Made by a program: the position numbers and the translations under genes
Part shown: piece by piece, positions 1 through 64,000 of the stretch
Numbering within the stretch: the stretch's first letter is position 1
How the letters are laid out: every line of letters starts with the position of its first letter
Origin: Planctomycetota bacterium
GTDB taxonomy: Bacteria > Planctomycetota > Planctomycetia > Pirellulales > Pirellulaceae
Length of the DNA: 64,000 bases
Assembly (NCBI GenBank): GCA_016872725.1
Contig: VGZC01000017.1
Location: 1-64,000 of the forward strand
Reading direction: 5' to 3'
The notes under the pieces: generated by a model
The model's input: only the letters and a program-made list of their open reading frames with translations
Told to the model about the DNA's origin: nothing
Database searches by the model: none

Positions 1-699
1 CAGATTGAGGCTCGGATTCGATTGCTCGACCGTGACGCTCACCGCCGAAGGATTCGAACTCACCGCCGTGATCGTCAACGGGCCACCGTTGGGATCGTAG
101 CCGTCGATGGGAACATGGAGGGGCGATCCGATGCGAAGGGTCACGGGATCGATCGGAGCGAATGTCGGATCGCTGCTCGTCGGAAGGGGAATCCCCGACA
201 ACTGCGCGAGCTGCTCGAACGTCTGCGCGCCCGACGCGCGCGTCCCGCCGGGAAACTCCCACGTCGGGTAGGTCGTCAGCGGCGGCGTGATCGCCCTGCC
301 GACCGCGTTGAGCGTATGGTCGGGATTGGTCACCTCGATGAACGGCAGGTAGCGGGCGCCGTCGCCGAACTGGATTTCCTGTTGATTGCAGAACTTGCAC
401 CAATCGGCGCCGTAGTACTTCACGCCCGCCGCGGCGAGCCCTTTGGCGAAGGCCACGACATCGAACGCGTCTTCGCCTTCCGCGCCCGGCTCGCCGGCCG
501 GCGCGTCGACGGCATCCGCGCCGATCGCGATCGCGGCCGATGCGGAGGACGCGAAATCGATCGCCCCGACGTCCGACGCCATCAAGCGGCGGTCTTCGAG
601 CCGCTCCAGCGCGGTGAGGCGCGCCGTACGGCGGTTTCGGCGGGACAACAGCCCGCGACGCGCGCGGGAATCCAACCAGGTGCGATGTCGGACGGACAT
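1..699 (-). CDS. Partial surface protein with planctomycete LEDR motif, thioredoxin-like domain and cadherin-like start
   Basis: The open frame runs from an ATG at 699 to the left edge without a stop (233 codons seen), so the C-terminus is missing. Residues about 27-37 read LERLEDRRLMA, a motif common near the N-terminus of large exported planctomycete proteins. Residues about 75-165 look thioredoxin-like, with GADWCKFCNQQE containing a CxxC pair, followed by LPFIEVTNPDHTLNAVG and YPTWEFPGG. Planctomycete proteins of this kind often continue into cadherin-like repeats and a cyclophilin domain. The last visible part (PLHVPIDGYDPNGGPLTITA) fits the start of a cadherin-like repeat. Redox activity is inferred from CxxC only. 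The cyclophilin part, if present, lies outside the window. Confidence 0.8.
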   Translation of the reverse strand, partial: MSVRHRTWLDSRARRGLLSRRNRRTARLTALERLEDRRLMASDVGAIDFASSASAAIAIGADAVDAPAGEPGAEGEDAFDVVAFAKGLAAAGVKYYGADWCKFCNQQEIQFGDGARYLPFIEVTNPDHTLNAVGRAITPPLTTYPTWEFPGGTRASGAQTFEQLAQLSGIPLPTSSDPTFAPIDPVTLRIGSPLHVPIDGYDPNGGPLTITAVSSNPSAVSVTVEQSNPSLNL

Positions 700-1008
700 G
701 GTGCTTTTCGTTCCTCGAAAGAACGCGGCGAGGGCTCAATAGGCCCGATGGGCCCAAAGACCGTTGCGTGTGGGGCGCCGCTCCGTCCGAATGGTGCGGC
801 CCGCGAAAGCCCGCGGAGTCGACGCGACCGATACCGCTTTTCAGAATAAGCGGACCGGCTCGACCCCGAAACCTCTCCACCCCATTCGGCGCGCGAAAAC
901 GCCATACGTTGGACGCACCAACCCGCCGAATCGTTCCAACCGATCCGCCGCTCCCCAACGCGGCGCGGGACCGGCCCCGTCGCGTCGCCTGTCGGCCCCG
1001 AGCCGCGG
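700..1008. other. Intergenic, upstream of the LEDR protein
   Basis: This 309-bp stretch separates two minus-strand genes. It should hold the promoter of the leftmost gene. I see no convincing coding frame, clear -35/-10 pair or strong hairpin. Frames crossing it are incidental and have no recognisable protein signature. Confidence 0.5.
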
Positions 1009-2349
1009 TCAGGGCCGCGACCGGGCCTTGTCGTACCGGGATTTCCAGGTCGACGAACCGTCATTGGGAACGAGTTCCGTCGTGACACCCCGTTCGTAAT
1101 AGGGGATCTTGCCCTGTTGTCCGAGCGTCAGCAGGAAGTTGACCTCGCCCGTACCGGCGACATCCATCGTGCGTCCATTGGGCCATCGGATTTCGAGCAA
1201 TCGCTGCGGTTCGGGGCGTCGAGCCGGCTTGTCGACCCGAAGCCGGGCGACCGAATCCCAATTCACCGAATGCCCCAACCCGATCGCATCGGGGACCGTC
1301 GCGACGCCGTCGCGGACGCGGATCGGTTCGACCAGGAGGTTGTCACGGAAGAGCTGATGGCAATTGACGGCGGGCCATGTGGCATGCGACAGGACTCCGC
1401 CCAGATGCAGGCTGAACGCCGCCGTGATGCCGGTTCCGACGAGTTGCAGCCAGAACGGGAGATCGGCCATCGCGGCCACCGTTCCGGCCTTCAAGACCGA
1501 CGAAGCGCCGCCTCCAACGACGAATCCGTCGCAGACCGCTTCGCGGATCGCGACGACCGGAGGCGGATTGCCGTAGTGCATGGCGACGGCGACCCGCGTC
1601 GCTTCGCGGATCGCCCGGTTCCCCGCGATGTCGCCTTGCGGAATGGGCGTTTCATAAATCGCGACCTGCGGATACCGCTCAAGGTCCTTGAGAATCGGAA
1701 TCGCCCGATCGGCGTCGAGCAGCGTGTCGTTGAAGTCCATGTCGATCCGGAACGTCTCGGGCACGACGGCCGCCGACTTCGCGACCTGGTCCCACACATC
1801 GAACCACGGCCTGCCCTTGGTCTTGTAGGACAAGTAGCCCTGTTGGAACGCTTCGCGGCATTCGCTCGCCATGTCCTCGGCCGACGTGTCGATGTTCCAC
1901 CAGGAAAGGGGCGTCGTATCGTGGACCTTCGCGCCGAGCAACCGGTGGATGGGGACGTCGGCCGTTTGGGCGACGGCATCGAAGAGTGCCATTTGCAGGC
2001 CGGAGCCGAGCGCATCGTCCCAGATCCAATCGACGGCGTTCTTGCCTTGGATGCGTTCCACGTCGGCATCCTCGGTCGCGCCCCACGTATAGAACAGCAT
2101 CGACTCGCCAACGCCGACGGCGCCCGACTTGAGTCGCGCGCGGACGATTTCGAAGTAGACCCAGTGCGGCAGTTCGCGGGCCATATGGCGCGCGGGCACG
2201 TCGCGGTATTCGAGCGCGACGGTTGTCCGCTCCACCGACTCGACATCGAAATACCGGGACGACGCGCCTTCGGCCGTCCCCCAATTCCATGCGCCGCTCG
2301 CCGCGCACGCCGTCGCCGCGGTCAGCCATTCACGCCGATTCCACGCCAT
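1009..2349 (-). CDS. Enolase-superfamily (mandelate racemase/muconate lactonizing-like) enzyme with exported leader
   Basis: 446 aa. The N-terminus (MAWNRREWLTAATACAASGA) resembles a Tat or Sec leader and suggests periplasmic location. The body follows the enolase-superfamily plan: an N-terminal capping domain to about residue 130, then a barrel with LSYKTKGRPWF (KxK-type acid/base position), FRIDMDFN (first metal ligand) and IYETPIP (second metal ligand). The gene directs no obvious pathway and its substrate cannot be read from sequence. In planctomycetes, exported members of this family often sit among heterotrophic sugar or acid catabolism genes, but no such neighbours are seen here. It lies 111 bp downstream of the thioesterase on the same strand. 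ATG at 2349 is the only sensible start with the leader. Family call firm, function open. Confidence 0.85.
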   Translation of the reverse strand: MAWNRREWLTAATACAASGAWNWGTAEGASSRYFDVESVERTTVALEYRDVPARHMARELPHWVYFEIVRARLKSGAVGVGESMLFYTWGATEDADVERIQGKNAVDWIWDDALGSGLQMALFDAVAQTADVPIHRLLGAKVHDTTPLSWWNIDTSAEDMASECREAFQQGYLSYKTKGRPWFDVWDQVAKSAAVVPETFRIDMDFNDTLLDADRAIPILKDLERYPQVAIYETPIPQGDIAGNRAIREATRVAVAMHYGNPPPVVAIREAVCDGFVVGGGASSVLKAGTVAAMADLPFWLQLVGTGITAAFSLHLGGVLSHATWPAVNCHQLFRDNLLVEPIRVRDGVATVPDAIGLGHSVNWDSVARLRVDKPARRPEPQRLLEIRWPNGRTMDVAGTGEVNFLLTLGQQGKIPYYERGVTTELVPNDGSSTWKSRYDKARSRP

Positions 2350-2460
2350 GGAAAACCCTCCCGAACGGCCTCTCGTGGGGTGACGCGAGCCCCACCGGTT
2401 TCGCCCGGCGCGGGACCACTCGCACCCGCGCCCGATTCTAGCGGTCGGCGCGCCGGGGGA

Positions 2461-2859
2461 CTACCGTTGCCGGAGCCATTCGGGAAGCCGAGTCGCTCGA
2501 CCGCTCGCGTCGACGCATGCGACGGTGGTCGTCCCCTCCGCCATGAGCTCGTCGCCGCGAAAGAGCCGATACTCGTGCACGATCCGAGCTCCGCGAGCGT
2601 GGGTGACGCGCGTCACGAGCCGAAGCTCGTCATCGAATTCCGCCGGCCAATGGTACCGGCACGTCGCTTCGGCGACGACGAGCCGGATGCCGTCCTGTTC
2701 GAGGGCTTTGTAACTGCGCCCCGCCGCCCGAAGTTGCTCGACGCGCCCCTGCTCGAAATAGCTCAGATAGTTCGCGTGGTGCACGCGCCCTTGCGCATCC
2801 GTTTCCTGATACCGGACACGGAGCGTCATCTCGAAATCAGGCAGCATCGATCCGTTCAT
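2461..2859 (-). CDS. Acyl-CoA thioesterase, YbgC/FadM-like hotdog fold
   Basis: 132 aa, the usual length of single-domain 4HBT thioesterases. The signature RYQETDAQGRVHHANY near residues 16-31 includes the conserved aspartate and the HANY helix start of the YbgC/FadM group. FEQGRVEQLRAAG continues the central helix. Members hydrolyse acyl-CoA thioesters in the cytoplasm; in many bacteria YbgC accompanies the Tol-Pal system, but no tol genes are present here. It starts 15 bp after the stop of the upstream EF-hand gene, so the two could be co-transcribed although they share no obvious function. Substrate chain length cannot be predicted. Confidence 0.88.
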   Translation of the reverse strand: MNGSMLPDFEMTLRVRYQETDAQGRVHHANYLSYFEQGRVEQLRAAGRSYKALEQDGIRLVVAEATCRYHWPAEFDDELRLVTRVTHARGARIVHEYRLFRGDELMAEGTTTVACVDASGRATRLPEWLRQR

Positions 2860-2874
2860 CCATGAGGGGACACG

Positions 2875-4974
2875 TCACTTTTTGACCAACGACTTGGCGA
2901 ACTCGGCCGGCGTGAGCTTGCCATCCTTGTCCGCGTCGTACATGCTCGGGTTCGTTTTCATCGCCGACCATTCAGACGCGTCGAGCATGCCGTCCCCGTT
3001 TTTGTCGTACTTCTTAATAACGCCGACCGCATAAGCGACGTATCTCGAGGAAGGATCAGAAGGCCCCTTGGGCGTTTCCGTCGACGGGGCACCGGAATTG
3101 GCCGACCCCGAACTTCCGTCGGACGGCGCCGCCGCCGACCGCGATGCGTCCGGACCCGGTTGCGACTCGCCCCCCCCCGACGCCGAACCGCCGCGCACCG
3201 AGCCCGCCTTGACCGCCTCGAGGCATTCGGTAACCGTGATCATTCCGTCACGATTCGCATCAAACTTGAAGAACTCGGCGATCACATCGTCCGACCACGA
3301 TTTCGAATACTCGTTCATCGCGACCTGCGTATCGTGATCGCGATCCAAGCCCAAGAACCACTCGGGAAGATCCTTCGCCGTTCCGCTCTGCTCCAGGCGT
3401 TCGGCCGCGGTCGGCGGGCGGTACGAGCTCATTCCCGCGAACGGATTGCCGTTCGCGTTCGGGTCGCCGGCGGGAGGATTGCCGGCGGGAGGACCTCCCG
3501 GTCCGCCTCCGAAGGATCGGGGTTCACCCCCGCCACCGCCACGATCCCCGCGTTCCCCACGATCACGAACGCCGGAAATTTCACCTCCAAAACCGCTTCG
3601 GCCTCCAAATCCGCTTTCACCTCCGCCAAATCCACCCGGTGAAGGGAATCCGCCGAACCCACCGCCGCCGAAGCCACCGCCACCATCGGATGAACCACCG
3701 CCACGGCCGAAACTGCGGCTTTCCAGATACGCGGCGAGCTCTCCTCTGTCGATCTTCCCGTCGCCGTTCTTGTCGCCGCCGGACGGATCGGACCGCATTC
3801 CCGACCACTCGTCTTTTTCGAGCGCTCCGCTGCCGTTCCGATCGTAGCGCTGGAGCACAAAGTCGACGATGCGGTTGGCGCTTTCGCCCGTGTTCCCGTT
3901 TGTGCCGGGGCGAGCGCCTTGCGAACCGGATCCCGTCGACGAGGACGCCGACGAAGGAACGTAAAATTTTTGAGCCGATGCCGCCGTGGTCGATCGATTC
4001 CCTGGACCACTCGCCCCCTGCCCGTTTTGCGTGCGCGCTTGCGTCGCCTCGGCCGCCCGGCGCGTCGCGTACCGCATGGCCATCTCTTCGATCGTCAGTT
4101 TTCCGTCCTTGTTGCGATCGTATTGATAGGGATCGTCCGACCAGCGGCCGCCTTCGATTTCATCTTTGGTGAGCAGCCCATCCGCGTTGCGGTCGTAGCG
4201 CTTGATTCGATCGTCGGCCGTCTTCCGATCGACGTCCTCGATCTTGACCTTGACGGGGGGCAGGGCGATTTCGGTTCCGAAGCCTGGTACGGGAGCGAGC
4301 TGCAAATCGACTCCAAATCCGGGTACGAGCGGCTCGGGCGCGGACGACGCTCCCGGAGCGCCGGGAGACGCGCCTTCGGGTCCGCCCGGTCCGCCGCCCC
4401 ATCCGCCGCGTCCCCATCCGCCTTCCTGACGCATGCGGTCCATCGACTGGGCCAGCTTATCGATCGAAATGGGCCGATTGAAATCGACGCCGGGTACGTT
4501 TTGCGCGATCCGTTCGATAAAACCGCGAGCCCGACCCTCGGTTTCATCGGGGTCGAGCATGCCGTTGCCGTTGCGATCCATGCGGCGCAGGAAATCAGCC
4601 GGATTGAACCCGCCGCCTCCAAACGGTCCGCCCGGACCGCCTCCCGGCCCACCAGGAAAACCAGGTCCGCCCGGACCGCCTCCCGGCCCACCAGGAAAAC
4701 CAGGTCCGCCCGGACCGCCTCCCGGCCCATCAGGAAAACCAGGTCCGCCCGGACCGCCTCCCGGCCCATCAGGAAAACCAGGTCCGCCCGGACCACCACG
4801 CGAGAATTCGGAACCACCTCGGGATTCGGAGCGGCCTGAGCCGCGCGAATCGTTGCTCGACGGAGGCTGAGCCCCTCCGACTTGGCTAACCAGTTCCACG
4901 GCGGCAAGGCAGCCGCCGATCAGGATCGCGCGGACGCGTCGCGAGGTTTTTTGTACGTGGTACTTCGCGGCCAT
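2875..4974 (-). CDS. Secreted EF-hand protein with collagen-like Gly-Pro repeats
   Basis: 699 aa. A basic N-terminus and a hydrophobic stretch (AILIGGCLAAVELVSQV) form a leader ending before QPPSS. Residues about 65-117 are a Gly/Pro repeat with a 13-residue unit. Nine EF-hand-like loops follow, for example DRNGNGMLDPDE (about 131), DRNADGLLTKDE (260), DRNKDGKLTIEE (288), DRNGSGALEKDE (380), DKNGDGKIDRGE (402), DRDHDTQVAMNE (545), DANRDGMITVTE (571), DKNGDGMLDASE (658) and DADKDGKLTPAE (681). Gly-rich linkers separate them. The sixth loop is degenerate (DT in place of DG). Probable role is calcium-dependent structure at the cell surface or matrix; no enzyme domain is seen. Confidence 0.87.
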   Translation of the reverse strand: MAAKYHVQKTSRRVRAILIGGCLAAVELVSQVGGAQPPSSNDSRGSGRSESRGGSEFSRGGPGGPGFPDGPGGGPGGPGFPDGPGGGPGGPGFPGGPGGGPGGPGFPGGPGGGPGGPFGGGGFNPADFLRRMDRNGNGMLDPDETEGRARGFIERIAQNVPGVDFNRPISIDKLAQSMDRMRQEGGWGRGGWGGGPGGPEGASPGAPGASSAPEPLVPGFGVDLQLAPVPGFGTEIALPPVKVKIEDVDRKTADDRIKRYDRNADGLLTKDEIEGGRWSDDPYQYDRNKDGKLTIEEMAMRYATRRAAEATQARTQNGQGASGPGNRSTTAASAQKFYVPSSASSSTGSGSQGARPGTNGNTGESANRIVDFVLQRYDRNGSGALEKDEWSGMRSDPSGGDKNGDGKIDRGELAAYLESRSFGRGGGSSDGGGGFGGGGFGGFPSPGGFGGGESGFGGRSGFGGEISGVRDRGERGDRGGGGGEPRSFGGGPGGPPAGNPPAGDPNANGNPFAGMSSYRPPTAAERLEQSGTAKDLPEWFLGLDRDHDTQVAMNEYSKSWSDDVIAEFFKFDANRDGMITVTECLEAVKAGSVRGGSASGGGESQPGPDASRSAAAPSDGSSGSANSGAPSTETPKGPSDPSSRYVAYAVGVIKKYDKNGDGMLDASEWSAMKTNPSMYDADKDGKLTPAEFAKSLVKK
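4625..4796 (-). repeat. 39-bp in-frame tandem repeat coding Gly-Pro units
   Basis: Four near-identical 39-bp units begin at 4625, 4664, 4703 and 4742, with a partial fifth from 4781. Each encodes 13 residues of the type GPGGGPGGPGFPD. Two units have Gly and two have Asp at the last position because of one base change. The near identity at DNA level points to recent copy-number change inside the EF-hand gene. Confidence 0.95.
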
Positions 4975-5521
4975 GATTCACACGCTCCCAACCCGCGCCC
5001 GTTTGACGCGGCTTGGCCCAGTGGGGACACTTGAAGACTCCCGGAACGGACACGCTCGAAATACGGAGCCCATCATCGCCTGTCCCGGTCAACCACCGTC
5101 GCGCGCCGGCCCCGTTTGTCCAGCACCCATTATCCGCCAAAGCGGACCGCGACACCAGATCGCTCGTCGATTCCTGATGAACACCGGACGGGGTTGAAGG
5201 TAGCGGCGCGCCCCATACGGCAATCCAAGCCGCCGTCACGCTCGCAGGCCAAAGATCGGCGATGCGTCCACTCGCCCCGCCGGAAACCCCATTCGCGCCG
5301 ACACGATCGCACACCTTCTCCCGCCCACACCCCCTTTGCTGTCGAGCACTCCTTTTTCATATCCTAAACTGGGGGCACGGGCCGAGCACGAAACGCGGTC
5401 GCCTCGGAACGCGCCAATCCCTTGTGCCGCCGCGCGGAATAGAACGTTGACTCCCGACGTACCAGCGACTTCACCCAGCCGAGGTCGACATTCCATCGGC
5501 ATCGTCTCCCAATCACTGGAG
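4975..5521. other. Divergent intergenic region
   Basis: 547 bp between the minus-strand EF-hand gene and the plus-strand VWA gene. It should hold promoters for both. Small open frames here show no protein-like composition or motifs. One sigma70-like candidate on the plus strand is listed separately. Confidence 0.55.
5337..5365 (+). promoter_or_regulatory. Possible sigma70-type promoter for the VWA gene
   Basis: TTGCTG at 5337-5342 and TATCCT at 5360-5365 are 17 bp apart, with an AT-rich patch around the second box in otherwise GC-rich DNA. It would give a leader of about 150 nt before the chosen start at 5522. This is a pattern match only. Confidence 0.3.
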
Positions 5522-6571
5522 ATGCTCGCGCCGACCCGGAACGGCCATGCGCCATGGTGGCTCGCCGCCGGCGCGTCGGTCGCCGTCCATGCGTTCGTTC
5601 TTGTCGCGGGAACGCGGTGGTTCGCCTCGTGCGGACCGCGCGGCATCGCCGATCGTCACGATGTCGACGAGCCCGCTCGCAAGGCGGAGATCGTCGTGAT
5701 TCGGCTCCGCCATGCGCGGTCGGAAAATACCGAGACGTTCGATGGCCTGGATACGGCGGGCCGCGCATCGCATGAAATGGCACAGACCGACGCGTTCCCG
5801 CCGCCTCACGATGTGCCGCGAGGCAACACGGTGGGCGAATGGACGGAAACGCGCCCGGGCGATTCGTCCATCCCGATGGCTCCTGGCGCGGCGGTGCCCG
5901 GGATCGCCGCGACGCGGGTCGGCCGCTCCTCGGCGGCCAAGCTCCCCCTCGCGCCGCTCGACCCGGAATGGCTCGAACGGGAACGAGCCGAACTGCGTGC
6001 GAGGATGCCGGCCGGCGCGCCGACTCACCTGTCGATCTTCGGAAGCCGACCGGCCGCCGGTCGTTCGTTTGTTTTTCTGATCGACCGATCCAAGAGCATG
6101 GGCGGAGCCGGGCATTGCGCGCTCGACGCGGCCGGCCGCGAGATCACGTCGGCCCTCTCGCGACTCGAACCGGTCCACCGATTCACGGTGATCGCCTATC
6201 ATCACGAACCGGCGTTTCTCGACGGCAATCGGCTGCTCGCCGCGGACGAAGGAAATCGACGGCGCGTCGCGCCGTTTCTGAGCGGTCTGGCGGCGTTCGG
6301 CGCGACCGACCATGCGATGGGCCTTTCGACGGCGCTCGGCATGAAGGCCGACGTCGTGTTCTGGCTGACCGACGGCGGCGATCCGAGACTCAATGGATCC
6401 CAGACCGCGGTTATCGGGCGCGATGCCGCCGAGCGGCGGACGACCATCCACTGCGTTCAGTTCGGTTGGGGCGAACCCCCCGCGGCTCCCGAATTCCTCC
6501 AACAGGTCGCCGCTCGTTGTGACGGAAGCTATCTGTACGTCGACCTGTCGCAGCGCGAACGCCAACCGTAA
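5522..6571 (+). CDS. Membrane-anchored VWA-domain protein
   Basis: 349 aa from ATG 5522. One transmembrane helix lies at about residues 15-32 (LAAGASVAVHAFVLVAG), then a polar linker to about residue 175. The C-terminal VWA domain has a complete metal-ion-dependent adhesion site: DRSKSMGG (DxSxS), the threonine in FGATDHAMG and the aspartate in LTDGGDP. Planctomycetes encode many such proteins; the usual inference is metal-dependent binding of a protein partner outside the membrane. The start is uncertain: the frame is open upstream to 5336, but the region before 5522 lacks protein-like composition. No neighbour identifies the partner. Confidence 0.8.
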   Translation: MLAPTRNGHAPWWLAAGASVAVHAFVLVAGTRWFASCGPRGIADRHDVDEPARKAEIVVIRLRHARSENTETFDGLDTAGRASHEMAQTDAFPPPHDVPRGNTVGEWTETRPGDSSIPMAPGAAVPGIAATRVGRSSAAKLPLAPLDPEWLERERAELRARMPAGAPTHLSIFGSRPAAGRSFVFLIDRSKSMGGAGHCALDAAGREITSALSRLEPVHRFTVIAYHHEPAFLDGNRLLAADEGNRRRVAPFLSGLAAFGATDHAMGLSTALGMKADVVFWLTDGGDPRLNGSQTAVIGRDAAERRTTIHCVQFGWGEPPAAPEFLQQVAARCDGSYLYVDLSQRERQP

Positions 6572-6968
<397 letters not shown>

Positions 6969-7457
6969 GTGGTTTCGACTTCATGGATGGCATGTTTGTT
7001 GTTGGCGAACCCGGGTCCGCCCACGGAGCAGATGGTCGTGGATCGCGTCGACCTGGTCGAGGTGAACCACTACTACGACGAGCACGGACGGCACGTTTTT
7101 GACCAGACGATTTTCTATGATTGGTGCCCGGTCCAGTGCCGGTACAATGTGCGTGCATGGCGGCTGGTCAAGACCGTATCGCAATTACCGCACCGCGACT
7201 GGCGAACGGGCGAGTACGTGGCCGTCTGGCATGACGGCAGCGTGCTGCGCAAGGTGCGCGCCGATTCGTTCCGCGAATCGTGGACGCAGTATGATCCCGA
7301 GTTGATCGAGCAGGACTATCTGCCGAAGGACCAGCGTCGCGATCTGCGGCGGCCGCTCGCCGGGTACGCGGGCGGTTCCGCGGGCCTGTTCAATGCGGCG
7401 CCCGCGCGATCCGCGCGGCTGACGCCATCCCAGAATCCGGCTCCGATCGCCCGTTGA
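6969..7457 (+). CDS. Small conserved planctomycete-type hypothetical protein
   Basis: 162 aa from GTG 6969, chosen because a strong Shine-Dalgarno AAGGAGG sits about 6 nt upstream at 6956-6962. A short hydrophobic start (MACLLLAN) is followed by a dense conserved-looking core: VEVNHYYDEHGRHVFDQ, IFYDWCPVQCRYNVRAW, GEYVAVWHDGSVLRKV and ESWTQYDPELIEQ. I recognise this pattern as typical of a planctomycete protein of unknown function, but I do not know an assigned role. The tail is Ala/Pro-rich. It ends 6 bp before the acyltransferase, suggesting co-transcription. Confidence 0.8.
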   Translation: MVSTSWMACLLLANPGPPTEQMVVDRVDLVEVNHYYDEHGRHVFDQTIFYDWCPVQCRYNVRAWRLVKTVSQLPHRDWRTGEYVAVWHDGSVLRKVRADSFRESWTQYDPELIEQDYLPKDQRRDLRRPLAGYAGGSAGLFNAAPARSARLTPSQNPAPIAR

Positions 7458-7463
7458 TGCGCC

Positions 7464-9410
7464 ATGGATTCCGCGACCCCATCCTCCCGCACGAGCACGG
7501 CCTACCGACCGGACATCGACGGTTTGAGGGCGGTGGCAATCACGGGAGTGGTTATCCAGCATTCGGGGCTGGGGCTGGGCGGCGGGTTCACCGGCGTCGA
7601 CGTCTTTTTGGTCATCTCGGGGTTTTTGATCACTCGGCTGGTATGCCAGGATCTGGAATCGGGTTCGTTTTCGTTCGCGCGGTTCTGGGAGCGTCGCGCG
7701 CGCCGCATCCTACCCGCGTCGTTTTTCTTGCTTGCGGTCGTTCCGTTGCTGGGCGCATGCGTGTTGCTGCCCGGCGATTTCGCCGACCTGTCGACCTCGG
7801 CGCTGAGCCAGATGGTGATGGCAAGCAACATCTATTTCTGGCGGACGATGGACTATTTCAACGCGGCGGCGGAAACCAAACCTCTGCTGCACACTTGGTC
7901 GCTTGCGGTCGAGGAGCAGTTCTACCTGCTGTATCCAGTCATGCTCTGGGCGATGCGCCGCCTGCGAAAGAACTCGATGATCGCGTGGCTCGCCGCCGCC
8001 GCGCTGGTTTCGTTCGGGCTCAATCTCGCCAGCACGTTCCATCGACCGGTGGCCGCGTTCTATTTGCTTCCGACGCGGGCATGGGAGCTCCTGGTGGGCG
8101 GAATCCTCGCCGTCGGGTGCGGGCGGATGGCCTTGCGAAAGCGGTCGGTTTGCGAAGCCGTTTCGTGGTGCGGCCTGATCGCCATCGGCCTGTCGATGGT
8201 TCGGTTCGACGCGACGACTCCGTTCCCCGGCGCGGCGGCATGCCTTCCGGTCGGCGGCGCGGCGGCCGTGATCCTCGGCAATACGTCACGCAGGACGACA
8301 TGCGCTCGGTTGCTCGCCCTGCCTCCCGTCGTGGGAATCGGCCTGGTCTCATACTCCTGGTACCTTTGGCATTGGCCTCTCTTGGCGATCCTGCGGTACG
8401 CGACGGGCGCGGACTTCGAGCGATGGGATTCCCGATTGGCGTGCGTCGTGTTGAGTCTCGCACTGGCCGTCCTTTCCTGGCGCCGGATCGAACTCCCGTT
8501 CCGGTCGAGGCGGATTGCCCCTTCGAGGCGATCGCTCGCCCTCACGCTCGCCGCCTCATTCATCCTGTTGCTTGGCGTCCACGCGGGCATTCGCGCGACG
8601 GGGGGATGGCCGAACCGATTTCCGGCGGAGGTGCTCGAGATGATCGACGAGCAATCGCTCGCCGAATTCCCCGCGCCCACGCTCGATGAGATCCGCGCGG
8701 ACCGCGTTCCCATATTGGGCGACGCCGGCGTCCGACCGATCGGCCTCCTTTGGGGCGACAGCCACGCGCTCGTGCTGCGAAAACTCTTCGACAATCTCGG
8801 CCGCGAGTACGGCGTCGGAACGTACAGCGTCGCGCGGGAGGACGAGCCGATCACGCCGAGCGGATCGCGCGATCGGAACGAAGCCGTGCTCGCGTTCATC
8901 CGCCGCGCGCGTCCGCGGCACGTGTTTCTTGTTTCGCGGTGGAGCGACGCGTTCGACGGTTTGCTTCGCCACCGGCCGCAACTGATCGACGCGGCCGAAC
9001 GCGAACATCGGCGCCGCGCTCCGCGCGACCTCTGCGATACGCTCGCCGGACTCGGCTGCCGCGTCTGGATCATGCTCGAAGTTCCCTGCCAGCCGGGCGG
9101 CGATCCGTACCGGTCGCAATTGGTCCTGTCGCGCGTCTGGCCCGAGGTATGCCGCGTCGCGCGTACAACGCGCGATGAACACGAGGCCTTCACGGCGAAC
9201 AGCCGCAAAACGATCTTGGAGACGGTCCCGGAATCGGTGGGTGTGATCGATCCGGAAGCGACCTGTTTCGATGCCGAAGGCGTTTCGATCGTCTTCCACG
9301 ACGGAAAGCCGTGCTACTGGGACGATGATCACCTGAGCGACGCCGGAACGCGACACCTTCTCGAACCCCTCTGGCGCCCGGTCTTCAAGGCGATCGCCGA
9401 AGACGAATGA
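7464..9410 (+). CDS. Membrane O-acyltransferase (acyltransferase-3 fold) with C-terminal SGNH domain
   Basis: 648 aa, the expected size for OatA-like two-domain enzymes. The N-terminal membrane domain begins with YRPDIDGLRAVAI and contains FTGVDVFLVISGFLIT, FWERRARRILPA and HTWSLAVEEQFYLLYP, all hallmarks of acyltransferase family 3. About ten membrane helices extend to about residue 385. The extracytoplasmic C-terminal part is an SGNH-type hydrolase domain, with GDSHALV near residue 432 (catalytic serine block) and DDDHLSDAG near residue 622 (Asp/His block). Such enzymes move acetyl groups across the membrane onto surface polysaccharide or peptidoglycan. The acceptor here is not known. Confidence 0.92.
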   Translation: MDSATPSSRTSTAYRPDIDGLRAVAITGVVIQHSGLGLGGGFTGVDVFLVISGFLITRLVCQDLESGSFSFARFWERRARRILPASFFLLAVVPLLGACVLLPGDFADLSTSALSQMVMASNIYFWRTMDYFNAAAETKPLLHTWSLAVEEQFYLLYPVMLWAMRRLRKNSMIAWLAAAALVSFGLNLASTFHRPVAAFYLLPTRAWELLVGGILAVGCGRMALRKRSVCEAVSWCGLIAIGLSMVRFDATTPFPGAAACLPVGGAAAVILGNTSRRTTCARLLALPPVVGIGLVSYSWYLWHWPLLAILRYATGADFERWDSRLACVVLSLALAVLSWRRIELPFRSRRIAPSRRSLALTLAASFILLLGVHAGIRATGGWPNRFPAEVLEMIDEQSLAEFPAPTLDEIRADRVPILGDAGVRPIGLLWGDSHALVLRKLFDNLGREYGVGTYSVAREDEPITPSGSRDRNEAVLAFIRRARPRHVFLVSRWSDAFDGLLRHRPQLIDAAEREHRRRAPRDLCDTLAGLGCRVWIMLEVPCQPGGDPYRSQLVLSRVWPEVCRVARTTRDEHEAFTANSRKTILETVPESVGVIDPEATCFDAEGVSIVFHDGKPCYWDDDHLSDAGTRHLLEPLWRPVFKAIAEDE

Positions 9411-9754
9411 AGATCGGATGATCTTGCTCGTTTCTTGTTTCGATTCGCCTCTTCGAGGACCGGATTGCTCGGCCAAGCCAAGTTCGAACGTCATCGGCCG
9501 TCGTGTCGTCGCGGGCGGAAATCCACGCGGCGGGAAGAGCGTGGCGGCGCGGCGTGGATGCGAGGGTAGGCTGATCGCGGAGCGATCAGCGACTTTGGCG
9601 GGCGGTGAGCGTTCCGCCGACCGGGGGCCGTCGGGACCGGACGGGTTTCGGCGGACGGGCACGCGTCCTACAATGCGGGAAACCCCGGCGAGCCGGGCGG
9701 ATCTCGCGCGCCGTTTGGGGGACACGTACGATCCACGAGGACCGGATTCGCGGC
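9411..9754. other. Intergenic, no gene seen
   Basis: 344 bp between the acyltransferase and the zinc-ribbon protein. The sequence is GC-rich without a recognisable gene, strong hairpin or tandem repeat. The zinc-ribbon frame is open through part of it, but the protein-like sequence starts only at 9755. Confidence 0.5.
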
Positions 9755-10822
9755 ATGGCTCGCCCCACGCAACAGTTCGCGTGCCCCTTTTGCCAGGGCC
9801 TCTTTCTCAGCGAACCGCCCGAAGGCGGGCCGGTGACCGTCCAGTGCCCGCACTGCGGACGGGCCGTGCTCGTCGCGCCCATGTCCGCCTCGCCCGGTGC
9901 GCCGTCCGCGAGCGAGCCGACCGTCCTGCTCGACACGCGCGTCGGACATCCTTCCGACCCCGTCGTTCCCGCCGCCACCGTGACGCTCCAGCCGGGTACG
10001 TGGAAAGGGCCTTCAACACCGGCCGCGGAACCCGCGACAATCCACGCCGCGGACACGATGAGGACCGAAATATCGGCGGTGGACGACGACGCGCCCGGGC
10101 CCGACGAGGTCGACGAGCGTGCGGGACGGTCGTGGATCCGCGGCGTGGCGATCGGACTTGTGGTCACCGCCGCACTCATCGTCGTTTGGGTCGTCGCAAG
10201 CCAGTGGAACCCACGGAACGGAACCTCCCCGGAGCTCGACGCGGCGCGCGGTCGATCAAACGGCGCGGGGCCTTCCTCCGATTCGAACACCCCTTCCATG
10301 GATCGACGGGAGTCCGGGTCGTCGGCGAATGAAAAACCGGTGAAGGAAGCCGATGCGTCCAAGGCGTCGTTGCGCCAGGGCGTCTACGAAGTGCGTATCG
10401 TGCGGGCTGGAATCGGTCCCATCCTGGGTCGCGACGCGTCCAACGCGGTCGTAACGCTCGCCGACGAATGCCTGCGGATCACGTTGCAGGTCCAAAACGT
10501 TTCGAAAGTGACGGTCGACTACCGAGGCTGGTATTCCGAGTCCCTTCGGGAAGACGGGCCGGTTGCCGCGAAATTGACCGACGACCGGAGCCGACCGTAT
10601 TCCCTGCTGGAATTCGGCGAGGGTGACAAGGTGCAGGGCATTCAAACAGACGTGGATTTGGAGCCGAGCCGGCGCGTAACCGATTCGCTGATCTTCGACG
10701 TCCCATCGGATCTGGACCGTTCGTCGGTCCGCGCGTTCCATCTCTGGTTGGACGGCGCGGCCCAGGGGATTGAACATCCGTTCCGGTTCCGGATTCCCGT
10801 CGACATGATCGAGGGTTGGTGA
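9755..10822 (+). CDS. Zinc-ribbon single-pass membrane protein, function unknown
   Basis: 355 aa from ATG 9755, directly before the N-terminal zinc ribbon (ACPFCQGLF and VQCPHCGRAV, two CxxC knuckles within the first 35 residues). A Pro/Ala/Thr-rich cytoplasmic linker leads to one membrane helix at about residues 126-150 (GVAIGLVVTAALIVVWVVAS). The C-terminal domain (about 205-355) has an immunoglobulin-like beta pattern, including LRITLQVQNVSKVTVDYRG and FDVPSDLDRSSVRAFHLWL, resembling DUF4352-type extracytoplasmic domains. The zinc-ribbon/membrane/beta-domain plan is frequent in planctomycetes. No function can be assigned. Confidence 0.8.
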   Translation: MARPTQQFACPFCQGLFLSEPPEGGPVTVQCPHCGRAVLVAPMSASPGAPSASEPTVLLDTRVGHPSDPVVPAATVTLQPGTWKGPSTPAAEPATIHAADTMRTEISAVDDDAPGPDEVDERAGRSWIRGVAIGLVVTAALIVVWVVASQWNPRNGTSPELDAARGRSNGAGPSSDSNTPSMDRRESGSSANEKPVKEADASKASLRQGVYEVRIVRAGIGPILGRDASNAVVTLADECLRITLQVQNVSKVTVDYRGWYSESLREDGPVAAKLTDDRSRPYSLLEFGEGDKVQGIQTDVDLEPSRRVTDSLIFDVPSDLDRSSVRAFHLWLDGAAQGIEHPFRFRIPVDMIEGW

Positions 10823-10938
10823 TCGGGCCGGGCGCGGCGGGCGTCCGCGCGGGGGGCGTCCGCGCGGGGGATGGTCCGCGTGTCGGGCCGAGTGTTCCGG
10901 CCACGGGGCGGCGCGCGTGCGGATGGGCGGGAGGCGAC

Positions 10939-11925
10939 GTGAAAGCGCTGGTTACGGGTGCGTCGGGTTTCCTGGGTCTGCACCTGGTGGAGATGTTGCG
11001 CGAGCGGGGGGATGAGGTCCGCGCGCTGGCGAGGCGTCCGCATCCCGCGTTCGACGCGCTTGGTGTCGACGTCGTTCAGGCCGATGTGCGCGACGCGGCG
11101 GCGGTGGCCAGCGCGTGCGCCGACCGCGACGTCGTATTCCATACGGCGGCGATCGCCGGTATCTGGGGGCGATGGCCCGATTACCATGAAACGAACGTGG
11201 TTGGAACGCGGAACGTGATCGCCGGATGCCGAACGCACGCGGTGACTCGGCTGGTCCACACGAGCAGTCCGAGCGTCACGTTCGACGGACGGCCGCAGGA
11301 GTCGATCGACGAGTCGGCCGGTTACGCGCGCCGGTGGTTGGCGCATTATCCGCATTCGAAGGCGCTCGCCGAAAAGGAAGTGCTCGGCGCGAATACGCGC
11401 GACGGACTGCGGACGTGCGCTTTGCGCCCCCATCTGATCTGGGGTCCGCGCGACGGGCATCTGGTTCCCCGGCTGATCGATCGAGCGCGCAAGGGCTCGC
11501 TGATGCAGGTCGGTTCCGGCACGAACCGGATCGACATCACGTACGTGGAGAATGCGGCGTGGGCCCACATTCAGGCCGCCGAATCGCTCGGCAAGAACGG
11601 CGGGCCGGCCGGAAAGGCCTATTTCGTGAGCCAGGGCGAGCCGATTGTCTGCTGGGAGTGGATCGGGGAGTTGCTTTCCCTTGCCCGATTGCCGTATCCC
11701 CGGCGGCACATCTCGTATCCGACGGCGTACCGCGTGGGCGCGCTGTTCGAGCTCGCGTACACGGTCATGCGTCGCTCGGACGAACCGCGCATGACCCGGT
11801 TCCTCGCCGGTCAACTCGCCCTTTCCCATTACTTCGACCTGTCCGCCGCGCGGCGCGACTTCGGCTATGCACCGGTCGTCTCGATCGAGGAGGGGATGCG
11901 GCGCATGGCCGGCATCCTGAGGTGA
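10939..11925 (+). CDS. NAD-dependent epimerase/3-beta-hydroxysteroid dehydrogenase-like reductase
   Basis: 328 aa from GTG 10939, chosen because GGGAGG lies about 5 nt upstream and the Rossmann motif TGASGFLG follows at residue 6. The YPHSK motif gives the catalytic Tyr-x3-Lys, with the conserved HTSSPSV strand before it. VTYVENAAWAH-type sequence (here ITYVENAAWAH) and the FELAYTVMR tail match the 3-beta-HSD/OleD-like branch of extended SDRs, which act on beta-keto or beta-hydroxy acyl substrates or sterols. It sits just upstream of a ketosynthase operon that lacks a FabG, so a ketoreductase role in that pathway is a reasonable inference. OleABC homologues are not present nearby, so olefin synthesis is not supported. 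Confidence 0.85.
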   Translation: MKALVTGASGFLGLHLVEMLRERGDEVRALARRPHPAFDALGVDVVQADVRDAAAVASACADRDVVFHTAAIAGIWGRWPDYHETNVVGTRNVIAGCRTHAVTRLVHTSSPSVTFDGRPQESIDESAGYARRWLAHYPHSKALAEKEVLGANTRDGLRTCALRPHLIWGPRDGHLVPRLIDRARKGSLMQVGSGTNRIDITYVENAAWAHIQAAESLGKNGGPAGKAYFVSQGEPIVCWEWIGELLSLARLPYPRRHISYPTAYRVGALFELAYTVMRRSDEPRMTRFLAGQLALSHYFDLSAARRDFGYAPVVSIEEGMRRMAGILR

Positions 11926-12040
11926 TCGGCAGGACTTGCCCAGTTCGACGGTCGGTCTCCAGGACGCTTGGGACGCTTGCGAAGCGCCGGGGGACCCGGT
12001 ACCCTCGAACGATTCAGCCCGGCCCATCGAGTATCGTCGC

Positions 12041-13294
12041 ATGCAGCCCGCGTCGCAGGAATCGCAACGGATCGTCATCACGGGAATCGGACTCGCCGCG
12101 CCCAACGGCGCGGACCCGCGGGCGTTCCGCGCGAGCCTTCTTGAGGGCAAGAGCGGAGTCCAGCCGTACGAAATCCGGTACGTCGGCAAGACGCTCGCCG
12201 GCGTCTGCGAATACGACAAGCTTCGGTACCAGTCCAAGAAGGACGTGCGTCGCGGCACGAAGGCGGGAAGCATCGGGATCTACTCCGCGAACGAGGCGAT
12301 CCGGGACGCCGGACTCGATTGGTCGGCCGTCGATCGGTCGCGGGTCGGCGTTTATTTGGGGATCACCGAGCACGGCAACGTCGAGACGGAGAATGAGGTT
12401 TACGCGTTGCAGGGGTATCGGTTCGACACGAGCTTCTGGTCGCACCACCACAATCCGCGCACGGTGGCGAACAATCCGGCGGGTGAAGTCGCCCTGAACC
12501 TTTCGATTTGGGGCCCGCACTACACGATCGGCGCCGCGTGCGCCGCGGGAAACGCCGGCCTCATCCAAGGCGCTCAAATGCTCCGGCTCGGCGACTGCGA
12601 TCTGGCGCTCGCCGGAGGCGTCTCCGAGAGCATCCACACGTTCGGGATCTTCGCGAGCTTCAAGAGTCAGGGCGCGCTCGCGGCGCACGACGATCCGGCC
12701 AAAGCCTCGCGGCCCTTCGACCTCCACCGCAACGGGATCGTCGTGGCCGAGGGAGGGTGCGTGTTCGTCCTGGAGAGGCTCGACGACGCTCGACGACGGG
12801 GAGCCCGGGTTCACGGCGAGCTGGTGGGGTACGCGATGAACACCGACGCGACCGACTTTGTGCTTCCCAACCCCGAACGCCAGGCCGAATGCGTCGCGCT
12901 CGCCCTGCGCCGCGCGGGACTGCGCCCCGACCAGATTGACATCGTCAGCACGCACGCGACGGGAACCCTGTCGGGCGACGCCCAGGAATGCGACGCGCTC
13001 CGCCGCGTGTTCGCCGATTGCCCGCGCACGTTCTTCAACAACACAAAGAGCTTTATCGGACACGCCATGGGCGCGGCGGGCGCTCTCGAACTGGCGGGAA
13101 ACCTGGGCGCCTTCGACGACGGCCTGTGCCACGCCACGATCAACGTCGACACGCTCGACCCCGAATGCGCATTGCCCGGCCTGGTGATCGGTTCGCCGCG
13201 CGCCGTCGGCCCGGTCCGCTACCTGCTGAATAACTCGTTCGGCATGCTCGGCACCAACTCGGTCGTCATCATCGGCCGGCCCGACGACCGATAA
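12041..13294 (+). CDS. Beta-ketoacyl-ACP synthase (FabF-like ketosynthase)
   Basis: 417 aa from ATG 12041, the normal KAS II length. It condenses acyl groups with malonyl-ACP. The Cys-His-His site is complete: Cys167 in IGAACAAGNAG, His305 in STHATGT and His341 in FIGHAMGAAG, with Lys336 in NTKS. The start MQPASQESQRIVITGIG places the first strand close to the N-terminus; the frame is open further upstream but without protein-like sequence. It leads an operon of ACP, two CrtI-like flavoproteins, FabZ-like and FabI-like enzymes, which argues for a specialised acyl product in place of bulk fatty acids. The loop containing FWSHHHNPRTVANNPAG is characteristic of divergent FabF-like proteins. Enzyme class firm, product unknown. 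Confidence 0.93.
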   Translation: MQPASQESQRIVITGIGLAAPNGADPRAFRASLLEGKSGVQPYEIRYVGKTLAGVCEYDKLRYQSKKDVRRGTKAGSIGIYSANEAIRDAGLDWSAVDRSRVGVYLGITEHGNVETENEVYALQGYRFDTSFWSHHHNPRTVANNPAGEVALNLSIWGPHYTIGAACAAGNAGLIQGAQMLRLGDCDLALAGGVSESIHTFGIFASFKSQGALAAHDDPAKASRPFDLHRNGIVVAEGGCVFVLERLDDARRRGARVHGELVGYAMNTDATDFVLPNPERQAECVALALRRAGLRPDQIDIVSTHATGTLSGDAQECDALRRVFADCPRTFFNNTKSFIGHAMGAAGALELAGNLGAFDDGLCHATINVDTLDPECALPGLVIGSPRAVGPVRYLLNNSFGMLGTNSVVIIGRPDDR

Positions 13295-13504
13295 CCGATC
13301 GGAATGGGAGGTGGCGGTGGCCATGGGAAGCCGATTCCCGATCGGCACCCCTGGCCAAGACGGGGCAAATATGATGCAATCGATCGTCGGACGGTCCGCC
13401 GCCCGCCGAGGGCGCCGGACGGACTTGGTAGGCCGCTCGCCGGACCTGTCGCCGAGCGGCCGAACGTGGTGGGTGGAATCGCGGGGAGCCGGGAGCTTCG
13501 AGGC

Positions 13505-13765
13505 ATGACAGCGGCGGAGATTCGCGAAGAAATACTCGACATCCTTTCGGACATCGCGCCGGATGAGGACCTGAGCGGGCTCGAGGACGGCGTGGCGTTC
13601 CGGGACCAGCTCGAACTGGACAGCATGGATTTCCTCGATATCGTGATGGAACTCCGTAAACGCCATCGGATCCAGATTCCCGAAGAGGATTATGGTGCGT
13701 TGGCGAGCATGGCGAGCACGGTCGAGTACCTGACTCCCCGCATGAAAGACATGGAACGCGCCTGA
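13505..13765 (+). CDS. Acyl carrier protein
   Basis: 86 aa. The four-helix ACP pattern is clear, with Ser40 in LELDSMDFLD as the phosphopantetheine site and acidic helix II after it. It lies 210 bp after the ketosynthase and 43 bp before the first flavoprotein. It should carry the growing acyl chain for the ketosynthase, dehydratase and enoyl reductase of this operon. A Sfp-type transferase at 43406 could load it. The motif DSM, where DSL is usual, is typical of specialised ACPs. A dedicated ACP is evidence that the operon makes its own acyl product. Confidence 0.93.
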   Translation: MTAAEIREEILDILSDIAPDEDLSGLEDGVAFRDQLELDSMDFLDIVMELRKRHRIQIPEEDYGALASMASTVEYLTPRMKDMERA

Positions 13766-13808
13766 CCCTGGGCGGCGGCCGCGTTGTTCACCGATCCGAT
13801 CCTGGGCC

Positions 13809-15206
13809 ATGTACGATACGATCATCATCGGGGCCGGGATGTCCGGATTGGCGGCCGGAATCCGGCTCGCCTATTTCGACCGCAAAGTCTGCATCGTCGA
13901 GCGGCACAATACGGTCGGCGGATTGAATTCATTCTATCGTTTGGGCGGCCGCGACTACGACGTCGGACTTCACGCGATCACGAACTTCACGGAGCGCGGA
14001 GCGAAACGCGGACCGCTCGCCCGACTGCTCCGCCAACTGCGGTTCCGCTGGGAGGATTTCGCGCTGGCGCCGCAGCGCGAATCGGCGGTTGTGTTTCCGG
14101 GCGTGACGCTCCGGTTCGGCAATCAGGGCGCGTTGCTCGAATCGGAGGTCGCGAGGGCCTTTCCGCGGGAAGTCGACGGGTATCGGCGGCTGATCGAGCA
14201 GCTCGTCGACTACGACGATCTCGAAACGGACCAGTTCACCCATTCGGCGCGGGAACGCATCGAGGCCTTCATCGGGGACCCGTTGCTCCGCGAGATGCTG
14301 CTTTGCCCGCTCATGTGGTACGGCAACGCGCGGGAACATGACATGGACTGGGGCCAGTTCTGCATCATGTTCCGGAGCATCTTCCTCGAGGGCCTCGCGC
14401 GGCCCCATCGCGGCGTTCGCTTGATTCTGAAGAATTTGGTGCGGCGGTACCGCGAAGTGGGCGGCGAGCTGCGGTTGCGGGCGGGCGTCGCGCGGATGGC
14501 CGTCGAACAGGGGCGCGTAACGGGCGTTGTGCTCGACAGCGGCGAACGTCTCGAGGGTCGGCATGTCCTGTCGTCGGCGGGCTGGGTCGAGACGATGCGG
14601 CTTTGCGGCCCCGAACGCTCCTTGCCGACGGACCGAGCGGGCCGCCTCTCGTTCGTCGAGACGATGTCGGTGCTCGATCGGCGCCCCGAACGCATCGGCC
14701 ACGGGAGGACGATCGTCTTCTTCAACGATTCTCCCCGATTCCATTGGCGGAAGCCCGAGGATGAACTTTGCGATCCCCGAACGGGCGTGATCTGCTCGCC
14801 CGACAATTTTGAATACGGCGACACGGCGGATGCCGCGGCGGGCGGGATGATCCGAATCACGACGCTCGCGAATTACGACCGATGGTCGTCGCTCGACGAC
14901 GACGCCTATCGGCGGCAAAAGATGCGCTGGTTCGATCGGATCGCCGAATCGGCCGTCCGATTCATGCCCGATTATCGGAGGCACGTGGTGGCGACCGACA
15001 TGTTCACCCCCAAGACGATCCATCGATTCACGCGGCACGAGAACGGCACCGTGTACGGCTCCCCCACGAAACAGCTCGACGGGCGGACCCACCTGTCGAA
15101 TCTGTACATTTGCGGAACCGACCAGGGGTATGTCGGCATCGTCGGCGCGATCATGAGCGGGATCTCGATCGCGAACCGCCATCTGCTGCGCGACGGCTCG
15201 GCATAG
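13809..15206 (+). CDS. Phytoene-desaturase-like (CrtI-type) FAD oxidoreductase, first copy
   Basis: 465 aa. The N-terminal dinucleotide fold MYDTIIIGAGMSGLAAG (GxGxxG) continues into CIVERHNTVGGLNSFY, the second FAD-contact region of the CrtI/amine oxidase superfamily. DYDVGLHAITNF matches the following conserved stretch, and the C-terminal NLYICGTDQGYVGIVGA block is the usual FAD tail motif. CrtI-type enzymes dehydrogenate, saturate or isomerise isoprenoid or acyl chains. No phytoene synthase gene is nearby, while ACP, KAS, FabZ and FabI genes are, so an acyl chain is the more likely substrate. It is followed after 30 bp by a second, divergent copy. Confidence 0.87.
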   Translation: MYDTIIIGAGMSGLAAGIRLAYFDRKVCIVERHNTVGGLNSFYRLGGRDYDVGLHAITNFTERGAKRGPLARLLRQLRFRWEDFALAPQRESAVVFPGVTLRFGNQGALLESEVARAFPREVDGYRRLIEQLVDYDDLETDQFTHSARERIEAFIGDPLLREMLLCPLMWYGNAREHDMDWGQFCIMFRSIFLEGLARPHRGVRLILKNLVRRYREVGGELRLRAGVARMAVEQGRVTGVVLDSGERLEGRHVLSSAGWVETMRLCGPERSLPTDRAGRLSFVETMSVLDRRPERIGHGRTIVFFNDSPRFHWRKPEDELCDPRTGVICSPDNFEYGDTADAAAGGMIRITTLANYDRWSSLDDDAYRRQKMRWFDRIAESAVRFMPDYRRHVVATDMFTPKTIHRFTRHENGTVYGSPTKQLDGRTHLSNLYICGTDQGYVGIVGAIMSGISIANRHLLRDGSA

Positions 15207-15236
15207 GAACGCGGAATCAGGAGACGGGTAAGGACG

Positions 15237-16685
15237 ATGCCACGCGACTTCCTGACCGGCGCGCGCGACGCGTACGACGTCATCGTGATCGGCGGCGGAC
15301 TCGGCGGCCTGACCTGCGCCAACCTGCTGGGCCGGTCCGGGCACCGCGTCCTGCTCCTCGAACAACACTACAAACTCGGCGGACTCGCGACCTGGTTCAA
15401 GCGTCCCGGCGGACGGATCTTCGACATTTCGCTCCACGGATTCCCCGTCGGCATGATTAAGAGCTGCCGCCGCTACTGGACCTCGGAGATCGCCGATTCG
15501 ATCGTACCCCTCCGCCGCATCCGGTTCGATAACCCGATGTTCTCGCTGACGACGACGTTCGACCGGGTCGACTTCACGCGGTTATTGATCGATCGATTCC
15601 GACTCGAACGGGCGGCCGTCGAGTCATTCTTTGAGCGGGCGCGGGGCATGCGTTTCTACGACGACCAATCCACGACGGTCGGCGATCTTTTTGAATCGTT
15701 CTTCCCGGGCCGGGAGGATGTCGTTCGGCTCCTCATGGAACCGATCACGTACGCGAACGGTTCGACGCTCGAGGACCCCGCGATCGCGTACGGGATCGTG
15801 TTCTCGAACTTCATGTCGAAAGGCGTGTACATCTATGAAGGAGGAACCGACGGGCTGATCGCGCGGATGGGTCGGGAGTTGCGGCGGAACGGAGTCGATA
15901 TCCGGATCCGATGTCCGGCGGAGCGGATCGTCGCCGAGGGGCGCCGGGTGCGGGGCGTCGTCGTCCGGGGACGGTTCATCGGCGCGCGCGCGGTCGTGTC
16001 GAACGCGAGCCTCCACGCGACCCTCTTCCGACTGCTCGACCGCCAACAGGTTGACCCCGCGTTCCTCGAGGAAGCGGAGTCGGTCCGGCTGAACAATTCG
16101 AGCACGCAGGTCTATATGGCGCTCAAGCCCGAGGAGTCGATCGACGAATCGACGGGCGATCTCCTGTTCAGTTCGACGGCCCGGTCGTTTCGAACCGAGT
16201 CGCTGCTGGGCCGCGACATCACGAGCCGCACGTTTTCGTTCTATTATCCGCGGACGCGTCCCCACGCGCCGCCGCGCCACGTCATCGTATCCAGTACGAA
16301 TGCCCGGTACGAGGATTGGGTCGGACTTCCCGACGACGAATACGCCCGGCGCAAACGGATCCTCATGGAGACGACGCTCGACGCGCTCGACCGTTATGTT
16401 CCCCGGGCGCGCGACCGGATCGAGCATGTCGAAGCGGCGACGCCGCGCACGTTCGAACGGTACACGGGCCATCCGTCGGGGACGAGCTTCGGAACGAAGT
16501 TCGAAGGATTGAAAGTGAGCCGCGGGGTGCCCGAACAGGTGCGCGGCCTGTATCATGCGGGAAGCGTGGGGATCATCATGTCGGGCTGGCTGGGCGCGAT
16601 CAATTACGGAGTGATCGTCGCGAACGAAGTCGAGAATCAGTTGATGGCCGAGTCCCGCACCCGCGTCCCGGCGAACGACGCATGA
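15237..16685 (+). CDS. Phytoene-desaturase-like (CrtI-type) FAD oxidoreductase, second copy
   Basis: 482 aa. The FAD-binding motif [18 protein letters not shown] is preceded by a short extension, and [17 protein letters not shown] gives the second contact region. The segment after it ([12 protein letters not shown]) corresponds to the DVGLHAITN segment of the first copy, so the two are paralogues but clearly diverged. The C-terminal block [18 protein letters not shown] completes the fold. The stop overlaps the start of the FabZ-like gene by 4 bp (ATGA), showing translational coupling. Two adjacent CrtI-like proteins within a fatty-acid-type operon were noted in anammox genomes as ladderane candidates; this organism need not make ladderanes. 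Confidence 0.87.
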
Positions 16686-17113
16686 GCCGCCACACGATTG
16701 AAAACTCGATCCCCCACCGGGAATCGATGCTCCTGTTGGACGAAATCGTCTCGCGGTCCGCCGACCGGATCGTGTGCCGGAAGACGTTTCGCCCCGACGA
16801 GTTCTTCCTGCGGGGACATTACCCGGGTTACCCGCTGGTTCCCGGGGTCATCCTCTGCGAATGCGCCATGCAGGCCGGCGCGGTGCTCCTGTCCGAGCTC
16901 GCGCCGCGCGGCGACCGCGTGCCGGTCGCCACGCGCATGAACGACGTGCGTTGGAAACGGATGGTGCGTCCCGGCGAAACGATCGACATCGACGTGCGGC
17001 TTGACGAGCGGCTGGCGGACGCGTTCTTTCTTTCGGCGAGGATCACGCGGGACGGCGACCAGGTCGCGCGGCTCGCGTTCGCCTGCGCGCTCGCCGCACG
17101 GGAGGATCCATGA
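16682..17113 (+). CDS. FabZ-like 3-hydroxyacyl-ACP dehydratase
   Basis: 143 aa, typical for Fab[14 protein letters not shown] is the characteristic N-terminal motif. [22 protein letters not shown] contains the catalytic histidine and the conserved glutamate in the central hotdog helix. [11 protein letters not shown] matches the later strand motif. It removes water from 3-hydroxyacyl-ACP to give 2-enoyl-ACP, the substrate for the next gene product. ATG 16682 overlaps the preceding stop by 4 bp, and its own stop overlaps the following start by 4 bp, so it sits in a coupled block with the flavoprotein and enoyl reductase. Confidence 0.92.
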
Positions 17114-17946
17114 GCGAATCGCGCGCGGGCGGCGCGGCCGACGCGTTCCTCGAACTCGACGGGAAGTCGATCCTGGTCTGCGGCGTGGCGAACCGCCGGA
17201 GCGTCGCGTACCACATCGCCAGGCGGATCGAGGCCTCGGGGGGCCGTCCGATCCTGTCGGTGCGCAGCGAGGCGCGGCGCGAGGCCGTCGCGAAACTGTT
17301 TCCCGAACGCGCGGTGCTCGTTTGCGACGTCGAGCACGACGAACAGATCCTCGCGATGCGCGATCGGCTCGACGCCCTCGACGCGCGGCTCGACGGCGTC
17401 GTCCATTCGATCGCCTTCGCCGACTACGAAGGCGGCGGGCGCGCGTTCCATGAGACGGACAAGCGGGCGTTCTTGCGAGCGATGGACATTTCGTGCTATT
17501 CGCTGATCCGGATCGCGGGCGTCCTGCGCGGGAGGCTCGCGCGCCACGCGTCGGTCGTCACGATCTCGATCTCGACCACGCGGATGGCGAGCGAGAACTA
17601 CGGCGCCATGGCGCCCGTCAAGGCCGCGCTCGACTCGTCGATCGCCTTCCTCGCCAAGTCGTTCAGTGGGTTCTCCGAGGTCCGGTTCAACGCCGTCGGC
17701 GCGGGCCTGCTGAAGACCTCGGCGTCCGCCGGAATCCCGGGCTACGTCGACTCGTATTTCTACGCCGAGCAAATGATCCCCCGCAAACGGGCTCTCGATA
17801 CGCGCGAAGTCGCCGATACGGCCCTGTTCCTGCTCAGCCCGCGCTCGTCCGGCATCAACGCCCAAACGCTCGTCGTCGACGCGGGCATGTCGATCAATTA
17901 TTTCGACCGCGACATGATCCGCCGGGCCATGCGGCCCGATCCGTGA
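17110..17946 (+). CDS. FabI-like enoyl-ACP reductase (SDR)
   Basis: 278 aa. [16 protein letters not shown] matches the FabI-type nucleotide loop (GIAN-type) and differs from the classical TGxxxGx[14 protein letters not shown] is the FabI HSIA strand. [16 protein letters not shown] gives Tyr-x6-Lys, the spacing specific to enoyl reductases. [15 protein letters not shown] and [14 protein letters not shown] complete the family pattern. It reduces the trans-2 double bond of enoyl-ACP using NAD(P)H. It overlaps the FabZ-like start by 4 bp. A dedicated reductase in the operon implies that at least some cycles give saturated carbons. It may also be the only FabI of the cell; that cannot be judged here. 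Confidence 0.9.
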
Positions 17947-17964
17947 CCCGCCGGCTCCCGATGG

Positions 17965-19434
17965 ATGTCGATCCTCCCCACCATGACCACGATCCGCGAG
18001 GCTTTGGACTTCGGATGGAAGCGGCAGCAGGCGGGGGACCTCGCCGGCGCCGAGTCGATCTATCGCCAGGTGCTCGCATCCGCGCCGGAGCATGCCGACG
18101 CGTGGTGTTACCTGGGGATCGTTTTGTACGACCGACGTCGATGGGAGGAATCGGTGGATGCGTACCGCGAAGCGGTCCGTTTGCGGCCCCTGTTTCCGAT
18201 CGCGTGGAGCAACATGGGCAATTCGCTCGCCGCGCTCGACCGGACCGACGAGGCGGAGTCGGCCATCTTGAAGGCCATCGCGCAGCAGGCCGACTATCCG
18301 ACCGCGTGGGTCAATCTCGGCGCTCTGCAGGTGAAGTTGGGCCGATTGCAGGCATCGATCGAGAGTTTTGAAAGGGCGCTCGCCCTCTCGCCCGATAGTG
18401 AATCGGCGCACCGGAACCTCGGCGCGGCGCTCGTGCGTCAAGGCCGATTGGATGCCGGACAGCGGCACAGCGAGGCGGCCCTGCGCATCAACCCGCGCAG
18501 CGCCGAAGCACATCGCAACCGGGCCATCATCCGGCTGCTCAACGGCGACTGGGACCGCGGTTGGCCCGAGTTCGAATGGCGGTGGCATTGCGCCGAGCAA
18601 TCGCTGCCCGTGACGGGACGTCCGCTTTACGACGGACGGACGCTCCAAGGCGAAACCGTGCTCCTATGCGCGGAACAGGGCCTGGGCGACGCGATCCATT
18701 TCGTGCGGTATGCGGCCCACGTTCGGGAGCGCGGAGGGCGCGCGATTGTCGAGGTTCCCGATTCGCTCGTTCCCGTCCTGCGGTCGTTCCGGCATGCGGA
18801 CGCGGTGGTCGCGCGCGGAACGCCGCTTCCCGACTTCGATTACCTGCTTCCCATGATGAGCGCGCCGCGCGTGTTCGGCACGCGTCCCGACAACGTGCCG
18901 AACGACGTGCCGTATCTGTTCGCCGAGGAGGAACGGATCGCGCGATGGCGCGACCGCGTTCCGCCGGCGCCCCTCCGCGTCGGCATCGCGTGGCAGGGAA
19001 GCCGTTCCCACACGGGCGACCGGCAGCGATCGGTTCCGTTGTCCCTGTTTCGCTCGATCGCCGCGACGGGAGCCGTCCTGGTGTGCCTGCAAAAAGGCGA
19101 GGGACGCGATCAGATCGACGCGAGTCCGATCGGCCATCGGTTCGTGGATTTCGGCGATGCGCTCGACGCCGACGCGCCGTTCCTCGACACGGCCGCGCTC
19201 ATCGGCCTCCTCGATCTCGTGATCACGGTCGACACGTCGCTCGCGCATCTCGCCGGCGCGCTCGGAGCTCGGGTCTGGACGGTCTTGCAGCCGGTCCCCG
19301 ATTGGCGATGGCTCCTCCAACGCGAGGACACGCCCTGGTATCCGACGATGCGTCTGGTTCGCGCGGCGGCCGAAGAGGATTGGCGGCCGGTGTTCGATCG
19401 CATGGCGTCCGACCTGGCCCTCGGGCCGGCGTAG
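17965..19434 (+). CDS. TPR protein with GT9-like glycosyltransferase domain
   Basis: 489 aa (alternative ATG at 17983). Residues 1-175 form four to five tetratricopeptide repeats, for example AWCYLGIVLYDRRRWEESVDAYREAV and its following copies. The remainder resembles ADP-heptose:LPS heptosyltransferase-like (GT9) proteins, with LLCAEQGLGDAIHFVRY near residue 235, RVGIAWQGSR near 340, and the C-terminal ITVDTSLAHLAGALGARVW, which is the nucleotide-sugar site motif. Such TPR-GT9 proteins are common in planctomycetes and proteobacteria and probably modify surface glycans or proteins. It starts 18 bp after the enoyl reductase stop, so it may be read with the lipid operon; a link to the lipid product is conjecture. 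Confidence 0.85.
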   Translation: MSILPTMTTIREALDFGWKRQQAGDLAGAESIYRQVLASAPEHADAWCYLGIVLYDRRRWEESVDAYREAVRLRPLFPIAWSNMGNSLAALDRTDEAESAILKAIAQQADYPTAWVNLGALQVKLGRLQASIESFERALALSPDSESAHRNLGAALVRQGRLDAGQRHSEAALRINPRSAEAHRNRAIIRLLNGDWDRGWPEFEWRWHCAEQSLPVTGRPLYDGRTLQGETVLLCAEQGLGDAIHFVRYAAHVRERGGRAIVEVPDSLVPVLRSFRHADAVVARGTPLPDFDYLLPMMSAPRVFGTRPDNVPNDVPYLFAEEERIARWRDRVPPAPLRVGIAWQGSRSHTGDRQRSVPLSLFRSIAATGAVLVCLQKGEGRDQIDASPIGHRFVDFGDALDADAPFLDTAALIGLLDLVITVDTSLAHLAGALGARVWTVLQPVPDWRWLLQREDTPWYPTMRLVRAAAEEDWRPVFDRMASDLALGPA

Positions 19435-19542
19435 GACGGCTTTTCGATGGTATCGCGATTTCAGCTCCCCCTTCGCACTGCGCGCCGGGCGGCTCGCCGG
19501 GTTCGGTTTCGGGTTTCACGAGGGATCGGCTCCCGAGACCGG

Positions 19543-21564
19543 TCAAGGAGATTGAGCGAGGGCCCAGCGCAGGAGATTGCGCGAGTCGACATACCGCGCG
19601 TCGTTTGACGTCGCGCCGAGCACGACGCACAGGAGCCACCGATCGCCGCGGCGGACGCTGGATACGAGGCACGCGCCGGCCGCGTCGGTCGTGCCTGTCT
19701 TCACTCCGTCGTAGCCATCGATGGCCAGCAACCGGTTCGTGTTCCTCCAGACGACATGACGCCGGTATTCGTCGGGCCCGAGGACCTCGCATCCGCGCTG
19801 CCGCGTGCCGACATATTCGCGGAACAGGGGGGAACGCATGGCTTCGGCGGTGAGCCGCGCGAGATCGCGCGGGCTGGTCCTGTGTTTCGGATCGGGCAGC
19901 CCATGCGGGTTGGCGAACCGCGTCTGTTTCAATGCCAATTCGACGGCCCTCGCATTCATGGCATCGACAAAGCGGGCGACGGAATCCACACGCGCATCGG
20001 CCTCGGCCCGCGATCCGTCGGCGTTCATCCGCCCGCCGACATGTTCGGCGATGGCGACCGCCGCATCGTTGCCGCTCGGCAAGAGCAGGCCATAGAGAAG
20101 TTCCCGCATCGGAACGCGTTCTCCCGCGCGGATTCCCGCGGTGGAACCGATCGTCGCATCGGCCGTTTCGGAGAACGTCACCCATTCGTCGAGCAGGCCG
20201 GGGTCGGACTCGGCCAACCGCAGCACGAGGTGCGCCGTCATGATCTTGGTGGTGCTCGCCATCTCGAGCGGTTCCTCCGCGTCGTGCTCGGCGACGATAT
20301 GGTCCGCGCCCGCATCGTAGACGACCCAACCGCGCGACGTGACGAGGGGCGGGCCGCCGGGCGCATCGGCGGGCTCGCGAGGCGGTGTTTCCCGATTCAC
20401 GAGGTCGGGAGCGGGCACGGGCGCATCGGATTCGACGACGGGCCCGAGCGCCTTCCACGTGGCGGCGTCCGCCGCGCCGGAGACGGCGATGGCCCGTTCG
20501 CGTTGGAATCGGCGCACGGCATCGGCGGTCGCCGGACCGAATTCGCCGTCGACGGCGAGCCGCGGCGAGGGCTCAAGCCTCGCGTTGAGCGTGCGCTGCA
20601 GGTCCTCGACGACCGTTCCCGAACCGCCTTCACGGACGACGCGCGTCGTTTCCGCCTCGGTCTTCCCGCCGCCGAACCGCGCGGCGACCGCCTCGCCGAT
20701 CCGTCCGCAAAGCACCTCGGCCGCGTTGGAGTCGTCCCAACGACGGTCTTCGTTCCGGCAGGTCAACACGCAAACGGCGACGGGCCCCGCGGGCAGGAAG
20801 AGAATGCCCGCGTCGGTCCGGACGTCGGTGACCGCGCCCGTCTTGTGCGCGAAGCGAACCGTTCGAGGCACGAACCGGGCAATCTTGGTCCGGTCGTCGC
20901 AGGCGAGGAGATGATCGAGCATGGCCGCGCACGCGTCGGGACTTCCCAGCTCTTTGCGGTGCAATCGGCCGAGCAAGGTGATCATGTCGAGCGCCGTGGT
21001 GCTTCCCAAACCAAACTCCTCGCTCCGCTTGGGGAAGATCGACGATTCGCGCCGGAAGACGAAAGCGTGGATCTTCGTGTGGGGCATGCCCATCGATTCC
21101 ATCGTGGCGGCCGTGGCGGGAAGGCCGATGGAACGCAGTACGAGGTTGGTCGCCGTATTGTCGGAAAACGCGATCATCAACCGGATCGCATCGCGAAGGG
21201 ATAGCCGCGTACCGGACGAAAAATGGGTCGTCAGGATGCCGCTGCCCGGCACCTTGTCGGCGTCCGCGAGCTCGATCATCGCATCCAATCGGACCGCGCC
21301 CGACTCCGCCTGACGGTACGCCTCGATCATCACGGGGAACTTGATCAGGCTCGCCGTCGGCATGGGAACATCGGCCTGATGGAGGAATGCGGCGTCACCG
21401 CCCTCCAATTGCCGAACGGCGACCGCGACGCGTCCGCGATGGCCATCGATGAGCGGGCGGATGGTCCGTTCGAGTTCGGGATCGTTGTCGGCCCACGCGC
21501 CGCACGGCGGCAAGCCGCAAAGAAGTCCGATGGTCGCGAGAACGAGGGGCGTGCGCCGGATCAT
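19543..21564 (-). CDS. Fusion: class A beta-lactamase-like domain, peptidoglycan-binding domain, D,D-carboxypeptidase (S11)
   Basis: 673 aa with a Sec leader (residues 1-25). Residues 26-290 are a class A beta-lactamase-like serine hydrolase with Ser72-xx-Lys75 (ASLIKF), Ser134-Asp-Asn136 and Lys241-Thr-Gly243. Residues about 315-375 are a PG_binding_1 module (LAVDGEFGPATADAVRRFQ). Residues about 405-673 are a D-alanyl-D-alanine carboxypeptidase of family S11 with Ser437-xx-Lys440 (MASTTKIMT), Ser497-Gly-Asn499 and Lys622-Thr-Gly624. All three catalytic motifs are intact in both halves. The usual S11 C-terminal stalk is absent. Likely site is the periplasm, acting on peptidoglycan peptides. 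Whether the first domain has beta-lactamase or peptidase activity is unknown. A GAGGAA ribosome binding site precedes ATG 21564. Confidence 0.9.
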   Translation of the reverse strand: MIRRTPLVLATIGLLCGLPPCGAWADNDPELERTIRPLIDGHRGRVAVAVRQLEGGDAAFLHQADVPMPTASLIKFPVMIEAYRQAESGAVRLDAMIELADADKVPGSGILTTHFSSGTRLSLRDAIRLMIAFSDNTATNLVLRSIGLPATAATMESMGMPHTKIHAFVFRRESSIFPKRSEEFGLGSTTALDMITLLGRLHRKELGSPDACAAMLDHLLACDDRTKIARFVPRTVRFAHKTGAVTDVRTDAGILFLPAGPVAVCVLTCRNEDRRWDDSNAAEVLCGRIGEAVAARFGGGKTEAETTRVVREGGSGTVVEDLQRTLNARLEPSPRLAVDGEFGPATADAVRRFQRERAIAVSGAADAATWKALGPVVESDAPVPAPDLVNRETPPREPADAPGGPPLVTSRGWVVYDAGADHIVAEHDAEEPLEMASTTKIMTAHLVLRLAESDPGLLDEWVTFSETADATIGSTAGIRAGERVPMRELLYGLLLPSGNDAAVAIAEHVGGRMNADGSRAEADARVDSVARFVDAMNARAVELALKQTRFANPHGLPDPKHRTSPRDLARLTAEAMRSPLFREYVGTRQRGCEVLGPDEYRRHVVWRNTNRLLAIDGYDGVKTGTTDAAGACLVSSVRRGDRWLLCVVLGATSNDARYVDSRNLLRWALAQSP

Positions 21565-21576
21565 GGAGGTTCCTCA

Positions 21577-21615
21577 AACAAAAACCCTCGATCGACGGGG
21601 CATCGATCGAGGGTT
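21577..21615 (-). terminator. Rho-independent terminator after the LTXXQ-like gene
   Basis: A perfect 13-bp inverted repeat (21583-21595 and 21603-21615) with a 7-nt loop is followed, reading the minus strand, by a U-rich tract from complement 21577-21584. It ends transcription from the gene at 21695-22528 and lies only about 12 bp before the start codon of the next minus-strand gene. Confidence 0.88.
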
Positions 21616-21694
21616 GATCAGGTTTGGGCGCGCCCGTCCGACCGCGGACCGTTTCCAACCGGTCCGCACAGGTCGGAAAGGGCGATGGAAACGA

Positions 21695-22528
21695 CTACTG
21701 ATCGTTGTTCGGTCGCGGCCGATTTCCGCCCGGTCCAAACCGGCCTTGCGGCGGAGAGAACTCGAACGCCTTGCCCTTCATTTCCTCGAACGCCTTGGTC
21801 TGTTCGGCGGTGAGCACGGCGAGCACGCCGCCTTCCGACGCTTTGCGGAGTTCGGTCATCTTCTTCATTATTTCCTCGCGGTTTCCGCCCGCGCCGCCAC
21901 CACCGCCGCCGGCGCCTTGGAAGAGTTCCCGCATTTTGGCCGACGTTTCCTCCTGCGCCTTCTGGAGCTTGCCTTTTTGTTCTTCGGTGATGTTGAGCTT
22001 GGTCTGGATCGCGGGATCCATCAGCGCGGCGACGCCCCGCTGCTGGAGCGAGAGCTGTTCGAGCCGTTCCATTTGATGGGGGAGAAGGATTTCCGCGAGC
22101 TTGGCTCGGGCTTCCTTTTCGGCCTTCTCGGCCCGCTCACGCATTTCCGCCATGAACTCCTGGCGTTCCTCGTCCGACATGTCTTGGAAGTTGGGACGCT
22201 CGCCACCGCCCTGGCCACCCGCGCCCGGACCACCGCGATTGGCGCGAGCCGCTTCCGCGACCTTCGTGAGCTGTTCCTTCTGATCGTCGAGCAATTCGAT
22301 TTCGGTTTGGACTTTGGGGTCCTGCAGCAGGCCGATCAGACCGCCGCCGCCGCCGCGCCCGAATCCGCCTCCGAAACCGAAACCGCCGAGCTGTCCAAAC
22401 CCGCCTCGGCCACGTCCGCCTTGACCTCCTTGACCGCCTTGACGAGGTTGTGCTTCCACCGAACCGGCGATTGCCGCTGTCACCACGACGGCCGATACGG
22501 CCGCCACCCAAAGTCGACTGACCCGCAT
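21695..22528 (-). CDS. Secreted Gly-rich LTXXQ/Spy-like protein
   Basis: 277 aa from ATG 22528, chosen for the following leader (RLWVAAVSAVVVTAAIAGSVEA) and a GGAG box about 7 nt upstream. After a Gly-rich stretch (GGFGFGGGFGRGGGGG), two similar helical segments occur: LQDPKVQTEIELLDDQKEQL and LMDPAIQTKLNITEEQKGKL, each a Spy/CpxP-like LTxxQ-type unit. Long charged helices (MRERAEKAEKEARAKLAEIL) follow the first unit. The C-terminus repeats the pattern once more (VLAVLTAEQTKAFEEMKG). Planctomycete genomes encode many such proteins; a chaperone or metal-related envelope role is possible by analogy with Spy/CpxP, not shown here. Confidence 0.82.
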   Translation of the reverse strand: MRVSRLWVAAVSAVVVTAAIAGSVEAQPRQGGQGGQGGRGRGGFGQLGGFGFGGGFGRGGGGGLIGLLQDPKVQTEIELLDDQKEQLTKVAEAARANRGGPGAGGQGGGERPNFQDMSDEERQEFMAEMRERAEKAEKEARAKLAEILLPHQMERLEQLSLQQRGVAALMDPAIQTKLNITEEQKGKLQKAQEETSAKMRELFQGAGGGGGGAGGNREEIMKKMTELRKASEGGVLAVLTAEQTKAFEEMKGKAFEFSPPQGRFGPGGNRPRPNNDQ

Positions 22529-22890
22529 GAGAAGTCTCCTTCGAACCAAAGAGAAAAGCCCGCAACGTCCTTGATTAAACACCCGGTGCCGCCGACAGTT
22601 TCGCGTTCCGCAGGGCCGTCGCCCGATTCCCTGTATTCCGCGCCATGCGAACTCGACGCCGACCCGCTGGGATCTCCGCCTCGAACGCCGCGCTCTCCAG
22701 CACCCAAACGATGCGATCGGCGCGCTCGGGAAACGCGCACGAACGCCGCGGATTGTAAGCGATCGCGTCAATAAAACAGCCACCCCGTCCCCATGATGGC
22801 GACCTGGACCGTCACCGTTCCGAACCGACGGCCCGGCCCAACGTCAAGGACCCGTTCGGCCCTCTTGAATTCGATCGGGCATGCCGCCTA

Positions 22891-22919
22891 TTGACGGAAC
22901 CCATTTTTGCACCTACACT
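22891..22919 (+). promoter_or_regulatory. Sigma70-type promoter for the ACT-domain gene
   Basis: TTGACG at 22891-22896 and TACACT at 22914-22919, 17 bp apart. Transcription would begin near 22926 and the leader would run through the heptamer array to the start at 23073. Confidence 0.5.
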
Positions 22920-22955
22920 TATGCCCGCATTGGCGATGACGGCCCTTCCGAAAGC

Positions 22956-23004
22956 GCCGAACGCCGAACGCCGAACGCCGAACGCCGAACGCCGAACGAC
23001 GAAC
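22956..23004. repeat. 7-bp tandem array (GCCGAAC), seven units
   Basis: Six exact GCCGAAC units and one GACGAAC unit, followed by a broken copy. It lies in the predicted 5' leader of the ACT-domain gene, between its promoter and start codon. Confidence 0.93.
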
Positions 23005-23072
23005 GACGGATCGCGGTCGTCCCGACGATTCGGACGAAAGGCAATTCCAGGGCAAAGCGAGCATCGCGACCG

Positions 23073-23564
23073 ATGAGCTCCGGCGAAGGATCGCATACCG
23101 ACTTCGCGACGATGCGCGGGCGGGACTACCCCACGATCCGCCAATTCACGGTCTTCTTGGAGAACCGGGTCGGCCAGCTTCTCGAAGTGGTTCGCCGATT
23201 CGACGGCTCCAAGGTCCGCATCGTCGCCCTGTCGATCAACGGCGCCACCGAGTGCGCCTTCGTTCGATTCCTGCTGAGCCATCCCGAACAGGGACGCGAG
23301 ATCCTTGAGCGAGCCGGACTCGCGATGATCGAGAGCGATTTGATCGGCGTGGAACTTCCGGCGGGCGAGCAACCCCTGCTTCAGGTCTGCACGGCGCTGT
23401 TGCAATCGGAAATCAACATCGTGCAGGCGTATCCCTTGTTGATCCGACCGCACGGGCGACCGGCCGTCGCGCTCATGGTCGACAACACGGAATTCGCCCT
23501 CGAAACGCTCGCCGGCAAGAACTTCCACCTGTTCTCGGAACTGGATCTGCAGGAAATCGAATGA
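23073..23564 (+). CDS. ACT-domain protein
   Basis: 163 aa from ATG 23073 (alternative start 23112). Residues about 20-95 have the ACT fold pattern (IRQFTVFLENRVGQLLEVVRRF then VRIVALSING and CAFVRFLLSHPEQG), and a second ACT-like half follows (LLQVCTALLQSEINIVQAYPL and RPAVALMVDN). Paired ACT domains bind amino acids or other small ligands and regulate metabolism. Planctomycete databases often label similar proteins as acetolactate synthase-related, but no ilv gene is adjacent, so I avoid that name. A likely ligand is not evident. Confidence 0.8.
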   Translation: MSSGEGSHTDFATMRGRDYPTIRQFTVFLENRVGQLLEVVRRFDGSKVRIVALSINGATECAFVRFLLSHPEQGREILERAGLAMIESDLIGVELPAGEQPLLQVCTALLQSEINIVQAYPLLIRPHGRPAVALMVDNTEFALETLAGKNFHLFSELDLQEIE

Positions 23565-23570
23565 CCCGTT

Positions 23571-23645
23571 CGGCCTGTTACGGGTCGGCCCGTTACGGGT
23601 TGGCCCGTTACAGGTCGGCCTACTTCCGGGTGTTCCGCTACGGGT
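23571..23645. repeat. 15-bp degenerate tandem array between convergent genes
   Basis: Five 15-bp units of the type CGGCCCGTTACGGGT run from 23571 to 23645. The last unit covers the stop codon and final codons of the minus-strand HEAT gene. Internal CCCGTTACGGG is nearly palindromic, so each unit could fold into a small hairpin. Confidence 0.88.
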
Positions 23646-24846
23646 TGGGAGCCGCCTTGCGGAACGCATGCCATTCGCGGATCGCCGCCTGACGCTCCGC
23701 GTCGCCCGGGAAGCCGAGTGTCGACGGGTGGAATACGAGCTGCGGGTCTTCTTGGACGCGGTCCCCGAACCCGTGGTTTTGCGGGTCCTGACCATGCAGT
23801 TTCCAGAGTACGGCGAGCGCGATGTCGCGCAGTTGGGTTTCGAAGGTCATCTGCTTGTTGATGGCTTGCGCGGGCACGCAGGGCGTGGGATCGTCGAGCA
23901 GGGGTTCGAGAACGTCGGTGTGCGAGCGGTCTCCGAACCGGCCGATGGCGAGGATCGCGAATTGGCGGATATAGACGATGTTGACGTTTTGTCCGCCTTC
24001 GAACGTGCGGAGCGCCGGCTTCAGTCCTTCGCCCATGTCGTATCGCAGGGCCAGCCGGATCGCCGTGTATGCGGGCCAATCGTGCGACTGCTCGATCGCC
24101 TTGCCGAGGATTTTTCGGACGAGGTCGCGATTGGGGCCGTCGGAAAGGGCCTTGTCGAAAGAGCCTTGGAAGCAACTGCTGAGCACGAAGTTGCTCGCCT
24201 GGTCGGACGGCTCGACACCACCCTCGGTCATGACGAACAGCATGGCGGCGACGGTGCCCAGCGAGATGACCTCGCCGCCGACTTGGGCGGCCGGCTGTTG
24301 GATCGCCAACGTCCGGTTGTCGAGCGTGAACGCGGCCTCTTTGGGACCTTCGTCGAGTGACTGGAACAGGGCCGGTTCGGCGCGGACCATTTCGACGAAC
24401 AGGCTTCTCGACGCGGTCGAGACGCCAAACGCGTCGCGGAACGCGCGCCAACCGGGCAGTCCGTGGTCCTTCTCTCCGCGCGCGTCGGACGCGAACGCCT
24501 CGAGCCTGCGCTGGAAGTCGTTCTTTCGGACGATCGTGAGGATCCGACCGCTGCGATAGCGGATCTCCCGGTCGCGGTGGCGGGCGCCGGCGTCGAGCGC
24601 GGGGAGGGCGTCCGAGCCGATCCGAACGAGTTGCTCGGTCGCCCGCTCGCGAACCGAGAACCGGAGATCGCCGAGCTGCCGCACGAGCTCCTCGGCGTTC
24701 GGACCGTCGGGTGGTTCAGCGCGAACGGGCCACGCCAGGCAAACCGGCACGGCGAGCAGCGCGGCGAAACGAACCAAGCCGGTCGCTCGCGCGTTTTGGT
24801 TCGAGTTCGCGATGGAGTTCGATCGGCGCGGGCGCAAACGATGCAT
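23638..24846 (-). CDS. Secreted HEAT-repeat protein
   Basis: 402 aa from ATG 24846, chosen because CAGGAG lies 6 nt upstream and a leader follows (LVRFAALLAVPVCLAWPVRA). Residues about 45-100 contain a HEAT-like unit (LVRQLGDLRFSVRERATEQLVRIG and following) of the kind frequent in planctomycetes, with another near residue 330 (QFAILAIGRFGDRSHTDVLEPLL). The middle region is alpha-helical without a recognised domain. These repeats usually scaffold protein contacts. The C-terminus runs into the 15-bp tandem array, so its last residues come from the repeat. No enzyme motif was seen. Confidence 0.8.
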   Translation of the reverse strand: MHRLRPRRSNSIANSNQNARATGLVRFAALLAVPVCLAWPVRAEPPDGPNAEELVRQLGDLRFSVRERATEQLVRIGSDALPALDAGARHRDREIRYRSGRILTIVRKNDFQRRLEAFASDARGEKDHGLPGWRAFRDAFGVSTASRSLFVEMVRAEPALFQSLDEGPKEAAFTLDNRTLAIQQPAAQVGGEVISLGTVAAMLFVMTEGGVEPSDQASNFVLSSCFQGSFDKALSDGPNRDLVRKILGKAIEQSHDWPAYTAIRLALRYDMGEGLKPALRTFEGGQNVNIVYIRQFAILAIGRFGDRSHTDVLEPLLDDPTPCVPAQAINKQMTFETQLRDIALAVLWKLHGQDPQNHGFGDRVQEDPQLVFHPSTLGFPGDAERQAAIREWHAFRKAAPNP

Positions 24847-25156
24847 GATGGGCTCCTGGCGAACTCCTGCTCCGCGGCGGTCCGCCCGCGGCTCAGGCTC
24901 TCCTCCTGAAGGGCGCCGGGCGCGGTCGTCCGAGGCGTCCTGGTCCATTGTAGGCTCGGGCCTCGCTCTCCGTCCAGAAAGGCGCGAGGCTGTCCCGCCC
25001 TCGGACGCGGCAAACACCGATCGGCGTGGCTATCCAACCGCGCGAGGCCCACTTACAATGGAACTTCGCGTCGGGGATTTGCGGCCGCTTGCAGCCTCAC
25101 TCTGCTAAAGTGCCATTGCCTGCCGCGTACCTTCCGGCCCCTGGAGTACGCTCAGC
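24847..25156. other. Divergent intergenic region
   Basis: 310 bp between the HEAT gene (minus) and the first PLP enzyme (plus). TGCTAAAGT at 25103-25111 resembles an extended -10 box and could serve the PLP operon, but no good -35 box is at the right distance. The leader after it is only about 40 nt, too short for a SAM riboswitch. Nothing else is evident. Confidence 0.45.
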
Positions 25157-26365
25157 ATGTCCGTTCAGCCACGCCGTCCGTCGGACCCTGGTCCGCCGCG
25201 GATGTCGACTCTTTCGGTCCACGCGGGCGAGGCCCGCGAGAAACCGGCCCACGCGATCACCGATCCGATCCTGTGCGCCTCGACGTTCACGTTCGCGAAC
25301 ACGCAGGCGGTTATCGACTACGTGGTCGAAAAACAGGAGCGGGGCGAGTACGGCCGATACGGCACGCCGACCGAAATGACCGTGGAACGCAAGCTCGCCG
25401 CGCTCGAAGGCGGCGGGGACGCCATCCTCTATTCGACGGGCATGGCGGCGATCGTCGGCCTGCTCATGGCGAAGCTCAACTCGGGCGATGAAGTCGTTTT
25501 CTTCGACGAGTGCTACCATCGCAGTCGCGAATTCTGCGTCAAACACCTGTCCCGGTTCGGCGTGGTGACTCGGCAGGTCAAAGTGTGCGATTACGATGCG
25601 ATGGCCGCGGCGATCAACGAAAACACCCGCCTGCTGATCAGCGAATCCCCGACGAATCCCCATTTGAGCGTCGTCGACCTGGAACGGTTCGCGGCGATCG
25701 GCCGGCAATACGCCGTCGAGACGCTGATCGACGCGACGCTCGCGACCCCCTACAATGTGCGGCCCCTCGCCTACGGCGTCGACTACGTGCTGCATTCGGC
25801 CACCAAATACCTCGGCGGCCATAACGACCTGCTTGCCGGCGTCATCATCGGCGATCGCGAGCGGCTCGAGCCGGTCCGAAAGCTCCGAGGCATCATGGGC
25901 GCGATCAACTCGGCCCACAACATCTACCTTCTCGAACGCGGGCTCAAGACGTTTGAACTCCGCATGCGCCGCCACAACGAGAACGGAATGGCGGTAGCAG
26001 AGTTCCTCGCGTCGCATCCGCGCGTTGAACGCGTGTTTTATCCCGGCCTTCCCTCGCACGCGTACCACGAAATCGCGAGCCGAACCATGCGGGGTTTTGG
26101 AGGCCTCATCACGTTCCAGGTGCGCGACGCCGACTGGCGCGCGACGGCAGCGATCGTCGATCGAGTGCGGGTCGCGCGGATCGCACCGAGTCTTGGAGGC
26201 GTCGAATCGTTGATCGAGCAACCGCTCGTGATGAGTTACTTCGAGGTGTCCCCCGAGGACCGCCGGCGGTTCGGCATCCATGACAACATGATCCGATTCT
26301 CGTGCGGAATCGAGAACGCCGAGGACCTGATCGCGGACCTCAAACAGGCTATCGAAGGGCGCTAG
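25157..26365 (+). CDS. Cys/Met-metabolism PLP enzyme, first copy
   Basis: 402 aa, the family's usual size. This fold-type I PLP family includes cystathionine gamma-synthase, cystathionine lyases and methionine gamma-lyase. The PLP lysine lies in VLHSATKYLGGH; YSTGMAAIVGLLMA is the phosphate-binding SxGxxA block; YGRYGTPT is the YxRxxNPT region, with Thr for Asn; and LGGVESLIEQP is the C-terminal substrate arginine-loop region. Sequence alone does not separate the reactions. The replacement in the NPT motif and the residues ECYHRSREF in place of the usual YGGT suggest a divergent substrate. It is followed after 19 bp by a second family member, so the pair may perform successive transsulfuration steps. 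Confidence 0.88.
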   Translation: MSVQPRRPSDPGPPRMSTLSVHAGEAREKPAHAITDPILCASTFTFANTQAVIDYVVEKQERGEYGRYGTPTEMTVERKLAALEGGGDAILYSTGMAAIVGLLMAKLNSGDEVVFFDECYHRSREFCVKHLSRFGVVTRQVKVCDYDAMAAAINENTRLLISESPTNPHLSVVDLERFAAIGRQYAVETLIDATLATPYNVRPLAYGVDYVLHSATKYLGGHNDLLAGVIIGDRERLEPVRKLRGIMGAINSAHNIYLLERGLKTFELRMRRHNENGMAVAEFLASHPRVERVFYPGLPSHAYHEIASRTMRGFGGLITFQVRDADWRATAAIVDRVRVARIAPSLGGVESLIEQPLVMSYFEVSPEDRRRFGIHDNMIRFSCGIENAEDLIADLKQAIEGR

Positions 26366-26384
26366 GGAGCGAGGGGAGGAACGC

Positions 26385-27581
26385 TTGGACTCCGACTTGG
26401 ACACGAGAAACGGCGGCGCCGCGCGCGCGGCGCCGCCCTATCAATTCCGCACGCGAGCCATCCATGTCGGGCAGGGGCCCGATCCGGCCACCGGGGCCGT
26501 CGTGCCGCCGATCCATGTCGCGTCGACCTACGTCCAACGCGCGGCTGGTGAATGGGGAGCGTTCGATTATTCCCGGAGCGGAAACCCGAGCCGCGCGAAT
26601 CTGGAACGGGCCGTCGCCGATCTCGAGTCGGGATGCGGCGGCCTCGCCTTCGCCAGCGGCATGGCGGCGATCCACTGCGCTATGATGCTCGTGAAATCGG
26701 GCGACCATGTCGTCGCCGGAACGGACATCTACGGAGGGACCTATCGGCTGCTCCACCGCGTGCTCGATCGATCGGGTGTCGACGTGACGCTCGCGCCGTC
26801 GACCGATTTGGCGGCGTTCGAACGGGCGATGCGCCCGACGACGCGCCTCGTCTGGATCGAATCCCCCGGCAATCCGCTCATGACGGTCACCGATGTCGGC
26901 GCGTGTGCCGAGATCGCCCATCGGCATGGAGCGCGGCTGGCCGTCGACAATACGTTCGCGACGCCCGTGCTGACGCGACCTCTCGAACGGGGCGCCGACA
27001 TCGTCATGCATTCGGCCACCAAATACCTCGGCGGCCACAGCGACGCGCTCGCGGGAATGCTCGCCGTCCGCGATCCCGAACTCTGGAAGGAACTCTACTT
27101 CTTCCAAAACGCGATCGGCGGTGTCATGGGGTCGCTCGAAACGTATCTCGTCGCCCGCGGACTCAAGACGCTCGAACTGCGCGTCCGCGAACAATGCCGG
27201 TCGGCGGCGCGCGTCGCCGAATGCCTCGCGGCCGATCGGCGCGTTCGTCGAGTCCTCTATCCGGGGCTGGCGACGCATGCGGGCCACGCTCTGGCCGCCC
27301 AACAGATGGATCGAGCGTTCGGCGCGATGCTCAGCTTCGAGGTCCACGGCGATCTGGAAAAAACAAAACGCGTCGCGGGCGCGACGCGCTTGTTTCAACT
27401 CGCCGTCAGCCTGGGGGCGGTCGAGTCGCTGATCGAACACCCGGCGTCGATGTCGCACGCCAGTTATCATCCCGACGACCGACGCGCCCACGGAATCTCC
27501 GACGGCCTGATCCGCATCTCCATCGGACTCGAAGATCCCGGCGACCTGTGCGCCGACCTCGATCAAGCGCTCGACGCGTGA
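26385..27581 (+). CDS. Cys/Met-metabolism PLP enzyme, second copy
   Basis: 398 aa. The start is TTG 26385, preceded by GGGGAGGA at 26373-26380; no ATG or GTG fits as well. The protein is canonical for the family: VPPIHVASTYVQ, YSRSGNPSRANLE, FASGMAAIHCAMML, DIYGGTYRLL, HSATKYLGGHSDALAG with the PLP lysine, and LGAVESLIEHPASMSH. It is therefore closer to standard cystathionine gamma-synthase/lyase than the upstream copy. The pair likely handles conversion between cysteine, cystathionine and homocysteine. The direction of the pathway cannot be decided without cysK/metA context, which is absent. Confidence 0.9.
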   Translation: MDSDLDTRNGGAARAAPPYQFRTRAIHVGQGPDPATGAVVPPIHVASTYVQRAAGEWGAFDYSRSGNPSRANLERAVADLESGCGGLAFASGMAAIHCAMMLVKSGDHVVAGTDIYGGTYRLLHRVLDRSGVDVTLAPSTDLAAFERAMRPTTRLVWIESPGNPLMTVTDVGACAEIAHRHGARLAVDNTFATPVLTRPLERGADIVMHSATKYLGGHSDALAGMLAVRDPELWKELYFFQNAIGGVMGSLETYLVARGLKTLELRVREQCRSAARVAECLAADRRVRRVLYPGLATHAGHALAAQQMDRAFGAMLSFEVHGDLEKTKRVAGATRLFQLAVSLGAVESLIEHPASMSHASYHPDDRRAHGISDGLIRISIGLEDPGDLCADLDQALDA

Positions 27582-27604
27582 ACCCCGGCCGACATCGGTT
27601 CGAT

Positions 27605-27668
27605 CAGCGGGCCCGAAGCTCAGCGGGCCCGAAGCTCAGCGGGCCCGAAGCTCAGCGGGCCCGAAGCG
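27605..27668. repeat. 16-bp tandem array between convergent genes
   Basis: Four copies of CAGCGGGCCCGAAGCT, the last with one terminal change. The array starts 23 bp after the PLP gene stop, and the minus-strand gene's stop codon (27652-27654) and last codons lie within it. Each unit contains the palindrome GGGCCC. Confidence 0.95.
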
Positions 27669-28506
27669 GATTATGGGGAACCGAGCCGGTCGATTCGAGG
27701 TGGTTGGCCCGACGCACGTCCGAAACGGGCGTGTCATCGCGGTCCGCCGGGGCCTCGATCGGGCGAGGCCGCGCGGCGGACGCCGTTCGAGCGGGCACGC
27801 GCGAGGCCACCCCTTTCGCGGATTTCGTAGCCGAATGACCGGACTCGGCCGCGCGCTTTTCCGCATGCGGGGTCGGCGCCGACGCATGGCCCGTCGATTG
27901 CGCGGGGACGGCGCGCGGCCGTGTGGCATACGAGCGGTTCGGAGCGCCATAGGGCGTCCGCGCCGTCGCCCCGCCGCGAGGCATCATCGGGCGCGCCGAT
28001 CGGGACACGGATTCCGCCGACGGCACCAGGACGTCGCCCGGCATGTCGACCGGCACTCCGCCGCCACAGTCGTCGCAACCGTGTCCTCCGCAACCGCACG
28101 CGGGAAATCCGACGCCGCAGCCGCCGCAGCCGTCCCAGCCGCAATCGCCCGCGCAGCACGGATCGTAACATCGATGGCACGTGAACAGTTCATGCACCAG
28201 AATGCCGACCCCTCGCAGCACGCGGGGAATCAAGTGCGGATGGCAGCACGGCCCCCACGCCGGAACACCGTGGCACGCATCGCAGCCGCAGCCGTCCCCA
28301 TGCCAGACGCCGTCGGGATATCCGTGTATTTCGGGATGGGGAACAAAACCTCCGTGCGGAACCGATCCGTGATATGCGACCGCGCCGTTCCGAACCACGT
28401 GCGACGTCGGCGCGACGTCATGCCGAGGCGGTCCCGCGAAAACACCCGTCGCTCCGATGGCCGCCACGCAAACGGCGGCGAACCCTGGCACCGACTTCCA
28501 TAACAT
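27652..28506 (-). CDS. Secreted Cys/His/Gly-rich protein
   Basis: 284 aa from ATG 28506, supported by AAGGAGG about 7 nt upstream and a leader (PGFAAVCVAAIGATGVFA). Residues about 65-150 are very rich in Cys, His and Gly: GDGCGCDACHG, CCHPHLIP, TCHRCYDPCCAGDCGWDGC and CGCGGHGCDDCGGG. The rest is Ala/Pro/Arg-rich and low complexity, ending inside the 16-bp array. Such proteins occur in planctomycetes; the Cys/His clusters suggest metal binding or disulphide cross-linking of a wall or surface layer. No haem CxxCH motif with a protein context typical of cytochromes is present. Confidence 0.75.
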   Translation of the reverse strand: MLWKSVPGFAAVCVAAIGATGVFAGPPRHDVAPTSHVVRNGAVAYHGSVPHGGFVPHPEIHGYPDGVWHGDGCGCDACHGVPAWGPCCHPHLIPRVLRGVGILVHELFTCHRCYDPCCAGDCGWDGCGGCGVGFPACGCGGHGCDDCGGGVPVDMPGDVLVPSAESVSRSARPMMPRGGATARTPYGAPNRSYATRPRAVPAQSTGHASAPTPHAEKRAAESGHSATKSAKGVASRVPARTASAARPRPIEAPADRDDTPVSDVRRANHLESTGSVPHNPLRAR

Positions 28507-29054
28507 CGATCCCCCTCCTTGATCCGTGACCGCGCCGGAACGGCGCCGAATGCATGACGATCCCCTATCCCTGGAATCCCTGGAAGATCTTATCGAGCCG
28601 TCCCAGTCGATTCGATCAGCTCTTTCAGAAGTTTCATCCAAGTCGCACCGGAATCGAAACAAGGTGGGTAAACACGGCCGACCGGCGCGGCGCGTCTTGG
28701 AGAAGCTGGGTGAGCTCGGCAGGCGGTCGCGACGCACGGGATGACGGCCGCCGATCGCCGATTCACGCATGGGAAGATCGGGCTGGGCTCGTTTGACGAC
28801 ACGACGAGCTGGGACGATCTGGAAATCCGCGGAAATCGAGTACGCTGACCGCTCGTTCGTCGGAGACGCCGCGCGGGAAGATGGGGGGAGTTTGCCGATT
28901 ATTTCGAGTTTGACGAAAGATCCGATCGGGCAACATCCGATACATTGGCCTGCACGCTGGAGGGGTCCCCGCGCGGGATCGGCTCGACGGCGCGCCATCG
29001 CGGGGATGCGGCTTGGCATCCCTGGGAAAAACGGTCAAGGAAGAGGATCGCGCC
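28507..29054. other. Divergent intergenic region
   Basis: 548 bp between two divergent secreted-protein genes. It should contain promoters for both. A TTGACG at 28910-28915 has no matching -10 box at 16-18 bp. No coding sequence or strong repeat was recognised. Confidence 0.5.
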
Positions 29055-30419
29055 ATGCTGAACTCGATTCGCCTCCCCATGCGTCACCCGAAAGGCCGTT
29101 GGGTGGTCGCGGCTATCGGCTCGGCCCTGTTGGCCCTCGCGCCCCACGGATCGGACGGCGTTTGGGGTCAGAGTCCGAGCGGGGCTCGGGTCGGGCCGCG
29201 CGGCGCGACGTCGCGTTCGCCGAATGCGGTTCCGGCTCAATCCCATAGCGCGTATCGAACGCGTGGTGTTCCGACGCGGAGCGGAACCGCGGCGAGCCGC
29301 GCGGCGCGGTCGGCATCTCGCGTCTATGCGGATCCGCCCGCCGACGCGGGCCACCCGGACGCGTCCGGGAGCGCGGCCCACGAACCCGCGCCGACGCCCC
29401 ACGCGGCACCGCGGGCGACGGCTCGCGAGGCGCCGCGCGGCGTTCATCGAGAACCGATCCCGGCGCCGGGCGCGGAGCCCGAGATGCTGTTCGAGGGCGA
29501 CGTCGAGGGCGAACCGTGGATGGGAGGTTATGGATCGGATCCCCGTTTCATCGAGGACGGCGCGTGCGGGTACGGCTGCTCGGGCCCGTGTGGTCATTAC
29601 GGTGGTTGCTTCCTTCCGTGTCCGTCGCTGTGTTTGCAGAATCTCGAAATGTTCGTCGGTTCGCACGGGTTCACGGGTCCGGCCAACCGAGGCGAGACGG
29701 CCAGTTTTGGATTCAGCGAGGGAGCGAATTGGGGCGCGCCCGTTCCGTGGATCGGACTGGGTGAATTGGGGATGCAATTCGGTTTTCGCACGGCGCAGAG
29801 CAATCTGTCGGGCGCGTCGTCCACCGATGAACAACGCCACCAGACATTCGTGACGGGCGGTCTGTTCCGCCGCTGCGACTGGGGTTTCCAGGGCGGTCTT
29901 GTCGTCGATTACCTTCATGAGACGTGGTACTTTGACGCGGACCTGATACAGCTTCGCGGCGAGTTGAGTTGGCTGTATCCATGTCGGCACGAGATCGGCT
30001 TCTGGTTTTCGACGAGCACACAGCGGGAATCGATCGTCTCGACGCTCGACATGAGCAACCAGCGGACGACGGCGAACGAGGTCCTGAGTCCGACCGATTT
30101 GTACGCCTTTTTCTACCGGCACCGGCTGGACGACTGCGGCTCGGCGAACGGCCGATTCTACGCGGGCTTCACAGGGAAGGGAGACGGGCTGATCGGCGCC
30201 GACCTGCAGACGCCATTCAACGACTGCTGGGCGATCCAATCGGGGTTCACCTATCTGATTCCCCAGGAATCGCGGGGTGACGACGGGCATGTCGAGGAAT
30301 CGTGGAACTTCGCGATCTCGGTCGCGTGGCGTCCGCGCGGCGGTTTCCTTTCGCAGAACTACTACCGGCCGCTCTTCAACGTCGCGGACAACGGCACGTT
30401 CATGGTGGACCGCGACTAG
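29055..30419 (+). CDS. Planctomycete outer-surface protein, DUF6666-like
   Basis: 454 aa from ATG 29055, with AGAGGA upstream and a leader (RWVVAAIGSALLALAPHGSDG). Residues 30-150 are Ala/Arg/Pro-rich. The C-terminal part (about 180-454) has alternating beta-strand patterns with aromatic ends, for example NLEMFVGSHGFTGPANRG, FGFSEGANWGAPVPWIGLGELGMQFGFR and GGLFRRCDWGFQGGLVVDYL, typical of the planctomycete DUF6666 family. The short strands and the terminal VAWRPRGGFLSQNYYRPLFNVADN suggest an outer-membrane barrel-like protein. Pairs of cysteines near residue 180 (CGYGCSGPCGHYGGC) may form disulphides. The stop overlaps the stop of the convergent arginine gene by 2 bp. Biological role unknown. 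Confidence 0.78.
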   Translation: MLNSIRLPMRHPKGRWVVAAIGSALLALAPHGSDGVWGQSPSGARVGPRGATSRSPNAVPAQSHSAYRTRGVPTRSGTAASRAARSASRVYADPPADAGHPDASGSAAHEPAPTPHAAPRATAREAPRGVHREPIPAPGAEPEMLFEGDVEGEPWMGGYGSDPRFIEDGACGYGCSGPCGHYGGCFLPCPSLCLQNLEMFVGSHGFTGPANRGETASFGFSEGANWGAPVPWIGLGELGMQFGFRTAQSNLSGASSTDEQRHQTFVTGGLFRRCDWGFQGGLVVDYLHETWYFDADLIQLRGELSWLYPCRHEIGFWFSTSTQRESIVSTLDMSNQRTTANEVLSPTDLYAFFYRHRLDDCGSANGRFYAGFTGKGDGLIGADLQTPFNDCWAIQSGFTYLIPQESRGDDGHVEESWNFAISVAWRPRGGFLSQNYYRPLFNVADNGTFMVDRD

Positions 30420-31237
30420 GTCCGCGTGGATTCCTCGCCGTCGAGCCGCAGCGTCAGGCATTTGGCGCTGCCGCCCGACTTGACGAATTCGTCCAGAGGC
30501 GTCTCGACCGCCTCAAAACCCTCGGCCCTCAAACGCGCGTGCAGCCGCGGACATCCCGTGTTCGTGACGACCGTCCTTCCCACGACGACCGCGTTGCACG
30601 CGAACCGCCGAGCCTCATCGGGTTCGACCTCGATCAGCGTCGGAATCTGTTCGACGAGCGCGGTCCGCGCGTAGGCGTCGAAGGCGGGCGGGAAATACAG
30701 CGCGGCGCTGGATGTGAGCGGGCAAAAGCACGTATCGAGGTGATAGTAATAGGGATCGACCAGTTCGAGCGGGATGACGCGGCGATCGATCCGCCGCGCG
30801 ATCCACTGGTGGGCCTGGATGTCGCTTCGGATCCGGTAGCCGGCGTAGAGCGTGTCGCCGCAGAACAGGGCGTCCCCGGCTCCTTCAAAAAAAAGCGTGT
30901 CGGGAAGCCGCTCGACCTCGAACCCGTTCGACGCGAACCACTCGGCGTCCACCGACTCCTCGCCCCGCCGTTCGGCATGGCGGAAACGCGAAACGAAGGC
31001 TCGTTCCCGAAAGACCAGCGCCGCGTTGGCCGTGAACACGAGGTCGGGAAGTCCGGGGACGGGATCGAGCAGGGCGAGTTCCGCGCCGGCCGCGCGCAGC
31101 GCGGCGCACAGCGCGCTCCATTGCTCGGCCGCGGCCTCGGCGTCGGCCGGCCGTTCACGGCGCATCCAGGGATTGATTTCGTAGTGGATTCCGAAATGGT
31201 CGGGTGGACACATCAGGATCCGTGCGGTCGGCGTCAT
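30416..31237 (-). CDS. Arginine dihydrolase, ArgZ/AgrE N-terminal type (guanidine-modifying superfamily)
   Basis: 273 aa. The sequence closely follows the N-terminal catalytic half of cyanobacterial ArgZ/AgrE, which converts arginine to ornithine, ammonia and CO2. Matching blocks include MCPPDHFGIHYEINPWM, FTANAALV, ERRGEESVDAEWF, YHLDTCFCPL and GGSAKCLTLRL. Catalytic Cys260 and His166 are present, as are Asn22 and Asn71, residues reported as important in ArgZ. Dimethylargininase and other amidinohydrolases are related alternatives, but Asn22 and the overall match favour ArgZ. The ornithine cyclodeaminase half, fused in cyanobacteria, is encoded by the separate gene just upstream (31327-32589). 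Confidence 0.87.
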   Translation of the reverse strand: MTPTARILMCPPDHFGIHYEINPWMRRERPADAEAAAEQWSALCAALRAAGAELALLDPVPGLPDLVFTANAALVFRERAFVSRFRHAERRGEESVDAEWFASNGFEVERLPDTLFFEGAGDALFCGDTLYAGYRIRSDIQAHQWIARRIDRRVIPLELVDPYYYHLDTCFCPLTSSAALYFPPAFDAYARTALVEQIPTLIEVEPDEARRFACNAVVVGRTVVTNTGCPRLHARLRAEGFEAVETPLDEFVKSGGSAKCLTLRLDGEESTRT

Positions 31238-31326
31238 GTTCCCAATCTCTCCGTGTGACACGCTCGATCGGCGCGTGGGATCGGGCCCATGCCAGTCGCG
31301 CGCTGTCGCGCCGGCCGAATCCGGCC

Positions 31327-32589
31327 TTACACGCGCACCCCATGAGGCGCGGCGGCACCCGGTCCCTTGACCAGTTCGTCGACCAGCGCCCGAAGGAACG
31401 GCTCGACGTCGGTCACAATGCCGAGCGTCTGGAAGGAGCCCCGATCGTTCAGTTTGATCACGGTCGACGGATTGATGTCGACGCAAACCACGCGCACCCA
31501 CGCGGGCAACAGATTTCCCACGGCGATCGAATGGAGCGTCGTGGCGACCATGAGGCAGAACCCGACGTTCGCGAGTTTTTGGCGCATGGCGGATTGCGCT
31601 TCGATGACGTCGGTCATGACCTCGGGGAGCGGACCGTCGTCCCGGATGCTGCCGGCGAGCAGGAAATCGACGTTGCGGCGCACGCACTCGTACATGATCC
31701 CCTGACGCAGCAGGCCGGTCGCGACCGCGCGGCGGATCCCGCCAACGCGCCGGATCCGATTGATCGTCCTCAGATGATGCTCGTGACCGGCCTCGACGAT
31801 GTCGCCCCGGTCGAGCCGCACGCCGAGGCTCGTTCCAAACAGGGCCTGTTCGATATCGTGGGTGGCCAGCGCGTTGCCCGCGAAGAGCGTCTGGACGTAG
31901 CCGGCTCGGATCAACTCGCAGAAATGACCGCCGCTGCCCGTGTGGATCACGGCGGGCCCCGCCACGACGAGAATCCGTTGACCCAGGTCCCGCGATCTCC
32001 GCATTTCATCGGCGACCTGGCGGATGGCGACCCCCTTGGGCTTCTCGGTCGACACCGCGCTGTTCATGAACTCGAACGCGTCGTTGCGTTCGCTGTCCCG
32101 CGTCTGCGGATGGGCGCGCACTCCGTGGTATCCGACCACGATCGCCTGTCCGCGCCCAACGTCGCTCATCGCGACGCACCGCGCCGCGCCGGTCGCCGGA
32201 TCGACGGCGATGCCGCAGTCCATCTCCTGATCGCGCACCTCGACCCACTCGCCCCGCCGCCGGACCTCCGTGCGTTGATTGGTCGTCGCATAAAACCCCT
32301 CGGGGAAAGCGCCGTCCCTATCGGCCGTTTCGAGCCGGCAGTCGTGCTCGACGATCGGCGCCGCGCCGTGGTCGCGGATATCGGCGAGGATCGCTTCGAG
32401 CTGGTCTTGGGACGGCGCGGTCACGGCGAGCAGCGCGTAGCTGGGATCCTTGCGCTCCTGGCCGACCGAGATCCGCTTGATCTGGAACGATCCTCCGGCC
32501 GCCGTAATGCAATCGAGGATCTTGGGCAGGATCAATCCGTCGATGATGTGGCCCGCGACCTCGACTTCCGAAACAAAGGGCGCAACCAT
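31327..32589 (-). CDS. TIGR00300/LOR-SDH family protein, ornithine cyclodeaminase-type (AgrE C-terminal half)
   Basis: 420 aa from ATG 32589, with AGAGGA 5 nt upstream. The protein begins with EVEVAGHIIDGLILPKILDC and contains VVAGPAVIHTGSGGHFCELI, NALATHDIEQALFGTSLGV, GHEHHLRTINRIRRVGGI, QGIMYECVRRNVDFLLAGS and VRVVCVDINPSTVIKL. These are the blocks of the TIGR00300 family, which forms the C-terminal half of cyanobacterial AgrE/ArgZ and includes an archaeal ornithine cyclodeaminase. Predicted reaction is ornithine to proline plus ammonia, using NAD. It ends 89 bp before the ArgZ-like gene on the same strand, so arginine to ornithine to proline could be run by the pair. The name lysine-oxoglutarate reductase in databases is historical. 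Confidence 0.87.
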   Translation of the reverse strand: MVAPFVSEVEVAGHIIDGLILPKILDCITAAGGSFQIKRISVGQERKDPSYALLAVTAPSQDQLEAILADIRDHGAAPIVEHDCRLETADRDGAFPEGFYATTNQRTEVRRRGEWVEVRDQEMDCGIAVDPATGAARCVAMSDVGRGQAIVVGYHGVRAHPQTRDSERNDAFEFMNSAVSTEKPKGVAIRQVADEMRRSRDLGQRILVVAGPAVIHTGSGGHFCELIRAGYVQTLFAGNALATHDIEQALFGTSLGVRLDRGDIVEAGHEHHLRTINRIRRVGGIRRAVATGLLRQGIMYECVRRNVDFLLAGSIRDDGPLPEVMTDVIEAQSAMRQKLANVGFCLMVATTLHSIAVGNLLPAWVRVVCVDINPSTVIKLNDRGSFQTLGIVTDVEPFLRALVDELVKGPGAAAPHGVRV

Positions 32590-32718
32590 GGAATCCTCTC
32601 GAAAAACGCGATTCGGCATGGGGTCCGTCGGCAAGGGCCCTTCGCGCATGCGTGCCAAGGGCCCCGAGCCGCTCGGCGCGACCGATCCGACGCCGGCCGC
32701 GCGGAGCGCGCCGTCGAC

Positions 32719-32747
32719 TTCACAAGGTCGGCCGCGACCCTTATAGT
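32719..32747 (+). promoter_or_regulatory. Sigma70-type promoter for the disordered-protein gene
   Basis: TTCACA at 32719-32724 and TATAGT at 32742-32747, 17 bp apart, each one base off consensus. Transcription would start near 32755, about 95 nt before the ATG at 32849. Confidence 0.6.
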
Positions 32748-32848
32748 ACGCTTCCGTGCGCGGTACGGGAATCGAGCCCCAAAGGGCTCCGGACGTTCCT
32801 TGGGTGTGAACGGCGGCGCGCGTCCGATGATCCGTGTTGAGACTTCGC

Positions 32849-34315
32849 ATGTCCCCATCCGATCGATTGCATTCCGAAGGTACGAGCGTCCCGAAAAAGG
32901 CGAAAAGCTCGTGGCAAACGCTCGCCGAACAACTCGGCATCGCACCCGCCGCGCCCGAGACGCCCCCCGAGACGGCTTCAACGCCCCTTGCACCGGCACC
33001 CGACACCGGCGCGCAACGATCGTCGACCGGAGAGCCGACCGTGCCGAGCGGCGCATCGGGTTTGTCGGGAGCGGCCCGATCCGGAGCGGACGATGGCGGG
33101 CCATCGGCCGGCCAATCTTCGGATGGGGGATTTTCGAGCTCGCCCGACGGCGGCCTCGCGCCCGAGTCGTCGCCTCACGTCGCGCCGGCAGCGTCGAGCG
33201 GCCCTCGCATCTATCCGTCCGGCAAGACCAAGCCCGCGGGAAAAGGCAAACCCAACTGGAACGCACTCGCCCAATTCCTCGGCCTCCGCGTTCCGACCGA
33301 ACGCATCGAAATCGCATCCGGCCCCCAGCCCGCCACTCCGACCGAGACCTTCCAGGGATTCCGCCCGCCCCAACACGAACCCGTTCCGCCTCCCGAACCG
33401 GAATCGGCCCCGGTTTCGGAGGAACCGGTGTCCGCGGAGCTGCCACGATCGGACGCGCGCGACGCTTCCGAACCCGATGCGCGGACTCGAACCGAATCCG
33501 AGCCGCGAAATCCCAGGGAACCGTGGGGATCGGCGCCGCGCGGAAAACGGGGCGGGCCGCGAGGCCAAGACCGAGGCCGCGACACGCGCCGGACATCCCG
33601 CGAACCGTCCGATGATTCGTTCGAGGCCGGTGAGCGAACTGTGCGCGGCGACGCCGAGCCCGACTGGCGGCGTCATGCGGACGACGCTTTCGAAATCGGA
33701 CCGGCCCCCGAACGCGACCGGGCCGATGAACGGGAGCCCGGTGACGTCGAGCGCGACGACGGGACGCGGAGCGAACTCGCCGATTCCGATGCCAGCGACG
33801 GCGGTCGGAAGCGGCGTCGACGACGGCGACGGGGTCGTCGAGGCGGGCGCGCGGGCGAAGGCGAAACGACCCGCGACGCGCGCGATGCAACGAGCCCATC
33901 CGAGGACAACGAGTTCGATGGCGATACGGCCCGCCGCGCGCAGCGCCGTGCGCCCATCGATTCGATTGACGCCGATGTGTTCGAATCGGTCGGGTCCGAC
34001 GTCGAGCCGTCGGAGGACGACGACGTCGCGTCCGACGAATCACGCGATTTCGCCTACGGCGGCTTCGGCAAGGGCCGGGACGCGCGTGGGGGCCGCAAGG
34101 CCGAACGCAGGACGCCCGAACCGTTCGATTCGGAGGACGACTCCGAGATCGCCTCCGACCTCGACGACGATTCCGAGCATGATGACGAAGTTCGTCCCAA
34201 GCACACGAAGATCCCCACATGGGAGCAAGCGGTTCGCGTGATCATCGAAACGAACACGGCCAACCGAGCGAAATCAACACCCCATGCGAATCGCGGCCGG
34301 GGACGCAGGAGGTAG
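32849..34315 (+). CDS. Disordered, highly charged planctomycete protein with short conserved motifs
   Basis: 488 aa from ATG 32849. Most of the chain is low complexity: Pro/Glu/Ser-rich, then Arg/Asp/Glu-rich, with a run of basic residues (RKRRRRRRRG) near residue 330. Two short related helical motifs stand out: SWQTLAEQLGI near residue 22 and NWNALAQFLGL near 133. The C-terminus has PTWEQAVRVIIETN followed by ANRGRGRRR. The repeated W-x2-LA-x2-LG motif and the RGG-like tail recall RNA-associated scaffold proteins, but I do not recognise a characterised family. No structured catalytic domain was found. A good promoter lies upstream. Confidence 0.72.
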   Translation: MSPSDRLHSEGTSVPKKAKSSWQTLAEQLGIAPAAPETPPETASTPLAPAPDTGAQRSSTGEPTVPSGASGLSGAARSGADDGGPSAGQSSDGGFSSSPDGGLAPESSPHVAPAASSGPRIYPSGKTKPAGKGKPNWNALAQFLGLRVPTERIEIASGPQPATPTETFQGFRPPQHEPVPPPEPESAPVSEEPVSAELPRSDARDASEPDARTRTESEPRNPREPWGSAPRGKRGGPRGQDRGRDTRRTSREPSDDSFEAGERTVRGDAEPDWRRHADDAFEIGPAPERDRADEREPGDVERDDGTRSELADSDASDGGRKRRRRRRRGRRGGRAGEGETTRDARDATSPSEDNEFDGDTARRAQRRAPIDSIDADVFESVGSDVEPSEDDDVASDESRDFAYGGFGKGRDARGGRKAERRTPEPFDSEDDSEIASDLDDDSEHDDEVRPKHTKIPTWEQAVRVIIETNTANRAKSTPHANRGRGRRR

Positions 34316-34816
34316 GCGGCCCACCCTCCCAGGCAACCGCGCGATGCGACGCACCCGGTTTGGATCCCGGGTCAAACGGGGCATCGGCGCGGCGCGATGA
34401 TCGGGCCCGCTGGAACCGCAAATACACGGAATGCCGACTCGATCACGACGCGCCTTCCACGCTCGCCCTCGACGCGCCTCGGTACCTGCCCCGTCCGGCC
34501 GCGCACTCGATGTCGCCGGAGGTGTCCTCAGACCATTCCGTGGACGCGAACGCCGACTTGCGGTAGAAAACGGTGACTCGGCGAATCACAATGAACCAAG
34601 CCTCGGTCGGGCTCCGTTCATTCCCCATGTTCCCGCCGTGATTCCCACCTCGGCGGAACGACCATCGCTCCGATCGAGCCCAAACCCCCTCCAAATGGGG
34701 GAGGCTGCCGTTTTGGCCGGACTTTCCAACAGGATTTGGGGGTTGGCAAGCGGGAGGCGAGCGATCTTCGTGGAACTTTCCCTGTCCGACCTGCGTCCGA
34801 TAGCTGTGGAGCCGAT
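34316..34816. other. Intergenic region upstream of the ECF sigma gene
   Basis: 501 bp. The only recognised element is the ECF-type promoter at 34772-34797. A short GC inverted repeat near 34685-34702 is weak. Open frames in this stretch have no protein-like features. Confidence 0.5.
34772..34797 (+). promoter_or_regulatory. ECF-sigma-type promoter (GGAACTT / CGTC)
   Basis: GGAACTT at 34772-34778 and CGTC at 34794-34797 have 17 bp between GGAAC and CGTC, the classic ECF pattern. It lies directly before the sigma gene, as expected for autoregulation. The leader would be only about 13 nt and contains the GGAG ribosome binding site. Confidence 0.55.
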
Positions 34817-35383
34817 GTGAAGGACGACTTCGAGCTGATCGACCATACGCTTGCCGGTGACCGGCGCGCGTTTGGAGAACTGGTCACGCGATACCAAGAC
34901 CGTCTTTTCACGGCGATGGTCTACGTGGCGGGTTCGCCTAGTGACGCGGAGGACGTACTGCAGGACGCGTTTATTCAGGCCTATTTGAAGCTTCGCACGT
35001 TCCAGCGGACAAGTGGTTTTTATACCTGGATTTATCGAATCGCATTCAATCTGGCGGTCAGTCGGCGGCGGCGGCGAAAGCCCGAGGTTTCGGTGGAAGA
35101 GGCTCGTGAGCGCGGTGGGGCCGAACCGATCTGTGGTCAGATGGGAGCGAGTGAACGGATCGAGCGGGACGAGGGGGTCGAGCGGGTACGTACGGCGATG
35201 AGCCGACTCGGCGAAGAGCATCGGGCCATTTTGGTGCTCCGCGAGATCGAGGGCTGCTGTTACGAACAGATCGCGGACGTGTTGCAGTTGCCGGTCGGAA
35301 CCGTGCGCAGCCGCATCCACCGCGCCCGAGCTCAGCTCCGCGAGATCCTGGTCGAAGAACTGCGCGAACCATCGGACATCTGA
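34817..35383 (+). CDS. ECF-family RNA polymerase sigma factor
   Basis: 188 aa from GTG 34817, with GGAG 5 nt upstream. Region 2 is clear (FGELVTRYQDRLFTAMVYVAGSPSDAEDVLQDAFIQAYLKL), followed by the acidic linker and region 4 (LGEEHRAILVLREIEGCCYEQIADVLQLPVGTVRSRIHRARAQLRE). Length and organisation are standard for ECF sigma factors. The following gene is the probable anti-sigma factor, 99 bp downstream. An ECF-type promoter directly upstream suggests self-activation. Regulon unknown; the lipoprotein and giant beta-helix genes downstream are only candidates. Confidence 0.93.
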   Translation: MKDDFELIDHTLAGDRRAFGELVTRYQDRLFTAMVYVAGSPSDAEDVLQDAFIQAYLKLRTFQRTSGFYTWIYRIAFNLAVSRRRRRKPEVSVEEARERGGAEPICGQMGASERIERDEGVERVRTAMSRLGEEHRAILVLREIEGCCYEQIADVLQLPVGTVRSRIHRARAQLREILVEELREPSDI

Positions 35384-35482
35384 GTTTTCGGTTTTCGATT
35401 TTCGGTTCGGGTTGAGGTGGAGTCGGAAGACGGTTGGGGAAGACCGTCGGACGTTCAGGGACGGAAAACGGTAAGTGGACGT

Positions 35483-36955
35483 ATGGCCAACGAAGATCGA
35501 ATCCGAGAGCTGATCAGCGCGTACGTGGATGACGCGCTGAGCCCGGACGAGCGGGCGTACGTCCAAGACCGTTTGGATCGGGACGTCGAGCTCCGTGATT
35601 ACTGCGGCGAATTGCGGGCGGTCCGGGATGCGATCGCCGAGCTCCCGCGATGGAGTGCGCCGGCGGGATGTGCCGAGTCGATCCTTGAGCGCATTGCCCG
35701 TCTTCCCGCCGAGGTGCATCTGGACAGTCGGACGGAACGCGATGGTGCCGGGATTGGATTGGGATTCGGGGTCGATTCGCGCGACGGGACGAACCGGGCG
35801 AGGTCCTCGACGGCGCCGGCTCGGCGGCGCCGCGTGATCCGCGTCGTGGCGTGGGTGGCGACGGCGGCCGCCGCCGTTCTGGTGGCCGTGCTGGCGTGGC
35901 CCGGCCGAACTCGATCGAAGCCGGGCGAGCCATCAATGGCCGAGCGGTCGGAGCGGGACTCGGCGCCGGGAACGACCGATGGAGACCCGTCATCGGTCGT
36001 GCGCAACGAGTCATCGACGACCGGCGATAACGGCGGTTCGAGTCGTATCGCGCCGGACGGCCGGTCCGCGGTGGGCACTCCGGCGGCTGCCGCCGACGGC
36101 GCTCGGTTCCCGGAGCGTCACTCCGACATCGCGGCGAAAGGGCCTTCCGACAAACCGACCGTCCCCATGCATCCGGTCGCCTCGAACGGCGGCGGAGCCT
36201 CGGGGACGAACCGGGAAGCGCGTTCCCCGGTCGCGCCCCCCGCCGATGCGATGCCGGCCGTTCCGTTCATCGCCATGGTCGTGGACGTCGTACTGACTCA
36301 AGAGGGAATCGACGAGAACATCTTTGAAGACGCGTTGCGGCGGGTCGATATCCCGTGGAAGAACGCGATCGAAGTCGACGCGACGTTCGAGCGATCGATC
36401 TTGGCGCAGCGCGTATTCGGCGCGTTGGGTCCCGAGGACTTGCCGATTCCCGCGGACGGCGCGGACGGCCGGAAGGCGGACCATTTGCAATTGGTCTTCC
36501 TGGTGGCCCGGGGTCGGCAATTCGACAACTTGATTCGGGATATCTATGATCGCCGCGTATCGGGCGACGTGGCCGCCGTTCGGTTGGACATCTCGTTCGG
36601 AACGAACGACAGCGCGTTGTTCTCGCGCATGGAAAAACTCGCGAGGGAGACGCCCGATGTTCCGTCATCCGAAGTCAGCGCGCATCCGGTCGTGATGGCG
36701 GACGCCATGCGTACGCGGCTTCAATCGGCCTTGTTGTCGGCGCGCGCGAAGGACGGTCCCGATCCGGCGCTGCCTGACCCGACGGTTCGGAACGGGGCCG
36801 ACGGTGTTCCCGTCCTTCCCGAGGGCGGCGCGGAATCCGTGCTGGCGATGGAGCGTGAACAGTTCGACGTGCTGGTCGTCCTGCGTTCCGAGTCGACGGC
36901 CCGAGGCCAAGAACCCAAAGAACCCAAAGAACCCAAAGGCTCGACGGGTCGTTAA
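35483..36955 (+). CDS. Probable membrane anti-sigma factor
   Basis: 490 aa from ATG 35483. Residues 1-75 resemble the N-terminal anti-sigma module: ELISAYVDDALSPDERAYVQDRLD and LRDYCGELRAVRDAIAEL, the typical anti-sigma helix pattern, but without the HxxxCxxC zinc motif. One membrane helix is at about 135-155 (VIRVVAWVATAAAAVLVAVLAW). The extracytoplasmic part is low complexity to about 275, then folded (VPFIAMVVDVVLTQEGIDENIFEDALRRVDI and HLQLVFLVARGRQFDNLIRD). Position directly after an ECF sigma gene supports the call. The C-terminus ends in EPKEPKEPKG, encoded by a 9-bp repeat. The signal sensed is unknown. Confidence 0.82.
   Translation: MANEDRIRELISAYVDDALSPDERAYVQDRLDRDVELRDYCGELRAVRDAIAELPRWSAPAGCAESILERIARLPAEVHLDSRTERDGAGIGLGFGVDSRDGTNRARSSTAPARRRRVIRVVAWVATAAAAVLVAVLAWPGRTRSKPGEPSMAERSERDSAPGTTDGDPSSVVRNESSTTGDNGGSSRIAPDGRSAVGTPAAAADGARFPERHSDIAAKGPSDKPTVPMHPVASNGGGASGTNREARSPVAPPADAMPAVPFIAMVVDVVLTQEGIDENIFEDALRRVDIPWKNAIEVDATFERSILAQRVFGALGPEDLPIPADGADGRKADHLQLVFLVARGRQFDNLIRDIYDRRVSGDVAAVRLDISFGTNDSALFSRMEKLARETPDVPSSEVSAHPVVMADAMRTRLQSALLSARAKDGPDPALPDPTVRNGADGVPVLPEGGAESVLAMEREQFDVLVVLRSESTARGQEPKEPKEPKGSTGR
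36911..36938. repeat. 9-bp in-frame repeat at the anti-sigma 3' end
   Basis: Three copies of GAACCCAAA encode Glu-Pro-Lys near the C-terminus of the anti-sigma factor. They sit about 20 bp before its stop codon. Confidence 0.85.
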
Positions 36956-37199
36956 GTCCGCTGCAATCGTCGTGGGCGGCGATCCGCGGCGTCCACATTG
37001 GGCGACGCGCGGGGCGTTGCACCTCTCTTGGGCCGAATCCGGCCCGTTCGTGAGCTAGGTTTCGATTGGAACTCCTCCGCGGATCGCTCGGGCGATCGGC
37101 CTGTCTTCAGCTCATGACATCCCATGTCCCTCGACCGACTCGGGCGTTTGCCGCGGGCCGTCGAGCATTTCGGGCCAATGGGCCCAAGGAACGCATTCG

Positions 37200-37700
37200 A
37201 TGCGAGCGGAACCGGTTTGCACCCTGGTTGTGGCCGTCTTTCTTGGTCTCATGGGTCTGACGAGCGTCGCCGGATGTTCCGGGCGGCGTGGTCCCGATCC
37301 GAACGGGACCGTTGAAGTGGGTACGGCGGGCCATCCGGAACCGTCGGCCGAGCCTTCGGAGGGGGCGGGTCGCAAGGCGCTTCCACGGCTGCCGATGCCG
37401 GGCGACGACGGCATGCCGATGCCTCCGGGCGCGCCGGCGATGGACTCGAGTTCACGCCCCGTGATGCCGCCGCTTCCCGTGTTGCCCGGCGTGAAGGATG
37501 CGCCGGTCCTACCCGCGCCGCCGAGTCCGCCGGGCGCGGACGGAACAAGCGGTGACCTCGTGCTTCCGGTGCTCCCCGAGCCGCCGCGCGTTCCCGAGCT
37601 TGGGGCAAGCGCCGGCGAGCGTTCCGGACCGTCGGCGTCGAGCCGCCCCGACGCGTCGACGGAGGCCGTCGGCGAATTCCGTGACGTACCGCTCGAGTGA
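37200..37700 (+). CDS. Proline-rich lipoprotein
   Basis: 166 aa, ATG 37200 with AAGGAA about 9 nt upstream. The leader VCTLVVAVFLGLMGLTSVAGC ends in a lipobox-like SVAGC, so the mature protein probably starts with an acylated Cys at about residue 26. The rest is low complexity, rich in Pro, Ala, Gly and Met (LPMPGDDGMPMPPGAPAM; LPVLPGVKDAPVLPAPPSPP). No conserved domain was recognised. It is 95 bp upstream of the giant beta-helix protein on the same strand, which may indicate a common surface role. Confidence 0.7.
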   Translation: MRAEPVCTLVVAVFLGLMGLTSVAGCSGRRGPDPNGTVEVGTAGHPEPSAEPSEGAGRKALPRLPMPGDDGMPMPPGAPAMDSSSRPVMPPLPVLPGVKDAPVLPAPPSPPGADGTSGDLVLPVLPEPPRVPELGASAGERSGPSASSRPDASTEAVGEFRDVPLE

Positions 37701-37795
37701 GCCGGTGCGTCTTGCGCCGACGCACGAACGGGACGGCGCCGGCCGTCCGTTCGTTCGACCTCCTTCCACACGACCTTCCAATCGAGGCCCGATCG

Positions 37796-40700
37796 ATGCG
37801 CTCCACGCTCAAAACACGGCACCGCTTGGCGCTCACCGCCGCGGCCTGGATCCTCCTCGCCGGTTATGGAGCCTCGGAGGCCCGAACGGCCGAGTACTAC
37901 GTCCGAAAGTCGGGCGACGACGGGAACTCCGGCGCCAACGCGAAGAACGCATGGCGCACGATCGACAAGGCGCGCCGCGCGATGGGGCCCGGCGATGTGG
38001 TCTATGTGGGAGCGGGCGTTTACGAGGAGACGGTCTACCCGCGCCGTTCGGGAGACGAGCACAGCCCGATCCGCTACGTCGCCGACACGACAGGAAAAGA
38101 GACGGGTGATGCCGGCGCCGTCGTGCTCGCCCCCAAGAACAACTGGTCGTTCCACCTTTCGGACGCGGCGCACACGCGGATCGAGGGATTCACGTTCGAC
38201 ACGCCGACGTCGGCGATCAACTACGGCGTGTACGCGTATCGGTCCGACGGAGCCGTGGCGGCGAAATGCACGTTCAACGCGGGCGTGTACTTCGGATTGT
38301 ACCTGCACGACTCGGACGCGTTGATCGACGAGTCCCAATTCGATGGAATCCGGTCGCACGCGATCGTCGTCTATGACGCCGATGTGCGGATCGAGTCCAG
38401 CGGGATCGTCCGGTGCGGTTCGTACGCCGTTTATAACTGGGCGCCCGCGACCGACGACCCCAGCCGGACCATCACCCTCAAGGACTGCGCGATCACCGAG
38501 AACTACGGCGGCCCGCTCGTCTACTACGGCAAGCTCGTGCTCGACCGGACGACGATCGAGAAGAACACGTACTGGGGCGCGGCCGTGCCGTACGGCGAAA
38601 TCGAGTTCCGGCATCAAACCAAGGGGATCACGAACAACGGGTACGGGCTCTATATCGCGGGAACGGCCGGAAACCGCAAGCGGACACTCCGCGACTTCGA
38701 TCTGTCGAACAACGGGGCGTACGGACTCTACGCCGTGAACTGCGACGTCGTCCTTCAGGACTGCGCGATTACGGGTATGAAGAGCTGGGCGGTCGCGATG
38801 GTCTACTCGTCGCTTCGGCTCAAGAACAGCCCGATCCGGGGCAACGCGCATGGACTGCTCGTCTACAGCCACAAGGACTATCCGGATCCGGAAATCCGAA
38901 ACGTCGACATCGAGGAGAACGGAGGAACGGCCTTCTACCATTACTCCCACCCCGGTTCCAATTCGATCGTCCACATCGATACGATGCGCATCCGAAAGAA
39001 CAACGGTTGGGCCATGCAGTCGTATTACGGGAGTGTGGATGCGAAAAAAGTCGACGTGTCGGACAGCGCGTACGGCCTCTATCTGATCCATGACCCGAAG
39101 CAGGGCCCGACGGTCACGTTCGCATTCCGCTCGCTCGCCGTGCGCAACATCACAAACTGGCACGGATTGTACGCGCAGTACGCAAACGTCGACCTGCGCG
39201 ACAGTGAATTCCGCGACTCGAACTACTACGGCGCGCTCGTCTATTACGGCAAACTGCGGGCCAACCGGTGCGTCTTCGATTCACTCGGCAAGTCCTCGGG
39301 TTACGCCGTCTATCATTACAACGACAAGCCGATTTCCTCGTCGAGCCCCACGGCGAGACTCACCGATTGCGTGTTTTCGAACGGCTACGGAGGCCCGTAC
39401 ACGCACCAGACGCGGATGACGCTGACCCGGTGCACGACGACCGGACACCGCTATTGGGGCGCGGTCTGCAACTACGGCGAGCTCAATTTGCGCGATCAGC
39501 CGCTCGCCATCAATGGCAACGGATACGGGCTCTATGTCGCGGGCAACGGGCTTTCCACGGCGAGGAGTTTCAAGGGATGGGACTTCTCGGGCAACGGAAA
39601 CTACGGCATTTACGGCGCGGACTGCAATCTCGAACTCGCCGACTGCAAGATCGAGAAGATGACCGGATGGGCGGTCGGTCTGAACGCCGCGACGCTCAAG
39701 ACGTCGAACTCGCCGATCCAGAACAACTATCGAGGCATCGCCGTCGGCGGCAGCGGCGCGTCGGCGATCGCTCCGTCGCTGACCGACCTTGTCGTGCGGG
39801 ACAACCAGGACATCGCCGTCTATCACGCGACGAACCACCTCAACCCCGCCAAACTGACGCTCACGAACTGCGCGATGCGGAACAACGGCGGCTGGTCGCT
39901 CCTTTCGTACTACTCCGACGTGGACCTTCGAAAGTGCTCGGTCGAGGACACGCCGTACGGGCTCTACCTGTACCGCGACGAGGCGCACACGGGGCTCGGG
40001 AAATGCGCGATCGAGGACACGACGATCCGGAACATCACGAAATGGCACGCCGTCTATGCGCCGGCGTCTTCGCTCGCCATGCGGCGATGCCGCGTCGAGG
40101 ACGTCGTCAACTACGGGGTGCTGAGCTACTACGGCGACTGCCTGATCGAGGACTGCCTGTTGCAGCGCATTGGGACGAGCGGCGGCTACGCGGTCTACCA
40201 CCACGACAACAACGCCGAACCGAAGGACCGGGGCACGCTGACCGTCCGCAACAGCGCCGTTCTCGACAGCTACGGCGGCCCCTACGCCTCGCAGTCGAAC
40301 CTCGTCCTGGACAACTCGACGATCGAGCGCAGCAAGTACTGGGCCCTGGTGAGCAACTACGGCGACTTGAAGCTCGTCAATCAGAAGCACGAGATCCACA
40401 ACAACGGCTACGGGATCTACGTCGCGGGCAATACGTCGGAGAAGGGGCGCGTCCTCGAGGGCTGGGACCTGTCGGATAACGGGGCCTATGGCGTCTATGC
40501 GGCCGATTGCGACCTGAAGCTGATCGATTGCAAGCTCGACAGGATGACGAGCTGGGCCGCGTGCATCGCGTATGGGACATTCGAGGCCGTGAACTCGCCG
40601 ATCCGCTCGAGCGGCTACGGCCTCCTGGCCTACAGCAGCTCCACGGCCGCGAAGAAGACGCAGGTCACCGGCGCCGTCGTCGAGAACTGCACGGGGTACG

Positions 40701-43216
40701 GCATCTACCACTACTCCCAACCGGCGACTCCGACGACGGCCGTCTTCACCAAGTGCGATGTGCGCGACAACGGAAGTTATTCGATGCTGTCCTACTACGG
40801 GCAGCTCGACTTGTCGCACTCGAAGTTCACCGGCAACCGATACGGATTGTACCTGTATCGCGACCCCAAATACGGCGGCGCGCAGTCGCACACGATCCAT
40901 GACGTCACGGTGGGACCGATCCCCGAATGGCACGGGATCTACTCCTACCACGGCGGTTTGAACCTCGAACGGGTTACCGTCGATCGGTGCCGCCACTACG
41001 GCGTGCTCGCGTACTACGCCAACGTCACGGCCGCCGATTCGGTTCTCACGAACAACTCGGGCGGATACGCGGCCTATCTCTACGACGATTCCAAGAAGGC
41101 GTGGGACGATCGCGCGCGGCTCACGGTCAAGGACTGCCTGATCACCGGGAACTACGGAGGCCCGTACGCCAACGGATGCCATCTGACGATCGACCACTGC
41201 GCGATCGAGAAGAACACCTATTGGGGTGTCGTCTGTTCCTACGGGGACCTCGACATCCGGAACCAGGCGAAGGCCGTCAACAATAACGGATATGGACTGT
41301 ACCTCGCCGGAAACACACCCAAGGGGAACCGCGTATTGAGCGGATTCGACGTATCGAGCAACGGCAGCTACGGTATCTACGCGACCGACTGCGATCTGAC
41401 GCTCGAGGATTGCAAGGTCGAACAGATGACCGGTTGGGGCGCGGCGCTCGTCTACGGCAACCTGACGCTCGTGAATACGCCGATCCGGAAGAACGGCAAC
41501 GGGCTCTTGGTCTATTCCCGCGCCGATCGAGGGCCCGTCCGGGTGGACGGCCTCGAATCGTACGAGAATGCGGGTACGGGCCTGTACCATTCGTCGCACT
41601 GGCCCGCGCCGGGAACGCTGACGGTCAACGGCGCGTCGGTGATGAACAACCGAGGCTGGGGGTTCCTGAGCTACTACGGCGACGTCGTTTGCAACGGGTC
41701 CACGTTCTCCGACAACGTCTACGGTATCCAGGTCTATCGGCATCCCAACTACGGCGGGATCGGCAACCACACGTTCACCGACGTGACCGTCCGGAACACG
41801 AAGTCGTGGCACGGGCTCTACTCGCCCTGGGGCAACCTGCGGCTCAACGGATGCAAGATCCTCGACAACAACAACTATGGCGTACTTTGCTACTACGCGT
41901 CCTGCGTCGCGGACGGCTGCGCGTTCGTCGGCAACGGCAGGAGTTCCGGCTACGCGATCTATAACTACGAGTCGAACACGGACCAGGCGAAATGGCCGAG
42001 CATGACGCTCGCGAATTGCGAAATCACCGGCAACTACGGGGGGCCATACGGCTATCAGAGCCGCATGACGATCGACAACTGCAAGATCGAACAGAACAAG
42101 TACTGGGCGCTGATCTGCCAGTACGGCGACTTCGCGTTCCAGAACCAGGAGAAGGCGGTCCACAACAACGGATACGGAATCTACCTCGCGGGCAACAACT
42201 CGAAGGACGGCCGCGTCCTGAAGGGCTGGGATCTTTCGGACAACGGCGCGTACGGCGTCTATGGGGTCAACTGCGATCTGGTGCTCGAGGAGTGCAAGCT
42301 GGAACGGATGAAGAGCTGGGCGGTCGGTTTGAACGGGTCGACGCTCCGGACAAAAGGCACGACGATCGCGAACAACGCGCATGGCATCTACGCCTACAGC
42401 AGGCAGGGTATTCCGTCTCCCTCGCTGACCGACGTCCAGGTCGTCAACACGGCGGGATACGCCCTCTATCACTCGTCCGACTCCGCGGCTCCCGGTAAAC
42501 TGACGATCCGCAACACGCGGGTCGAAAACAGCGGTTCGTACGGGCTGGTCAACTACTACGGCGAACTGGACGCCGCCGACTTCACCGTGATCGGCAATCC
42601 GGCGTCCTCGGTGCACGGGCTCTATAGCTACCGTTCACCGAAATTCACGATCGATCGGACGCGGGTCGTCAACCATAGAAATTGGGGATTCCTGAGTTAC
42701 GGCAACAACGTCACGGCCCGCAATTCGATCCTGGGCAATAACGCGTACGGACTCTACCTCTACAATTACACCGACCGGCCGACGACCGCCTCGATCGTGA
42801 ACTGCACACTCGGCAACAACACGACCTACGGCGTGATCCAGTACAACGGTGTTTCGACGGTCGTGAACAACGTACTGTCGTCGGGCGCGCAAGGTTCGTA
42901 CGGACTGTACGTCTCGGGCGGGACCATGAACCACGATTACAACGCGCTGCACGGCTACGGCACACCGTTCCAAGGAACGGGCGCGGCGTCGCACGAGGTT
43001 CTCGGCCATCCGAGATTCACCGACCCGACCGCGAACGATTTCACGCTGCAAGGATCGTCGGTGGCCATCAATCGAGGCGTCGATCTGCCGGGCGACGTCG
43101 ATTACGACATCCTCGGATTCAAGCGTCCGCAATACGGCAAATGGGAGATCGGCGCGTTCGAGTACACGAAGCCGACCGACAGCGCGCACATCGTGAAGTG
43201 GACCGAGGTGAAATAG
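37796..43216 (+). CDS. Giant secreted right-handed beta-helix protein with five long repeats
   Basis: 1806 aa from ATG 37796, with a leader (RLALTAAAWILLAGYGASEA). Residues about 32-80 match the DUF1565-like start of many beta-helix proteins (YYVRKSGDDGNSG, WRTIDKARRAMGPGDVVYVGAGVYEE). The rest is a parallel beta-helix with short NosD-like rungs (NNGAYGLY, LQDCAI, NSPIRGNAHGLLVYS). Five long repeats of about 294 residues each contain a landmark like NNGYGLYIAG, then GWDLSDNGAYGVY and DCDLxLxDCK. Landmarks are near 38629, 39510, 40397, 41279 and 42162. The C-terminus has the end motif FKRPQYGKWEIGAFEY typical of cell-surface beta-helix proteins. A polysaccharide-binding or lyase-like surface role is possible; no catalytic site is known. 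Confidence 0.88.
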   Translation: MRSTLKTRHRLALTAAAWILLAGYGASEARTAEYYVRKSGDDGNSGANAKNAWRTIDKARRAMGPGDVVYVGAGVYEETVYPRRSGDEHSPIRYVADTTGKETGDAGAVVLAPKNNWSFHLSDAAHTRIEGFTFDTPTSAINYGVYAYRSDGAVAAKCTFNAGVYFGLYLHDSDALIDESQFDGIRSHAIVVYDADVRIESSGIVRCGSYAVYNWAPATDDPSRTITLKDCAITENYGGPLVYYGKLVLDRTTIEKNTYWGAAVPYGEIEFRHQTKGITNNGYGLYIAGTAGNRKRTLRDFDLSNNGAYGLYAVNCDVVLQDCAITGMKSWAVAMVYSSLRLKNSPIRGNAHGLLVYSHKDYPDPEIRNVDIEENGGTAFYHYSHPGSNSIVHIDTMRIRKNNGWAMQSYYGSVDAKKVDVSDSAYGLYLIHDPKQGPTVTFAFRSLAVRNITNWHGLYAQYANVDLRDSEFRDSNYYGALVYYGKLRANRCVFDSLGKSSGYAVYHYNDKPISSSSPTARLTDCVFSNGYGGPYTHQTRMTLTRCTTTGHRYWGAVCNYGELNLRDQPLAINGNGYGLYVAGNGLSTARSFKGWDFSGNGNYGIYGADCNLELADCKIEKMTGWAVGLNAATLKTSNSPIQNNYRGIAVGGSGASAIAPSLTDLVVRDNQDIAVYHATNHLNPAKLTLTNCAMRNNGGWSLLSYYSDVDLRKCSVEDTPYGLYLYRDEAHTGLGKCAIEDTTIRNITKWHAVYAPASSLAMRRCRVEDVVNYGVLSYYGDCLIEDCLLQRIGTSGGYAVYHHDNNAEPKDRGTLTVRNSAVLDSYGGPYASQSNLVLDNSTIERSKYWALVSNYGDLKLVNQKHEIHNNGYGIYVAGNTSEKGRVLEGWDLSDNGAYGVYAADCDLKLIDCKLDRMTSWAACIAYGTFEAVNSPIRSSGYGLLAYSSSTAAKKTQVTGAVVENCTGYGIYHYSQPATPTTAVFTKCDVRDNGSYSMLSYYGQLDLSHSKFTGNRYGLYLYRDPKYGGAQSHTIHDVTVGPIPEWHGIYSYHGGLNLERVTVDRCRHYGVLAYYANVTAADSVLTNNSGGYAAYLYDDSKKAWDDRARLTVKDCLITGNYGGPYANGCHLTIDHCAIEKNTYWGVVCSYGDLDIRNQAKAVNNNGYGLYLAGNTPKGNRVLSGFDVSSNGSYGIYATDCDLTLEDCKVEQMTGWGAALVYGNLTLVNTPIRKNGNGLLVYSRADRGPVRVDGLESYENAGTGLYHSSHWPAPGTLTVNGASVMNNRGWGFLSYYGDVVCNGSTFSDNVYGIQVYRHPNYGGIGNHTFTDVTVRNTKSWHGLYSPWGNLRLNGCKILDNNNYGVLCYYASCVADGCAFVGNGRSSGYAIYNYESNTDQAKWPSMTLANCEITGNYGGPYGYQSRMTIDNCKIEQNKYWALICQYGDFAFQNQEKAVHNNGYGIYLAGNNSKDGRVLKGWDLSDNGAYGVYGVNCDLVLEECKLERMKSWAVGLNGSTLRTKGTTIANNAHGIYAYSRQGIPSPSLTDVQVVNTAGYALYHSSDSAAPGKLTIRNTRVENSGSYGLVNYYGELDAADFTVIGNPASSVHGLYSYRSPKFTIDRTRVVNHRNWGFLSYGNNVTARNSILGNNAYGLYLYNYTDRPTTASIVNCTLGNNTTYGVIQYNGVSTVVNNVLSSGAQGSYGLYVSGGTMNHDYNALHGYGTPFQGTGAASHEVLGHPRFTDPTANDFTLQGSSVAINRGVDLPGDVDYDILGFKRPQYGKWEIGAFEYTKPTDSAHIVKWTEVK
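38320..42800. repeat. Five tandem 882-bp coding repeats of the beta-helix gene
   Basis: The landmark motif recurs near 38629, 39510, 40397, 41279 and 42162, giving spacings of 881, 887, 882 and 883 bp. Limits of the whole block are approximate. Copies are clearly diverged at the DNA level but share the order of rungs. Confidence 0.85.
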
Positions 43217-43405
43217 GCGCGGCGGACCGGCGGCATGTCACGAGCGCGTGCTCGGTGGTTTCGTTTCGCGGAACCGCACGGTACGATTCGCTCCGTACGC
43301 CGCCGGAATCCGTTCGAACGCGGGGGCGCCGCGGGGCGACGGACGGTTGTGGAGGTCCGGAGGGCTCGGACCCGACGGAGGCCTTGCGCGCGTGGAGCGC
43401 ATCGG

Positions 43406-44206
43406 ATGCGAATCGACGTCTGGTACATGACGACCGGCGACGCGCCGGACGGGATTCGCCTCGACGGGCTCCGTGCGATCCTCGACGCGGGCGAGTTGGA
43501 GCACGAACGGCGGTATCGGCTCGAAAGGCTCCGCAAACAGCACGTCGTCACCCGGGCCCTCGTCCGCTCGGCCCTCGAACGGCTCACGGGCGACGCGGCC
43601 GAGTCGTTTCGATTCGTGGTCGGCCCATACGGCAAGCCGCGTCTTGTGGACGAAGACCGCTATCCGTGGCGATTCAGCCTCTCGCACGCCGACGGCGCGG
43701 TCCTGTGCGCCGTCGCCGATCGGATCGACCTGGGAGCCGACCTCGAACGCCTCGACCGGCGCGTCAATCTCGACATCGCCGAACGGTATTTCACAAAGCG
43801 CGAGATCGCCCAGATCCACGCGGCTCCCGAAGCCGACCGTCCCCGACGGTTTCTGGATTTCTGGACGCTCAAGGAAGCCTTCCTGAAGGCGATGGGCACG
43901 GGGCTCGCGACGCCCCTTTCCCGATTCACGTTTGGAATCGACTCGCCGCCGCCGGATCGCGCGGACCCCCAATGTCCTCCGATCGCGCCACGATTGGAAT
44001 GGGTCGCGCCCGAGTTGGGAACGGCCGCCGAGTGGCGGTGTCGTTCGTTCACCATCGACGGCGATTATGTCGGCGCTGTGGTCGCCCGCGCTCCCGACGC
44101 ATCCGAAATCGAATTGACGATCCGTTCCTGTCGACCGATCGGGGATCGGATCCTGCCGAGCGACACGTCCGCGCCGTTACCCACGAAGGCGCATCGGTCG
44201 GAATGA
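43406..44206 (+). CDS. 4'-phosphopantetheinyl transferase, Sfp type
   Basis: 266 aa from ATG 43406, with GGAG about 8 nt upstream. The three Sfp-family motifs are present: FSLSHADGAVLCAVA near residue 90, DLGADLERLDRRV near 110 (the Mg-binding GxDxE-type site), and DFWTLKEAFLKAMGTGL near 150 (WxxKEAxxK). Length is slightly above the usual 220-250 aa because of a short C-terminal extension. It transfers the phosphopantetheine arm from CoA to carrier-protein serines. Sfp types often serve specialised ACPs, so the ACP at 13505 is a natural candidate substrate although the genes are 26 kb apart. Confidence 0.93.
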   Translation: MRIDVWYMTTGDAPDGIRLDGLRAILDAGELEHERRYRLERLRKQHVVTRALVRSALERLTGDAAESFRFVVGPYGKPRLVDEDRYPWRFSLSHADGAVLCAVADRIDLGADLERLDRRVNLDIAERYFTKREIAQIHAAPEADRPRRFLDFWTLKEAFLKAMGTGLATPLSRFTFGIDSPPPDRADPQCPPIAPRLEWVAPELGTAAEWRCRSFTIDGDYVGAVVARAPDASEIELTIRSCRPIGDRILPSDTSAPLPTKAHRSE

Positions 44207-44234
44207 ACAGTACGCGGTGCGGCGAGCTTCCTTT

Positions 44235-44263
44235 CGTGGGGCGAGCCGGGAGCTTGCCCCACG
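44235..44263. repeat. Palindromic REP-like unit between convergent genes
   Basis: Arms CGTGGGGC (44235-44242) and GCCCCACG (44256-44263) enclose the core GAGCCGGGAGCTT. The unit lies between the phosphopantetheinyl transferase and the haem/FGE gene stop codons. It resembles the two units found inside that gene. It could also act as a bidirectional transcription stop. Confidence 0.82.
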
Positions 44264-44266
44264 GGT

Positions 44267-47200
44267 TTATTCCGCTTCACAGACGACCCGAAACCCAACG
44301 TCGAACACCCGCTGCCACGGTCGATACCCCGTCCTGCTCGCCGATCCCGCGAGGTCCGCGCGCGAGTACCACGATCCGCCGCGCACGGTCATCGGCTCGC
44401 TTTGGGCAAGCCGGAAGCTTGCCCCACGATAATCGCTCGCGTTCGGCTGGGAGCCTGCCCCGCGGTTATCGTCCTTGGCCTCCCCGTACGCACTTGAGGT
44501 CCATTCGGCGACGTTGCCGTGCATATCGCGCAGTCCCCACGCATTCGGTTCGAACGACCCCACTGGCGCGGCGACCTGATGCCGATCGTCGTGCGAGTCG
44601 GACGCATAGAACGCGCGCACGCGTTCGACACGACTGAAGCCCGTGTTGACCCGATTCCAACCGGCCAGATTGAGCAACGCCGAGTCCGCCAGGTTCGCGA
44701 AACGGGAGAAGTCCGCGTCTCGGGCACCATGATGCATGTCGGTCGCCGCGCCGGCTCGGCATGCCCACTCCCACTGCGTTTCGGTCGGCAGTGAAAACGC
44801 GCGGCCCGTTCGGCGCGACAACCATCGGCAAAACGCGTCGGCCTCGTGCCACGAAACACGGCATACGGGCTGGTTCGGTTCATTGAGCTCCAAGAAATCC
44901 TCCCAGTCCCATTTGAGCCAGGGCATCGGCTCGCGACCGCTGTCGTGCGACGGATCGAATCGAGTGAACTGCGCGTTGGTCACTTCGAAGCGGCCGATCC
45001 AAAACGGCTTGTCGATCGCGGCTCGGCGCGCCGGCCGCTCGTCGGCGAATCCCTCGGCATTCCCCATGACGAACGAGCCCGCGGGGATGAGCACGAGTCG
45101 CAGCGTCACTCCGTCTCCCAAGTCGATGTCCCGCTCGTGCGCCGTCCGATCAAGGTCGCCTTGTCCGCTCTTCCGTTCGAGGACGGCCGCCCGTTGGCGA
45201 TCGGCCGCTTCATCGGGTCCAAACGGCCACCCCGCCACATCGATCGGTTCGGAGCGAGGGAGCGGTTCGGGAAGTCGAGGGGCGCCGCGCGGGGGAACCG
45301 GCGCGAGCTGTTCGGGGTCCTCGTCCAAACCGGCAAAACGCCGTTGCGATTCGATCCGCTGATCGCGGCATCGGCTGACCGCCTCGTTTTCCCGGACTCC
45401 GGGGATCTCTTGCCACCCGCCGTACGCCGGCGCGTTCAGGTCGATCCACGTGACGATCCGGTCCCACGATTCCGTATCGAGCACGACGCCATGGTGTCCT
45501 TTGCGGAGCATCTGGACGAGCGGATTGGTGTCGGCGTGGTATTCGGCTGGCGGGAGTACGCGGGGATCGCCTTCCAAACCCGGACTGCGGACAAACCGGC
45601 GCAGCTCGTAGAACGACGGCGGGAACGGCGCGTCGGAGAGCGGCAATCGGCGGGGTTCGGCGGATCGCAGGTCGGCGAGCGCGCGGCCGTCGCGCGCCGC
45701 GCCGTCGTGGCACGCCGCGCAGTGCGTGTCGAGCACGGGTTGCACTTCGCGTTCCCACGAGAATCCCCGCGGCGGCCCATACCACGGCTCGATGCGCGAC
45801 GGCGCCCGCTCCAGCGCGGCGCCGAGCCGCTTGGCGGGCGCGCTCCCCGTGTAGTCGTGGCATCCAACGCACGACACCGTCTCGCCCGGCATGGCCGTGA
45901 ACCAGCTCCGCATCAACTGCAGGGCCTTGCCTTCCGAATCGAGAGGCTGCAGGGCGATCGGCGTGTTGGCCGGCACGACGAAATGAACCGAGCCGTCCTC
46001 GTGGACCGGAACGGTACCCAGGATCCTGCGGACATCCCACGGTCCATCCATGCCGACGTAGTCCTCGATCCCCGATGTTCCATAGTAATTGAAATGGTAG
46101 CTGTACACCCGCAACCGTTTCACCGAGCCGCGGGGCACGCCGACGAGCCCCTCGCCGCTATACACGTCGTTGATCGTGACGGTCGCCTCACGCGTTTCAG
46201 GCGCCGTTCGATCGGGGATCACGGGCGGGCGCGGCGTCGCGCGCACGGGAATCGGTTCGAGCAGCATGCGGCCGGGGATTTCGTGGAGGAGAACCAGGTT
46301 GTCGAACCGATCGGCCAGATAGACGCCCCACGGCGACTCGGCGGACGGCTGGCACGAGACGAGGAAATACGAGTCGCTGAGCGGATACGGGTGGAGGAAC
46401 TTCGGCCATGAACCGTCGACCAGCGCGTCCTTGAGAATCGGTTCGACCGTCCGTCCGTGTCCAGGAATGCGCTGCAGCGCGCCGTCCGCCTGTTTGCGGC
46501 CGACGGCCGCGTCGAACAGGATCAGCTCGCCGGCGCGCGGCGTGCCGTGGTGACCCGTGACGACGCCGACGAACTGCGTCGGCCGACCGGGGATCGGCTT
46601 CGCGTAGAAAATGCGGTTCGGCCAGTAGCCGCCGCTCCCGTAGAACGCGCGCTGCCCCGTGCCGTCCGGGTTCATCGTGAAGAGCCGCGCGCTGAACGCG
46701 TGCGCGATGTCCGTGTATTCCCACCGCAAATAGAGGATGCGTCCGTCCGCCATCATCGTCGGATAGAAGTCGTGGTCCTGATCGAAGCAGAGCCGCCGCA
46801 TGTTCGACCCGTCCGGATTCACCACGAACAGATTGGCGACTTCATCCCAGCGCCGTTCGCACGGCACCGATTGGAAGCAGGCGGACGATCCGAACAGAAC
46901 GCGATCGTCGGCGAGATAGCACGCGTCGTAGTTGTCCACATCGTCCAGCACGACCCCCGTGATCCCCTCGTCCCGTAGAACGGGGCCCGTGATCTGCCGA
47001 GGACCTCCACCTTCGAACCCGAGCTCGTAGATCTGGAACCGGCGACCGCCGTCAAGCCCCGAATAGAGCAGGCGTTCGGCGCCGAAGTGCAAGTCGAGTT
47101 CGCCGACATAACCCGGCGATTCGGGCTGGAACAAGGTGGACAAGGTTCCTTTCCGTCCGACCGGCGACAGCACGGCGATCCGATTCTCGATCGGAACCTC

Positions 47201-48313
47201 GCGCAGCACGGCGTTGCCTTGGTAGTTGTTGGGCAGGCCGTTGAGCACATGGTCGCGGCCCGCGAACGGCGGAATGGGGAACGAAGGAGCCGGTTGATAG
47301 TCCCTCGCGTCGCGCCGATCGACAAGCAGCAATCGGTCGAAGTCGAGCAGCGGATTGGCGAGCAGGGCATCGTCGCGCAGCGTATCGAACGCCTCGATCG
47401 CGGCGAAGAGCCGTTCGGTGTGGCGCTCCGCGCCGTTCGAGCCGTCCGCGGACGCGACCTCCGCCTCGATCGCGGCGAGCCGTTCCGAATAGCGGCGCCC
47501 ATTCGGATAGCGATCACCGAAAGACCGCGTGAGATCGTCGACAGCCCGTCGCAGCGATCGCGGCCCGCCGGCGTTCCACCGCGCGATCCTCCGTTCCATG
47601 TCGCGCGTCCGCTTCTCCGCTTCGGTCCATACCCGCCAGTCGATCTCGCAGCGCCGGAACGTGACGGCCGATCGTTCGGACGCCAGTCCGCCCGATCCGC
47701 CGACAAGCGCCGGGTACCCGCGCGGCGCGACGGCCCCGTCCGACCACTCGACCATCCAACCGTCGGGTTCGGGTTGTCCTTCCAGCCACGCCTTGCCCTT
47801 CCATCGGTCGTCGGAGCGTTCGAGGCGTATCGTGCACCACCGGCCGACCTCGATCGGAAAACCACACGACGCGCCCCACGCGACGAAATCGTTCACGAAC
47901 GTAAGCCGCCCTGCGTAGAGGACGAGATTCACGCCGCGCCCCGTTTCGGGATCGGAAGCGAGGCTCACCCCCGCGCGCGAGTATTCGCGGCCTTCCCACG
48001 CATCCACCCGCAACTCGGCCGTGATGCGCGCGACGGCATCGCCGTGCGCCCCGGCGTAACGCTCGCCAACCACGAGCAAGGCCTTGGTCGGATCGTCGGC
48101 GCCGGGCGCGACTTGCCGAAGGCCGTCGCTTTCCACGACCCACTTGCCTCCGATGAGCTTCCATTCCGGCGCGAGAGGATGACCGGAGCCCAGCGCGTAT
48201 TCCAAGACGACCGGCTCGCCGGCACGGGCCGCCGTTCCCGATCCGGTTTCCGCGCCGAGAAGAAGGGCGGCAATACCGAACGCGGCGAGGCTATGACGGC
48301 AAAGGCGGTCCAT
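44267..48313 (-). CDS. Hydrazine-synthase-alpha-like propeller cytochrome fused to an FGE-sulfatase-type domain
   Basis: 1348 aa with a leader (residues 1-32). An N-terminal lectin/DUF1080-like domain (about 35-230) is followed by a helical stretch and a PD40/TolB-like beta-propeller (about 390-690). The c-type haem motifs Cys815-VGCH and Cys865-AACH lie in a domain resembling the hydrazine synthase alpha subunit middle region. Residues about 1095-1345 form a SUMF1/formylglycine-generating-enzyme-like domain (RLVLIPAGSFVMGN, VCRVSWHEADAFCRWLS, PTETQWEWACRAGA, GLRDMHGNVAEWTSS, VRGGSWY). Planctomycetes have many such proteins and most are uncharacterised. This is not evidence for anammox: the hydrazine synthase beta and gamma genes are absent. 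A palindromic repeat is inserted near residues 1281-1305. AAGGAG precedes ATG 48313. Confidence 0.87.
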   Translation of the reverse strand: MDRLCRHSLAAFGIAALLLGAETGSGTAARAGEPVVLEYALGSGHPLAPEWKLIGGKWVVESDGLRQVAPGADDPTKALLVVGERYAGAHGDAVARITAELRVDAWEGREYSRAGVSLASDPETGRGVNLVLYAGRLTFVNDFVAWGASCGFPIEVGRWCTIRLERSDDRWKGKAWLEGQPEPDGWMVEWSDGAVAPRGYPALVGGSGGLASERSAVTFRRCEIDWRVWTEAEKRTRDMERRIARWNAGGPRSLRRAVDDLTRSFGDRYPNGRRYSERLAAIEAEVASADGSNGAERHTERLFAAIEAFDTLRDDALLANPLLDFDRLLLVDRRDARDYQPAPSFPIPPFAGRDHVLNGLPNNYQGNAVLREVPIENRIAVLSPVGRKGTLSTLFQPESPGYVGELDLHFGAERLLYSGLDGGRRFQIYELGFEGGGPRQITGPVLRDEGITGVVLDDVDNYDACYLADDRVLFGSSACFQSVPCERRWDEVANLFVVNPDGSNMRRLCFDQDHDFYPTMMADGRILYLRWEYTDIAHAFSARLFTMNPDGTGQRAFYGSGGYWPNRIFYAKPIPGRPTQFVGVVTGHHGTPRAGELILFDAAVGRKQADGALQRIPGHGRTVEPILKDALVDGSWPKFLHPYPLSDSYFLVSCQPSAESPWGVYLADRFDNLVLLHEIPGRMLLEPIPVRATPRPPVIPDRTAPETREATVTINDVYSGEGLVGVPRGSVKRLRVYSYHFNYYGTSGIEDYVGMDGPWDVRRILGTVPVHEDGSVHFVVPANTPIALQPLDSEGKALQLMRSWFTAMPGETVSCVGCHDYTGSAPAKRLGAALERAPSRIEPWYGPPRGFSWEREVQPVLDTHCAACHDGAARDGRALADLRSAEPRRLPLSDAPFPPSFYELRRFVRSPGLEGDPRVLPPAEYHADTNPLVQMLRKGHHGVVLDTESWDRIVTWIDLNAPAYGGWQEIPGVRENEAVSRCRDQRIESQRRFAGLDEDPEQLAPVPPRGAPRLPEPLPRSEPIDVAGWPFGPDEAADRQRAAVLERKSGQGDLDRTAHERDIDLGDGVTLRLVLIPAGSFVMGNAEGFADERPARRAAIDKPFWIGRFEVTNAQFTRFDPSHDSGREPMPWLKWDWEDFLELNEPNQPVCRVSWHEADAFCRWLSRRTGRAFSLPTETQWEWACRAGAATDMHHGARDADFSRFANLADSALLNLAGWNRVNTGFSRVERVRAFYASDSHDDRHQVAAPVGSFEPNAWGLRDMHGNVAEWTSSAYGEAKDDNRGAGSQPNASDYRGASFRLAQSEPMTVRGGSWYSRADLAGSASRTGYRPWQRVFDVGFRVVCEAE
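44404..44471. repeat. Two REP-like palindromic units inside the FGE domain coding sequence
   Basis: Unit B has arms GGGCAAGC (44404-44411) and GCTTGCCC (44417-44424) and continues into CCACGATAATCG. Unit C (about 44443-44471) reads GGCTGGGAGCCTGCCCCGCG and continues into GTTATCG. Both match the intergenic unit at 44235-44263. They encode a segment including NRGAGSQPNASDYRGASF, which falls between the conserved EWTSS and VRGGSWY motifs. Confidence 0.82.
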
Positions 48314-48526
48314 GGCCGACTCCTTGGCTTGTTGTTCGATTGGGTCGCGCCGGAACGCGCGGCGCGCATGCGAATGTCCTCATGGTCGATAGCGTGGCAG
48401 CATTGGAGGCCGGACGCAAGCGTTTTCGCGCACATTCCACGAACACCATGTCGAGCACGCGTACGCCACGCGCCGTCGCGGATCGCCGAACGATCCGACG
48501 GGCTGTTGGCCGCCCGCGGTCCTCGT

Positions 48527-49195
48527 TTATGGGGCCGCCCCTCCCCGCTGTTCCTCTTGCTTCCGCTCTTCTTGAGCCTCTTCATAAAGCTGATCAAAAA
48601 GTTCAACATACGATTGGTGAACCTGGGCGATGTACTCGCGAGCCTCCTGAAGAGATTGCCATTCCGCCTTCTTCATCACTTCCACCACATGGCCCCGGTC
48701 CTTCTGACGTCCTGAACTGAGCTTGAGTTCGAGCCACCCTCGAAGACTCGCGTAATCCAGACCTTGTTGGACCCCCAACTTGGATGGACCCGGGATTGTG
48801 GTAGGAGCCTTGTTTCGTGCTTTGCCTCCTTCCGGAACAACATTGATCTCCACATCCCCGTGGGTGAGAGTGTGCCAGCCGGACTTTGCTTCCCAAGCAA
48901 CTTTGAAACCGTACCGGGGAGCGACTTTCACCAATGCGTCAAGCTGACTTCGAGCGACTCCGATGTCGATATCTTGCGTTGCAGCCGGGTAGCCGTACCG
49001 GATAGCCCCTAGGCCACCAACGATGGCAATCGGAATCCCCTCCCCGTGCGAGAGTCGCTGGAGGTCCGTGAGTGCATGCGTAAATCGATTCTCTTCAGAG
49101 GCCATGACCGCTCTCACGCTTTCAGAACCACGGTTCAAAATGGCGGCGGATGCCATAATCTCTCGAGATAATCGATTTCGCGTGTCCGAATCCAT
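48527..49195 (-). CDS. Nucleotidyltransferase-fold protein (MNT/AbiEii-like), likely acquired
   Basis: 222 aa from ATG 49195, with GGAAG about 6 nt upstream. IAIVGGLGAIRYGYPAATQDIDIGV is the nucleotidyltransferase GG/S-type motif with two catalytic aspartates in DIDIG. The C-terminal part (SLRGWLELKLSSGRQKDRGHVVEVMKKAEW) is the region typical of DUF6036/AbiEii-like antitoxin or toxin-related nucleotidyltransferases. GC content is visibly lower and codon choice more AT-rich than in the neighbours (AAA, AAG, TTG runs), which suggests horizontal transfer. No partner gene is adjacent. Function unknown; a stand-alone nucleotidyltransferase of mobile or defence origin is likely. Confidence 0.78.
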   Translation of the reverse strand: MDSDTRNRLSREIMASAAILNRGSESVRAVMASEENRFTHALTDLQRLSHGEGIPIAIVGGLGAIRYGYPAATQDIDIGVARSQLDALVKVAPRYGFKVAWEAKSGWHTLTHGDVEINVVPEGGKARNKAPTTIPGPSKLGVQQGLDYASLRGWLELKLSSGRQKDRGHVVEVMKKAEWQSLQEAREYIAQVHQSYVELFDQLYEEAQEERKQEEQRGGAAP

Positions 49196-49267
49196 GATTA
49201 CTTCCGTTCGTTGAGTCGGTACTCGACGGCTGCCCGGCATGGCCTTATCCTCCGTCCGGGTGGGCTC

Positions 49268-49273
49268 ATTATA
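49268..49273 (-). promoter_or_regulatory. -10 box (TATAAT) upstream of the nucleotidyltransferase
   Basis: Reading the minus strand, a perfect TATAAT lies about 66 nt before the probable transcript start-to-ATG interval ends at 49195. No good -35 box is at 16-18 bp. An extended sequence around it is AT-rich, unlike the GC-rich surroundings. Confidence 0.4.
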
Positions 49274-49358
49274 GCGTGCATTGCGAGGCAATTCCCATTC
49301 GCTTGACTCGCCCCCGCGGCGCGTGCCATGATGGAAGCCCTAACGAAAGGGCGATTCG

Positions 49359-51920
49359 ATGCGAAACGGGAATTCCTCGATGGTGCCGCGCGCGGCGGTC
49401 CTGGCGTGGGGGACCATGGTCCTGGGATTCGGACTCGGTTCCGCAACGGGCGGCGAGCCGGCCGGCTCGGCCGACACGGCGGCCGACACGGCGGCCGACC
49501 CGGCCGATGTCCGCGCGGCGCTCGACGCGCCGCTCCTCTTCGTCAAGCGGCACTCGTACCAGGGCATCCACATTTACGACACGTGCTATAAATGGCCGCC
49601 CGGCGGAGGCGGCATCTACGTCGTCGAGAACCCTTCGGCGCCCCAGGCCGAATGGAAGATCCGGGCGGTCATCGACCCGCGAACTCCGGGTACGCTCGGT
49701 GCCGGCGTCTACAGCCATCCCGAGTTGTCGTGGGACGCGACCAAGGTGCTCTTTTGTTACAAGGGGGAACCCGAGGGGAGCACGAGCATCCACGAGATCG
49801 GCATCGATGGGAAGGGCTTGCGCCGGGTCACCGACCCCGCGCCGACCTGCGCGAGCTACCACGGTCGAGGCGGCGGACAACACGACCTCGCGCCCGCCTA
49901 CCTGCCCGACGGGAGGATCGTATTCCTGTCCACGCGACCGAGCGGACTTGTGCCGTGCAACAACACGGGAGTCGCCATCCTGCACGTGATGAACGCGGAC
50001 GGCTCCGATCTGCATCCGATCTCGGTCAACAACGTGAACGAGTTCGACCCGAGCGTGCTGCCGGACGGCCGGATCGCGTTTGGCCGCTGGGAGTACGTCG
50101 ACAAGAACGCGCTGACGATCCAGTCACTTTGGACGATCCACGCGGACGGCACCGAGGAAACGGCCATGTTCGCCAACAACATGGTCTTTCCGGAAGCCGT
50201 CCTGGACGCTCGGCCGATTCCCGGCACGCACTTGATCGTCGGAACGCTCGCCAAACACAACGCGCCGCCTCGCGGTTCGATCGGGATCATCGACCCGTAC
50301 CGCGGCAAGAACAACCCTTCCGCGATCACGAATCTCGAACATCCGGAGAACCCGACGTTCGACATGGGCGATTCGTGCGAACCATGGCCGATCAACGAGA
50401 ACCTTTTCCTCTACAGCGGTCGGCCGGCGGGCGCGGCGCGGAATGCCCTCATGGCCATCGATCGGACCGGTCGATCGATCGTCTTGCTCCAGGATCCCGA
50501 CATCTGCATGCACTCCCCCATGCTGGTGAAGGCCCGATCCGTTCCGCCCGTCACGCGACTCGCCACCGACCGGCGTATGGATCGCGGCCGGTTTTTCGTC
50601 CAGGACATTTATGATGGGCTCGACGGCGTCGCGCGGGGCGACGTGAAGTGGCTGCGCGTCGTGACGGAAACATCGCGGGTCAGCGAGAGCCCCGGTTCGC
50701 CCAATCCGTTCAACCAGACGTTCCTGGTCAGCGCGGCGCTCGCGTTCAGCGTCAAGCAGTTCCTCGGCGTGGTGCCGGTCGAGGCGGACGGATCGGCGTA
50801 CTTCGAAGTGCCGGCGGGCGAAGCGGTCTACCTTCAGGCGCTCGGCGCCGACGGGCGCCTGGTCCAGAGCATGCGGACGTTCGTCCAGGCCGCGCCGGGG
50901 ACGACCCGATCGTGCATCGGCTGCCACGAGCACAAGTCGCGCGCGCCGTCGCACCATCCATCGGCCGCACTCGCCCTGCAGCGCGAGCCGAACGTGCCCC
51001 GCCCCGAATCGTGGGGCGCCGGGTTCGTGGATTATCCGAGCATGGTGCAGCCGATCCTCGACCGGCATTGCGTCGCGTGCCACGGCGGCGACCAGGGCAT
51101 CGCCGCCGGAATCGATCTTACGGGCGGCTGGACCGAGCACTTCAGCAACAGCTACGAAAACCTCGTGAACCGCCGCGAGAGCCAATTGGTGGCGTACTGG
51201 ATCGCCGGGATCGACTGCATGAACGGGACCGCGTACTGGTCCGCGCAAATCTTTCCTCCGCGCGGGCATGGATCGGGCGCCGCCCCGCTCGCCGACCTCC
51301 TCGTCGAAGGCCACGGCGGCCGTATCGCGTCGATGACGCGCGCCGAGCGGGACCTGATCATGGCGTGGATCGACACGAACGGGTTGTATTACGGCACGTG
51401 GGACTATACGCGGAACGGATACGCGCTCGCGCCTTGGGCCGGCGCCCGGCAGGAACTGATCGGCGCGATGCAGTCGGCCGGATGCGCGAAATGCCACGCC
51501 GACGGCGACACGATCGTTCGGTTCGAAGGCGATTGGATCAACCTGCAAAATCCCGAATGGAGCCGCATCCTGCGCGCGCCGCTCGCCGAGGGGGACGATG
51601 GGTTCGGACTGGCCGCTTGCCGATCGGCGAAAGCCGATTCGAACCGCCGGCGGCTGCAGTTGCTCGTGAACGGCTATGCACATGCCGTGCAACCGCTCGA
51701 CCGCTTCCCCCGCCGTCCGATCGAATCCTCGGCGCGGCCCGGAGAGCCGTTCGTGAGCTTCACGTCCACGAGCGATGCGCGGTACCAATCGATGCTCGCC
51801 ATCATTCGCAAGTCGCGTGAGCGGGCACTCGCCGTGCCCCGCGTCGACATGCCGAACGCGGAGATCATCGCGGGCGAGTCGCGTCCGAGCGTGGTCGTAC
51901 CGCCGACGTCGAGTGAATAG
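49359..51920 (+). CDS. Hydrazine-synthase-alpha-like triple-haem propeller protein
   Basis: 853 aa, ATG 49359 with AAAGG about 8 nt upstream. A leader is at residues 12-31. Residues about 55-400 form a PD40/TolB-like beta-propeller (GVYSHPELSWDATKVLF, HDLAPAYLPDGRIVFLST, DPSVLPDGRIAFGRWEY). The middle region (FVQDIYDGLDGVARGDVKWLRV and AALAFSVKQFLGVVPVEADGSAYFEVPAGE) matches the HZS-alpha-like family. Three c-type haem sites follow: Cys519-IGCH, Cys571-VACH and Cys709-AKCH. The protein is a paralogue of the fused gene at 44267-48313 but lacks an FGE domain. A periplasmic electron-transfer role is likely; substrate unknown. The propeller contains an Ala-Ala-Asp-Thr repeat near residue 40 from a 12-bp repeat. 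Confidence 0.87.
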   Translation: MRNGNSSMVPRAAVLAWGTMVLGFGLGSATGGEPAGSADTAADTAADPADVRAALDAPLLFVKRHSYQGIHIYDTCYKWPPGGGGIYVVENPSAPQAEWKIRAVIDPRTPGTLGAGVYSHPELSWDATKVLFCYKGEPEGSTSIHEIGIDGKGLRRVTDPAPTCASYHGRGGGQHDLAPAYLPDGRIVFLSTRPSGLVPCNNTGVAILHVMNADGSDLHPISVNNVNEFDPSVLPDGRIAFGRWEYVDKNALTIQSLWTIHADGTEETAMFANNMVFPEAVLDARPIPGTHLIVGTLAKHNAPPRGSIGIIDPYRGKNNPSAITNLEHPENPTFDMGDSCEPWPINENLFLYSGRPAGAARNALMAIDRTGRSIVLLQDPDICMHSPMLVKARSVPPVTRLATDRRMDRGRFFVQDIYDGLDGVARGDVKWLRVVTETSRVSESPGSPNPFNQTFLVSAALAFSVKQFLGVVPVEADGSAYFEVPAGEAVYLQALGADGRLVQSMRTFVQAAPGTTRSCIGCHEHKSRAPSHHPSAALALQREPNVPRPESWGAGFVDYPSMVQPILDRHCVACHGGDQGIAAGIDLTGGWTEHFSNSYENLVNRRESQLVAYWIAGIDCMNGTAYWSAQIFPPRGHGSGAAPLADLLVEGHGGRIASMTRAERDLIMAWIDTNGLYYGTWDYTRNGYALAPWAGARQELIGAMQSAGCAKCHADGDTIVRFEGDWINLQNPEWSRILRAPLAEGDDGFGLAACRSAKADSNRRRLQLLVNGYAHAVQPLDRFPRRPIESSARPGEPFVSFTSTSDARYQSMLAIIRKSRERALAVPRVDMPNAEIIAGESRPSVVVPPTSSE

Positions 51921-52018
51921 TCCGCCGATCGCGCTCGCGGCGCCGGCGCCCGGATTCCATGACCCGCGTCGAGCCGTTCGTCCGTTTCGTGTTCCGCCTC
52001 GTCCCCGGGAGTTCGCCG

Positions 52019-55000
52019 ATGGTCCGGTACCGGATGCTCTGGATCGCCTTCTCGACCTTCGCGTGCGGCGCCCATTTCGGTCTTTCGGGCAACGATCTCG
52101 CGGGCAAAGATCTTTCGGGTAAAGATCTTTCGGGCAAAGTCGGCGCGGTGCGGGATGCGCGCGTCGCCGTCGTCCCGGCGACCGATGTCCTTCCGAACAT
52201 CGGCGATGGGGCCCGCATCGCCCCGGAGGCGCCGACCGACGAGCAAGCCGGCGCGGACGCGGCGTGGACCGCCCAGGGCCGCGTGACGGCGATCGAGAGG
52301 GGCGTGGTCATCGTCGAATTGACCCGGGGCGCCGACCAGGTGGCGGTCGGGCATCACGTGGTGTTCACGTCGGCGACCGATCCGCCTTCCCAGCCCTCGC
52401 CCGAGACGAATCCGGATCAGCCACCGATCCTTGGACTTCTTGGACTTCTTGGACTTCGCGCCGAACCGGTCGATGGGAAGCTCGCGCAACTGCTCGACCT
52501 CCCCCGGCCCACGGGACTTGTCGTGATCCAAGTCGAACCCGACTCGCCCGGCGCGCGTGCGGGGATTAAGAAACGGGACGTCATCTTGCGGGTCGGCGAA
52601 ACGGATGTGGACCGGCCGCGACAATTCGAGGACGCGGCGGCGTCGCGGGACGGCAAGCTCGTTCTCACCATCTGGCGCGACGGCGCGTCGGCGACGGTGG
52701 AAGTCGCCCGCCCGCCCGAGCCGCCGGAACGGGCCGGGCCGACCGCGACGGACGCGCCCGAGACTCCGCTCTGGATCGGAGCCGGCATCGAGAACAATCG
52801 GGACGACATCACGATTCGGTTCCTGGTCCCCGGCGCGCCGGCGCAGCGCGACGGCCTTCGGATCGACGACCGCATCGTCCGCATCGACGCATTCGACGTG
52901 CGGGACGCGACGGAGTTCACTCGAATCGTCGAACGATCCGCGCCGGGCCAGTCCGTCACGATCACGGTCCTTCGAAACGGCGAACGGACACCGGTCACGG
53001 TCACACCGGAGCCGCGCCCTTCCGATGCGGAAACGGCGGCGAACCTGCAGAAAGCGGCGGAGGCCGGCGATCCGGCCGGGCAATTCCTTCGCAGCCAGCA
53101 GACCGGCGAGTCCGTCCCGGCGGAATATCGACTCACCATGGCCCAATCGATCGAGTGGTTGCGGAAGTCGGCCGATGCGGGATTCGCCGGCGCGCAGGCC
53201 TCGCTCGGCTCCTACTACCTCGATGGCGGCCCGATCCCCGCCGCGGCCGCGACGGGCGTCGCGTGGCTCCGCAAGGGCGCCGAGCAGGGCAATGTCGCGG
53301 CGATGCGCGACCTGAGCCGCGCGTATGGGGAGGGCGCGGGAATCGCGAAGAACGCCGACGAATCGCGGCGATGGCATGATCGGGCATTCGCGACCGGCAG
53401 CCTCGACGCCATCGTCGATCGGGGCACGTTCTATGAATTCGGTCATATGTTCGCGAAGGACGTCGAGCGGGCGGCGGAATACTACCATCTCGCGGCATCG
53501 CGCGGGAATGCCTTCGGCGCGTTCAACTACGGGCGGTGCCTTCGAAAGGGAATCGGCGTCGCACGCGACGCCTCCGAAGCGCGCCGCTGGCTCGAAAAGG
53601 CCGCCGAACGCGGACTTGCCCAAGCGAAAAAAGAACTCGATGAACTCAACGACGCGGGGACCGCGCCCGGAGGCCCAACCGGCGGCGGGGCGACCGGGAC
53701 AAGTGACCTCGGCGGCGCCGCGCGCAACGCGCAGTCGGCGGTCGTCCTGCTGATGACGCCGAGCGGCGCCTCGGGCACCGGATTCGTCATATCCCGCACA
53801 CACCGGCTCGTCGCCACCAACGCGCACGTCGCCGATTTCTACTTTTCGGACGGAAAGAGGATGACGGCCCATGTCAACGGAGTCGGCGCGTCGCACGACG
53901 TCGAACAGGTTTGGTTCCATCCCGGCGTCCTTCGCAGCATCGATGCGGACCGCGTCGCCATCGTGCGTTCGATGGAGCCGTCGCACGGACCGACCTTTCC
54001 CGGATGTCCCGACGTCGCCGTGCTGCAGCTCGGCGCGTCCGGCCCGGCGCTGCCCTCCGAATTGTCGCTCGCCACGCCCGAGGAACTGCGCGAATTGCTC
54101 GGCCAACCGATCGGTCTGCTCGGATTCCCCGGACACGACCGCGTCGAACTGGGAGCCGACCCGTCCCAAATCACGGCCAGCTACCAGCAAGGCGTCATCA
54201 GCCGGCTCACCGATTTCCAAATGCGAGGAGCCTCGTCGGAAGACCGGCGCCAGTACCTGCAGCACACGGCGCTCGGGCTCAACGGCGCGAGCGGCTCGCC
54301 GCTCTTCCTGGCCAACGGGCGCGTCGCCGGCATCCACAACTCCTACCGGACACAACGGACGTCGCAATACCTCGCCCAACTTTCGCACGGAATCCGCATC
54401 GACTGCCTGTGGGAGCTGATCCTCTATCACAAACTCGACAACTTGTTTCCGGTACCCGTATCGCGCGACTCCGTGAACCTCGCGCGATTCGACGCGCCCG
54501 ACGAGGAGATCGAGAAGTACCGGAAGATCTGGGCGCTGTTGGTCGAGGCCGACCGGTTGATGCTCGACCGCAAGTTCGCCGAGGCGGCCCAAGTCTGCAA
54601 GCAGGCGATCGCGTCGGCTCCCGAATACCCGTACGGATACGCGGTGCGGCAGGAGGCCTTCATGGCGTACGCGGCGGAGTACCAGGACCGGTTGTCGGTC
54701 GATTCGATCGTGAAGCAAACCACGTTCGCGATGAACGACGCGAAGAAATACGCCGAGTTGCTCCCCGGCGCTCCGAACGCCCTCTTGCGGTACGCGCTCG
54801 CGCTGAGCAACAGCGGGGCGGCCGAAGCGCGGGCCGCGGGCGACGATGCGGCGGGTCGCGCGAAGTACGCCGAGGCGATTCGGATTTGCGAACAGGTCAT
54901 GCAATCCGGATCGCTGACCACGATGTGGCAGGCGGAGGCGTTCGCGACGCGCAGCGTCGCTCGGCAGGGCCTTCAGGATTTCGACGGATCGCTCGAGGAC

Positions 55001-55156
55001 ATCAACGAGGCGATTCGCCTGCTTCCCGAGTCCCCCAACGTGTTTTTCCAGCGGTCGCGGCTCCATTCGGTTCGGGGCGAGGAGGAACTCGCCGCATCCG
55101 ACCGCGCGCACGGCGAATCGCTGCGGCGGAAACAGCTCGAAGCCAAGTCGCCCTGA
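52019..55156 (+). CDS. PDZ/Sel1/trypsin-like serine protease with TPR tail
   Basis: 1045 aa from ATG 52019, chosen for GGGAG 7 nt upstream and the leader RYRMLWIAFSTFACGAHFG; a frame extends to ATG 51959. A DLSGK-type repeat follows the leader. Two PDZ-like domains lie at about 165-240 and 245-330 (VIQVEPDSPGARAGIKKRDVILRVGE and PAQRDGLRIDDRIVRIDAFDV). Three to four Sel1 repeats occupy about 345-545. A trypsin-like domain (about 565-810) has His603 in TNAHVADF, Asp665 in PDVAVLQLG and Ser758 in NGASGSPLF. TPR-like helices end the protein. PDZ domains precede the protease here, the reverse of DegP/HtrA. Likely envelope location; substrate unknown. Confidence 0.88.
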   Translation: MVRYRMLWIAFSTFACGAHFGLSGNDLAGKDLSGKDLSGKVGAVRDARVAVVPATDVLPNIGDGARIAPEAPTDEQAGADAAWTAQGRVTAIERGVVIVELTRGADQVAVGHHVVFTSATDPPSQPSPETNPDQPPILGLLGLLGLRAEPVDGKLAQLLDLPRPTGLVVIQVEPDSPGARAGIKKRDVILRVGETDVDRPRQFEDAAASRDGKLVLTIWRDGASATVEVARPPEPPERAGPTATDAPETPLWIGAGIENNRDDITIRFLVPGAPAQRDGLRIDDRIVRIDAFDVRDATEFTRIVERSAPGQSVTITVLRNGERTPVTVTPEPRPSDAETAANLQKAAEAGDPAGQFLRSQQTGESVPAEYRLTMAQSIEWLRKSADAGFAGAQASLGSYYLDGGPIPAAAATGVAWLRKGAEQGNVAAMRDLSRAYGEGAGIAKNADESRRWHDRAFATGSLDAIVDRGTFYEFGHMFAKDVERAAEYYHLAASRGNAFGAFNYGRCLRKGIGVARDASEARRWLEKAAERGLAQAKKELDELNDAGTAPGGPTGGGATGTSDLGGAARNAQSAVVLLMTPSGASGTGFVISRTHRLVATNAHVADFYFSDGKRMTAHVNGVGASHDVEQVWFHPGVLRSIDADRVAIVRSMEPSHGPTFPGCPDVAVLQLGASGPALPSELSLATPEELRELLGQPIGLLGFPGHDRVELGADPSQITASYQQGVISRLTDFQMRGASSEDRRQYLQHTALGLNGASGSPLFLANGRVAGIHNSYRTQRTSQYLAQLSHGIRIDCLWELILYHKLDNLFPVPVSRDSVNLARFDAPDEEIEKYRKIWALLVEADRLMLDRKFAEAAQVCKQAIASAPEYPYGYAVRQEAFMAYAAEYQDRLSVDSIVKQTTFAMNDAKKYAELLPGAPNALLRYALALSNSGAAEARAAGDDAAGRAKYAEAIRICEQVMQSGSLTTMWQAEAFATRSVARQGLQDFDGSLEDINEAIRLLPESPNVFFQRSRLHSVRGEEELAASDRAHGESLRRKQLEAKSP

Positions 55157-55360
55157 CCGTAGGCGCAACCTATTCGATTGTGCGAGGCGGAAATGGGCGA
55201 ATTGCCCGGGATTTCCGCGAAAATCGGCGTCGCGGGAAAAGCACGAGTCCGGCTGCGCGACCGGGCAAGGGCCGCGAATGTCGAAGACGGGGCGTTGGCG
55301 ATCGCGAGCCGTCCGCACTTCGTGAATTGGTTCAACGCCTCCGGTAGATTGAGCGCATAG
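55157..55360. other. Intergenic, left edge of the decayed island
   Basis: 204 bp with no intact gene. A frame from 55178 reads into the HTH remnant and ends in TAG just before it. I could not assign the sequence to a protein family on either strand. Confidence 0.45.
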
Positions 55361-55504
55361 CCGAACACGCTTCGCAATTGGGTCAATGCCCGGAAGATCG
55401 TGGCCGTTCGCCATCCGGTGAACGACTACCGCCTCTTCAAGCGGGAGGACCTCGATGCCCTACTCAAGCAGGTGGCGGTAGCCCGAAAAAGAGCGGCCAA
55501 GTGA
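55361..55504 (+). pseudogene. HTH/MerR-like DNA-binding protein remnant
   Basis: 47 codons read PNTLRNWVNARKIVAVRHP then YRLFKREDLDALLKQV, the typical second half of an excisionase/MerR-type winged helix-turn-helix domain. The first half is missing, and a TAG stop stands directly before the PNTLRNW segment. It therefore looks like a truncated, non-functional remnant. Confidence 0.6.
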
Positions 55505-55590
55505 CGAAGCGGATTCGTGGCAGCGAGAAGGCGTTGGATCAGGCATCGGCAGAAGGACTGCCTATGGTGACGTGTTTGCGAGGACCGAGA

Positions 55591-55752
55591 ATGGCAAAGC
55601 GGGAGAATCCGAGCGTTCGGAAGCGGCATCGGTCTTCCGCTCCATACTCGTCCAAGATCATTAAGGCGGGTGCCTTGATCGGTGACACCAAGACGCTGCT
55701 TTCCCATTGGGATGCGAGCGCCCCGGTTGCGGAGAAGGGGTTGGTTCGATGA
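55591..55752 (+). pseudogene. BrxA (DUF1819) N-terminal remnant
   Basis: 53 codons from ATG 55591. SSKIIKAGALIGDTKTLLSHWD matches the N-terminal pattern of DUF1819 proteins (BrxA), components of BREX phage-defence systems. BrxA is normally about 200 aa, so about three quarters is missing; the frame stops right after VAEKGLVR. It is followed 8 bp later by an AlbA-domain gene. Interpreted as a remnant of a BREX-like locus. The match is from recalled family pattern, not a search. Confidence 0.55.
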
Positions 55753-55760
55753 CATAACTC

Positions 55761-57137
55761 GTGCCCGATCGCGAGAGTCTGACAGTCGAATTCAAAAGCG
55801 ATCTCCAGCCGCTCCCGGATCGTGATCTGGTGGCGGCTGTCGTCTGTTTGGCGAACACGGAAGGGGGCGAGGTGTACCTTGGCGTGGAGGATGACGGTAC
55901 GGTCACTGGATTGCGCGCTGCCCATCAGAATGTGCCGGGGTTGACGGCATTGATCGCGAATTCGACGCTCCCGCCCGTCTCCGTGCGCGTCGAGGTGCTG
56001 GATGTCGGTGGGCAGCGAGTGGCCAAGGTGCTGGTTCCGAAATCGCGTCAGCTCGTCGCCACGTCCGAGGGTCTGCTGCAGCGACGACGCCTCAAAGCGG
56101 ACGGGTTGCCCGAGTGTGTGCCCTTTTTACCCGCACGAGTTCGCACGGCGACAGTCTGACCTGGAGCTGGTCGATTACTCGGCGCTGCCGATGACCGCCG
56201 CCACGCGGGATGACTTTGATCCGCTGGAACGGGAGCGGCTGCGGCAATTCGTGGCCCGGTACGGCGGCGATTCGTCGCTCTTGCGGCTCACGGACAAGGA
56301 ACTCGAGGGCGCCCTGGGATTGGTCATGGCCGAACAGGGGCGTCATGTGCCCACGGTGACCGGAGTGCTCTTGATCGGCCGCGAGTCGGCCTTGCGCCGG
56401 CATCTGCCGACCCACGAGGTCGATCTCTTTCGCGTTCCCATCCCGAACTATGACCGGCGGGCGTTCCGGGAGGCGTTCATCAACGCCCTCGTTCACCGAG
56501 ACTACTCGCGTCTGGGAGCGATTCACGTTCAATGGACGGCGGACGGGATCACCATGAGTAATCCCGGCGGATTTGTGGAGGGCGTGACGCTCGACAACCT
56601 GCTGGTCGTCGCCCCCCGTCCGCGCAATCCGCTGCTGGCGGACGCCATGAAACGCATTGGTTTGGCCGAGCGCACGGGGCGGGGTATCGACCTGATCTTT
56701 CAAGGATTGCTGCGCTACGGGCGTCCTGCGCCGGACTACAGCCGGACCACGTCGCACACGGTCAGCGTCGCGCTTTCGGGTGCGGCCGCCGACATGGCCT
56801 GTTGCGAACCATCATTATGGAAGAGAAGCGCACGCGCCAGCCCTTGCCCGTCGATTCGTTGATAGCCCTGACCTTGTTGCGACAGGAGCGCCGCCTCGAC
56901 ACGGTTCAGCTCGCCCGGGGTATCCAAAAGGATGAAGCAGCCGCTCGACCGGTGATCGAACGTCTGGTTGAAGCCGGATTGGTCGAAGCCCACGGTGTCA
57001 AGAAAGGGCGGACCTACACGCTGAGTCCGAAGGTCTACCAGCAGATGGGGCAGGCCGCCGACTATGTGCGCCAGGCGGGCTTCGACTCGATCCAGCAGGA
57101 ACAAATGGTGCTGCCGTTTGTGCGGGGCCATGGTTGA
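55761..57137 (+). pseudogene. AlbA_2/RecG-like ATP-binding protein interrupted by two frameshifts
   Basis: The N-terminal frame (GTG 55761) has the AlbA_2 signature: SLTVEFKSDLQ, CLANTEGGEVYLGVEDDG. At a run of five T (56124-56128), one base too many shifts the frame; removing it gives VPFYPHEFARRQSDLELVDYS in continuous sequence. The middle frame has the HATPase-like REAFINALVHRDY and SNPGGFVEG motifs and the AERTGRGIDLIFQG block. Near 56796-56803 one base is missing, after which the original frame resumes with LRTIIMEEKRTRQPLPV and a C-terminal winged helix. The intact product would be about 455 aa. Such proteins accompany BREX and other defence islands. Confidence 0.75.
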
Positions 57138-57299
57138 ATCGCGCGCAAGGACGCAGCCAACCTGTGCCGGATAAGCAGCCTTCAGGCGAGTTACATTTTG
57201 CGTAAGCTCTTGAGGAATGGAAAGTTACGAACTGAGGGGAGCGGCAGGGGGAACGTACTACGTCCTTCCGTAACCTCCAAATAGCCGCGCGCGATTTTG

Positions 57300-57319
57300 G
57301 ATCGCGCAATTGCGCGATC
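57300..57319. promoter_or_regulatory. Perfect 20-bp palindrome
   Basis: GATCGCGCAATTGCGCGATC is a perfect inverted repeat 45 bp before the ATG at 57364. It could be an operator, a hairpin or a chance site rich in GCGC. A related half copy follows at about 57323-57335. Confidence 0.4.
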
Positions 57320-57363
57320 TAATGCGCAATTCGCGATTCTGCTTCGAGGGGAGTTTCTTGCCT

Positions 57364-57843
57364 ATGGCCGTCGTTACCGATCATCTTGTGCAACTCGTCG
57401 CCAAGCAGGTTGACGAGAAGGGTCTGGTCGTCTGGTACTGTCCCGAACGTCACCTATCGATCGAGAAAGTGGCCGACCTGATCCGCAACCGCCGCAACGA
57501 CACTGGGCATCCACAAGACCCACCCGTGAAGCCATGCCACGAGGAGAAGACCGTCGCTCTCCCAGCGATCATCCAATTCATCAAGGGGGAAGCCTCACTG
57601 ACGGTCGGTGAGAAGACCGTGGTGGGCGAAACGCGTCGCCCCGGTCGCTCTTGGGAAGCGCATTGCCGACCGTCTTGTCGATCCACTCGCGGAACGACTT
57701 CAGAATCGGCGCCGTCCCGCGTTGGCGGATCCGCCTTCCAGCCATGCCAACCTCCCGGAGTGAGATCTCGATCGGACGTCTCGCTCCAGGATACCCCCGC
57801 CGTCAATGACGCAATCCGCCGGACGTTTACCAAATTGAGCTAG
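57364..57843 (+). pseudogene. Possible PglZ N-terminal fragment
   Basis: The frame from ATG 57364 starts MAVVTDHLVQLVAKQVDE and VVWYCPERH, which resembles the start of PglZ-type phage-resistance proteins. PglZ proteins exceed 700 aa, so nearly all of it is missing. From about 57630 the sequence is unrelated and overlaps an IS66-like fragment on the other strand. The later part has no recognisable domain. Weak, by recalled pattern only. Confidence 0.4.
57630..57720 (-). mobile_element. IS66-family transposase fragment
   Basis: On the minus strand the frame reads APILKSFREWIDKTVGNAL then PKSDRGDA, a close match to the region before the NxxLPKSxxG motif of IS66 TnpC-type transposases. Only about 30 codons survive. 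Both ends are missing, so this is a degenerate remnant. It marks past insertion or recombination in the island. Confidence 0.5.
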
Positions 57844-58766
57844 GGTGTCGGCGGGCCGGTTCCGGCGCCGGGGAGGGGAATTCCCGGGAGACCGGGAACG
57901 GTCGGCGAGCCGTCCGTTCCGCCCGATTGCCCCGCGTCCCCTTCGCCGGGAAGACCGGGCAGCGGAGGAAGGCCGATCGCGCCGGGCGGGTTCAGCGCTC
58001 CAGGTCCCGCGCCGCTCGACATGCCGGGCCATTCGCCCGCCGCGCCGCGACGTCCCGGTCCGCCAAACATCGACGGCCCGCCGCTTCGCTGCCCGCCCGC
58101 CGACGACTGCTGTCCGATGGTGACTTGGGGACCCGCGGACCGCCCCGCGTGGTCGCGTCCCTGTTGATTGACGACGGGCTGCTCGAATAGAGCCGTGATC
58201 CACCGTTCGCGTCCGCGTTGCAGCGTGACGCGCGGCGGATCGATCGCGACGACCTCGACATTCGCGTGCACCGCACCCGCCTCCATGCCGCGGATCTTGC
58301 CGTCGAACGCGAGCAGCGCCTTCATGGCGCCCACGTCGACAAACCCGATCAGGCGAACCGCCTCGTCCTCCTCGCGCTGTTCGCTCTGGTGCACGACGGG
58401 GACGTCGATCTTGGGCGGCGCGAAGAGGTTGAATGGAGCGGGCGGACCACCGGCTGTGGCCGTGCCGGGATTCCCCGGCGCGACGGGACCGGCGGGTTGG
58501 ACGTCGGGCGTTCCCGCCGTATTCGACGCCGGATGCACGGGCACGGAGGGAGCGTTCGGGTCCGTGCCCGGCGCCGCGGCGTTCCGTGTCCCGGGTGTTT
58601 CGGGCGTTTCGGATGAAGGGGCCGTCCGCGACGCGCCGACCGATTCCGGCGCGCCGGCCGCACCCTCGGGAGTCGAGGACTCCGGCGCGGCCCGCGAACA
58701 GCCCGCGAGGATCAGCCCGAGCGCGATCAGCGCCCATCCCGACTTGCACGAACGCGCGGTACGCAT
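57840..58766 (-). CDS. Secreted lipoprotein with possible PilP/GspC-like domain
   Basis: 308 aa. The leader WALIALGLILAGCSRA contains the lipobox LAGC, giving an acylated Cys at about residue 23. A low-complexity Pro/Ala/Gly region runs to about residue 110. The short domain about 120-200 (VRLIGFVDVGAMKALLAFDGKI, VEVVAIDPPRVTLQRG) has the strand pattern of PilP/GspC homology regions, which link secretion or pilus motors to the outer membrane. The C-terminus is Gly/Pro-rich. It is divergent from the type II secretion/pilus locus starting at 59150, and this position supports the PilP/GspC reading. The domain call is tentative. Confidence 0.7.
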   Translation of the reverse strand: MRTARSCKSGWALIALGLILAGCSRAAPESSTPEGAAGAPESVGASRTAPSSETPETPGTRNAAAPGTDPNAPSVPVHPASNTAGTPDVQPAGPVAPGNPGTATAGGPPAPFNLFAPPKIDVPVVHQSEQREEDEAVRLIGFVDVGAMKALLAFDGKIRGMEAGAVHANVEVVAIDPPRVTLQRGRERWITALFEQPVVNQQGRDHAGRSAGPQVTIGQQSSAGGQRSGGPSMFGGPGRRGAAGEWPGMSSGAGPGALNPPGAIGLPPLPGLPGEGDAGQSGGTDGSPTVPGLPGIPLPGAGTGPPTP

Positions 58767-59149
58767 GGCTCGCCTTTCCTCCCTACAACTCTAGCCCTCG
58801 ATCTCCATCGTCGTCGCGGCGAATTCGTCGGCTCGTGACAACCGTTTCGGATTCCGCGTCTTTCGCCTTTTCCGGCGATTCGGCGCGTGACGATCGAACG
58901 GGTTCTCGCGATTCGAACGGCGCGGCGCCGGGGCGCCGCGGCGCCGAACCGTCCGTGCGGGAGCGGGGCCCGCGCCCTCGCCCGTACGACCGGGTTCCGT
59001 TTGACAGGGTATCGGGGAAAGCTACGTTTCCATGTCCTTGCCGAGGGCGCGGCGGTCGCCGCGCGTCCGCGCGGCCCGATGACCGGCGTGCCGCCGTCCG
59101 TTCGGCGGGAAAGCCACGTCGAGCGATTCGTCGCGATGGAAACCAACCG

Positions 59150-59542
59150 ATGAGCGAAAACGCGCCGTATGTCGTCTTCGTCGAGGACGATCCCGTCATG
59201 GCCGAGGTGACTCGGTTCCGGCTGGAACTGCTCGGATTCCGAGTCCGCGTGTATGCGACGTCGGACGAGGCGATTCGCGGCATCAAGGACGAGATGCCGG
59301 ACGGAGTCATCGTCGACCTGGCGTTCGGAGGCAATGGAGGCCTGAAGTTCATGGAAACGCTCGGGCTCGACGAATCCACGACGCGCCTGCCGATCATGGC
59401 CCTTTCGACGGACGCCGAGCTTGACACGGTGCAAAAAGCGTTTCGCGCGGGCGCGGTCGAATATCTTGTCGCGCCCTACAACCCGTTGATCCTGGAATCG
59501 AAGGTCGAACAGCTCACGGCCGCGTCGGGCAAGCCCATTTGA
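59150..59542 (+). CDS. Single-domain response regulator lacking the conserved Lys
   Basis: 130 aa from ATG 59150. The receiver fold is clear: FVEDDPVM (Asp13/Asp14), VIVDLAFGG with Asp56 as phosphoacceptor, and MALSTDAE for the Ser/Thr switch. The loop that normally has Lys-Pro reads VAPYNPLIL, so the conserved lysine is replaced by Ala108. No DNA-binding output domain is present. It lies 83 bp before the secretion ATPase, so it may regulate that machine by protein contact. Its kinase is not in the window. Confidence 0.88.
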   Translation: MSENAPYVVFVEDDPVMAEVTRFRLELLGFRVRVYATSDEAIRGIKDEMPDGVIVDLAFGGNGGLKFMETLGLDESTTRLPIMALSTDAELDTVQKAFRAGAVEYLVAPYNPLILESKVEQLTAASGKPI

Positions 59543-59625
59543 GCGGCCGCGCGGCGCCGTCCGCGATGATACGCGCCCGGTTCCGCGCCCGGTCGGGACC
59601 GCGAACGAAAGAAAGAAGGAAGACG

Positions 59626-61320
59626 ATGGCCGGACGGCTCGGCGACATCCTGGTCGCCCGCAACCTGATCACCGAGGAACAGCTCGACGACGCGCTCCAA
59701 AGCCAGGGTGCCAGCCGCGGCATGCTCGGCTCGCTGCTCGTCACACGCGGCCTCATCAGTGTCGAACAGCTCGGCGACGCGCTCGCGCGGCAATTCGACG
59801 TCCCGTATCACAAGATCGTCGCGGACGCGGTCAACAGCCAGGTCGTGCGCCTGCTTCCCGAGAATCTCGCCCGGGGACGGCAGGTCGTGCCGATCTCGGT
59901 CTCCGATGGCTCGATGACGCTCGCCATGGTGGCGCCCGACGACATCGAGACGATCTCCGAAGCCGAGCTGATCACCGGGTATCAGATCGAGCCCGTTGTC
60001 GCGATCCACCACGATGTGCTCCAAGCGCTCGATCGGAGCTTCGATGAACGGATCGCGGCGAGGCAGACGATCGTCGACATGAAGCTCGCCGATCTCAAGG
60101 CGGCCGCCGAACTCAAGAAGGAGGAGGCGGCCGACGAGTCCGAGGTTCCCGAGGACGAGGAAGCGCCCGTCGTGCGGCTCGTCCGGTCGATCCTCATGGG
60201 CGCGGTGAACGCGGGCGCGAGCGACATCCACCTCGAACCGTTCGTCCCCGAAATGCGGTGCCGTTACCGGATCGACGGCAATCTGCAACAGGTTATGACG
60301 ATCCCGAACCACACCGAGGAGGCCGTCGTCGGCCGCATCAAGGTCATGGCCGACATGGACACGACCGAGAAGCGCAAGCCGCAGGACGGCAACCTGACGA
60401 TCGAGGACAACGGACAGAGGGCGAGTTTCCGCGTCAGCACGATCCCGACCGTCGGCGGCGAAAAGGTCTGCATGCGCGTGCTGAACGAGAACAACCGCGT
60501 CTTCACCTTCGAGGCGCTCGGCATGACCGCGGACGAAATCGAAGCGACGAAGATGCTGATCGACAAGCCGCACGGCATGCTCGTCGTCACCGGCCCCACC
60601 GGCTCCGGCAAGACGACCACGATGTACACGATGCTCACGAACATCGACTCGGCCACCACCAACATCTCGACGGTCGAGGACCCGGTCGAGTTCCGGTTGC
60701 GGGGCATCAATCAGGTGCAGGCGAACAACGAGCACGGCATGGGGTTCGCCAACGCGCTGAAGTACCTCATGCGGCAGGACCCCGACGTGATCCTGGTGGG
60801 CGAGATCCGCGACCACGAGACGGCGACCGCCGCCGTCCAGGCCGCGCTCACCGGCCACCTGCTCATCAGCACGCTCCACACCAACGACGCCGTCGGCGCC
60901 GTCACCCGGCTCAACGACCTCGGGCTCGACCGGTTCAAGATCGCCGGGGCGCTGATCGCCGCGTACGCCCAACGCCTCCTGCGGGGCATTTGCAAGCATT
61001 GCATGGAGCCGTCGGCGCCGAATCCGAAACTCCTCCAATCGCTGCTCGACGGCCGCGAATTCGACGCGTCCGGAACGTTTTACACGGGTCGCGGCTGCAA
61101 GAAGTGCATGGGGACGGGGTACGTCGGGCGGATTCCGATCTACGAGATCATGCTCGTCACGCCCGAACTCGAAAAGGCGATCGAGGCGGGCCTTCCGAGC
61201 TCGAAGCTGCGCGAGATCGCCGCCTCGCAGGGCATGAAACAGCTCGCCCCCAACGGCCTCGAACAGGCCCGGCTCGGCCGCACGACGGTCGAGGAAGTCT
61301 ACTTCAAGCTGTCCAGTTGA
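59626..61320 (+). CDS. GspE/PilB-type secretion or pilus assembly ATPase
   Basis: 564 aa from ATG 59626, with AGAAGGA upstream. An N-terminal MshEN-like domain (residues about 1-150) precedes the hexameric ATPase core: GPTGSGKTTTMY Walker A near residue 325, SDIHLEPF, TVEDPVEFRL Asp box, QDPDVILVGEIRD Walker B and HTNDAVGA His box. A tetracysteine zinc motif is formed by CKHC and CKKC near 457 and 490. It powers pilus or pseudopilus extension. The order receiver, ATPase, platform, pilins is standard for T2SS/type IV pilus loci. PilT and secretin genes are outside the window. Confidence 0.95.
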   Translation: MAGRLGDILVARNLITEEQLDDALQSQGASRGMLGSLLVTRGLISVEQLGDALARQFDVPYHKIVADAVNSQVVRLLPENLARGRQVVPISVSDGSMTLAMVAPDDIETISEAELITGYQIEPVVAIHHDVLQALDRSFDERIAARQTIVDMKLADLKAAAELKKEEAADESEVPEDEEAPVVRLVRSILMGAVNAGASDIHLEPFVPEMRCRYRIDGNLQQVMTIPNHTEEAVVGRIKVMADMDTTEKRKPQDGNLTIEDNGQRASFRVSTIPTVGGEKVCMRVLNENNRVFTFEALGMTADEIEATKMLIDKPHGMLVVTGPTGSGKTTTMYTMLTNIDSATTNISTVEDPVEFRLRGINQVQANNEHGMGFANALKYLMRQDPDVILVGEIRDHETATAAVQAALTGHLLISTLHTNDAVGAVTRLNDLGLDRFKIAGALIAAYAQRLLRGICKHCMEPSAPNPKLLQSLLDGREFDASGTFYTGRGCKKCMGTGYVGRIPIYEIMLVTPELEKAIEAGLPSSKLREIAASQGMKQLAPNGLEQARLGRTTVEEVYFKLSS

Positions 61321-61345
61321 CGGCCGCGAGGCCTGGAGCACGAAC

Positions 61346-62500
61346 ATGGCGACCGCGCGACTTTCCCGCCGCCGCGAGGATACCGGCTCCAAACCGCTCC
61401 TCCAACGGCTCGCCGACATCAAGATCGGAGGCAAGGCCAGGAAGGCCACAAAGATCAAGAAGCGGGACTTGATCTACATCATGCGCAACGTCTCGACGCT
61501 CATCGAGAACGGCCTTACCCTCCCCAAGTCGATCGAGACCATCGCGCGCGAGAAAACGCTCCGCGCCTACGCCCCGCTGCTCGACGGCATCCGCATGCGG
61601 ATCGAGAGCGGCGAGACGTTCAGCGGCGCGCTGCAGCAGGCGGGCGGCGTCTTCTCCGATCTCATGATCAACCAGATCCGGGTCGGCGAACGGTCGGGCA
61701 CGCTTCCCGACACGATCAAGCGCCTCACGCAGCAACTCGAAAACGCCGACAACCTCAAGGGGATGATCCTCAAGAAACTCGCCTACCCCACGATGCTCGT
61801 CACGCTCGGCTCCGGAGCCGTCTCGTTCATGCTCCTCTATGTCGTGCCGACGTTCGAAAAGACGTACGCGGAATCGGGCGCCAAGCTGCCGATGATCACG
61901 CAGGTTCTGATCGAGGCGGGCCGGTTCGGCACGTCGTACGGATGGATCATCCTGCTCGCCATGGGCCTCTTCGTCGCCGCCGTCGTCACCGTGCGACGGA
62001 ATCCGAAGGGCCGATTCTGGATGGACACGACGTTGCTCAAGGCGCCGCTGCTCGGCGATTGGCTGCGGAACATCGCCGTGCTGCAGTTCGTCGAGGTGCT
62101 CGGCAACCTGATGGAGGCGGGATTCACGATCGTCGACGCGCTCAAGGTCTGCTGCGGCTCGGTCAACAACCGCGCGGTGCGGAAGAGCGTCGAACAACTC
62201 CACGCCGCCATCCTGCGGGGCGAACGGTTCAGCGCCGAACTCGAACGGCACGGCGACCTGTTTCCCCCGATCGTCAATCAGCTCGTGATCGTCGGAGAGA
62301 AGACGGGTACGCTCGCGAAGGCGACCAAGGACATCCGCAAACACCTCGAGCGCGAGGTCCACCGCTACACGGCCCTCATGTTGGGCATGATCGAACCGAT
62401 CCTGACCGTCGGCCTGGCGACCTGCATCGGCGGAATCCTGCTCGCCATCTATCTCCCGATGTTCGACATGATCGGCGCGATGGACGGTGGTCCGAAGTAA
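61346..62500 (+). CDS. GspF/PilC-type inner-membrane platform protein
   Basis: 384 aa, typical length. Two T2SSF domains (about 45-165 and 250-370) each carry a GExSGTLP- or GEKTGTL-type motif (VGERSGTLPDTIKRL and VGEKTGTLAKATKDI). Three membrane helices are present: YPTMLVTLGSGAVSFMLL, GWIILLAMGLFVAAVV and IEPILTVGLATCIGGILL. It anchors the secretion ATPase to the pilin assembly. It begins 25 bp after the ATPase stop. Confidence 0.95.
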   Translation: MATARLSRRREDTGSKPLLQRLADIKIGGKARKATKIKKRDLIYIMRNVSTLIENGLTLPKSIETIAREKTLRAYAPLLDGIRMRIESGETFSGALQQAGGVFSDLMINQIRVGERSGTLPDTIKRLTQQLENADNLKGMILKKLAYPTMLVTLGSGAVSFMLLYVVPTFEKTYAESGAKLPMITQVLIEAGRFGTSYGWIILLAMGLFVAAVVTVRRNPKGRFWMDTTLLKAPLLGDWLRNIAVLQFVEVLGNLMEAGFTIVDALKVCCGSVNNRAVRKSVEQLHAAILRGERFSAELERHGDLFPPIVNQLVIVGEKTGTLAKATKDIRKHLEREVHRYTALMLGMIEPILTVGLATCIGGILLAIYLPMFDMIGAMDGGPK

Positions 62501-62560
62501 GGTCGCCCCAACGTCCGGGACGTTCGTTCCGCGCCGGCTTAAGTGCCAAGAAAGGTCCGC

Positions 62561-62899
62561 ATGATCCGACGCCCTCCCGCCGCGCGCCGCAGCGCGTTCA
62601 GTCTCATGGAGATGCTCGCCGTCGTCACGATCCTCGGCGTCCTCGCCGCGCTCATCGTCCCCCGGTTCACCGGGCAGGCGAAAGCGGCGAGGAAGAACGC
62701 GTGCGACGTGAACCGCGGCAACATCGAAGTGCAATGCCAACTCTGGTACCGCAACAAGGGCGCCTGGCCCGCCGCCGCGCTCTCGGACATCGGCGCCGAT
62801 CCCAAGTACTTCCCGGACCGGATCCCGGCGTGCCCCGTCGACTCGACGGCCTACACGATCGATCGATCGACCGGACGCGTCGTCGGCCATTCGCACTGA
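62561..62899 (+). CDS. Type IV pilin-like/pseudopilin, first
   Basis: 112 aa from ATG 62561, with AAAGG about 7 nt upstream. The prepilin motif is RRSAFSLMEMLAVVTIL: the residue before Phe is Ala in place of Gly, and Glu at mature position 5 is present. The hydrophobic N-terminal helix continues to about residue 40. The C-terminal domain is short (NIEVQCQLWYRNKGAW, DIGADPKYFPDRIP, CPVD). GspG-like major pseudopilins are about 130-150 aa, so this one is compact. Prepilin peptidase processing after Ala is plausible but less usual. Confidence 0.87.
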   Translation: MIRRPPAARRSAFSLMEMLAVVTILGVLAALIVPRFTGQAKAARKNACDVNRGNIEVQCQLWYRNKGAWPAAALSDIGADPKYFPDRIPACPVDSTAYTIDRSTGRVVGHSH

Positions 62900-62904
62900 G
62901 GCCC

Positions 62905-63120
62905 ATGCGGGGCGCCGCGCGCCGAAACCGCGACCTATGTTGGATTGGAGGCTCGGAATTCAATTCGGCCGTCGAGCGGTGGTATTTCGAGAAGGGATCG
63001 TACCCGGCGAAAGACCTGTCGGATATCGGCGCCAATGCGAGCTATTTTCCGAACGGCCTGCCGACCAATCCGCTGACCGGCGCGGAATACACGCTGGACG
63101 CCAACAACCGGGCCCAGTAA
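62905..63120 (+). pseudogene. Pilin copy lacking its N-terminal part
   Basis: 72 codons from ATG 62905. SAVERWYFEKGSYPAKDLS and the remainder to the stop are almost identical to the C-terminal half of the pilin at 63323-63655. The short 5' part (ARRNRDLCWIGGSE) matches the intergenic DNA upstream of that pilin, not its coding sequence. Relative to that locus about 260 bp, covering the start codon, leader peptide and N-terminal helix, are missing. The product could not be assembled as a pilin. Confidence 0.85.
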
Positions 63121-63322
63121 GCCGGACACGCCGCGCGCGGGAGTTGCCACCCGACTGGCCAAGAAAAAACGGTTCGAACGAGGTTGCACGCCGAAATCGT
63201 GACCTATGCTCTGAATGGAGGCGGCGCGGGCCGACGGCCCCAGAGTCGCCGAACACGTCTCGGGTTTGGGCCTCCGGAGTGACCGGGGGTCCGCATGGTT
63301 CGCAATGAGGGGAAATGAGGCA

Positions 63323-63655
63323 ATGGCAAGTCAAGTCAAGAAGAATCGGACTCGGCGACGCGGCGGATTCTCGCTGCTCGAACTCCTCGCGGTCGTCACG
63401 ATCCTCGGCATCATCGCCGTGGTCGTCATCCCGCGCATCAGCGTCTCGGCCAACACGGCCAAGACGAACGCCCACAAGCAGAACGTGTCGGAAATCAATT
63501 CGGCCGTCGAACGGTGGTATTTCGAGAAGGGATCGTACCCGGCGAAAGACCTGTCGGACATCGGCGCCGACGCGAACTATTTTCCGAACAGCCTGCCCAC
63601 CAACCCGCTGACCGGCGCGAAGTACACGCTGGACGCCAACAACCGGGCCCAATAG
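63323..63655 (+). CDS. Type IV pilin-like/pseudopilin, second (intact copy)
   Basis: 110 aa from ATG 63323. RRRGGFSLLELLAVVTILG is a canonical prepilin cleavage region (Gly before Phe, Glu at +5). The hydrophobic helix is followed by SAVERWYFEKGSYPAKDLS and FPNSLPTNPLTGAKYTLDAN, a GspG-like pattern. It is shorter than most GspG proteins. A truncated copy lies 200 bp upstream. It probably forms the main (pseudo)pilus fibre of this locus. Confidence 0.92.
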   Translation: MASQVKKNRTRRRGGFSLLELLAVVTILGIIAVVVIPRISVSANTAKTNAHKQNVSEINSAVERWYFEKGSYPAKDLSDIGADANYFPNSLPTNPLTGAKYTLDANNRAQ

Positions 63656-63699
63656 GCCTAGGTCGCCCGTGATCGAGGCCGAACCCGGACGGGCGAGCC

Positions 63700-64000
63700 A
63701 TGCGAACGCACCGCCGCCAACCACGACGACGAGGTGTCTCCCTTCTGGAGCTCCTCGTCGTCGTCACGTTGATGGGGATTTTCGCGTCGGTCGCGGCGGC
63801 CCGGTTCGGGCCGACCCTGTTCGGCGATTTCGGATCGCGGAGCGACGCGCGGCGCGTTTCGCTCGACCTGCTGCGTGCCCAGCGCGCCGCGATCATGACG
63901 GGCGACAACCACTTCTTGGAATTCACGACGCAGGGAGGCAAGACGACCGGCTATCAGATCCGGCGCGTCGTCGAGTCGGGCAGCGAGCCGGCCGACGCGT
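63700..64000 (+). CDS. Partial GspH-like pseudopilin
   Basis: The frame runs from ATG 63700 to the right edge (100 codons seen). RRRGVSLLELLVVVTLMGIF is a prepilin leader and helix, with Val in place of the usual Phe at mature position 1. SLDLLRAQRAAIMTGDN matches GspH/minor pseudopilin sequences, which cap or initiate the pseudopilus. The C-terminus lies outside the window. Confidence 0.85.
   Translation, partial: MRTHRRQPRRRGVSLLELLVVVTLMGIFASVAAARFGPTLFGDFGSRSDARRVSLDLLRAQRAAIMTGDNHFLEFTTQGGKTTGYQIRRVVESGSEPADA

Follow-up and report, generated by a model that had tools for sequence, protein, structure and literature searches.

The closest described counterparts of the locus analysed here are the cyanobacterial enzymes ArgZ (Synechocystis Sll1336) and AgrE (Anabaena Alr4995; NCBIfam NF052231), in which an arginine dihydrolase (ADH) half and an ornithine cyclodeaminase (OCD) half are joined in one polypeptide. 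The archaeal TIGR00300 proteins (M. maripaludis 3c2q and MJ1480) are free-standing OCDs. The candidate OCD cofactors are NAD+, with which the structure of AgrE was solved (title of 6lrg), and the nickel-pincer nucleotide, dependence on which is part of the NCBIfam name of the TIGR00300 OCD.

The window, a 64,000-nucleotide stretch of planctomycete DNA, encodes both catalytic halves, with the same predicted reactions as ArgZ/AgrE. In contrast to the single polypeptide that defines bifunctional ArgZ, the window has two genes in reversed order and without the linker. The features of the locus are as follows.

29058..30419, plus strand: DUF6666 gene (Pfam PF20371, 2.3e-93), convergent neighbour outside the unit
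30416..31237, minus strand: ADH gene (P0001), second of the pair; ATG start, 273 aa; homologue of the ArgZ/AgrE arginine dihydrolase domain
31238..31326, minus strand: intergenic gap from the OCD stop to the ADH start, 89 bp, read from the sequence
31327..32589, minus strand: OCD gene (P0002), first of the pair; ATG start, 420 aa; TIGR00300-family ornithine cyclodeaminase
32834..34315, plus strand: divergent open reading frame upstream of the OCD gene, outside the unit, without a Pfam match

The genes are transcribed in the order OCD, ADH, and the end of the DUF6666 gene shares 4 bases with the ADH gene. The initial annotation had described two adjacent genes, 89 bp apart with the OCD first and homologous to the two halves of ArgZ/AgrE; the coordinates are borne out by the sequence and the homology by matches to ArgZ, AgrE and TIGR00300. 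At E <= 0.001, a search of the window's own genome returns one match each for P0001 and P0002. A sigma-70 scan found no coding-strand promoter for the pair, its single site lying on the plus strand.

The ADH matches ArgZ (6jv0) at 2.9e-77 and AgrE (6lrf) at 5e-72. Alignment to AgrE places N22, N71, E118, D122, H166 (AgrE 168) and C260 (AgrE 264) at conserved positions, which agrees with the Asn22, Asn71, His166 and Cys260 originally assigned and adds Glu118; N22, N71, E118, H166 and C260 presumably have the catalytic roles of their ArgZ/AgrE counterparts. The matched ArgZ/AgrE structures include PDB variants in which Asn and Cys are changed. The name of P0001 is not secured by NCBIfam because its scores fall under the cut-offs of both ArgZ models (293.7 against 1025 bits, and 289.9 against 450 bits for the arginine dihydrolase domain model NF052232) and of the dimethylargininase model NF045659 (263.6 against 300 bits). 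The NF052232 cut-off is passed in 0/195 genomes of the phylum, the fused planctomycete proteins among them. P0001, the fused ADHs and ArgZ/AgrE form one clade with support of 99/97 in a tree from which four genomes of the same class and the truncated L090 were left out. The grouping with ArgZ/AgrE recurs (SH-aLRT 92) in a larger quick tree, which included 12 of the 21 additional ADHs extracted and from which the long-branch row L022_G049 was dropped. Conversion of arginine to ornithine and ammonia is the best reading of the predicted activity of P0001.

The OCD scores 523.2 bits against TIGR00300 (cut-off 410.8), covering positions 4-404 of the 407 in the profile, and carries the Pfam domains PF04455, PF21571 and PF21570 in that order. 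Its match to AgrE falls in the C-terminal half (5.4e-113), and M. maripaludis 3c2q is matched at 1.7e-98. By family, P0002 is a full-length TIGR00300 ornithine cyclodeaminase, with a predicted activity of converting ornithine to proline. The C-terminal part of its structural model resembles the deoxyhypusine synthase fold (Z 17.6, rmsd 3.4-3.5 over 222 residues), but the two proteins share 10-14% identity, the OCD has extra N-terminal domains and the reactions differ; a common fold in itself is no proof of function.

Of 80 named OCD loci, 23 have an adjoining ADH gene after the OCD gene, and these 23 represent at least six phyla; none of the 80 has the reverse order. Genome G078 likewise carries the two genes side by side with the OCD first. 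In the 23 named linked loci the genes overlap by 4 bases at one extreme and lie 475 bp apart at the other, as measured from start codons chosen by us. Among 27 genomes of the class, both genes are present in 13, neither in 13 and fragments of both in one; two planctomycete genomes carry a fused ADH-OCD form. Of the 57 named genomes in which the two genes are not adjacent, 50 were searched for an ADH elsewhere (at least 230 bits), which was found in 20/24 planctomycetes and in only 1/26 genomes from other groups. Adjacency has often been lost or gained, with 14 label changes on a 93-row OCD tree. Across 23 linked pairs (the window, G078 and 21 of the 23 named loci) and four fused forms, the tree distances of linked ADHs and OCDs correlate (r 0.80; 0/2000 permutations as high). 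On the preferred reading, genomes of planctomycetes and further phyla have retained the two genes together, in many cases as neighbours but not in all; the scarcity of the ADH in the non-adjacent genomes outside planctomycetes and the frequent changes of adjacency count against it.

The pair is likely to be a two-gene arginine-catabolic unit that parallels the fusion. Hydrolysis of arginine by the ADH would yield ornithine, CO2 and two molecules of ammonia, the OCD would convert ornithine to proline with release of a third ammonia, and a PutA-type enzyme whose gene lies at another place in the genome would oxidise proline to glutamate. The cyanobacterial AgrE-PutA route would thus be carried out by separate proteins, and we infer cotranscription of the pair as well as its substrates, activities and direction of flux. 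The arginine to ornithine to proline route initially suggested for planctomycetes stands as the best reading, but the arrangement extends beyond planctomycetes to at least six phyla in all. The window's genome has one PutA-like frame of 1259 aa. PutA lies beside the pair, in divergent orientation, in 3/23 linked loci and in 0/57 other loci, and the sole neighbour gene shared among loci is a divergent PutA or aldehyde dehydrogenase gene, seen in four. Proline dehydrogenase is present in 26/27 genomes of the class with or without the pair and is therefore non-discriminating.

Two alternatives concern function. P0001 could be a dimethylargininase or another guanidine hydrolase functionally unrelated to the adjoining OCD. 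Its NF045659 score is close below that of the ArgZ domain model, and the initial argument from active-site residues holds in part: Asn71 is Asp in human DDAH1 and in a Bacillus DDAH-like protein, but neither it nor the other residues are ArgZ-specific, because actinobacterial proteins annotated as dimethylargininases (NF045659 type, about 40-43% identity to P0001) have identical active-site residues. Grouping of P0001 with dimethylargininases was the outcome named at the outset as speaking against the ArgZ/AgrE assignment; instead, three annotated actinobacterial proteins and two unannotated Glycomyces homologues form a separate clade. P0001 is also closer to ArgZ (50.2% identity) than to the Kitasatospora protein (43.1%), and an ADH repeatedly adjoins an OCD in at least six phyla, all of which makes an unrelated hydrolase quite unlikely. 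No OCD gene is annotated in the three stretches examined around the actinobacterial proteins. Alternatively, the OCD might be biosynthetic and make proline from ornithine, as it does in archaea and ProC-less planctomycetes, with the ADH as a mere supplier of ornithine. TIGR00300 occurs without such an ADH in 5/5 archaea and 5/5 Chloroflexi tested, and ProC over the cut-off is missing from 23/28 planctomycete genomes with the OCD but without the ADH. Against this, ProA and ProC are over the cut-off in the window's genome and in each of the 15 genomes from the phylum sample that have both ADH and OCD, and PutA adjoins the pair in three loci; a biosynthetic role is accordingly rated very unlikely, and the catabolic unit is the preferred reading.

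The other alternative concerns origin. The initial annotation had proposed a pre-fusion or post-fission state of the cyanobacterial enzyme and a phylogeny of each half as the check. Each of the two proteins is a homologue of the matching half of the fusion, and the ADH does group with the cyanobacterial fusions in the 99/97 clade, but the OCD stands apart from the fused OCDs, on the same side of the 48-row tree as the archaeal proteins. Sequences were extracted for 74 of the 80 named loci, leaving out four truncated ones together with L116 and L137. A 77-row tree combined 57 of these 74 with 17 of 29 phylum OCDs, P0002 and two PDB halves, the 48-row tree is a subset of those rows and the 93-row tree holds 73 of the 74 named loci (L112, truncated, is out). 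All trees are unrooted, and the cyanobacterial fusions are the two PDB proteins. Together with nine OCDs that come from other genomes, the fused OCDs (two cyanobacterial, two planctomycete) are separated from the window's OCD by a branch with strong support (100/96 with 48 rows, 97 with 93 rows), and constraining the fused OCDs into the window's clade is rejected at p-AU 0.003 for a group named after the tree was seen. An all-linked nine-row clade around the window's OCD in the 77- and 48-row trees appeared because rows had been dropped and was gone once 16 rows were restored; in the 93-row tree the window's clade comprises 14 rows, of which nine are linked and five have the ADH elsewhere in the genome, and the split from the fused OCDs holds. 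The ratio of OCD to ADH distance is 1.51 between linked and fused forms but 1.13 within the linked forms, and the gene order is opposite to the domain order of the fusion. An old common pair followed by ADH losses in other OCD lineages would be compatible with unrooted trees. Because the OCDs differ in deep branch while the ADHs form one clade, the pair is probably neither a direct precursor nor a breakage product of the fusion, and ancestry or fission is considered unlikely. The fusion combines the same ADH lineage with a different OCD lineage and the window's pair is therefore a parallel arrangement, for which separate recruitment or partner replacement is probably a better fit.

The cofactor question was approached through the Lar genes. 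LarC, the nickel-pincer cofactor gene, is present in 43/43 OCD-bearing genomes and in 108/152 others among 195 genomes of the phylum, a correlation among related genomes that is in line with the NCBIfam label of the OCD. Among 30 class and f39 genomes, LarB (NF033503) is over the cut-off in 30 and the LarE-like TIGR00268 in 29, the exception (G156) having OCD and LarC; both are also over the cut-off in three LarC-less genomes and are therefore non-discriminating. In the window's genome, two low-scoring matches to Lar_N (LarA) exceed the Pfam cut-off (1.2e-9 and 3.7e-9). Since Lar_N occurs in all 13 class genomes with the pair, an argument from absence of LarA fails for the class. LarC without Lar_N is seen in the two planctomycete genomes with the fused form. 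LarA is not among the best 50 structural matches listed for the OCD, which excludes nothing. A wider proposal, in which a multi-phylum two-gene arginine-to-proline unit uses a nickel-pincer OCD, the fusion was assembled separately from the same ADH and a further OCD lineage, and the OCD family is the missing cofactor user in those cyanobacteria and planctomycetes that produce the cofactor without having LarA, is possible but doubtful.

By homology and gene order, an arginine catabolic route known from cyanobacteria would also exist in planctomycetes and no fewer than five other phyla; fusion of the two steps into a single polypeptide may have happened in certain lineages only, and with a different OCD. 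The actinobacterial "dimethylargininases", which carry the arginine dihydrolase residue set, may be misnamed. Separate genes let each activity be assayed singly, and the co-occurrence of OCD and LarC makes the identity of the nickel-pincer user in LarA-less bacteria a testable question.

The gene pair had been read in the initial annotation as the cyanobacterial ArgZ/AgrE enzyme split into two adjacent genes in reversed order. The coordinates bear out two separate genes with 89 bp between them, the ornithine cyclodeaminase gene (OCD; product P0002) being transcribed before the arginine dihydrolase homologue (ADH; product P0001).

32589-31327, minus strand: OCD gene, ATG start
31237-30416, minus strand: ADH gene, ATG start, 89 bp after OCD
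end at 30419, plus strand: DUF6666 gene, 4-base overlap with the ADH gene
start at 32834, plus strand: open frame upstream of OCD, no Pfam match

Because both adjoining genes are on the plus strand, the unit consists of two genes without an immediate same-strand partner. P0001 and P0002 each have a single match across the 5.24-Mb genome (E <= 0.001). Elsewhere, the window carries tandem Cys/Met-metabolism PLP enzyme genes (25157-26365(+) and 26385-27581(+), 19 bp gap as called), and an ECF-type sigma factor gene (34736-35383(+)) followed by an anti-sigma-like gene with a zinc-finger (zf-HC2) match (35417-36955(+)).

P0002 scores above the NCBIfam cut-off for TIGR00300 and matches the C-terminal halves of AgrE (5.4e-113) and ArgZ (1.2e-108) and the structure 3c2q (1.7e-98). 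Among solved structures, P0001 is closest to ArgZ (2.9e-77) and AgrE (5e-72), followed by the dimethylargininase DDAH (3rhy, 5.8e-13). Its best NCBIfam matches are the ArgZ models, with a dimethylargininase model close behind, all below their cut-offs. The dihydrolase residues attributed to P0001 are kept, since its alignment to AgrE retains N22, N71, E118, H168 and C264 (AgrE numbering), whose roles are presumed here. Asn71 is replaced by Asp in human DDAH1 and a Bacillus DDAH-like protein and is also present in three actinobacterial proteins annotated as dimethylargininase, so the residues alone do not decide the substrate. The actinobacterial genes L062:2968-3789(+), L063:2974-3798(+) and L064:3004-3777(+) carry that annotation; because their products share the residue set of ArgZ, Asn71 among them, the label may be wrong.

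In a 54-row ADH tree (bootstrap/SH-aLRT support), linked ADHs (adjacent to OCD), same-class unlinked ADHs and fused ADHs form a single clade (99/97), while three annotated dimethylargininases are set apart (100/99) and 15 distant paralogues likewise fall outside. The ADH half thus groups with the ArgZ/AgrE fusions, as had been proposed, and not with annotated dimethylargininases. The fused ADHs form their own clade (100/96). A quick 66-row tree, adding two Glycomyces homologues and 10 unlinked ADHs, is concordant (main clade support 92) and mixes linked and unlinked planctomycete ADHs together. Other planctomycete genomes encode distant ADH-like paralogues (L018-L021, L023-L032), a family that keeps Asn22, Asn71, His168 and Cys264 but whose C-terminal motif is SGGSVFC-like in place of GGSAKC-like.

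The OCD tree is arranged differently. The fused OCDs, of which two are cyanobacterial and two planctomycete, cluster as a clade on one side of a branch. That side also includes nine other OCDs; eight of these come from the planctomycete phylum and the ninth from a Terriglobia genome. On the opposite side are the window's OCD and archaeal, actinobacterial and other bacterial OCDs, with support for the split of 100/96 (48 rows), 97 (93 rows) and 98 (77 rows). The proposal that the pair represents a pre-fusion or post-fission state is not favoured by this phylogeny, which places the fused OCDs across a well-supported branch from the window's OCD. In the 93-row tree the latter belongs to a 14-row group (support 99) with nine linked rows and five with ADH elsewhere. 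Constraining the fused OCDs with its nine linked neighbours was rejected (log-likelihood 104 lower, p-AU 0.003), in a quick tree and for a group picked after tree inspection.

Across 23 linked pairs, tree distances of ADH are correlated with those of OCD (r 0.80, a value reached in 0 of 2000 permutations), although kinship of the organisms may by itself account for part of this value. The OCD/ADH distance ratio is 1.51 between linked and fused forms versus 1.13 among linked forms. The fusion's OCD is therefore more distant than its ADH predicts, which favours, from sequence comparison, an origin of the fusion by separate recruitment or partner replacement; descent from an ancient shared pair, followed by losses of ADH, is a further possibility. 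The fused frames of two genomes from outside the window's class, G057 (770 aa) and G137 (733 aa), have the cyanobacterial domain order, each in a single frame. A passage of PMC11659421 groups the bifunctional proteins with a larger set of uncharacterised proteins, and no earlier report of a split, reversed pair was found among the 10 to 30 rows listed by each literature search.

Within the 195-genome phylum sample, 31 genomes exceed the TIGR00300 cut-off and 12 more have one match each at 385 to 406 bits, 10 of these missing at least the first 40 profile positions. These 43 are termed OCD genomes, the OCD fragments of genomes G002 and G180 being scored absent. Fifteen of the 195, every one an OCD genome, have an ADH that scores at least 267 bits; the best score below these is 200 bits. 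The 27 genomes of the window's class comprise 13 with both genes, 13 with neither and one (G180) with fragments of both, and both genes are missing from the other five genomes of the window's family. Among eight single-contig class genomes with both, the genes are adjacent with OCD first in one (G078) and at least ~2 Mb apart in seven. The Phycisphaerae genome of locus L096 has an ADH gene with an in-frame TGA (G238:C129:56507-57307); this and the G180 fragments look as if the pathway were under loss.

The OCD alignment was used to scan genomes, and the best 80 loci among the matches listed were evaluated; these are the loci nearest to P0002 and not a census. In at least 23 of these 80, a lower bound since some loci stop close to the gene, ADH follows OCD in the same orientation, and in none does it precede OCD. 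The linked loci include 14 from Planctomycetota, two each from Deltaproteobacteria (alternatively Myxococcota) and Omnitrophota, and one each from Nitrospirota, Armatimonadota and Verrucomicrobiota. Of the 57 loci without linkage, 50 genomes were searched for ADH at 230 bits or more. Among the 24 planctomycetes, 20 carry it at another place in the genome (one copy with an in-frame TGA, one split across contigs), versus 1 of 26 others, and it was found in none of the five archaea and five Chloroflexi searched. Adjacency is labile, with 14 changes on the 93-row OCD tree, at least seven of them required by starred branches.

The nickel-pincer nucleotide is a candidate cofactor of this OCD, the NCBIfam name of TIGR00300 calling the family dependent on it. 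LarC is present in 43 of 43 OCD genomes versus 108 of 152 others, where relatedness of the sampled genomes makes p-values a mere guide; OCD occurs in none of the 44 LarC-negative genomes of this related sample, and among the 108 Lar_N-negative genomes, also related, LarC accompanies OCD in 23 of 23 versus 52 of 85 without OCD. Passages of PMC11796402 describe larB, larE and larC without larA in ~15% of genomes, and most cyanobacteria as being without LarA-like genes and likely making the cofactor for some protein that is still to be identified. The literature search found no paper joining the nucleotide with this OCD family. Two structural points weigh against this dependence, with NAD+ as the other candidate: AgrE is titled as a complex with ornithine and NAD+ (6lrg), and the C-terminal part of OCD has the fold of deoxyhypusine synthase (Z 17.6 over 222 residues; model pLDDT 82.6), itself solved with NAD (1dhs, by title).

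Three linked loci, one from Nitrospirota and two from Omnitrophota, carry beside the pair a divergent, complete gene for PutA, a proline dehydrogenase plus aldehyde dehydrogenase.

L100:694-3609, minus strand: PutA gene
L103:1948-4860, minus strand: PutA gene
L111:1505-4711, minus strand: PutA gene

By tblastn over the best 80 loci listed, PutA accompanies three of the 23 linked loci and none of the remaining 57. An aldehyde dehydrogenase takes its place beside the pair at L102 (Deltaproteobacteria), and another occurs at one unlinked locus, L137 (tblastn). A 1259-aa frame on another contig of the window's genome matches proline dehydrogenase (2.9e-57), and its aldehyde dehydrogenase part weakly matches the ProA model (3.4e-4). 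Proline dehydrogenase occurs in 26 of 27 class genomes and, being near-universal, fits the route without discriminating. For each arginine taken to proline, the cyanobacterial AgrE-PutA route releases one CO2 and three ammonium (PMC8262935).

Since the window's genome encodes ProA and ProC, its proline sources are not limited to OCD. ProC is above cut-off in 15 of 15 genomes with ADH and OCD versus 5 of 28 OCD genomes without ADH, a contrast (p 1e-7) that is heavily class-structured because ProC occurs in all 27 class genomes. The 23 of 43 OCD genomes without ProC above cut-off include 22 without ProA too. This suggests that, in the ProC-less OCD genomes, proline synthesis from glutamate has given way to OCD alone. 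From the contrast in ProC presence, the family is read as having two roles: in some lineages OCD alone would substitute for ProC, and together with ADH it would serve arginine breakdown.
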